DNA of 35,524 nucleotides from an uncultured Actinomycetes bacterium. GTDB lineage: Bacteria; Actinomycetota; Coriobacteriia; Coriobacteriales; Atopobiaceae. Below are positions 1 to 35,524 of the stretch, one piece after another. Numbering within the stretch: position 1 is the first letter of the stretch; each line of letters opens with the position of its first letter. The stretch is taken from contig OMTG01000049.1 in NCBI GenBank assembly GCA_900313905.1, forward strand, positions 1 through 35,524, given 5' to 3'. The position numbers and the translations under genes are program-made. The notes under the pieces are model-generated. The model ran no database searches. It was not told where the DNA came from and worked only from the letters and a program-made list of their open reading frames with translations.

Positions 1-39
1 GGCACGTACCTGCGCAAATGGTGAAAATCAATCACCTAA

Positions 40-1287
40 CTCGTAGACCCACGTATCCAGATGATAATCGTGCCGTTCTGCTCGCTGCTCCTCGGCGTCA
101 TGACCGCCCACTTCATCGTCGGCCCGATTGGCTGGGCTATCGGCACCTGGATCGGCGACGTCGTGATGGCTGGCATCTCCGGCAGCTTCCGTGTCGTCTT
201 CGGCGCCATCTTCGGCGCAGTCTATGCTCCCCTTGTCATCACCGGCCTGCACCACATGACCAATGCTGTCGATCTCCAGCTCATCTCCCAGACCGGCGGC
301 ACCATGCTCTGGCCCATGATCGCCCTCTCCAACATCGCCCAGGGCTCCGCTGTCCTTGCCATGTGCGTCCTCCAGAAGAAGGATGAGGATGCCCAGCAGG
401 TCAACATCCCTGCCTGCCTCTCCTGCTACCTCGGCGTCACCGAGCCTGCCATCTTCGGCGTCAACCTCAAATATGTCTTCCCGTTCGTCTGCGGCATGAT
501 CGGCAGCTCCTGCGCCGCCATCGTCTGCACCGCCTTCTCCTGCACGGCCAACGCCATCGGCGTCGGCGGCCTCCCTGGCATCCTCTCCATGCAGCCCCAG
601 TCCATCCCGATGTACGCCGTCTGCATGGCTATCGCTGTCGTGATTCCCTTCGCCATCTGCCTCATCGTCGGCAAGCGCAAGGGCATCGACAAGGGTGTGG
701 GCGTCGAGGACATCACTCTCGACGGCTCTGATGTCGCTGCTGCCGCCACCATCTCCGCTGGCGTCTCCGGCTCTGCAGTCGGTGCCGCTGTCGCAGCTGC
801 CGTGAGCTCCGAGGCTGTCGAGAGCCTCGCCGACGACGGCGAGATCGACGCAGTGGCAAACGGCACCGTCATCCCGCTCTCTGAGGTCGAGGACCAGGTG
901 TTCGCCTCTGGCGCCATGGGCGAGGGCGTAGGCATCAACCCGACCGACGGCGAGGTCGTCGCCCCCTGCGATGCCGTCGTTACCGTCATGATGGAGGAGA
1001 CGGGCCATGCAGTCGGTCTTACCCTCAAGTGCGGCCTCGAGCTCCTGATCCACATCGGCATCGATACCGTCGAGATGAACGGCGACGGATTCGACTGCCA
1101 CGTCCGCAAGGGTGCCGTCGTCCATCGTGGCGACAAGCTCGTGAGCTTCGACCGCGAGAAGGTCGCAGCTGCTGGCCACAAGGATACGATCATGATGATC
1201 GTGACCGACAAGGGGCCTGCAGGAGACCTCACCCTCACCGAGTCCGGCGCGGTCGAAGCCGGCAAGACCCCGGTCATCAGGTACTAG
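40..1287 (+). CDS. treB: PTS trehalose-type permease, IIC (C-terminal part) plus IIA domain; 5' end missing or frameshifted
   Basis: This is the 3' part of a sugar phosphotransferase permease (IIBCA order) that imports and phosphorylates trehalose. Numbering from Met at 61, residues 1-205 are hydrophobic IIC segments with the trehalose/beta-glucoside signatures LHHMTNAVDLQLI and GVTEPAIFGVN. Residues ~265-408 are a glucose-type IIA domain with the paired histidines H316 (ETGHAVG) and H331 (LLIHIGIDTV), 15 residues apart as in EIIA-Glc; H331 would be the phosphorylated one. The same frame reads LVDPRIQ immediately before that Met, in keeping with IIC sequence, but has stops TAA at 37-39 and TGA at 22-24. 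The gene therefore does not start at 61; the window edge holds a frameshift, a sequence error or a decayed 5' end. The IIB domain is not in the window. Trehalose specificity is inferred from the motifs and from the phosphotrehalase gene that follows. Confidence 0.85.
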   Translation, partial: LVDPRIQMIIVPFCSLLLGVMTAHFIVGPIGWAIGTWIGDVVMAGISGSFRVVFGAIFGAVYAPLVITGLHHMTNAVDLQLISQTGGTMLWPMIALSNIAQGSAVLAMCVLQKKDEDAQQVNIPACLSCYLGVTEPAIFGVNLKYVFPFVCGMIGSSCAAIVCTAFSCTANAIGVGGLPGILSMQPQSIPMYAVCMAIAVVIPFAICLIVGKRKGIDKGVGVEDITLDGSDVAAAATISAGVSGSAVGAAVAAAVSSEAVESLADDGEIDAVANGTVIPLSEVEDQVFASGAMGEGVGINPTDGEVVAPCDAVVTVMMEETGHAVGLTLKCGLELLIHIGIDTVEMNGDGFDCHVRKGAVVHRGDKLVSFDREKVAAAGHKDTIMMIVTDKGPAGDLTLTESGAVEAGKTPVIRY

Positions 1288-1377
1288 CTCATCCAGGAGC
1301 ATCCAGGCTGGGGCCGCATGGCCCCAGCCTTCCATGGAAGAGGGCGGCAGCAGCTGCCCCACAGAGAAGGAGACATC

Positions 1378-3072
1378 ATGCAGGACCGCGCGGAGCAGCT
1401 GGGGGACAAGGTCGTCTACCAGATCTATGTGCGCAGCTTCAACGATTCCAACGGCGATGGCATCGGCGACCTCAAGGGCATCACCCAGCGCTTGGACTAT
1501 CTCAAGAGCCTTGGGGTTGACTACCTGTGGATCACGCCGTTCTTCACCTCCCCGCAGAACGACAATGGCTACGACGTCGCCAACTACCGTGAGGTCGAGC
1601 CCATGTTCGGCACGATGGAGGACTTCGACGAGCTTTCGCGCGAGGCCCGCGCACGCGGCATCGGCCTCATGCTCGATATGGTCTTCAACCACACCTCCAC
1701 GAGCCATGAGTGGTTCCAGAAGGCGCTGGCAGGAGATTCCAAGTACCTCGCCTACTACAAGTTCGCGGATGCGGCTCCTGACGCCACGGCAGAGAACCCC
1801 GGCGAGCCTCCCACGAACTGGATCTCCAAGTTCGGCGGCAACGCCTGGGAGTACGTGCCCTCCCTCAACAAGTGGTATCTGCATCTCTTCGACGTGAGCC
1901 AGGCAGACCTCAACTGGGACAACCCGGAAGTGCGCGCCGAGCTCGTCGACGTCATCAAGTTCTGGAAGGCCAAGGGCGTCTCCGGCTTCCGCTTCGACGT
2001 CGTGAACCTCATCTCGAAGCCTGAGGTGCTCGAGAACGACTATGAGGGAGACGGCCGCAGGTTCTACACCGATGGCCCGCATATCCACGAGTACCTGCAG
2101 GAGCTGGTCCGCGAGGGCGGCATTGACGGGATGGTGACGGTGGGGGAGATGAGCTCTACCTCCATCGACAATTGCATCCGCTACTCGGCGCCGCGCTACC
2201 ACGAGCTCTCCCAGACCTTCTCGTTCCATCACCTGAAGGTGGACTATCTCAATGGCAACAAGTGGGCGCTCCAGGAGCCTGACATCAAGGCCCTGCGCAA
2301 TCTCCTGCGTGACTGGCAGGAGCAGATGACGGCAGGTGGCGGCTGGAATGCGCTCTTCTGGTCCAACCACGACCAGCCGCGCCCCAACTCGCGCTTCGGC
2401 GACTGCTCGACGGAAGAATGCTGGCGCCGCTCGAGCGAGCTGCTCCCTACCTGCACGCACCTCATGCGCGGCACGCCCTACATCTACCAGGGCGAGGAGC
2501 TGGGGATGACAAACCCCGACTTCACCTCGATCGACCAGTACCGCGACGTCGAGTCCCTCAACTACTACAAGATCCTGCAGGACGAGGGCAAGACGCCTGA
2601 GGAGGCCTTCCACATCGTGTGCGAGCGTTCCCGCGACGACGGCCGCACGCCCGTCCAGTGGGATGGGACGCTGAATGCCGGCTTCACGACGGGCACGCCC
2701 TGGATCGGCATCCCTCAGAACCATGTGACCATCAATGCGAAGGCTGAGGTCGCCGACCCCGATTCGGTCTGGGCCTACTTCCACCATCTCATCTGTCTGC
2801 GCAAGGCGACGCCGGTGGTGCAGAAGGGTGGCGTCCATTTCCTCGATGCGATCTCCGACAAGGTCATCGCCTACGAGCGCACGGTCGAAGATGCAGCAAA
2901 AGGACCTTCGAGGCTCGTGGTCCTCTGCAACTTCTCCGGTGAAAGCCAGGCAGCTCTTACTGAAGAGACGGTTGCAGGCGGAAGCGCGTTCGTCTCGAAC
3001 TGCGATGACTTCAAGTTCGAGGATGGCAAGCTCGTGCTTGGCCCTTGGGCAGCTGTGGCGCTTGCCTGGTAA
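1378..3072 (+). CDS. treC: alpha,alpha-phosphotrehalase (trehalose-6-phosphate hydrolase), GH13
   Basis: Cytoplasmic GH13 hydrolase of 564 residues that would split trehalose 6-phosphate into glucose and glucose 6-phosphate, the step after PTS import. The N-terminus VVYQIYVRSFNDSNGDGIGD is typical of the oligo-1,6-glucosidase/TreC subgroup. All four GH13 regions are visible: DMVFNH (D100-H105), GFRFDVVN with nucleophile D207, VGEMSS with acid/base E257, and NHDQPR with H331-D332. The start at 1378 is preferred to the in-frame ATG at 1318 because it follows the ribosome site GAGAAGGAG and gives the family N-terminus. It lies 90 bases after the PTS gene, so both are probably co-transcribed. Oligo-1,6-glucosidase or dextran glucosidase are the alternatives; the PTS context favours TreC. 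Confidence 0.88.
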   Translation: MQDRAEQLGDKVVYQIYVRSFNDSNGDGIGDLKGITQRLDYLKSLGVDYLWITPFFTSPQNDNGYDVANYREVEPMFGTMEDFDELSREARARGIGLMLDMVFNHTSTSHEWFQKALAGDSKYLAYYKFADAAPDATAENPGEPPTNWISKFGGNAWEYVPSLNKWYLHLFDVSQADLNWDNPEVRAELVDVIKFWKAKGVSGFRFDVVNLISKPEVLENDYEGDGRRFYTDGPHIHEYLQELVREGGIDGMVTVGEMSSTSIDNCIRYSAPRYHELSQTFSFHHLKVDYLNGNKWALQEPDIKALRNLLRDWQEQMTAGGGWNALFWSNHDQPRPNSRFGDCSTEECWRRSSELLPTCTHLMRGTPYIYQGEELGMTNPDFTSIDQYRDVESLNYYKILQDEGKTPEEAFHIVCERSRDDGRTPVQWDGTLNAGFTTGTPWIGIPQNHVTINAKAEVADPDSVWAYFHHLICLRKATPVVQKGGVHFLDAISDKVIAYERTVEDAAKGPSRLVVLCNFSGESQAALTEETVAGGSAFVSNCDDFKFEDGKLVLGPWAAVALAW

Positions 3073-3096
3073 GCTCTTCCAATACGCATGAAATGG

Positions 3097-3138
3097 CAGG
3101 CTCCCCTGGTCCGATTGCGGGCCAGGGGAGCCTTCTGC
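3097..3138 (+). terminator. hairpin between convergent treC and aminotransferase genes
   Basis: An 11-bp perfect stem, GGCTCCCCTGG (3099-3109) with CCAGGGGAGCC (3122-3132), and a 12-base loop sits between the stops of two convergent genes. It is followed by only a short T-rich stretch on the plus strand, so it may end both transcripts. Confidence 0.7.
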
Positions 3139-3158
3139 CTCAGAAGCGATTCTCTTGC

Positions 3159-4340
3159 CTATCTCCTGGGAGGGATCTCCTCGCGCAGATGCTTCAGGTT
3201 CTCGAGGGCTTGGAGCAGGGTCTCATCCTTCTTCGCGAAATGGAAGCGGATCAGATTGTTCACCGGCTCGCGGAAGAAGGAGGAGCCGGGGACAGCGCCG
3301 ACCTTCACCTTGGCGGCAAGGTCCTCGCAGAAGGCGAGATCGGATTCGTAGCCGAACTCCGAAATGTCGGCCAGCACATAGTAGGCACCTTCCGGGCGCG
3401 TATGGGGGATGCCGAGGGATTCGAGCCCATCGCAGAAGAGGTCGCGCTTGTGCGTGTAGAGCGCAAGCAGATCATCGTAGTAGCTCTGGGGGAACCTGAG
3501 CGCGGTGGCTGCAGCCTCCTGGAGGGGAGCGGCCGCGCCGACGGTCAGGAAGTCATGGACCTTGCGGATGCGGTCCGTGATCTCCGGCGCAGCGATCGTG
3601 TAGCCGAGGCGCCAGCCCGTGATCGAGTAGGTCTTGGAGAGCGAGCTGCAGCTGATCGTGCGCTCTGCCATGCCCGGCAGCGATGCAAGATAGACATGGC
3701 GGTTCGGCGCATAGACGATGTGCTCGTAGACCTCGTCGGTGATCGCGTAGGCATCGTATCTCTGGAGGATGCTGGCGATGAAGGAGAGCTCCTCTTCCGT
3801 GAAGACCTTGCCGCAGGGGTTCGAGGGGTTGCAAAGCACGAGGGCCTTGGCATGCTGGTCGCGGAAGGCGGCCTCGAAGGCTTCGCGGTCGAAATCGAAG
3901 GTCGGCGGCACCAGCGGGATGTAGATGGGCTCGGCGCCGGAGAGGATCGTGTCTGCTCCGTAGTTCTCGTAGAAGGGGCTGAAGATGCAGACCTTGTCGC
4001 CGGGATTCGTGACGCACATCATCGCTGCCATCATGGCCTCGGTCGAGCCGCAGGTGACGACGATGTTCTTGTCGGGATCGATGTCCATCCCCATGAAATG
4101 GCTCTGCTTCTCGGCAAGCGCATCGCGCATCGCCTGGGAGCCCCAGGTGATCGAGTACTGGTGGTTGAGCGGCTTCGGGTCGCGTGCCTTCTCCTCGAGG
4201 GATGCCAGAAGCTCTTGGGGAGGATCGAAGTCGGGGAAGCCCTGGGACAGGTTCACAGCTCCGTACTTGTTCGATATCCTTGTCATCCGCCGTATCACGG
4301 AATCCGTGAATGAAGCGGTCCTGTTTGATAATGGCTGCAT
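3159..4340 (-). CDS. PLP-dependent aminotransferase, class I/II (fold type I)
   Basis: A 393-residue cytosolic aminotransferase of the AspC/methionine-kynurenine type. It has NLSQGFPDFDPP near the N-terminus, the NPSNPCG segment (N171-G177) that contacts the cofactor ring, TDEVYEHIVY with D202 and Y205, and the PLP lysine K236 in SSLSKTYSITGWRLGY. A C-terminal arginine in NLIRFHF would bind the substrate alpha-carboxylate. Length and motifs are complete. It converges on treC and diverges from the ThrE-type exporter gene. The amino acid substrate cannot be told from sequence; aspartate, methionine or aromatic amino acids are all possible. Confidence 0.88.
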   Translation of the reverse strand: MQPLSNRTASFTDSVIRRMTRISNKYGAVNLSQGFPDFDPPQELLASLEEKARDPKPLNHQYSITWGSQAMRDALAEKQSHFMGMDIDPDKNIVVTCGSTEAMMAAMMCVTNPGDKVCIFSPFYENYGADTILSGAEPIYIPLVPPTFDFDREAFEAAFRDQHAKALVLCNPSNPCGKVFTEEELSFIASILQRYDAYAITDEVYEHIVYAPNRHVYLASLPGMAERTISCSSLSKTYSITGWRLGYTIAAPEITDRIRKVHDFLTVGAAAPLQEAAATALRFPQSYYDDLLALYTHKRDLFCDGLESLGIPHTRPEGAYYVLADISEFGYESDLAFCEDLAAKVKVGAVPGSSFFREPVNNLIRFHFAKKDETLLQALENLKHLREEIPPRR

Positions 4341-4551
4341 GGCTCATGCCTCGCTGATCTCATCTGCTTCGCGTACGGGTCCAGAGTCTACGCCTCCGAT
4401 GTTGCAGATGCGTCTCGAAGGCTCCTGGCCACACTTGTGCAAAGAGCGGAGATGCAGGCGTGCGCATGGAATGATGCTAGACTTTGCGCTGAAGGCCTGT
4501 GTGTCCATGGCATCCGCCGTGGCTTCCCCATCGGGCCAGGAAGGATGAAAG

Positions 4552-5931
4552 ATGCAGGATATCCCCAGCACCGAAGAGGAATGGGACGAGCTCGCCGAGG
4601 TGGTCTCGGCCAGCGGGGGCAATCATCCACATCACATGGCGATGGACTGGCATGAGAACATCCAGGACGGCGGCCTCAAGGCGAAGGACGCCACGCTCGA
4701 GGACAAGTGCGCCATCATCGCCCGCATCGGGATCCTGACGCTGTCGGCGGGGGCAGGTGGCTGGCGGGTCCGCGAAACCATGAACCGGATTGCCCGCAAG
4801 CTCGGCGTCGTCTGCTCGGCCGAGATGGGGCTGCTCACGATCAGCCTCACCTGCGTCGACGGGACCGACCGCGAGACGCTGGTCGTGACCCTGCCCAAGA
4901 CGGGCATCAATACGCCGCGCCTCTGGCGTATGGAGACCTTCCTGAAGGATCTCGAGGCCTGCTGCGCCGATCTGACGGTACGCGAATGCCATCGCCTGAT
5001 GGACCAGATCGAGCGCGACACCAGCAAGGGCTACAAGCCCTGGCAATATGGCCTTGCCTCGGGTTTTGCCTGCTGCGCCTTCACCTTCCTTCTGGGAGGC
5101 GGTCCCATCGAGATGGGGTGCGCGCTGGTCGGTGCGGGGCTCGGCCACTTCGTGAACAAGCTCATCGGCGCGAAGAGGATCAACACCTTCGCCTGCATCA
5201 GCGTGGCTGTCGCGACGGCCTGCGTGAGCTACCTTCTGGCGCTCACGCTCCTGGGCTTCATCATCCCTGGGGCAGGGACGCACATCGCAGGCTATATCGG
5301 CGCCATGCTTTTCGTGATTCCTGGATTCCCGCTCATAACGAGCGGGCTCGATATCGCACAGATGGACTTCAAGAGCGGCCTCGAGCGCATGGCCTATGCG
5401 CTCTCGATCATCCTGGTGGCGACGCTCACAGGCTGGCTTGTCGCGACGCTCGTGCACCTGCAGCCGACTGAATTCGACCCGCAGGGCCTGAGCCCCGAGA
5501 TGCTCTTCCTGCTCCGCCTCATCACGAGCTTCGTCGGTGTCTACGGCTTCTCGATCATGTATACGAGCCCGATGAAGATGGCGGCGACAGCCGGCCTCAT
5601 CGGCGCTGTCGCCAACACCTTGCGCCTCACGCTCGTGGACGCGAGCGTGGCGCCCGAGGCGGCGGCCTTCGCCGGTGCCCTTGCGGCGGGGCTTCTGGCC
5701 TCGGCAGTGCGCAGGAAGCTCACCTTCCCGCGCCTCTCGCTCACCGTCCCCTCCATCGTGATCATGGTCCCCGGCCTCTACATGTACCGGGCCATGTTCT
5801 ACATGGCGACAAACGATGCGATGAACTCGGTCTCCTGGCTCTTCCGTGCCGCGATGATCGTGATCGGCCTGCCGATAGGCCTTGCGGTCGCCCGCATCCT
5901 CACGGATCGGCACTTCCGCTACATCAGCTAG
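4552..5931 (+). CDS. threonine/serine exporter (ThrE) family membrane protein
   Basis: A 459-residue inner membrane protein of the ThrE family, with both parts of the family fused in one chain. The N-terminal part (about residues 50-290) has the cytosolic segment seen in ThrE (ILTLSAGAGGWRVRETMNRI, then TLPKTGINTPRLWRM) followed by a run of transmembrane helices including IPGFPLITSGLDIAQ. The C-terminal part (about 310-455) is a second helical block with VTVPSIVIMVPGLYMYRAM, typical of the ThrE_2 half. Around ten membrane helices can be seen. Such proteins export threonine and serine in corynebacteria; the substrate here is an inference. ATG 4552 follows AGGAAGG with good spacing. The first ~45 residues are acidic and poorly conserved in appearance. 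Confidence 0.88.
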   Translation: MQDIPSTEEEWDELAEVVSASGGNHPHHMAMDWHENIQDGGLKAKDATLEDKCAIIARIGILTLSAGAGGWRVRETMNRIARKLGVVCSAEMGLLTISLTCVDGTDRETLVVTLPKTGINTPRLWRMETFLKDLEACCADLTVRECHRLMDQIERDTSKGYKPWQYGLASGFACCAFTFLLGGGPIEMGCALVGAGLGHFVNKLIGAKRINTFACISVAVATACVSYLLALTLLGFIIPGAGTHIAGYIGAMLFVIPGFPLITSGLDIAQMDFKSGLERMAYALSIILVATLTGWLVATLVHLQPTEFDPQGLSPEMLFLLRLITSFVGVYGFSIMYTSPMKMAATAGLIGAVANTLRLTLVDASVAPEAAAFAGALAAGLLASAVRRKLTFPRLSLTVPSIVIMVPGLYMYRAMFYMATNDAMNSVSWLFRAAMIVIGLPIGLAVARILTDRHFRYIS

Positions 5932-6030
5932 CCCACACGAAGGCCCCTGCCTGTCCGATATCCCGGGCCGTGCTACGCTGTTCCTTCCTGCATGGGTATA
6001 GGCGACAGGCACATGGGACAAGGAGATGGG

Positions 6031-6930
6031 ATGGCGCGCAGGCAATGCGCCCTCGTGCTCGAGGGCGGAGGATTCAGGGGAGCGTTCACGGCAGGCGTCC
6101 TCGATGTCCTGCTCGAGCAGGGCATCCATACTGACAGCTTCGCCAGCGTGTGGGGCGTCTCGGCAGGGGCGCTCAATGCGGTGAGCTACCGCTCCCGCCA
6201 GATTGGCCGCACGATTCGCATCATGCTCGCCTATCGCGACGATCCCCGGCTCATGTCGGTTCGGTCATGGGCGACGACCGGAAACCTCGCCGGCGCCGAG
6301 TTCATGTACGACGAGGTGCAGCATGTGCTCGACCCCTGCGATTTCGAGACGTTCGACCGCGATGGGACGCCCATGTTCTTCGTGGCCTCCGATGTCGTGT
6401 TCGGGACCCCTGCCTATCTGCCGGTCTCGGGCGGGAAGGAGGATGTGCGCAAGGCTCAGGCCTCGGCCTCGATGCCGGCGGTCTCCCACATGGTGGAGAT
6501 CGAGGGGCACCGCTATCTCGATGGCGGGACATGCGACTCCATCCCCTTTGCCGCGGCAATGAAGCTCCCTGGTGCCCGTCCGGTGCCAGATGCGCCTGTG
6601 GCCACACGCGCCCTCGTCGTCCTCACGCAGGATGCGAGCTATGTGAAGATGGGCGCCCCCGAACGTGCAGTCATCCGCACCCATCGCTATGATGCCTATC
6701 CCTACTACATCGAGGCCCTGAGGACGAGGGCCGAGCGCTACAACGCCCAGAGATCTGAGCTTGCAGGGCTCGAGAAGGAAGGGAAGTGCCTCGTGATCCT
6801 TCCGCCCAGGCCGGTCGATGTCTCCGCCGCCGAGCATGATGGGGAGCGGATCCTTTCGCTCTATCTCGAGGGAAGGCAGGCAGCGGCATCGAGGATCGGA
6901 GAGATCCGCTCCTTCATCGGGATGTCCTGA
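6031..6930 (+). CDS. patatin-like phospholipase family protein (paralog 1)
   Basis: A 299-residue cytosolic patatin-type serine lipase or acyl hydrolase. It shows the oxyanion loop GGGFRG (12-17), the nucleophile elbow GVSAG with S44, and DGG with D164, so the Ser-Asp dyad is intact. There is no signal peptide or membrane helix. The start at 6031 is preferred to upstream in-frame ATGs at 5992 and 6013 because AAGGAG lies seven bases before it. The C-terminal third (HRYDAYPYYIEAL, GKCLVILPPRPVDV) resembles the extension found in the YjjU-like subgroup. The next gene is a clear paralog in the same order of motifs, so the pair arose by tandem duplication. Substrate unknown. Confidence 0.88.
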   Translation: MARRQCALVLEGGGFRGAFTAGVLDVLLEQGIHTDSFASVWGVSAGALNAVSYRSRQIGRTIRIMLAYRDDPRLMSVRSWATTGNLAGAEFMYDEVQHVLDPCDFETFDRDGTPMFFVASDVVFGTPAYLPVSGGKEDVRKAQASASMPAVSHMVEIEGHRYLDGGTCDSIPFAAAMKLPGARPVPDAPVATRALVVLTQDASYVKMGAPERAVIRTHRYDAYPYYIEALRTRAERYNAQRSELAGLEKEGKCLVILPPRPVDVSAAEHDGERILSLYLEGRQAAASRIGEIRSFIGMS

Positions 6931-6997
6931 GAAGGCATTGGAGCGAGCGTCCGGGTATAAGGCCCACGATACAGAAAATCTGGAGCAAGGAGGACTC

Positions 6998-7921
6998 ATG
7001 GCGGAGAAGGCCACGGCATTGGTGCTCGAAGGCGGCGGCTATCGCTGCATGTTCTCTGCAGGCGTCGTGGATGTCCTGATGGAGCAGGGCATCTACGGAT
7101 TCGATTCGGTCTGGGGCGTCTCTGCGGGAGCGATGACAGCAGCATCCTACAAGAGCCGCCAGATTGGTCGCACGATGCGCATCATGCTCGCCTACCGCGA
7201 CGACCCGCGCTGCATGTCGCTCTGGTCATGGGCGACGACCGGCAACATCGCGAGCGAGGACTTCCTCTACGACAAGGTCCAGCGCGAGCTCGACCCGAGC
7301 GACAACGGGACCTTCAATGCAAACCCGCTCCGCATGTTCTGCGTGGCATCGGATGTCACCTTCGGCACTCCGGCCTATCTCGAGGTCAGGCGGATGATGG
7401 ACGATGTGGAGAAGGTCCGGGCATCCTCGTCGCTGCCGCTCTTCTCGAATACCGTCGAGGTGGAAGGGCATAGGCTGCTCGATGGCGGGACATGCGATTC
7501 CATCCCCTTCGAGGCGGCGATGGGGGAGAAGGAGCTCCCAGAGATCGAAGGCTACGAGCCGGCGGGCAAGGCGCTCGTGGTCCTGACCCGCGACCGGAGC
7601 TACGTGAAGGACCTCGGCACCGAAGGCATGGTGCTCCGCTCCCACCGCTACGATGGCTATCCCTATTTCACCGAGGCTCTGGAGCATCGCCGCTTCATGT
7701 ACAACGGGGAGCGCGAGAAGCTCTGGGGCTACGAGAAGGAAGGGAAGTGCCTTGTCCTGGCCCCGCCCCGTCCGGTCGAGGTCGGCGTCAACGAATCCGA
7801 TGGCGGCAAGCTCCTCGATCTCTATCTCCAGGGGCGCCAGGAGGCGACCGAGCACCTCGACGAGATTCGCTCCTTCGTGCCCGAAGCGACCTGGGCGCCG
7901 GAGCATCCGAGCCTCTATTGA
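6998..7921 (+). CDS. patatin-like phospholipase family protein (paralog 2)
   Basis: A 307-residue paralog of the preceding gene, sharing long blocks such as SRQIGRT, RIMLAYRDDPR and SWATTGN. It keeps GVSAG (S42) and DGG (D162). The oxyanion loop reads GGGYRC, with Cys17 where patatins have glycine, so its catalytic competence may differ from that of paralog 1. The start at 6998 has a strong ribosome site (AAGGAGG, 6988-6994); a longer reading frame back to 6818 overlaps the first paralog and is not needed. Probably co-transcribed with paralog 1 across a 67-base gap. No secretion signal. Substrate unknown. Confidence 0.88.
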   Translation: MAEKATALVLEGGGYRCMFSAGVVDVLMEQGIYGFDSVWGVSAGAMTAASYKSRQIGRTMRIMLAYRDDPRCMSLWSWATTGNIASEDFLYDKVQRELDPSDNGTFNANPLRMFCVASDVTFGTPAYLEVRRMMDDVEKVRASSSLPLFSNTVEVEGHRLLDGGTCDSIPFEAAMGEKELPEIEGYEPAGKALVVLTRDRSYVKDLGTEGMVLRSHRYDGYPYFTEALEHRRFMYNGEREKLWGYEKEGKCLVLAPPRPVEVGVNESDGGKLLDLYLQGRQEATEHLDEIRSFVPEATWAPEHPSLY

Positions 7922-7979
7922 GCGTCAGAAGGCAGCGCGGATTCTCTGTTGTGAATGAGCTGTGAGGGCAAAAGAATCT

Positions 7980-8008
7980 TTGCAGGTCAGGTGTGCGCGT
8001 TGTATACT
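7980..8008 (+). promoter_or_regulatory. sigma-70-type promoter of rplM-rpsI
   Basis: TTGCAG (7980-7985) and TATACT (8003-8008) are separated by exactly 17 bases and lie about 70 bases before the rplM start, a good housekeeping promoter for a ribosomal protein operon. Confidence 0.7.
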
Positions 8009-8078
8009 TTTAAGGCTTTCCACTGAGCCCCGTAATCTCATAGGAAAAGCGTTACGTATCAGTACATGGAGGAGTCAA

Positions 8079-8519
8079 GTGAAGAAGTCGACTCATTACG
8101 CCAAGGCCGGCGAAGTTGAGCGCAAGTGGGTGCTCATCGACGCTGACGGTGCGACCCTTGGCCGTCTTGCCACCACGGCAGCAAACGTGCTCCGCGGCAA
8201 GAACAAGCCTCAGTACACCCCGAATGTAGACACGGGTGACTTCGTTGTCATCATCAATGCTGATAAGGTCCAGCTTACCGGCAACAAGGCTGACAAGAAG
8301 TCCTACTGGCGCTACTCCGGCTGGCTGGGTGGCCTCAAGACCGAGAGCTTCAAGGAGGCCATGGCGAAGCACCCCGAGCGTGTCATCGAGCACGCTGTCC
8401 AGGGCATGCTCCCCAAGAACACCCTTGGCCGCCAGCAGGCACGCAAGCTCAAGGTCTACGCTGGTCCTGAGCACCCGCACACCGCTCAGAACCCCGTCAA
8501 GATCGATTGGAGGGCATAA
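8079..8519 (+). CDS. rplM: 50S ribosomal protein L13
   Basis: A 146-residue L13, assembled early on 23S rRNA in the large subunit. Signatures include the N-terminal [35 protein letters not shown], and the C-terminal [11 protein letters not shown] and [11 protein letters not shown]. The start is GTG 8079, just after the ribosome site GGAGGAG (8068-8074); a longer ATG-initiated frame from 7962 would overlap the promoter and add sequence not found in L13. It is followed after three bases by rpsI, the conserved L13-S9 operon. Confidence 0.97.
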
Positions 8520-8522
8520 CCG

Positions 8523-8918
8523 ATGGCAGACAACACCGCTGTTTACTATGGTACCGGCCGCCGCAAGGAGGCAACCGCACGCGTCCGTCTCGTTCCCGGC
8601 ACCGGCAAGGTTACCGTCAACGGCCGTGACGCACTGAACTACTTCGGTCGTCAGCAGCTCGTCGACAACGCACTCGCACCGTTCCGCGTGACGGACACCG
8701 AGGGCCACTTCGACGTGATCGCCCTCTGCGATGGTGGCGGCATCAACGGCCAGTCCGGCGCTCTCCGTCTCGGCATTGCCCGCGCACTGCTCGAGGCTGG
8801 CGAGTATCGCGCTGACCTCAAGAAGGCAGGCTACCTCACCCGCGACGCACGCGCCGTCGAGCGCAAGAAGTACGGCCTGAAGAAGGCTCGCAAGCGCCCG
8901 CAGTTCTCCAAGCGCTAA
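8523..8918 (+). CDS. rpsI: 30S ribosomal protein S9
   Basis: A 131-residue S9 protein of the small subunit. It has the typical [19 protein letters not shown] start and the basic C-terminal tail [19 protein letters not shown], whose last Arg reaches the P-site tRNA in known ribosomes. It is the second gene of the rplM operon and is followed by a strong terminator. Confidence 0.97.
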
Positions 8919-8944
8919 GCTTCGCTTCGGACTTGCTCCTTTGC

Positions 8945-8978
8945 AGAACCCGTCTCATTGCGAGGCGGGTTCTTTTTT
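8945..8978 (+). terminator. Rho-independent terminator of rplM-rpsI
   Basis: A 12-bp stem (8945-8956 with 8962-8973, one G-T pair) closes a five-base loop and runs into six Ts. It lies 26 bases after the rpsI stop. Confidence 0.92.
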
Positions 8979-9105
8979 ATGGTGCTGGTGTCCCTGCGGA
9001 GGCTGCCTGCAGGCCTATCTTGTGGAGAGGACCGGACTTGGGGGATACTCCTTCCCAAGAGAGCGACAGATCCCATGGGTCTGCGGCAGGAAAAAGGAAG
9101 CCTTC

Positions 9106-10074
9106 ATGAGGATTGCGGCATTCGAGGTCAGGCCGGATGAACGCGCAGCCTTCGCACGGGAGCAGGAGCGTCCGGGCATAGAGGGGATTGCGCTCCACGA
9201 GGGGAGCATTGACAAGGACCTCTCTGCGCTCGATGGGGCCGATGCGGCGCTTGTGCTCGGGAAGTGCCATTACGGGGAGGAGCTGCTGCACGAGATTGCG
9301 GACCGCGGCGTACATGTCCTCGTGACCCGCACAGTCGGGATGGACCATATCGATCTCGAGGCTGCCCGGAAGGCTGGTGTCGCCTGCGACCATGTGAGCT
9401 ATGCGCCGGACAGCGTCGCCGACTTCACGCTGATGCTCATACTGGTGGTCCTGCGCCACTACAAGGCTGCAATATACCGCCAGAACGTGAACGACTATTC
9501 GCTCGGTGGCCTCATGGGACGCACCCTCTCCTCGATGAAGGTCGGCATCGTCGGCACGGGTCAGATAGGCACCGCGGTGGCAGAGCGCCTCCATGGATTC
9601 GGGGCCGAGATCCTGGCCTATGGCCATCATGAGAATGGGCGGGTGCGCGAGCTTGGGACCTATGTGGGACTCGATGAGCTCTTCGCCGAGTCGGACATGA
9701 TCTCGCTCCATGTGCCCGCGACGCCAGAGAACCACCATATGATCGACAGGGAAGCTTTGGCGAAGATGAAGGATGGCATCATCCTTGTGAATACGGCCCG
9801 TGCCGACCTGATGGATGTGGAGGCCCTGACCGAAGGCATCGAGTCCGGCAAGATCGGGGCGCTCGCGATGGATGTGTTCTCAGGCGAGCAGGGGATCTAC
9901 CATGCCGCCCGCGTGAATGACATCATCTCCAACCGGGACATGGCCTACCTCCGCCAGTTCCCGAACACCGTCCTCACGCAGCACATGGCCTTCTATACGC
10001 AGCAGGCCGTGGACGAGATGGTCAGCCATGCGGTGGAGGCGGCGAGTCGCCTCTTCGGATCCGAATTGGTCTAG
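9106..10074 (+). CDS. D-2-hydroxyacid (D-lactate) dehydrogenase, VanH-like
   Basis: A 322-residue cytosolic dehydrogenase that would reduce pyruvate (or another 2-keto acid) to the D-hydroxy acid. The nucleotide site GIVGTGQIG (148-156) and the catalytic triad R232 (NTARADL), E261 (FSGEQGIY) and H293 (TQHMAFYT) are present. Segments such as VSYAPDSVADFTLMLIL and GTGQIGTAVAERLHGFG closely resemble VanH of vancomycin-resistant enterococci. The loop after the second beta strand reads AYGHHENG, without the acidic residue that favours NAD, so NADP use is possible. ATG 9106 follows AAAAAGGAAG; the upstream part of the frame covers the rpsI terminator and is not coding. There is no vanA or vanX gene nearby, so a fermentative role is as likely as cell-wall remodelling. 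Confidence 0.85.
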   Translation: MRIAAFEVRPDERAAFAREQERPGIEGIALHEGSIDKDLSALDGADAALVLGKCHYGEELLHEIADRGVHVLVTRTVGMDHIDLEAARKAGVACDHVSYAPDSVADFTLMLILVVLRHYKAAIYRQNVNDYSLGGLMGRTLSSMKVGIVGTGQIGTAVAERLHGFGAEILAYGHHENGRVRELGTYVGLDELFAESDMISLHVPATPENHHMIDREALAKMKDGIILVNTARADLMDVEALTEGIESGKIGALAMDVFSGEQGIYHAARVNDIISNRDMAYLRQFPNTVLTQHMAFYTQQAVDEMVSHAVEAASRLFGSELV

Positions 10075-10141
10075 ATTCTGAAAAACTTGCCTAGTTACCT
10101 GCGGAAATTCTGGTGATTTCTGTTTCAGTTCCGATGTTTTG

Positions 10142-10169
10142 GGTGCCTGCGGCACTGCCTTCAGGCACC
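10142..10169. repeat. hairpin between the dehydrogenase gene and glmS
   Basis: GGTGCCTG (10142-10149) pairs with CAGGCACC (10162-10169), and an inner GGC-ACT-GCC can stack on it. It lies 67 bases after the dehydrogenase stop. There is no T tract, so it may be a weak terminator or part of the glmS control region. Confidence 0.5.
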
Positions 10170-10182
10170 GACTGCTAGAATT

Positions 10183-10225
10183 GGTATGCTTTGGTTTTAC
10201 AAAACATACCATTGTCGTACCAAAG
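10183..10225 (+). promoter_or_regulatory. imperfect inverted repeat(s) upstream of glmS
   Basis: GGTATG-C-TTTG (10183-10193) is the inverse of CAAA-A-CATACC (10200-10210), a 10-bp dyad with one mismatch, ending 37 bases before the glmS start. CTTTGGT (10189-10195) can instead pair with ACCAAAG (10219-10225). It could be a repressor site or a leader with two exclusive folds. The sequence does not look like the glmS ribozyme core. Confidence 0.4.
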
Positions 10226-10247
10226 AAGATGAAAGCAGGAGGTCAGC

Positions 10248-12098
10248 ATGTGTGGCATCGTCGGCTATACCGGAAAGCTCCAGGCCCAGCCCTTCTTGCT
10301 GCAGGGACTTGCAGCGCTCGAATATCGTGGCTATGACTCGGCAGGCATCGAGGTCCTGTCCCCTGACGGATCGCTCCACGGCGTCAAGTGCCAGGGACGT
10401 GTCGCTACGCTCACCCAGAGGTGCCAGACGGCCAACCTGGTGGGAACTTCGGGCATTGCCCATACCAGGTGGGCAACGCATGGCGCTCCCTCGGACCGCA
10501 ATGCCCATCCCCATGTGGACTGCTCGGGCCGCATCGCGATCGTTCACAACGGGATCATCGAGAACTTCCGCGAGCTCAGGGCCCAGCTCATCGCTTCTGG
10601 CCATGAGTTCAAGAGCGAGACCGATTCCGAGGTCATCGCGCACCTGATCGAGGACTCCTGGAATGGTCCGGCCAAGGGGGATCTCCTCGAGGCGGTCCGC
10701 ATCGCGGTCTCGCGCTGCGAAGGCTCCTGGGCGCTCGCCGTGCTCTGCGCCGATGCGCCAGGGCAGGTCGTCTGCGCACGCAGGCGCTCGCCGCTCGTGA
10801 TCGCCACGACGCCGGATGGCTGCTATGCTGCCTCCGACATCACGGCCCTTGCCGGCAAGGCGAAGTCCGTCATCCAGCTCGACGACGGGCAGCTCGCGGT
10901 CCTCAACCCGCAGGGGACCTGCTCGGTCTTCGACGAGGATGGCAACCTCGTCGCTGAGCCGACGACGATGACAATAGACTGGGACGCATCGGCCGCGACC
11001 CTGGGCGGCTACCCTGACTTCATGGCGAAGGAGATCGCAGAGCAGCCCGAGGCCATCCGGCGCCTCCTGAAGGACCGTCTCGGCAAGCATGGCATCGAGC
11101 TCGACGAGCTCACGATGACAGACGAGGAGCTTGCCTCCATCGATAAGGTCTACGTCGTGGCCTGCGGCACCTCCTACCATGTCGGCCTCATCACCCGTGA
11201 CTTCATCGAGAACTGGGCCAAGGTCCCGGTCGTCGTGGAGCAGGCCTCCGAGCTCAACTACAAGCAGAGCGTCCTCGTGACGGACCATACCCTCTGCGTC
11301 ATCATCACCCAGTCGGGCGAGACGGCAGACACGCTCACGGCGGCACGTCGCCTGAGGGGCCTCGGATGCAAGGTCTTCGCGATCACCAATGTCCTCGGCT
11401 CCACGGCTGCCCGCGAGTCCGATGGCACCCTCTACATCAAGGCCGGCCCTGAGGTCTGCGTCTGCTCGACCAAGGCCTATACGGCGCAGATGGTAGGTGC
11501 CGCCTTCCTGGCGCTGCGCCTTGCCTTGGCGAAGGGCAAGATGACCCAGGCAGAGATCGAGAAGAAGTACCACCAGCTCGAAGAGGTGCCCGGCCTGATC
11601 GAGAAGGTGCTCGGCCGCAGCTGGCAGGACAAGGAGGCCTCCCGCGTCTTCCGTCGTGCCCACTCGTCGCTCTTCCTTGGCCGTGGCGTGAACTCCACGA
11701 CGGCTGCAGAGGGCGCCCTCAAGCTGAAGGAGATCAGCTATCTCCATGCGGAGGCCTATGCGGCAGGTGAGATGAAGCATGGGCCCATCGCCCTGCTCGA
11801 GCCGGGCTTCCCGGTCGTCGCGATCGTGCCCCAGGACCATGTGCACGACAAGACGATCTCCAACATCCAGGAGTGCATCGCCCGTGGCGCCACGGTCGTC
11901 GGCGTGGCGACCGACGGCGACGAGGACGTCGCACCGCTCTGCAGCAACGTGCTGTGGATCCCGCCCGTGCCTGACGAGTTCCTCGTGCCGCTTGTGGCGG
12001 TCGTGCATCTCCAGATGCTCGCACGCTATGTCGCCCTCGACCGCGGGTATGATGTGGACAAGCCCCGCAATCTGGCGAAATCCGTGACCGTGGAGTAG
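10248..12098 (+). CDS. glmS: glutamine-fructose-6-phosphate aminotransferase (isomerizing)
   Basis: A 616-residue enzyme that makes glucosamine 6-phosphate from fructose 6-phosphate and glutamine, the first committed step to peptidoglycan amino sugars. The N-terminal glutaminase domain (about 1-235) starts MCGIVGYTGK, with nucleophile Cys2, and contains HTRWATHGAPSDRNAHPH and HNGIIENFRELR. Two SIS isomerase domains follow, the first with VVACGTSYHVG (about residue 301) and TQSGETADTL, the second with GRGVNSTTAAEGALKLKEI (about 475). The protein ends in the conserved KSVTVE. The ribosome site is GCAGGAGG. acpS starts two bases after the stop, so the run downstream is probably one operon. Confidence 0.97.
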   Translation: MCGIVGYTGKLQAQPFLLQGLAALEYRGYDSAGIEVLSPDGSLHGVKCQGRVATLTQRCQTANLVGTSGIAHTRWATHGAPSDRNAHPHVDCSGRIAIVHNGIIENFRELRAQLIASGHEFKSETDSEVIAHLIEDSWNGPAKGDLLEAVRIAVSRCEGSWALAVLCADAPGQVVCARRRSPLVIATTPDGCYAASDITALAGKAKSVIQLDDGQLAVLNPQGTCSVFDEDGNLVAEPTTMTIDWDASAATLGGYPDFMAKEIAEQPEAIRRLLKDRLGKHGIELDELTMTDEELASIDKVYVVACGTSYHVGLITRDFIENWAKVPVVVEQASELNYKQSVLVTDHTLCVIITQSGETADTLTAARRLRGLGCKVFAITNVLGSTAARESDGTLYIKAGPEVCVCSTKAYTAQMVGAAFLALRLALAKGKMTQAEIEKKYHQLEEVPGLIEKVLGRSWQDKEASRVFRRAHSSLFLGRGVNSTTAAEGALKLKEISYLHAEAYAAGEMKHGPIALLEPGFPVVAIVPQDHVHDKTISNIQECIARGATVVGVATDGDEDVAPLCSNVLWIPPVPDEFLVPLVAVVHLQMLARYVALDRGYDVDKPRNLAKSVTVE

Positions 12099-12100
12099 GG

Positions 12101-12652
12101 ATGGCACTGGCAGGCATCGGCGTCGATATCGTGGAAATAGCGAGGATGGAGCGCGCGCTCAAGCGCACCCCATCCTTCAGGACAAGGCTCTTCACGGAGG
12201 AGGAGCGCGCCTATTGCGACTCCTCCGCCCGTCCGGCAGAGCACTATGCAGCGCGCTTCGCGGCGCGCGAGGCGGTCCTCAAGGCATTGGGGACCGGCTT
12301 TTCTGAAGGCATCGGATACAGCGACGTATCCGTCACGCGCGATGCGAATGGGCGTCCCCGGGCGCTCCTCCAGGGTCGTGCCAAGGAGGTGGCAGAGGCC
12401 CAGGGCATCCAGGAGGTCGCCCTCTCCCTCTCCTTCACCCGTGAGCTGGCGGTCGCGAATGCGGTCGCCGTGAGCGAGGCGGTGCGCCCCCAGAAGGAGG
12501 AGGCGCCCGATCCTGCCCGCGAGCTCGATGCGAGCTTCCGCGAGGCGCGCTCGGTGATCGCGGATCTGGAGCGTGCCGAGAGCGAGGGAAGCATTCTTTC
12601 TGTTGCTGAAGCGAAGCAGGAGGACACGAAGCCCCATACTGAACTAGACTAG
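12101..12652 (+). CDS. acpS: holo-[acyl-carrier-protein] synthase with C-terminal extension
   Basis: Transfers 4'-phosphopantetheine from CoA to acyl carrier protein. The magnesium/CoA site is visible as GVDIVEI (D9) and RFAAREAVLKALGTGF (E57, K61). The core ends near residue 125, the usual length of AcpS; residues ~130-183 are an extra acidic, low-complexity tail. The usual SxSHT segment near the end of the core reads SLSFTRELAVANA, with Phe112 in place of the common His. The gene begins two bases after glmS. The stop codon lies inside the palindrome CTAGACTAGTCTAG. Confidence 0.88.
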   Translation: MALAGIGVDIVEIARMERALKRTPSFRTRLFTEEERAYCDSSARPAEHYAARFAAREAVLKALGTGFSEGIGYSDVSVTRDANGRPRALLQGRAKEVAEAQGIQEVALSLSFTRELAVANAVAVSEAVRPQKEEAPDPARELDASFREARSVIADLERAESEGSILSVAEAKQEDTKPHTELD

Positions 12653-12657
12653 TCTAG
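12644..12657. repeat. 14-base perfect palindrome over the acpS stop codon
   Basis: CTAGACTAGTCTAG reads the same on both strands and includes the acpS stop TAG at 12650-12652. Chance or a protein site; it is rich in CTAG, a tetranucleotide that is usually rare in high-GC genomes. Confidence 0.35.
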
Positions 12658-12677
12658 AATGTCTGGAATTCACGCCA

Positions 12678-12694
12678 GCAGGGCATGGCCCTGC
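12678..12694 (+). promoter_or_regulatory. small hairpin before the nnrED ribosome site
   Basis: GCAGGGC and GCCCTGC (7-bp perfect arms, three-base loop) end nine bases before the AAGGAGG ribosome site of the next gene. It has no T tract, so it could shape the leader or protect an RNA end rather than terminate. Confidence 0.35.
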
Positions 12695-12714
12695 CCGGGT
12701 TAAGGAGGGCAATC

Positions 12715-14403
12715 GTGCAACCAGTCCTGAACGTCGAGGACGTGAAAGCCGTCGAGAATGGCCTTTCGGAACAGGGTGTCAGCGTCTCTGAGCTGATGCG
12801 CCGTGCTGGAGGTGCAGCTGCCGACGAAGTGATGCGCCTCGAGAGCGTGCAGAGCGTCACGATACTGGTTGGTTTTGGCAACAACGGCGGAGATGGCTGG
12901 GTGGCAGCGCAGATTCTCCTGCAGCATGGCTACGATGTGACCGTCGTCTCGCCGGTCGAGCCGGAAGAGATCAAGAGCGATATCGCACGCCTGGTCGCAC
13001 AGAGGGCCCAGCAGGCTGGCGTCGCGATCGTGATCGGGCCTCCCCGCCAGGACCTGCAGAAGATCATCGCAGATACCGATCTCGTGCTCGACGCTATGCT
13101 CGGCACGGGCTTCCACGGCGCGCCGAAGCCGCCATTCGATATCTGGATAGATACGGTCATGGCATCGGGCGTCCCGGTCATCTCGATCGATGTGCCGTCG
13201 GGCCTCTCTGCGCAGACGGGGCATGCTCCTGGCGCCTGCATCACGGCAGATGAGACCGTGACGATGCTCTGCCTGAAGCCGGGCCTCATCTCCGATGAGG
13301 GACGCGATGTGACGGGTGGAATCATCGTGGCGCCGCTTGCCGAGCAGACCGAGCGCACCGTGCTGGACTCCGATCCGGTTGCCTGGCGCGTCGAGCCCAT
13401 CGACTATGCAGATGTGATCCAGCCGCATGTGAGCAATGTGGACAAATACAGCCGTGGCTCGGTGCTCGTGGTCGCAGGTTCGTCTCGCTATCCAGGCGCT
13501 GCCGTGATGGCTGCCAAGGCGGCAGCACGTGCGGGCGCCGGCTATGTGACGCTTGCCGTGCCGGTCACCATCGCCCCGCTCATCCAGATGCAGGTGCCCG
13601 AGATCCCGGTTGTGGGCGTTGCGGCCGAGCAGGATGGCACCTTCTCCTCTGCTGCCCGTCCGACGATCCTGAAGCTCGCAGAGCGCAACTCCGCGACCTT
13701 GGTGGGTCCGGGCATGCGCGTGACGGCCGGCACCGTGGCCGTCGTCTCTGCCCTCATGAGCTCCGAGGCACCGCTTGTGGTCGATGCAGATGGCCTGAAC
13801 TGCCTGGCCCGCCTCACGAACTACCAGATCGACGACTATCCTGAGGTCACCCGCAGGGATGCGCCTCTGATCCTGACGCCGCATCGCCGCGAGCTTGGCC
13901 GCCTCGTGGGCCTGGCCGATACGCCGCCCGATTCGCTGACGGCAGCCCTCGAGGCTGCACGGCGCATCGTGTGGGCCGATGGCGGAAGCGAGATCTGCGT
14001 CGTCGCGAAGGGGACGGCGACCGCCTGCGTGAACGTCGAGGCTGCCCTGCTGCCCGAGCCGGGCCCTGCGGCCCTTGCCACGGCAGGGTCGGGCGATGTC
14101 CTGGGTGGCATCATTTCGGCGCTTCTAGCACGCACCCCGAAGGATATCGAGGACCTGCCGCTCATCGCCTCCTTGGGCTGCGAGATCCATGCAGTGGCCG
14201 GCAACCGTGCCGCCAAGAAGCATGGCTCGCGCGGCGTGATGGCCACTGACATAATCGAAGAGATCGGCCTCGCTGCAGACGAGCTCGAGGACCATGTCGA
14301 ATCCCTTCTTGCTGGCGACCAGGGGGAGTACGAAAGCGATCTTGAGGCTGACGAGCCCGAAGACAATGCCGAGCCCCTTCTTGCTGACGACCAGGAGGAA
14401 TAG
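12715..14403 (+). CDS. nnr: bifunctional NAD(P)HX epimerase / ADP-dependent NAD(P)HX dehydratase
   Basis: A 562-residue fusion that repairs hydrated NADH and NADPH. The N-terminal epimerase domain (about 1-215) has [15 protein letters not shown] and [11 protein letters not shown]. The C-terminal kinase-like dehydratase domain (about 235-520) has [28 protein letters not shown] and [10 protein letters not shown] with the likely catalytic D461. TPHRREL stands where many homologs have TPHPGE. The start is taken as GTG 12715, directly after AAGGAGG; the ATG at 12685 would have no ribosome site. The last ~45 residues are a strongly acidic tail built from two copies of an 18-residue unit. The acpS-nnr-alr neighbourhood is common in Gram-positive bacteria. 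Confidence 0.92.
14275..14400 (+). repeat. diverged 54-base direct repeat inside the nnr 3' end
   Basis: Copies at 14275-14328 and 14347-14400 start 72 bases apart and encode [18 protein letters not shown] and [18 protein letters not shown]. They form the acidic tail of NnrED. Differences are spread over both copies, so the duplication is not recent. Confidence 0.75.
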
Positions 14404-14414
14404 GAGATAAGGCT

Positions 14415-15572
14415 ATGAGCGAGTGCAGCTGTCCTGACAACCGATGGTCCTGGGTCGAGATCGATCTCGGGGCCCTCAGGAACAATGTCCGTGCCTTCCG
14501 CGAGCAGATCAATCCGCGGGTGCGGATGATGTGCGTCGTGAAGGCCGACGCCTATGGGCATGGCGCTGTGCGCTGCGCTGAGGTCATGTCCCGTGCCGGG
14601 GCCCATCAGTTTGCCGTCGCGACGGTCGATGAGGGCGTGGAGCTGAGGAAGGCGGGCATTGCAGAGCCGATCCTTCTGCTCTCGCAGCCGCCTGTGACTT
14701 CGGTCCAGACCTTGGTTGACTACGATATCATGCCGTCGGTCTACCGGTCCGATTTCGCGCTTGCCTTTGGCGAGTGCGCAGCCGCTTCCGGCAAGATCGG
14801 CAAGTACCATCTTGCCATCGATTCCGGCATGAACCGCATCGGCGTGCGTCCTGAGGATGCCGTGGAGCTCCGCCGCAGCATCGATTTCCATCGCGGCCTC
14901 GAGTGCGCCGGCACCTTCACGCATTTCGCGACGGCCGATACGCCCGACGACTGGGATTTCACGCTGCAGGTGAAGCGCTTCACGGAGACCGTGAAGGCGC
15001 TCAAGGCAGCGGGGCTTTCCTGTGGCCTGGTGCATTGCGACAACACGCCTGGCACCATCCTGCACAAGGAGATGCAGATGGACATGTGCCGCGTCGGCGT
15101 CGGCCTCTACGGGATGCAGCCGGCTCCCTCGACAGCTCCCTACATCGATCTGGAGCCGGTCATGTCCGTGATGGCGCGCGTCACCCGCGTGTCGGAGCCG
15201 GAGGTCGGCGAAGGCGTTGGCTACGGGATGACATACAGGATCCCGCACAAGGGGACGCAGATCGCGACCGTGAACATCGGCTACGCCGATGGCCTTGCCC
15301 GCGAGCTCTCGAACCACATGGAGGTCCTCGTGAAGGGGACCCGCTGCCGCCAGGTCGGCAACATCTGCATGGACCAGTTCATGTTCTGTGCCGACAAGCC
15401 GGGGACCGCACTGCGCCGTGGCGTCGAGGTCGAAGAGGGCGATGTCGTGACCGTGATTGGCCGTGATGGCGCCGAGGAGATCACGATGGACGATATGGCC
15501 GCAGCACGCCACACGATCAACTACGAGGTGGCCTGCGACTTCGGCCTGCGCCTGGAAAAGCTGTATGTCTGA
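14415..15572 (+). CDS. alr: alanine racemase
   Basis: A 385-residue fold type III PLP enzyme that interconverts L- and D-alanine for peptidoglycan. The PLP lysine is K43 in [11 protein letters not shown] and the opposing catalytic tyrosine is Y270 in [19 protein letters not shown] and GNICMDQFM are further family blocks. The usual HxANSAG segment reads HCDNTPGT here. It begins 11 bases after nnr with AGGAG upstream, and its last codons overlap the start of the following glycosylase gene by eight bases. Confidence 0.96.
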
Positions 15573-16269
15573 TAGGGAAGCGCCCACAGCAGCGCCCCGC
15601 AGAGGACGCCGCCGGAAGCAGCGGACGTATCTTGCGGATGCGGAGAACAACATGGCTATCATGCAGATTCCGGGGCATGAGCACCAGAAGCCCCAGGAAG
15701 TGCGCCTCGAGGAGATAGAGGCAGTGCTCGGCGACTGCCATCGCTGCCCCCTGGGGGACACGAAGACGAACATCGTCTTCGGCGTCGGCAACCCCAATGC
15801 CCGCGTCATGTTCATCGGCGAGGCGCCAGGGAGGAACGAGGACCTGCAGGGAGAGCCGTTCGTCGGCGCTGCCGGACACAACCTCGACAGCCTGCTCGAG
15901 CTTGCTGGGCTCAAGCGCGAGGACGTCTATATCGCCAATGTCCTCAAGTGCCGCCCTCCCTCGAACCGCGACCCCAAGCCAGAGGAGATCGCCTGCTGCT
16001 CGCCTTTCCTGCGCGAGCAGATCCGTTCGATCTGGCCTGATGTGATCGTCTGCCTCGGCAACTTCGCGGCCCATTTCGTGCTTCGCACCGAGCAGGGCAT
16101 CTCAGGCCTGAGGGGACGCATGCACCAGACCGGGCATTTCGCGGTCCTTCCGGTCTTCCATCCGGCTGCCGCCCTCTACCACCAGGCATGGCAGGAGTAC
16201 CTGGATGAGGACTTCACCTTCCTCGGGCAGTGGCTCCGTGAGCATCCGGCAAGCCCGAACAAGCAGTAG
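15565..16269 (+). CDS. type 4 (iron-sulfur) uracil-DNA glycosylase
   Basis: A 234-residue family 4 uracil-DNA glycosylase that removes uracil from DNA. Four cysteines suited to a [4Fe-4S] cluster are at C58, C61, C129 and C144/C145 ([21 protein letters not shown]). Motif GEAPGRNED (85-93) and VFHPAA with H199 form the active site. ATG 15565 overlaps alr by eight bases. An internal ATG at 15652 would remove a basic, low-complexity 29-residue leader that is not part of the domain; either start is possible. Its place between alr and tsaE suggests co-transcription rather than a shared pathway. Confidence 0.9.
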
Positions 16270-16287
16270 ATGAGGAGGATGCAGCAT

Positions 16288-16812
16288 ATGGGCAGCCTGC
16301 CAGAACAGGAAAATGCCACCACCTATGTGAGCGCATCTGCAGATGAGACCCAGAACCTGGGCGAGCTGCTGGGAGGCCTTCTGGAGGCAGGCGATGTCCT
16401 GGTCCTCACGGGCGACCTGGGGGCGGGCAAGACCCAGCTCACGAAGGGCGTGGCCCGTGGCATGGGAATCGAGGACGATGTGACGAGCCCGACCTTCACG
16501 ATCGAGATGGTCTACGAAGGGCGCGAGCTGCCGCTCTACCACTTCGACCTCTATCGCCTCGATGATGCCGACCAGCTGGAGGACACGGGCCTCTTCGATG
16601 TGCTGGGGACCGATGGCCCCTGCCTCATCGAATGGGGAGAGCAGTTCTCGGAGGAGCTCGGCGACGAGCGGGTCGATGTGACGATCACGAGGCTGGACGA
16701 CGAGGTTGCAGAAGGTGTCGAGCCGCCGCGCCGCATCTCCTTCGCAGCGCGTGGGGAGCGTGCGGAAGAGCTCATCCAGGCGCTGGGCGATGCGGCAGCC
16801 AAGGCCAGATAG
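16288..16812 (+). CDS. tsaE: tRNA t6A biosynthesis ATPase TsaE
   Basis: A 174-residue P-loop ATPase that works with TsaB and TsaD to put threonylcarbamoyl on A37 of ANN-reading tRNAs. Walker A is GDLGAGKT (42-49), followed by VTSPTFTIE, LYHFDLYRL and CLIEWGEQF. ATG 16288 is chosen because AGGAGG (16273-16278) lies nine bases before it; ATG 16270 and 16279 are in frame but overlap or abut that site. The fused tsaB-rimI-tsaD gene starts 18 bases downstream, so the whole t6A set is consecutive. Confidence 0.95.
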   Translation: MGSLPEQENATTYVSASADETQNLGELLGGLLEAGDVLVLTGDLGAGKTQLTKGVARGMGIEDDVTSPTFTIEMVYEGRELPLYHFDLYRLDDADQLEDTGLFDVLGTDGPCLIEWGEQFSEELGDERVDVTITRLDDEVAEGVEPPRRISFAARGERAEELIQALGDAAAKAR

Positions 16813-16830
16813 ATTTGGAAAGATTGCTTC

Positions 16831-19305
16831 ATGGGTGTTGAGAACAGGAACGGCCAGCTCGTGCTGGCGCTTGATACGTCGACTGACATGCTGGCCTGTG
16901 CTGTGGCCCGCTGGACAGAAGGCCCGGTGCCCCAGGTCGAGGTCCTCTCTTCGAAGGACCATCTCTGCAGGCGGCAGGCAAATGTCGAGCTTGCGCAGAG
17001 CTGCCTCGATGCGCTCTCCGAGGTCGGGGCAACGATGGAGGATGTCTGCGCCATCATCGTCGGCCGCGGCCCCGGCTCCTTCACGGGAGTCCGCATCGGC
17101 ATCGCCTGCGCCAAGGGCCTCTCGTGCGGCCTGGGGATCCCGCTCTGGGGCGCCTCGACCCTGGATGCGACGGCCTGGACCGCCTGGCATGCGGGCGTGC
17201 GCGGAGTGCTCGGCGTCGTGAATGACGCGATGCGCCACGAGGTGTATCCGGGCATCTACCAGCTGGATGAGGCAGGGGCACACCGCACCTTCCCGTCCGA
17301 GACGGTCGTGAAGGCGCAGGATGCGGTCGATCACTGGGCTGCCATGCCCGAGGAGGAGCGCAGCCAGCTCACGCTTTCCGGCAATGGCCTCAAGAAGTAC
17401 CGTGCCCTCTTCGAGAAGGCGGGGTTCATGCAGTTTGCGGACGAGGACCTCTGGTTCCCGACCGGAGAGGGACTCCTCTCTGCAGCGGCTGCCGAAGGGA
17501 CGCGCCGTGGCTCGGGCGATCCTGCCCTCGTGCTGCCGCTCTACACCAGGCTCTCCGATGCAGAGGAGAACGAGCGCAAGCGGCTTGGGCTCAAGCAGCC
17601 GGCCTCTGTCGACGTCACGGGCGTGGATGACATGCTCGGAAGCCTCCATACACAGCTTCGGCCGATGACAGTAAACGACGTGGACAGCGTGGCGGAGCTC
17701 GAGGCTACGCTCTTCGCTGACGCATCGCATACCCCCTGGAGCAGGAACGCCTTCTTCGAGGAGGTCTCCCAGCCTGGCAGGAGCTGGTGGGTGGCCCATG
17801 ACCAGGAGAAGATCATCGGCTATGCCGGCGGCATCCTGGCGGGCACGGACTTCGAGATCGAGGATGTGGCGGTCGTGCCCGAGCGCAGGCGCGAGGGGAT
17901 TGCATCGAGGCTTGTCGCCCGCATCGTCTACGACGGCGAGATGCTCGGCGCCCAGAGCGCATCGCTCGAGGTCGAGGAGGGCAATGCTCCTGCCAAGGCT
18001 GCCTATGCGAAGCTTGGCTTCGAGGAGGCAGGAAGGCGTCCGGACTACTATGGGCCAGGACACGCGGCCTTGATCATGAAGGTGAAGCTGCCGCTCGCGG
18101 CCGACCCTGAAGGCATGGAGGCAAAGCCTGAGCCCTCTGCTTCGATCCGGCCCTGGCCACCTGTCGTGGTGGATCGCAGCCAGAAGACGAAAGATGCCCT
18201 TGCCGCAGCCCAGCCGCTCATCCTTTCCATTGAATCCTCCTGCGACGAGACGGCCATGGCCGTGATCGACGGGGAAGGGCAGATCATCTCGAATGTCGTG
18301 GCCACTTCGGTCGATTTCCATGCCCGCTTCGGCGGCGTCGTGCCCGAGATCGCTTCGAGGAAGCATGTGGAGGCGCTGGTCGGCGTCTTCGAGGAGGCGC
18401 TTGCACGAGCAGGCGCGCACTACGGCTGCGATACGCTGACGCCTTCTGACCTTGCTGCCGTGGGCGTCACGTCAGGTCCCGGCCTGGTCGGAGCGCTTGT
18501 GGTGGGCGTCGCGTTTGCGAAGGGCCTCTGCGCCGCGACGGGCTTGCCCATCATTCCGGTCAACCATCTCGAGGGCCATCTCTTCGCGAACCTCTTCGAG
18601 ACGCCCGATCTGGAGCCGCCCTTCGTGGCAAGCCTCGTCTCCGGCGGCAACACGATGCTCGTGCACGTGAAGGCCTGGGGCGACTACGAGGTGCTCGGCC
18701 AGACCATCGACGATGCGGTGGGCGAGGCCTTCGACAAGGTCGCCAAGGCGCTGGGCCTGGGCTACCCTGGCGGCCCCATCATCAGTCGCCTTGCTGCCGA
18801 GGGCAATCCCCGCGCCATCCATTTCCCGCGCGCCATGATGCACTCGGGTGACTACTCCTTCAGCCTTTCAGGCCTCAAGACCTCGGTCATCACCTACATC
18901 GAGGGGGAGAACAAGGCGGGACGCTCGATCAACCTGCCCGACCTCGCAGCCTCCTTCGAGGCTGCCGTGATCGATGTCCAGGTCGCGAAGGCGAAGCGTG
19001 CCATCGAGGAGACGGGCGCCAACGACTTCTGCGTCGGTGGCGGCGTCGCCGCGAACCCGCAGCTGAGGGAGGCCTACAAGAAGACCTTCGGGCGTATGGG
19101 GGTGCGCGTCACGGTGCCGCCGCTTCGTGCCTGTGGCGACAATGGAGCGATGATCGCGCTTGTGGCGCTCAGGAGCTACAAGGCAGGATGCTTCGGCGAT
19201 CTTTCGCTCGATGCCCATCCGAACTCGAAGCTGGGCGACTGGAGCTCTCCGGAGCCTCCTACAGTCTGGCATGGGGAGCAGGCCTGGCTCATAGCCAAGA
19301 AATGA
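16831..19305 (+). CDS. tsaD: TsaB-RimI-TsaD triple fusion (t6A synthase subunits plus N-acetyltransferase)
   Basis: One 824-residue chain joins three proteins usually encoded apart. Residues ~9-240 are TsaB (LALDTSTDMLACAV, GRGPGSFTGVRIGIACAKGL). Residues ~276-418 are a GNAT acetyltransferase of the RimI type (LRPMTVNDVDSVAELE, then VVPERRREGIASRLV, LEVEEGNAPAKAAYAKLGF). Residues 463-824 are TsaD (LILSIESSCDETAMAV, GGVVPEIASRKH, VNHLEGHL with the metal ligands H579 and H583, and CVGGGVAANPQLREA). All three active parts look intact and no stop or frameshift divides them. A proline-rich linker of about 45 residues joins RimI to TsaD. TsaB and TsaD form a heterodimer in other bacteria, so fusion would fix their ratio. 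RimI acetylates ribosomal protein S18 elsewhere; its target here is not known. Confidence 0.95.
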   Translation: MGVENRNGQLVLALDTSTDMLACAVARWTEGPVPQVEVLSSKDHLCRRQANVELAQSCLDALSEVGATMEDVCAIIVGRGPGSFTGVRIGIACAKGLSCGLGIPLWGASTLDATAWTAWHAGVRGVLGVVNDAMRHEVYPGIYQLDEAGAHRTFPSETVVKAQDAVDHWAAMPEEERSQLTLSGNGLKKYRALFEKAGFMQFADEDLWFPTGEGLLSAAAAEGTRRGSGDPALVLPLYTRLSDAEENERKRLGLKQPASVDVTGVDDMLGSLHTQLRPMTVNDVDSVAELEATLFADASHTPWSRNAFFEEVSQPGRSWWVAHDQEKIIGYAGGILAGTDFEIEDVAVVPERRREGIASRLVARIVYDGEMLGAQSASLEVEEGNAPAKAAYAKLGFEEAGRRPDYYGPGHAALIMKVKLPLAADPEGMEAKPEPSASIRPWPPVVVDRSQKTKDALAAAQPLILSIESSCDETAMAVIDGEGQIISNVVATSVDFHARFGGVVPEIASRKHVEALVGVFEEALARAGAHYGCDTLTPSDLAAVGVTSGPGLVGALVVGVAFAKGLCAATGLPIIPVNHLEGHLFANLFETPDLEPPFVASLVSGGNTMLVHVKAWGDYEVLGQTIDDAVGEAFDKVAKALGLGYPGGPIISRLAAEGNPRAIHFPRAMMHSGDYSFSLSGLKTSVITYIEGENKAGRSINLPDLAASFEAAVIDVQVAKAKRAIEETGANDFCVGGGVAANPQLREAYKKTFGRMGVRVTVPPLRACGDNGAMIALVALRSYKAGCFGDLSLDAHPNSKLGDWSSPEPPTVWHGEQAWLIAKK

Positions 19306-19326
19306 GATCTTCTTTGACTGCATGTA

Positions 19327-19368
19327 GTGGAGGTGCCGCAGCTTGAATGGATGCTGCGGCACCTCCAT
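19327..19368 (+). terminator. strong hairpin after the tsaB-rimI-tsaD gene
   Basis: A 14-bp perfect stem (19329-19342 with 19353-19366) and a ten-base loop follow the stop by 23 bases. There is no T run, so it may act with Rho or as an RNA-end stabiliser. It separates the long operon from the TIR cassette. Confidence 0.65.
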
Positions 19369-19436
19369 CAGTTTGGAACATGGTCTGGCAATCGCTTGGA
19401 CGTTGCAGGAAGTGGCCTGTCCCTGCCTCAAGAACC

Positions 19437-19442
19437 TATAAT
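19437..19442 (+). promoter_or_regulatory. candidate -10 box (TATAAT) of the TIR cassette
   Basis: A perfect TATAAT lies 45 bases before the TIR gene start. No good -35 box is found at the right spacing (GGCCTG, 19414-19419), so the promoter may need an activator or may be weak. Confidence 0.45.
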
Positions 19443-19486
19443 GAATCCATTGCGCCGCGGACCTTGCCTGAAGGGAGGCGTGAGTG

Positions 19487-21034
19487 ATGGCCTATTTCGA
19501 GAATTTCATCAGCTACCGACATGCCACCATGATGGAACAGGCTAAAAAGCTGCATGACCGTCTGGCACTCTTGGGACATTCGGTGTTCTGGGATTTGGAG
19601 TCCCTGCACGCTGGGACATTCGATGATGCAATCGCAGCTGCCATAGACAGCTGCGAGAACTTCATTGCTCTCACGAACTATGCATCGCTTTCGGCCTGCT
19701 GCAGCGAGGGCGATTGGGTGCGGCAGGAGATATCCCGGGCACTCATGGCACGGAAGAACATCATCCTGTTGTTCGTGGGAGAGAGGATACGCTTTCCTGA
19801 ATCTCTGCCCGAAGAGCTGCTACCCCTCAAACGTTATAACGGCATGGAATTTTTCGATCCGGACAGCGACCGCGATATGGATGAGCTCGTATCCAGGTTC
19901 CTGTCTTCAAGCCACGTGCTCAGCAGGGCGGGGGATTTCGATGTGCATGAGGGGGTCCTGTCCTCCTATCGGGGACAGGCACCCATAGTCGAGATACCAG
20001 AGGGTGTGCGCTGCATCGGAAAAGGTGCCTTCATTGACAGGACGGATATCCAGGAAATCCATTTTCCTGAAGGCATCATCTCAATAGAAGATTCAGCATT
20101 CGAACGCTGCCGCGCCATTCAGACAATTGCTTTGCCGGCTTCTCTTGAGCGCATTGGGGATGCCGCCTTCCGTAGATGCACCGCCCTTCGATTCGTTTTG
20201 TTTGGCCAAGGGCTCAGATCGATTGGCGACCGGGCATTCGAGTTCTGCTCCGCTTTGGGGGCAGTCGAGCTCAAGGATAGACTCGATGAGTTCGCCCCCA
20301 CCTCTTTCAACAACTGCCCCAGCCTCAGGTCCATTGAGGTCAGCAGCGGAAACCGGTGGTTTTCATCTGCTGACGGGATTCTATACAGTCATGATAAGAC
20401 CGAGGTGGTTCGCTGCCCGGAGGGGAAGACGTCGGTCCAGCTTCCGGAGACCGTGAGTGTATTCGCAGACTATTCTTTCTATAAAAGCTCCATCAAGGAG
20501 ATTGATATACCGGGCGAGATCTCATCCATTGGGGCATCGGCATTCCGGCAGAGCAGGCTTCAGGCTGTGCGATACCATGGCGGCAATCCAAAGATTGGCT
20601 CTTTTGCTTTTGCAGATTGTTCGGCCCTGGAGCATAACCCCTTTGAAGACATGGGCCAGAAGATGGAGCATCACCTTGCCGCGCGCGATATAAAATCGGC
20701 GCTGGTCACCTTTGAATATGTAATGGTCACCACGACTTTTGAATCATCCGAGGATGCAGACAGCATGGTATCCCTGCTGCTCGAGAAGAAGCTCATTGTC
20801 GCAGGGCAGATCAAGCCGATACGCTCGGTATACATGTGGAACGACGAGGTCTGCAACGAGCCTGAGGTTGAGCTCTTGTGCATCACGGAAGGATGTCTCT
20901 ATGGGGAGGTCGAGAACTTCATCGTGAAGAACCATCCCTATGAGGTGCCGCAGGTAATCTGTGTGCCCATCATCAATACCACAAGCGACTATGGTAACTG
21001 GATTACGGACTATGTGATGAAGAGGGATGACTGA
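19487..21034 (+). CDS. TIR domain - BspA-type LRR - CutA1-like domain fusion protein
   Basis: A 515-residue protein with no signal peptide or membrane helix. Residues 1-~145 are a TIR domain: NFISYRHATMMEQ, then GHSVFWDLESLHAGTFDDAI, ENFIALTNYAS, and GDWVRQEISRAL, where W77 and E81 stand at the position of the Trp-x3-Glu motif holding the catalytic glutamate of TIR NADases. Residues ~165-385 are eight or nine BspA/LRR_5 repeats of ~23 residues with the pattern IPEGVxxIGxxAFxxC, and one spacer of the type NRWFSSADGILYSHDKT. Residues 411-512 match CutA1 (VMVTTTFESSEDADSMVSLL, then KNHPYEVPQVICVPI). I recognise each domain but no described protein with this order. CutA forms trimers, so the tail could cluster the TIR heads. 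ATG 19487 follows AGGGAGG. GC is lower than in neighbours, mainly in the LRR part. Confidence 0.85.
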   Translation: MAYFENFISYRHATMMEQAKKLHDRLALLGHSVFWDLESLHAGTFDDAIAAAIDSCENFIALTNYASLSACCSEGDWVRQEISRALMARKNIILLFVGERIRFPESLPEELLPLKRYNGMEFFDPDSDRDMDELVSRFLSSSHVLSRAGDFDVHEGVLSSYRGQAPIVEIPEGVRCIGKGAFIDRTDIQEIHFPEGIISIEDSAFERCRAIQTIALPASLERIGDAAFRRCTALRFVLFGQGLRSIGDRAFEFCSALGAVELKDRLDEFAPTSFNNCPSLRSIEVSSGNRWFSSADGILYSHDKTEVVRCPEGKTSVQLPETVSVFADYSFYKSSIKEIDIPGEISSIGASAFRQSRLQAVRYHGGNPKIGSFAFADCSALEHNPFEDMGQKMEHHLAARDIKSALVTFEYVMVTTTFESSEDADSMVSLLLEKKLIVAGQIKPIRSVYMWNDEVCNEPEVELLCITEGCLYGEVENFIVKNHPYEVPQVICVPIINTTSDYGNWITDYVMKRDD

Positions 21035-21035
21035 C

Positions 21036-21347
21036 ATGGGATACTGCATCATCATGACAACATTCGCATCCGCCGAACAGGCGGAGCCCATCGTGAGCGC
21101 TCTGCTGGAGCGCAGGCTTGCGGCATGCATCCAGCGGATAGCGATTTCGAGCAGCTATGTATGGGAGGGAAAAGTGCAGAACGACCCTGAGCTGCTTATT
21201 TTGATCAAGACAAGAGACGAGCTGTTCAGGGAGGTAAAGGAGACCATCGAGAAGCTGCATCCCTATGACACACCTGAGGTCGTGAAGGTTCCCATAGATG
21301 CAGGGAGTGCAAGCTATCTTGCCTGGATTGATGAGGTGACTGGATGA
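21036..21347 (+). CDS. cutA: CutA1 family protein (PII-like fold)
   Basis: A 103-residue stand-alone CutA. It shows CIIMTTFASAEQAEPIVSAL, LLERRLAACIQR, SSYVWEGKVQNDPELLILIK and LHPYDTPEVVKVPI, the complete family pattern. CutA proteins are very stable homotrimers of PII-like fold; they have been linked to divalent cations but their real ligand is uncertain. ATG 21036 sits one base after the stop of the TIR fusion, with GAGGG nine bases upstream; ATG 21027 in the same frame would overlap by eight bases. Because the preceding protein ends in the same fold, mixed trimers are conceivable. Sampled GC is as high as in the housekeeping genes. Confidence 0.92.
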   Translation: MGYCIIMTTFASAEQAEPIVSALLERRLAACIQRIAISSSYVWEGKVQNDPELLILIKTRDELFREVKETIEKLHPYDTPEVVKVPIDAGSASYLAWIDEVTG

Positions 21348-21676
21348 GCGGAAGGACTTTCAAGGTCGTGACCTTCGTTCCACCTGAGCATCTGGATGCG
21401 CTTGCGGATGCGCTTCGCAAGATCAGGATCAACCGGTTGGGGAACTATCAGAATTGCATGTCATGGACGCAGGTGACCTCGAGCTGGGACTCGCTCGGGG
21501 AGGCTCATCCGTTCCTCGGCACGCCAGGAAAGCGGAGCATCGAGAGCGAATGCCGACTTGAGTTCCAATGCGATGAAAGCAGGCTTGGCGAGGCGGTTGC
21601 GACGATACGCGAGCGGCATCCCTACGAGGAGCCGGAGATAGACATCTATCCGCTCCTAGACCCAGATGCGCTCTAG
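21344..21676 (+). CDS. YqfO / NIF3 C-terminal-type PII-like domain protein
   Basis: A 110-residue protein that corresponds to the PII/CutA-like domain inserted in NIF3/YqfO proteins, here free-standing. Diagnostic parts are VTFVPPEHLDALADALRKI, RLGNYQNCMSWT, AHPFLGTPGKRS and RERHPYEEPEIDIYPL. It overlaps the stop of cutA by four bases (ATGA), which implies translational coupling. Ligand and partner are unknown. It makes a third member of the same fold superfamily in a row after the CutA tail of the TIR fusion and CutA itself, pointing to one shared sensing or assembly task. Confidence 0.85.
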   Translation: MSGRTFKVVTFVPPEHLDALADALRKIRINRLGNYQNCMSWTQVTSSWDSLGEAHPFLGTPGKRSIESECRLEFQCDESRLGEAVATIRERHPYEEPEIDIYPLLDPDAL

Positions 21677-21704
21677 GCTGACTGCGCTGCTGGATAGTTC
21701 GCAG

Positions 21705-21752
21705 AAGGGCGCCGCAGCATGGACAGATACCGCGGCACCCTCTCTTTCTGCT
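21705..21752 (+). terminator. terminator closing the TIR-CutA cassette
   Basis: GGGCGCCGC (21707-21715) pairs with GCGGCACCC (21732-21740) with one mismatch, extended by A-T, and is followed by a T/C-rich stretch (TCTCTTTCT). It lies 30 bases after the last cassette gene. Confidence 0.7.
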
Positions 21753-21966
21753 GGCAGGAGGCCCCATAATTCCTGAAAGGGAATTACAAGGTTGTTTCCC
21801 GATGGCAGGAAGTCGTGGCGCGGATGGCCAAGGTTGCTATGCTATCGGCCTAGTACCCGTAACTTTCTCGCATCAGGTTGCAAGGGGGAGGGGAATGGGT
21901 CCCCTCCGGTTGCGCGTACAGAAGGGAACTAGCGCATCTTTAGACAGGGAAAGAGGATTTACCGAT
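21753..21966 (+). other. leader region before the amino acid ABC transporter
   Basis: About 210 bases without a gene. It holds a small inverted repeat, TAATTCC and GGAATTA (21767-21773 and 21780-21786, six-base loop). No promoter with both boxes at good spacing could be found. No riboswitch was recognised. Confidence 0.4.
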
Positions 21967-22866
21967 ATGTCCAATGAGAATCTGACCCGCCGCAATTTCC
22001 TGAAGGCTTCAGGCCTGGGCGTCCTGAGCGTCGGCGGCATGAGCTTTCTGACAGCCTGCGGTCCTTCCACCGCAACCACGAGCGATACCAGCTCCGATTC
22101 GAGCTCGAGCACCGATTCGTCCTTCGGCGACAACGGCACGATGCGTGTCGGCATGGAGGTCGCCTACCCTCCGTTCAACTGGCAGGTGTCTGAGGCCACG
22201 GACAACACGATCCCTGTCGAGGGCCAGGATGGCGCCTATGCAGACGGCTACGACATCTACTTCGCGAAGCTCATCGGCGACAAGCTCGGCCTCGAGCCGG
22301 TCGCTGTGAAGATGGAGTTCTCCGGCCTCGTCGAGGCCCTGAAGAATGGCCAAATCGACCTCATCTGCGCCGGCATGACGGCAACGGATGAGCGCCGCCA
22401 GTCCATCGACTTCTCCGATGCCTACTGGACCGGCCACTACGGCCTGCTCGTGAAGAAGGACTCTTCCTACGCCAATGCGACGAGCCTCTCCGACTTCGCC
22501 GGCGCAGCCGTCCTGGGCCAGCGCGACACCCTTCTGGACGATGTCATCGACGAGATCGACGGCGTGAACCACCTGACGCCGGTCGACTCCGTCCCTGCCC
22601 AGCTCTCCAACCTGAACCAGGGCACCTGCGACGCCATCACCTTCGACGTCGAGAACGAGAAGGGCCTGCTCGCCGCCAACCCGGACCTCGTTGCTGTCGA
22701 GATCAACGGCTCCAAGATCCTCTTCAAGGAGGATGCGCCGATCAACGCCGGCATCGCGAAGGGCAAGGATGACACCTTGGCCACGATCAACGAGGTGATT
22801 GACGGCGTCTCCCAGGATGAGCGCCAGCAGGTCTGGGACGATGTCCAGGCACGCCTCCCGGAGTAG
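21967..22866 (+). CDS. polar amino acid ABC transporter, substrate-binding lipoprotein
   Basis: A 299-residue binding protein of the family 3 (glutamine/cystine/basic amino acid) type, anchored outside the membrane. The N-terminus combines a twin-arginine motif (LTRRNFLKASG) with a lipobox LTAC, so it is probably Tat-exported and lipid-modified on C31. A Ser/Thr-rich linker (about 32-55) precedes the binding domain, which begins MRVGMEVAYPPFNWQ and has GYDIYFAKLIGDKLGL, SGLVEALKNGQIDLICAGMT and RRQSIDFSDAYW. ATG 21967 is chosen because it starts directly at the signal peptide; the longer frame from 21802 has no such feature. Permease and ATPase genes follow. Confidence 0.93.
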   Translation: MSNENLTRRNFLKASGLGVLSVGGMSFLTACGPSTATTSDTSSDSSSSTDSSFGDNGTMRVGMEVAYPPFNWQVSEATDNTIPVEGQDGAYADGYDIYFAKLIGDKLGLEPVAVKMEFSGLVEALKNGQIDLICAGMTATDERRQSIDFSDAYWTGHYGLLVKKDSSYANATSLSDFAGAAVLGQRDTLLDDVIDEIDGVNHLTPVDSVPAQLSNLNQGTCDAITFDVENEKGLLAANPDLVAVEINGSKILFKEDAPINAGIAKGKDDTLATINEVIDGVSQDERQQVWDDVQARLPE

Positions 22867-22890
22867 ACCAAGGTTTTAAGATGCACAAAG

Positions 22891-22932
22891 GCAGGCATCC
22901 TCTGCAGCAGAACCTGTGGAGGATGCCTTTCC
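22891..22932 (+). terminator. hairpin between the binding-protein and permease genes
   Basis: AGGCATCCTC (22893-22902) pairs perfectly with GAGGATGCCT (22919-22928), followed by a short T run. Inside an operon this would give more binding protein than permease, as is common for ABC importers. Confidence 0.65.
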
Positions 22933-22948
22933 GGTAAGGAGTAATGTT

Positions 22949-24142
22949 ATGGCCGCACACAGCGGATTCGCGCACTTCGTGAAGGAGGACCATCGCTACG
23001 TCTTCCTCGGCACGAGCGCCATCGCTGTCGTGGGTCTGTGGCTGGCAAACCAGCCGCATTCCCCGTCAAGCTTCCTGCTTCACGCCTACGGGGTGGAGTT
23101 CGTGCTCTACTACCTCCTCGTCGCCTGGCTCATCGTCTCTGCCGTGGCGCTCGTGAACAAGCTTGCGAAATGGAAGGGCGATGCCTATGTGACGACCTCG
23201 CCCTTCACGAAGCCGAAGGCCCGGAAGGTGGAGCGCATCGGCTCCTATGTGGTCTGGGCGATCACCTGCGTCCTGATTGTGGACCGTGGCATCATGGGCC
23301 TCTACGACCTCGTCGTGGGCGCCATCTCGCAGGACTCGAACCCGACCGACTTCCTCGCCTCGATGATCTACATGCTCTACAAGATGGGCTACACCTTCAT
23401 CCAGGGCATTATCAACACGATCGTGATCGCTGTCGTGGGCACGGTCGTCGCCTTCTTCCTGGCGCTCGTCCTCGTCTTTTTGCGCCTCTTGGAGATCGAC
23501 CGCTCGGACAATGACTTCGTTCGCTTCCTCAAGGTCGTGGGTGTCGGTTTCGCGAAGGTCTATTCGGCCATCATGCGTGGCACGCCGATGATGATCCAGG
23601 GCCTCATCATCTACTATGCTGGCACTGGCCTCCTGACGGCCAGGGGCATGACGCCGACGCAGATCCTCGGCGTCTGGTCGCCCTTCAATGCCGGTCTTGT
23701 CACGGTGTCTTTGAACTCCACCGCCTACATGATGGAGGTGCTGCGCTCCGGCATCCTGGCCGTGGATCCCGGCCAGACCGAGGCGGCGCGCTCGCTCGGC
23801 ATGTCCCAGTGGCAGGCCATGCGCAAGGTCGTCTTCCCGCAGGGCATCAAGAACGCGATCCCTGCCCTCTCGAACGAGCTTGTCATCAACATCAAGGACT
23901 CCTCGGTCCTCATGGCGATCGGCGTCCTCGAGCTGACCTTCGCGGTCCGCACCATCGCCGGCGTCTACTTCAAGCAGATGGAGCCCTATGTGGCTGCCGC
24001 TGTGGTCTACCTGATCCTCACCATGATCGCGACGAAGCTGCTGAACAAGTTCGGCCAGCACTTCGATGCGAAGGGCGAGCAGGTCGTCCTCGGCACGTCT
24101 GATGTGCCGGTGGCACAGCCGAAAGGAGGCGAGGGAGAGTGA
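22949..24142 (+). CDS. polar amino acid ABC transporter, permease with extra N-terminal membrane region
   Basis: A 397-residue membrane protein. The C-terminal ~250 residues are the usual His/Glu/Gln-type permease: [36 protein letters not shown] and the ATPase-docking EAA segment [20 protein letters not shown] (279-298 region). The first ~145 residues are additional and contain about three membrane helices (near 17-34, 46-69 and 98-125) separated by a basic cytosolic loop. Typical permeases of this family are about 220 residues. ATG 22949 follows TAAGGAG. The stop overlaps the ATPase start by four bases (GTGA). Confidence 0.92.
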
Positions 24143-24885
24143 GCGATCAGGACGCAGTCGTGCGCGTCGAGGGGCTCAGGAAGAGCTTCGGCGAGCATGA
24201 GGTGCTCAAAGGCATCGATTTCGACGTGATGCCCGGCGAGGTCGTCACGATCATCGGCGCCTCCGGATCCGGCAAGTCGACGCTTCTGCGCTGCATCAAC
24301 CTGCTCGAGACCCCAGACGAGGGACATGTATGGTTCCACGGCGAGGATCTGACAGCAGAGCATGTGAACGTGAATCGCCTGCGCGAGAAGATCGGCATGG
24401 TGTTCCAGGGCTTCAACCTCTTCAACAACCTCAACGTGCTTGACAACTGCACGCTTGCCCCGGTGACCCTGAAGAAGGCCACGAAGGCAGAGGCCGAGAA
24501 GGAAGCCATGAAGAACCTCGAGGCGGTCGGACTTGCGGAGTTCGCGAAGGCGCCCGTCGTTTCGCTCTCCGGCGGACAGAAGCAGCGTGTGGCAATCGCA
24601 CGCGCCCTCTGCATGAAGCCGGACCTCATGCTCTTCGACGAGCCGACCTCTGCCCTCGACCCCGAAATCGTCGGCGAGGTCCTCAACGTCATGCGCGACC
24701 TTGCGAAGGAGGGCATGACCATGGTGGTCGTGACCCACGAGATGGACTTCGCCAAGAACGTCTCCGACAAGGTCGTCTTCATGGACCAGGGCGTCATCGC
24801 CGAGTCGGGAGATCCGGAGAAGATCTTCTCGCATCCGGAGAAGCAGCGCACCCGCGAGTTCCTCGCACGCTATCTCTCCGAGTAG
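24139..24885 (+). CDS. polar amino acid ABC transporter, ATP-binding protein
   Basis: A 248-residue GlnQ-type ATPase that powers the importer from the cytosolic face. Walker A is GASGSGKST, the Q-loop is in MVFQGFNLF, the signature is [15 protein letters not shown], Walker B is [14 protein letters not shown] and the switch His is in VVTHEMDFA. It starts with GTG overlapping the permease stop by four bases, so translation is coupled. A terminator follows. The exact amino acid carried cannot be told. Confidence 0.95.
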
Positions 24886-24906
24886 GGGAGCGGAAAAGCT
24901 TGATGG

Positions 24907-24934
24907 AAAGGCAGCCTCTGGGCTGCCTTTTCTG
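24907..24934 (+). terminator. Rho-independent terminator of the ABC transporter operon
   Basis: A 10-bp stem (24907-24916 with 24921-24930), a TCTG loop and a T-rich tail, 21 bases after the ATPase stop. Confidence 0.9.
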
Positions 24935-25032
24935 TATCCCCTCCTGACGCTTGCCCATAAGTGGGGGCGCTCTGGGAGGTGTGTAAGCAATCTCATGCTA
25001 GGATGCTAAGCATCCAAGAGGAAGGACCCATC

Positions 25033-26958
25033 ATGAGGGATGGCTTCGTTTCGGTCGCAGCGGTGACGCCCGAGATACGGGTGGCCGATGTCGCATTCAA
25101 TGTCCAGCATATCGAGGAAGCAATCGAGCGTGCGGTGGACGAAGGGGCAAAGGTCGTGGTGCTGCCGGAGCTCTGCCTCACGGCCTACACCTGCGAGGAC
25201 CTGTTCCTGCAGGAGGCGCTGCTGAGATGCGCAGAGGAAGGCCTGGCCAAGATCGCGAAAGACACCGAAGACCTCGATGCCCTGATCTTCGTAGGCGTGC
25301 CCTTGAGGATCTATGGGAAGCTCTACAACTGCGCCGCTGCCCTGAACTCCGGCAACCTCCTCGGCATCGTCCCGAAGCGCTTCCTTCCGACCTACAACGA
25401 GTTCTATGAGGGAAGGCACTTCACGCCGGGTCCGACCACGGTCACCCGCATCGACGTGGCGGGCTTCGAGGACGTGCCCTTCGGCACGAACCAGCTCTTC
25501 TGCTGCGATGCGCTGCCGACGCTCGTCGTGGCGGCAGAGCTCTGCGAGGACCTCTGGGTGCCGAATCCTCCTTCGGTTGCCCATGCGCAGGCCGGCGCCA
25601 CCCTCATCTGCAATCTCTCCTGCTCGAATGCGATTGTCGGCAAGGCTGTCTATAGGCGCAGCCTCGTCTCCGGCCAGAGCGCACGGCTCATCTGCGGCTA
25701 CGTGTATGCCAATGCTGGCTGGGGCGAATCCACGCAGGACCTCGTCTTCTCGGCCCACAGCCTCATCTGCGAGGATGGCCATATCCTGGCCGAAGCCCAG
25801 CCCTTCGGCGACGGATACGCCCTCTCCGAGGTCGATACCTTCTTCATCGCCGAGGAACGGCAGCGCATGACAAGCTACGAGAGTGCTGCCACGCCCGAGC
25901 TTGCCGGCTATGAGCGGATCCATTTCTCGCTGGAGAATACGAACACGCATCTCACCCGCTTCGTGGACCCGGCGCCCTTCGTGCCGAAGGATGCTGCGAC
26001 CCGTGCCGAGCGCTGCGAGGACATCTTCACGATCCAGAGCATGGGGCTCGCGAAGCGCCTGGCGCACACCCATTCGAAGTGCGCCGTTGTCGGCGTCTCA
26101 GGCGGACTCGATTCCACGCTTGCCCTCCTCGTCATGGCCCGCGCCTTTGATATCCTGAAGCTCGACCATGCAGGCATCATCGCCGTCACGATGCCGGGCT
26201 TCGGCACGACCCACCGCACCCATTCGAATGCGACCGAGCTCACGAAGGCCTTGGGGGCGACACTGAAGGAGGTCTCGATCGACGCAGCCGTGCGCCAGCA
26301 CTTCTCTGACATCGGACACGACGAGCGGGTGCAGGATGTCACCTATGAGAACTCCCAGGCCCGCGAACGCACGCAGATCCTCATGGACATCGCGAACCAG
26401 GAAGGCGGCCTTGTGATCGGCACAGGCGACCTCTCCGAGCTGGCCCTGGGATGGGCGACCTACAATGGCGACCACATGTCGATGTACGGCGTCAATGCCT
26501 CGGTCCCGAAGACCCTTGTCCGCCATCTCGTCCGCTACGTGGCCGATACCTGCGGAAACGAGAAGGAGTCCGAAGTGCTGCTCGATGTCCTCGCGACGCC
26601 GGTCTCGCCCGAGCTTCTGCCTGCGACTGCCCAGGGCACGATCAGCCAGAAGACCGAGGACCTGGTTGGGCCCTATGAGCTCCATGACTTCTTCCTCTAT
26701 CAGGTCCTGCGCTGCGGCTTCGCGCCGAAGAAGGTCTACCGTCTTGCGCTCTATGCGCTGGGGGAGACCTACAGCCCCGAGACGATTCTGAAGTGGGAGA
26801 AGACCTTCTACCGCCGCTTCTTCGCGCAGCAGTTCAAGCGCAGCTGCCTGCCCGATGGACCGAAGGTCGGCTCGGTCGCCGTCTCGCCGCGCGGAGACCT
26901 GCGCATGCCATCCGATGCGATGGCAAGCATCTGGCAGAAGGAGCTCGAAGAGCTCTAG
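25033..26958 (+). CDS. nadE: glutamine-dependent NAD(+) synthetase
   Basis: A 641-residue two-domain enzyme that amidates nicotinic acid adenine dinucleotide to NAD using glutamine. The N-terminal nitrilase-like glutaminase domain (about 1-300) has the triad E46 (LPELCLTAY), K115 (VPKRFLPTYNEFYE) and C171 (AAELCEDLWVP). The C-terminal synthetase domain has the ATP pyrophosphatase loop SGGLDS (356-361), GTGDLSELALGWATYNGDH and the C-terminal FKRSCLPDGPKVGSVAVSPR. ATG 25033 follows GAGGAAGG; the frame extends to 24961 without homology. It is monocistronic between two terminators. Confidence 0.96.
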   Translation: MRDGFVSVAAVTPEIRVADVAFNVQHIEEAIERAVDEGAKVVVLPELCLTAYTCEDLFLQEALLRCAEEGLAKIAKDTEDLDALIFVGVPLRIYGKLYNCAAALNSGNLLGIVPKRFLPTYNEFYEGRHFTPGPTTVTRIDVAGFEDVPFGTNQLFCCDALPTLVVAAELCEDLWVPNPPSVAHAQAGATLICNLSCSNAIVGKAVYRRSLVSGQSARLICGYVYANAGWGESTQDLVFSAHSLICEDGHILAEAQPFGDGYALSEVDTFFIAEERQRMTSYESAATPELAGYERIHFSLENTNTHLTRFVDPAPFVPKDAATRAERCEDIFTIQSMGLAKRLAHTHSKCAVVGVSGGLDSTLALLVMARAFDILKLDHAGIIAVTMPGFGTTHRTHSNATELTKALGATLKEVSIDAAVRQHFSDIGHDERVQDVTYENSQARERTQILMDIANQEGGLVIGTGDLSELALGWATYNGDHMSMYGVNASVPKTLVRHLVRYVADTCGNEKESEVLLDVLATPVSPELLPATAQGTISQKTEDLVGPYELHDFFLYQVLRCGFAPKKVYRLALYALGETYSPETILKWEKTFYRRFFAQQFKRSCLPDGPKVGSVAVSPRGDLRMPSDAMASIWQKELEEL

Positions 26959-26977
26959 CAGATAGACAGAGCCATCA

Positions 26978-27010
26978 AGGGGCGGGCGTCATCGGATGTC
27001 CGCCCCTCTT
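26978..27010 (+). terminator. terminator after nadE
   Basis: A 12-bp stem with two G-T pairs (26979-26990 with 26995-27006) and a four-base loop, followed by TCTT, 20 bases after the nadE stop. Confidence 0.75.
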
Positions 27011-27059
27011 GCTGCCGCGCCGGCCATATGGATACCTTCTGTGCAGGCGTCAGTATCTG

Positions 27060-27211
27060 CTGAATAGAAAATCTAAGCGCCAGATAGAAGATTTTTTCCT
27101 CTCTGGAGGTATAACCCCGCCGCATTGGGTATAGTTCTGAACGTTCGCACAGGGCGGGCCGAACACCCGCCAACGTCTGATGAGGACGTCAATCGAGGAG
27201 GTTCACGAATC
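27060..27211 (+). promoter_or_regulatory. groES leader: candidate -10 box and small hairpins, no CIRCE seen
   Basis: TATAGT (27130-27135) is a possible -10 box, without a good -35 at the right spacing. Upstream, AAAATCT and AGATTTT (27068-27074, 27089-27095) form an A/T-rich dyad followed by more Ts. Downstream lie two small hairpins, GGCGGG/CCCGCC (27153-27158, 27166-27171) and ACGTC/GACGT (27173-27177, 27185-27189), the latter just before the GAGGAGG ribosome site. I saw neither the HrcA CIRCE element nor the HspR HAIR element. Confidence 0.4.
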
Positions 27212-27502
27212 ATGACTCTGAAGCCTTTGGGAGACCGTGTACTTGTCAAGCCCGCTCCGAAGGAGGAGAAGACCGCTTCTGGCCTCTACATCTCCAGCGG
27301 TGCACAGGAGAAGCCGCAGCGCGGCAAGGTCATCGCTGTCGGCGCCGGCAAGGTGAACGAGAAGGGCGAGCGCATCGTCCCCGACGTGAAGGCTGGCGAC
27401 GAGGTCTACTACGGCAAGTTCGGTGGCAACGAGGTCAAGATCGACGGCGAGGATTTCCTGCTGCTCCGCGCTGACGACATCTACGCGATCATCGAGGACT
27501 AG
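27212..27502 (+). CDS. groES: co-chaperonin GroES
   Basis: A 96-residue GroES, the heptameric lid of the GroEL folding chamber. It has [20 protein letters not shown] at the start, a mobile loop around [17 protein letters not shown], and [20 protein letters not shown] and DDIYAII. ATG 27212 follows a GAGGAGG site; the frame continues to 27125 without homology. groEL follows after 59 bases. Confidence 0.97.
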
Positions 27503-27531
27503 CTCGTAATTCGGCAATACAGGAAGGGTAG

Positions 27532-29205
<1,674 letters not shown>

Positions 29206-29229
29206 TCGCTCTCCCAACGTGGGCTATGG

Positions 29230-29261
29230 GCCCCGGACACGTCGGTGTCCGGGGCTTTTTT
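29230..29261 (+). terminator. Rho-independent terminator of groESL
   Basis: An 11-bp perfect G/C-rich stem (29230-29240 with 29245-29255), a GTCG loop and six Ts. Confidence 0.95.
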
Positions 29262-29339
29262 CATGCTTCGGAGGAGCGCTGCCCATCCAAGGGAGGATAC
29301 GGGGGTACAATCTATAAATTGCGACCAAGAGGGGGATAC

Positions 29340-30638
29340 ATGGCAGAGAAGCACGATCTTCTGGACGATATCATCGATATCACGAACAACTGGAGCGCCG
29401 TCACGAAGCCTGTCGAGACGGTCGTCAGCAACATCTCGTTCGATCCTGAGACCGCTCCGCAGTGGGATCCCTCGAAGTACAAAGAGCGTCCCCGCGCGAA
29501 TGGGGTCCGCTGCCTCTCGGTCGCCTCGAAGAATCCGAAGATGTGCACCAAGTGCCAGGATGTCTGCCCGGTCGATGCCATCACGATCACCGAGTCGAAG
29601 CTCACGGTGAACGAGAATTGCCGCAAGTGCGGGCTGTGCGCCGCTGCCTGCCCGACCGAGGCATTCCTGATCCAGAAGCTCATGCCGAAGACGCTCTACA
29701 ACAGCATCGCGAAGCAGGCAGCATCGCATGACCATGTCTATATCACCTGCACGCGTGCTCTCGGGCGCATCCCGAAGGAAAACGAGATCGTCCTGCCGTG
29801 CGTCGGCGCCCTCTCCAAGGAGCTGTGGTTCTCCCTCTTCATGGAGTTCGACAACATCTCCGTGTACCTGCCTCTCGGCGTCTGCGACCGCTGCCGCACC
29901 ACGACCGGCGAAGAGGCCTATACCGACGCCATCAGCTACGCAGAGGAGCTCACGGGCGCTGCCTGCGGCCTCGAGGTCGACGAGAAGGGCCTCGACCACG
30001 AGCAGAGCCGCGCCTACAAGAGGAGCCAGTTCCTCTCCCAGGTCGCCTCGACCGGCACGTCCCTCATGAAGGGGTCGACAGCTGGCAGGGCCATGACGGG
30101 AGCGCAGGCGGTGGCCCAGAGGATCTCGAACCACACGAAGCGCGTGAACGAGCTCACCCGCTCCCTCGAACAGGCGGTGGGCGTCCAGAACAGCCAGCAC
30201 CATCGCCGCATGCTCACCCAGCGCCGCGAGCTCGTGATGGCGGCGCTGCAGAAATGGCCGGAGCCTGCCAAGCAGATGAAGAGCGAGCTCCCCAGCTGCG
30301 ACATGTCGAAGTGCACGATGTGCGGCGACTGCACGACTGCCTGCGTCCTCCATGCGATCGAGCTCGACCGCGATGGCAGGATCGCAATCGAGCCTGCCTA
30401 CTGCATCGGCTGCGCCGCCTGCGCCAAGGTCTGCAAGGAAGGCGCCCTCTCCATGCATCCGACCGATGGCTCTGCACTCGTGATTCCCGATCCCCATGCG
30501 GAGGAGATCGCGAAGGAGCGCGCCGAGGTGCGCCGCCTCAAGGAGCAGGGCAAGAAGATGATTGACAGCTCGGTCAAGGCCATCAGCGCCATGGGGTCGG
30601 AGGAGGAGAAATCCTCTTCGACCAAGAAGAAGGCCTAG
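29340..30638 (+). CDS. multi-cluster 4Fe-4S ferredoxin-domain protein of unknown role
   Basis: A 432-residue cytosolic protein with ferredoxin domains at both ends. The N-terminal pair uses C69-C72-C76 (CTKCQDVCP) and C94-C97-C100-C104 (CRKCGLCAAACP), with C58 a possible further ligand. The C-terminal pair reads CTMCGDCTTAC and CIGCAACAKVC. Between them lies a ~190-residue region with CTRALG, LPCVGALSKELWFSLF and GVCDRCRTTTG, a cysteine pattern that recalls the small subunits that pass electrons to hydrogenase or heterodisulfide reductase; I do not recognise it firmly. The protein ends in a charged Lys/Glu/Ser tail. ATG 29340 follows AGAGGGGG. It probably transfers electrons for an anaerobic oxidoreductase, but no partner gene is adjacent. 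Confidence 0.8.
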   Translation: MAEKHDLLDDIIDITNNWSAVTKPVETVVSNISFDPETAPQWDPSKYKERPRANGVRCLSVASKNPKMCTKCQDVCPVDAITITESKLTVNENCRKCGLCAAACPTEAFLIQKLMPKTLYNSIAKQAASHDHVYITCTRALGRIPKENEIVLPCVGALSKELWFSLFMEFDNISVYLPLGVCDRCRTTTGEEAYTDAISYAEELTGAACGLEVDEKGLDHEQSRAYKRSQFLSQVASTGTSLMKGSTAGRAMTGAQAVAQRISNHTKRVNELTRSLEQAVGVQNSQHHRRMLTQRRELVMAALQKWPEPAKQMKSELPSCDMSKCTMCGDCTTACVLHAIELDRDGRIAIEPAYCIGCAACAKVCKEGALSMHPTDGSALVIPDPHAEEIAKERAEVRRLKEQGKKMIDSSVKAISAMGSEEEKSSSTKKKA

Positions 30639-30642
30639 CTAC

Positions 30643-30660
30643 ATACGGGATGTCCCGTAT
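30643..30660. promoter_or_regulatory. near-perfect palindrome upstream of ychF
   Basis: ATACGGGATGTCCCGTAT has perfect 8-base arms around a TG centre. It starts 4 bases after the ferredoxin gene stop and ends 25 bases before the ychF start. It looks like a dimeric regulator site, though a small RNA hairpin is also possible. Confidence 0.5.
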
Positions 30661-30685
30661 CTGACATAAAGGAGAAGATAGACCC

Positions 30686-31762
<1,077 letters not shown>

Positions 31763-31784
31763 AGGAAGCGACACACGAACAAAA

Positions 31785-31824
31785 AGGAAGGCCGCATGCG
31801 CAGATGCATGCGGCCTTCCTGCTT
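31785..31824. terminator. bidirectional terminator between ychF and the LCP gene
   Basis: A 15-bp perfect stem (31785-31799 with 31806-31820) and a six-base loop lie between two convergent stops, with A residues on the left side and a T-containing tail on the right, so it can serve both strands. Confidence 0.88.
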
Positions 31825-31845
31825 GAACAGCTGAATCAAAGCGGC

Positions 31846-33249
31846 TCAGGAACCGATAACGACAAGGACATCGGTGTCATAGGAATAGACGCCCGAGGAG
31901 TCGCGCACGTATTCGACCGTGCCCAGCGATGAGAGCTTCTCGCCGACGCCTTTTGCCTTCGCCATGTTGCTGTCGCCCTTGTAGACGACGGTGATGTTGG
32001 TGTAGTCGAAGGACTCGGCCGTGCCAGTCGAGGTCGTATACCCCGCATTATCGAGGAGGCTGGCTGCCTCTGCCGCAGCTCCCGAGACGCCCGATCCATT
32101 GAGGACCAGGACCGTCCCTGTGTAGTCGGCATCCACGCTGTCCATGGAGGAGCTTTCCTCGCTATAGCCGCCATTGCCGACGGAGCTGGCGACGCCGTGG
32201 GTCGGATCGTCCTCTGCGGTCTCGTAGGGGGTCTCGCCAGCATCGACGCGGGCCATCATCTCTTTCCAGGCTGCCTCATCGGTGATCTGGTAGGAGACGC
32301 CGTCAATCGTCTTGCTCGTGGTCGGGTTCATGCCGGAGTAGACATTGTTATCGACATCGATGTCCTTCATCTGGAGGGCAAGGGAGATGATTGTCGAGGC
32401 ATCGAGGTCTGTCGTGACGCCGTCTGCGAGGTTGCTGATCGTGTTTGCCATCGTGAGGGGATCGGAGGCCACGACCTTCTTGATGATGGCAGCGATAACG
32501 GCACGCTGGTTGGCAGCGCGGTAGAAGTCGCCTGCGCCATACTCGTCGTAGGCGTGGCGGGAACGGCAGAGGGCAAGCGCCTGCTCGCCATTCAGGGTCT
32601 GATATCCAGCCTTGATGTCAGCATTGGCAAGCGGATCCACGACGTCGGTCGGGACGTCGACTTCCACACCACCGATACCGTCGACGATATTCACGAGCGC
32701 CTCGAAGTCGACCTCCGCATAGTGGTCGATATTGATTCCTGCATAGTCCTCGACCGTCTGGACGACGAAGGATGGACCGCCATAGGCATAGGCGGCATTG
32801 ATCTTCTGCTCGCCGTAATCGCCGAGGTCGACCATCGTGTCACGGGCGATGGAGACAAGGGTCACCTTGAGGTTCTTGGGATCGATGCGTGCCAGGATGA
32901 TCGTGTCGGAACGGAAGTTGCTATCGGAATCGCCCCAGGCATCTGCACGGTCGGCGCTCTTGTCGACACCGAGGAGGAGCATGTAGAAGGGGTCAGAGAT
33001 GGTCTGCGAATCCGAGAGCTCTGCAGAAAGCTCGGGGGAGACATTGGCGGTGAGCTTGTGGTTGATATCGTAATAGAACTTGGCAACAGCGCCGACGCCA
33101 ATCGCCAGGACTGCCACGACAGCGATAATGACACCGCGGAGGATAGCGTGCTTCTTTCGGGCGTTGCGTGCGGCAACGTAATGGCCTGATCCGCTTGCCC
33201 TCGAGAGGTCGTCCGGTGTCGTCTCAAGCCGTTCCCTGTTCCTGTGCAC
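31846..33249 (-). CDS. LytR-CpsA-Psr (LCP) family protein with LytR_C domain
   Basis: A membrane-anchored protein of about 467 residues that would attach glycopolymers to peptidoglycan on the outer face. An Arg-rich cytosolic tail is followed by one membrane helix (about 38-58: GVIIAVVAVLAIGVGAVA). The LCP domain has LLLGVDKS, FRSDTIILARID, VSIARDTMVDL and ALALCRSRHAYDEYGAGDFY, carrying the Arg/Asp residues that bind the polyprenyl phosphate. A C-terminal LytR_C domain begins near VLVLNGSGVSGAAAEAASLL. The start is uncertain: GTG 33249 or the adjacent TTG 33252 lie 7-10 bases after AAGGGGG (minus strand), better than the far ATG at 33333. It diverges from guaA. Confidence 0.9.
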   Translation of the reverse strand: MHRNRERLETTPDDLSRASGSGHYVAARNARKKHAILRGVIIAVVAVLAIGVGAVAKFYYDINHKLTANVSPELSAELSDSQTISDPFYMLLLGVDKSADRADAWGDSDSNFRSDTIILARIDPKNLKVTLVSIARDTMVDLGDYGEQKINAAYAYGGPSFVVQTVEDYAGINIDHYAEVDFEALVNIVDGIGGVEVDVPTDVVDPLANADIKAGYQTLNGEQALALCRSRHAYDEYGAGDFYRAANQRAVIAAIIKKVVASDPLTMANTISNLADGVTTDLDASTIISLALQMKDIDVDNNVYSGMNPTTSKTIDGVSYQITDEAAWKEMMARVDAGETPYETAEDDPTHGVASSVGNGGYSEESSSMDSVDADYTGTVLVLNGSGVSGAAAEAASLLDNAGYTTSTGTAESFDYTNITVVYKGDSNMAKAKGVGEKLSSLGTVEYVRDSSGVYSYDTDVLVVIGS

Positions 33250-33547
33250 CAAAAGAGAACCCCCTTGAAAGGATGGCAAAGCCACCAGCTCTGGCAGTAT
33301 GCAATTCTTCATCTTAGCTGTGCATTGCACCATTTGACGTGCACGAAACGAAGTTCATTAAATACGCCTACCTGCAGGAATGCCGAATGGCAGTAATTTG
33401 GCGGTGAACGTACGGAAAGGCAATCCTGCTCATGCTATGCAGAAGCGAAAGTCCTTGGGGCTCTGGGGCGGTCTCGCGCGTGGGTTTGGCTTATGATGGA
33501 AAGCTGAATTGCAGGGCTTTCCGCCAGCTTGGCATCGGAGGTAGATC
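33250..33547. promoter_or_regulatory. divergent control region between the LCP gene and guaA
   Basis: About 300 bases without a gene. On the plus strand TTGACG (33334-33339) with TTAAAT (33358-33363, 18-base spacing) is a possible promoter, giving guaA a leader of roughly 180 bases; TATGAT (33492-33497) is another -10 candidate closer to the gene. On the minus strand TAAGAT (33316-33311) could serve the LCP gene. Between them lies GTGCATTGCAC (33320-33330), with a further GTGCAC at 33339-33344. No guanine riboswitch was recognised. Confidence 0.4.
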
Positions 33548-35137
33548 ATGCGGAGTGCTAGACCCGATCAGTTCGTAGTGGTTCTCGACTTTGGCGCACA
33601 GTATGGGCAGCTGATCGCCCGGCGCGTGCGCGATCTGCATGTGTACTCGGAGATCGTCCCCTGCGATACGCCAGCATCCGAGCTTGCTGCCATGAAGCCC
33701 TCTGCAATCATCCTCTCTGGCGGCCCCGCCTCGGTCTATGCCGAGGATGCGCCGGACATGGATGCGGCTGTCTTCGATCTCGGCCTTCCGATCCTTGGCT
33801 TCTGCTATGGGCAGCAGATCATGGCAAAGAAGCTGGGCGGCAAGGTGGGCCACACCGACAAGGGCGAGTATGGCCCCGCCACGATCCGTCGCACGGGAGA
33901 GTCCAAGCTGCTCGACGGGACGCCCGAGGAGCAGACGGTCTGGATGAGCCATCGTGACGCCGTGAAGGAAGTACCCGAGGGCTTCAGCATCACCTCGTCG
34001 ACCGACATCTGCCCGGTCGCATCGATGGAATGCGCCGAGCGCAGGCTCTTTGCCACGCAGTTCCATCCTGAGGTCCGCCATACGCAGTTTGGCAAGCATA
34101 TGCTCGAGCATTTCCTCTTCGATATCTGCGGCCTTTCGGCAAGCTGGACGATGGACAACATCATCGACCAGAAGGTGGAGGAGATCCGCCAGGAGGTCGG
34201 GGACAAGAAGGTCATCCTCGCGCTTTCGGGTGGCGTCGATTCCTCTGTCACGGCTGCGCTTGTCCACCGTGCCATTGGCGACCAACTCACCTGCGTCTTC
34301 GTGAACCATGGCATGCTCCGCAAGGGCGAGCCCGAGATGGTCGAGGAGGTCTTCCGCAAGCAGTTCAATGTGCCGCTGATCCACGTGCATGCCGAAGAGC
34401 GCTACTCCCAGCTCCTTGCGGGCGTGACCGAGCCTGAGAAGAAGCGCCGCCTCATCGGCACGCAGTTCTGGAAGGAGTTCTTCGCGGTCGCACAGCAGCT
34501 CGATGGCATCGAGTATCTGGCGCAGGGCACGATCTATCCTGACATCATCGAGTCGGGTGCCCGCAAGACCGGCGGCAAGGCCTCGACCATCAAGAGCCAC
34601 CACAACCTGATTCCCTTCCCGGAGGGTGTCCATTTCGACCTCATCGAGCCCTTGGACCACTTCTTCAAGGACGAGGTGCGCGAGCTCGGTATTGCTCTCG
34701 GCCTTCCTGCGAAGCTTGTCTGGCGCCAGCCCTTCCCGGGTCCGGGCCTTGCCATCCGCATCATCGGCGAAGTCACGCCCGAGAAGCTCGCCATCCTCAA
34801 GGAGGCCGATGCGGTCGTGCGCGAGGAGCTCGACGCCTACAACCAGAAGCTGTATGAGGAGACGGGGGACCGCAACTCCGCGCATGCCTGCTGGCAGTAC
34901 TTCGCGGTCCTGCCCGACATCAGGTCGGTCGGCGTCATGGGCGACGAGCGCACCTACCAGCGTCCCGTCATCGTCCGTGCCGTCGAGTCCTCGGACGCGA
35001 TGACGGCAGACTGGGCGAAGCTCCCCTACGACGTGATCGGGAAGATCTCGAGCCGCATCGTGGACGAGGTCGACGGCGTGAACCGCGTGGTGTACGACGT
35101 CACGCCCAAGCCGCCTGCAACCATCGAGTGGGAATAG
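33548..35137 (+). CDS. guaA: GMP synthase (glutamine-hydrolysing)
   Basis: A 529-residue enzyme that converts XMP to GMP. The class I glutaminase domain (about 8-200) has LDFGAQYGQLIARRVR, SGGPASVY, nucleophile C86 in GFCYGQQ, and H173/E175 in TQFHPEVRHT. The synthetase domain has the pyrophosphatase loop SGGVDSS (227-233), and the C-terminal dimerisation part has WRQPFPGPGLAIRIIGEVT and ends in the family-typical PATIEWE. ATG 33548 follows CGGAGG. Confidence 0.97.
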   Translation: MRSARPDQFVVVLDFGAQYGQLIARRVRDLHVYSEIVPCDTPASELAAMKPSAIILSGGPASVYAEDAPDMDAAVFDLGLPILGFCYGQQIMAKKLGGKVGHTDKGEYGPATIRRTGESKLLDGTPEEQTVWMSHRDAVKEVPEGFSITSSTDICPVASMECAERRLFATQFHPEVRHTQFGKHMLEHFLFDICGLSASWTMDNIIDQKVEEIRQEVGDKKVILALSGGVDSSVTAALVHRAIGDQLTCVFVNHGMLRKGEPEMVEEVFRKQFNVPLIHVHAEERYSQLLAGVTEPEKKRRLIGTQFWKEFFAVAQQLDGIEYLAQGTIYPDIIESGARKTGGKASTIKSHHNLIPFPEGVHFDLIEPLDHFFKDEVRELGIALGLPAKLVWRQPFPGPGLAIRIIGEVTPEKLAILKEADAVVREELDAYNQKLYEETGDRNSAHACWQYFAVLPDIRSVGVMGDERTYQRPVIVRAVESSDAMTADWAKLPYDVIGKISSRIVDEVDGVNRVVYDVTPKPPATIEWE

Positions 35138-35194
35138 TTTAGACTCGTAACACTCTTTCACGGTCTAACTCAGAATACATCGTTTTCGCAGTTC

Positions 35195-35232
35195 AAAAGT
35201 GGTGTGCTGACATTTTCAGCACACCACTTCTT
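35195..35232. terminator. terminator hairpin after guaA
   Basis: AAGTGGTGTGCTGA (35197-35210) pairs perfectly with TCAGCACACCACTT (35216-35229) around a five-base loop. It lies 59 bases after the guaA stop; flanking A and T residues could let it act on both strands. Confidence 0.8.
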
Positions 35233-35330
35233 CCTACAAAACAACGCTTCTTTAAGGATGTTTCTTCCGTGAATACCTCTGTGGGAGCACTGGGATTCAT
35301 ACAAGTATTTAAGAAGGGAGACCTGCAAGG

Positions 35331-35372
35331 AAGAAGGCCGTCTATCAAGCGATAGACGGCCTTCCTTCTTGA
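35331..35372. terminator. second hairpin, facing the minus-strand gene at the window end
   Basis: GAAGGCCGTCTATC (35333-35346) pairs with GATAGACGGCCTTC (35351-35364), loop AAGC, and the pairing can continue past a one-base bulge. It lies 21 bases after the stop of the minus-strand gene and probably ends that transcript. The stretch 35138-35392 otherwise holds no gene that I can see. Confidence 0.75.
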
Positions 35373-35392
35373 GGGCATTAGCCCGATGCGCC

Positions 35393-35524
35393 TTAGCAGT
35401 TGCTCCTCCGGTACTCATCGAGCTTCTTGTTGAGGGTGCGCTCCTCGCGCCTGTGCTTGGCCGCGAAGACGGCGGTTGCCGCCGCAAGCATGACCAGATA
35501 GGTCACGGTGAACGACGCCCAGGC
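35393..35524 (-). CDS. C-terminal end of a small or membrane protein (partial)
   Basis: Reading the minus strand from the window edge gives 43 residues and a TAA stop. The fragment begins AWASFTVTYLVMLAAATAVF, one membrane helix, and continues with a highly charged cytosolic tail (KHRREERTLNKKLDEYRR) ending SNC. Codon use fits the rest of the window, and a terminator hairpin lies in the right place after the stop. The protein is cut by the window end and I do not recognise the family. Confidence 0.6.
   Translation of the reverse strand, partial: AWASFTVTYLVMLAAATAVFAAKHRREERTLNKKLDEYRRSNC

Follow-up and report, generated by a model that had tools for sequence, protein, structure and literature searches.

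A stretch of DNA of 35,524 nucleotides from an uncultured, gut-type Atopobiaceae bacterium (hereafter the window) carries a mobile cassette in which a TIR domain, leucine-rich repeats (LRR) and a CutA domain are fused into one protein, followed directly by a gene for a free-standing CutA. It probably represents an anti-phage alarm of a novel type. The fusion protein (515 aa) is encoded at positions 19487-21034 of the forward strand, with GTG 19484 as a possible other start. On the same strand, the free CutA gene occupies 21036-21347 and a gene for a third, YqfO/NIF3-insert-like protein of PII fold occupies 21344-21676. The 1-base gap between the fusion and free CutA genes and the ATGA overlap between the free CutA and third genes, both described in a previous sequence-only reading of the window, are present as stated; with its alternative start at 21027, the free CutA gene would overlap the stop of the fusion gene. 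Domain order and tight gene coupling were likewise upheld. That reading took all three genes for one system, which is supported for the fusion and the free CutA, conserved together in another genus (genome G102, see below), but the YqfO-like gene is missing at this single homologous locus. Because of this absence, the conserved core is two genes.

All three domains claimed for the fusion protein exceed their Pfam cut-offs. TIR_2 matches aa 7-134 (positions 19505-19888, forward strand) with 5.2e-11 and 43.5 bits against a cut-off of 28, and aa 7-139 align with human SARM1 TIR structures at 4e-16. In this alignment the DWVRQE motif, which includes the candidate catalytic residue E81 together with W77, lies opposite DWVHKE of SARM1, whose corresponding glutamate is the catalytic one. 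Both E81 and W77 are conserved in the G102 homologue. The protein thus combines a match to the TIR fold family with a catalytic-type glutamate, as expected of a SARM1-like TIR. In bacteria, TIR domains that carry such a motif consume NAD and are active when clustered, and we infer that the N-terminal domain is an NAD-consuming effector of the SARM1 class. The BspA-type leucine-rich repeats span about aa 168-378 (19988-20620, forward strand). LRR_5 (PF13306) matches in two stretches, the best at aa 168-280 with 2.4e-39, and the repeats and their spacing are conserved in the G102 homologue. In an AlphaFold model built from two sequences, LRR strands are regular; the model is weak in the TIR part, where pLDDT is below 50, and its quality is insufficient for comparing folds.

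The fused CutA1 domain (PF03091) comprises aa 413-508 (20723-21010, forward strand), scoring 1.3e-24 and 86.3 bits against a Pfam cut-off of 22.4, and it matches many CutA structures (best 2e-13). The free CutA scores 2.4e-34 and 117.5 bits against the same cut-off. Neither reaches the NCBIfam CutA equivalog cut-off of 120 bits (72.5 for the fused domain, 111 for the free protein). The two known fused domains were compared with eight free CutAs. Residues A437, A438, C439, L462 and K466, each kept by seven or all eight of the free CutAs, are replaced by I, V, A/S, E and I/F, respectively, in both fused domains. Among them are the A-A-C, otherwise almost invariant, and the lysine of "KT", which are present in all eight free CutAs; the lost residues may line a ligand site. 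On the other hand, H483, Y485, W451, Q441 and E460 are retained in both fused domains, and all canonical residues are kept in the free partner CutAs. Such a pattern is what one would expect of a subunit that regulates or takes part in mixed trimers. Since the fused CutA is degenerate where free CutAs are not, such a mixed or regulatory role appears more likely than that of a plain second CutA. The fused domains share 49% identity with each other and 27-41% with free copies. Co-inheritance of the fusion and free CutA as a strict pair is not proven by these comparisons, because the similarity between the window and G102 free CutAs (45%) does not exceed that which they show to an unrelated member of the order (48-52%).

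Against the PII-like insert of 2nyd (SA1388) and 2gx8 (Bacillus cereus homologue), both NIF3 proteins, the third protein (110 aa) scores 7e-10 and 4e-9, so that its designation as YqfO/NIF3-type proved correct. It aligns along its length with the insert only (chain residues 136-232 of 2nyd) and contains none of the NIF3 metal-site domains that surround the insert; PII-like inserts of NIF3/DUF34 proteins (SA1388, YqfO) and a free-standing YqfO family have been described (PMC8469502). A borderline CutA1 match was also obtained with Pfam. No YqfO-like gene was found elsewhere in the family (140 genomes), nor does one follow the free CutA of G102. The third gene is therefore optional and accessory, and was dropped as a member of the core.

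Among the 140 family genomes, one full TIR-LRR-CutA homologue was detected, along with many LRR-only matches. It is encoded in G102, an uncultured Atopobiaceae metagenome-assembled genome of another genus (contig CALULC010000108.1), and shares 39% identity across aa 1-511. Its free CutA begins within the stop codon of the fusion gene with an ATGA overlap. A free CutA stands directly after the fusion in both genera, adjacent or overlapping. Fused CutA occurs in two of 397 genomes of the order, these being the window genome and G102, while any CutA at all was found by this search in three of the remaining 395. The free CutA thus travels with the fusion, since it is otherwise nearly absent from the order. 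Elsewhere in the order, free CutAs are not generally located beside TIR genes; one in another family (L081, 6517-8359) lies straight after a pair that resembles hipB-hipA (names assigned by eye), and another HipA-like gene is close by. Across the phylum (396 genomes), nearly all other CutAs are small separate proteins, and the one long CutA frame inspected (458 aa, L087) has no extra domain recognisable by eye.

Further searches, in which whole-genome tools covered Actinomycetota, left the number of known cassette members at two. Full-model search of a sample of the phylum matched the window alone, scans of viral contigs with three alignments returned no homologue, and tblastn of plasmids and phages gave LRR or ordinary CutA matches only. 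A scan of genome contigs recovered the known G102 homologue and two loci with the CutA part alone, using patterns derived from two sequences, with which divergent fusions may be missed.

The cassette is mobile. In both congeners the gene tsaD and an amino-acid-transporter gene are only about 180 bp apart and the cassette is missing, which means an insertion of about 2.4 kb between them in the window. Third-position GC content of the three cassette genes (0.645, 0.645 and 0.712) is lower than in nine other genes of the window (0.79-0.87). The islet is delimited on the left by a hairpin, GGTGCCGCAGC-N10-GCTGCGGCACC, downstream of tsaD (19332-19363, forward strand), and on the right by its direct copy with three mismatches in the stem pattern (21708-21739, forward strand). 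These two are the only matches at three or fewer mismatches in the 2.78-Mb genome; a reversed control pattern had one match, meaning that about one chance match is to be expected, though chance would not place it at the opposite end of the islet. The G102 copy is similarly framed by 146-bp direct repeats, 95% identical (L044, 1249-1394 and 3997-4142), with no further copy in that genome (76% complete). Both cassette copies are thus enclosed by direct repeats with hairpins found nowhere else in their genomes, which suggests that a site resembling a terminator was duplicated upon insertion; there is no recombinase. Next to the G102 cassette (L044, 1395-1600) we observed a remnant of the neighbouring hotspot genes, consisting of the C-terminus of an unknown protein of 281 aa together with the start of a PIN-like protein.

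A TATAAT box and a terminator of its own had been assigned to the cassette as well. The box, a candidate -10 element, does occur at 19437-19442 (forward strand) and the 3' hairpin is real, but the scan detected neither a matching -35 element completing a sigma-70 pair nor a T-run terminator at the 3' end. The hairpin at 21708-21739 belongs to the two that delimit the islet and is not clearly a terminator.

We examined whether defence genes accompany the cassette, as had been suggested for its homologues. This holds for the G102 copy (L044, 1152-4342), which lies between a xanthine-dehydrogenase-type subunit gene and an AGCS-type transporter gene (both named by eye). These flanks are conserved in most of the 31 genomes of that genus, and the gap between them ranges from about 0.2 to 5.9 kb. 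AbiD, AbiLi/AbiLii or SoFic were present in 11 of 20 sibling loci read: AbiD in three (two of these partial or split), AbiLi-AbiLii with a DUF2971 gene in another three, and SoFic in five, accompanied in two cases by a PDC-S27 ATPase. Other cargo of this hypervariable hotspot (L060-L079) comprises ATPase_2-DUF234, a PIN-like gene and several unknown genes; in G098 the site is empty. The window copy, by contrast, is surrounded by housekeeping genes only (tsaE, tsaBD, the transporter, NAD synthase and a GroEL-type chaperonin) and not by a defence island; ten housekeeping genes of the window yielded one PADLOC match, to a GlgB-like model. A defence role of the cassette has good support from location and is likely.

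We give even credence to the reading that the cassette is a mobile anti-phage system of the abortive-infection type, composed of a TIR NADase, an LRR sensor and a regulating trimer of fused and free CutA. CutA and PII-like proteins form trimers, and PII-family ligand sites lie between subunits (PMC7877911, PMC8469502). The C-terminal CutA could accordingly gather copies of the fusion protein through a PII-like trimer, which would set the clustering of its SARM1-class, NAD-consuming TIR heads. The LRR would recognise an infection cue or hold the protein shut by an inhibitory contact. The free CutA would be a dedicated partner, most likely in mixed trimers with the fused CutA, diluting or completing the trimer and supplying a small-ligand site that keeps the TIR heads apart. 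A change in metabolite, or a phage protein, would then release the heads and let them cluster, and the YqfO-like protein, where present, might serve as an optional extra regulator of PII fold. NADase activity, trimerisation, ligand, trigger and partner role are all inferred here. Control by mixed CutA trimers is plausible, if tentative, and sensing of a phage-altered nucleotide-type ligand is speculative. The complete proposal, a TIR NADase governed by a hetero-PII trimer of fused and free CutA that reads such a metabolite, as prokaryotic counterpart of the fungal het-B system (see below), is possible but rather doubtful.

The fusion protein might instead act alone, its CutA tail serving for oligomerisation only, while the free CutA and the YqfO-like protein are passengers with metabolic roles of their own. 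This is in line with the lack of conservation of the third gene and with the finding that the closest relative of each free CutA is not the one at the other locus. Yet a free CutA comes right after the fusion in both genera of an order nearly devoid of CutA, and the overlapping starts imply coupled translation, so we regard this explanation as unlikely. A toxin-antitoxin addiction module, in which the TIR would be active at all times and the free CutA, acting on it directly as antitoxin, would serve stability of the islet rather than phage defence, is about as unlikely. It would suit a small mobile two-gene unit between unique repeats, the toxin-like Fic genes among the cargo of the G102 hotspot and the CutA gene found behind a HipA-like gene in genome G183, but leaves the LRR without a role in spite of its conserved sequence and spacing. 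This explanation overlaps with the anti-phage reading, because many toxin-antitoxin modules act in defence.

Two further explanations carry less weight still. CutA and PII-like proteins are thought to be sensors or carriers of small molecules (PMC8469502, PMC7877911), and the cassette could be a switch for metal, redox or nucleotide stress with no part in defence, its CutA sensing a ligand and its TIR making a physiological signal. Patchy distribution, foreign composition and the defence-gene hotspot make this quite improbable. It is very improbable that the TIR protein is a scaffold or an exported effector aimed at the host or at neighbours. Many long proteins of this family do carry BspA-type LRRs, but the fusion protein opens directly with a TIR strand at its very N-terminus, neither it nor its small partner proteins have a hydrophobic leader, and the catalytic-type glutamate is conserved.

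To return to the anti-phage reading, its architecture appears undescribed, as had been supposed: no system was matched in PADLOC, NCBIfam or the papers searched on CutA with TIR or antiphage activity. PADLOC and NCBIfam matches are confined to single domains and name no system, and the only relevant paper concerns het-B of Podospora anserina (PMC10890737). There, the protein Bh, composed of a HET domain (related to TIR) and a lectin, is triggered by the adjacently encoded PII-like protein Bp, and 89 pairs of neighbouring HET and PII-like genes were reported in fungi (PMC10890737). In both systems a death domain of TIR relationship and a recognition domain would be joined by a small PII-like partner, trimeric and able to set off cell death, and a TIR-superfamily effector next to a PII-like gene is present in the cassette. 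However, het-B is fungal, has HET in place of TIR and lectin in place of LRR, and its PII-like fold is unfused; Bp is likened here by description. The effector has no Pfam match to HET (PF06985) up to E = 1, its domain being TIR_2. Het-B is the nearest analogue, if a distant one, and works similarly part for part. Since the effector of the cassette is a TIR and not a HET protein, however, the cassette cannot be counted as a member.

Thoeris and other bacterial TIR defence systems (ThsB, SAVED-TIR, ThcB4, retron-TIR) likewise have a TIR effector, N-terminal or separate, and match weakly, in the TIR part only and below NCBIfam cut-offs. They differ in that the cassette lacks ThsA, SAVED, STING and reverse transcriptase and has LRR and CutA as sensor. 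With respect to Thoeris in particular, there is no ThsA-like gene in the islet and the TIR part matches ThsB at only 0.0045 in PADLOC. The human NAD+ hydrolase SARM1 shares TIR sequence and active-site motif with the fusion protein; in SARM1, too, a multimeric scaffold belonging to the protein itself clusters the TIR, under the control of a metabolite (PMC8494770), but it has an ARM/SAM octamer where the cassette has LRR and CutA. CutA domains of the cassette resemble CutA1 (PF03091) in fold and family score, from which the fused copy departs by loss of conserved residues and by its score under the equivalog cut-off.

CutA is among the most widespread proteins, and its function is not agreed upon. 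If our reading is true, this is the first immune role for CutA, and its fusion to TIR beside a paired free CutA offers a testable handle on what CutA senses. For PII-like proteins, one tie to regulated cell death has been reported, that of fungal het-B; the cassette would add PII-like trimers to the switches for TIR enzymes. Other TIR proteins were observed in these bacteria. The window genome itself encodes a second one (L003, 1483-2868, contig C90), fused to a domain that appears by eye to be methyltransferase-like, and other genera of the family encode a set of SARM1-like TIR proteins (L005-L009, L015; about 370-386 aa) that also possess a membrane segment and a further domain at the C-terminus.
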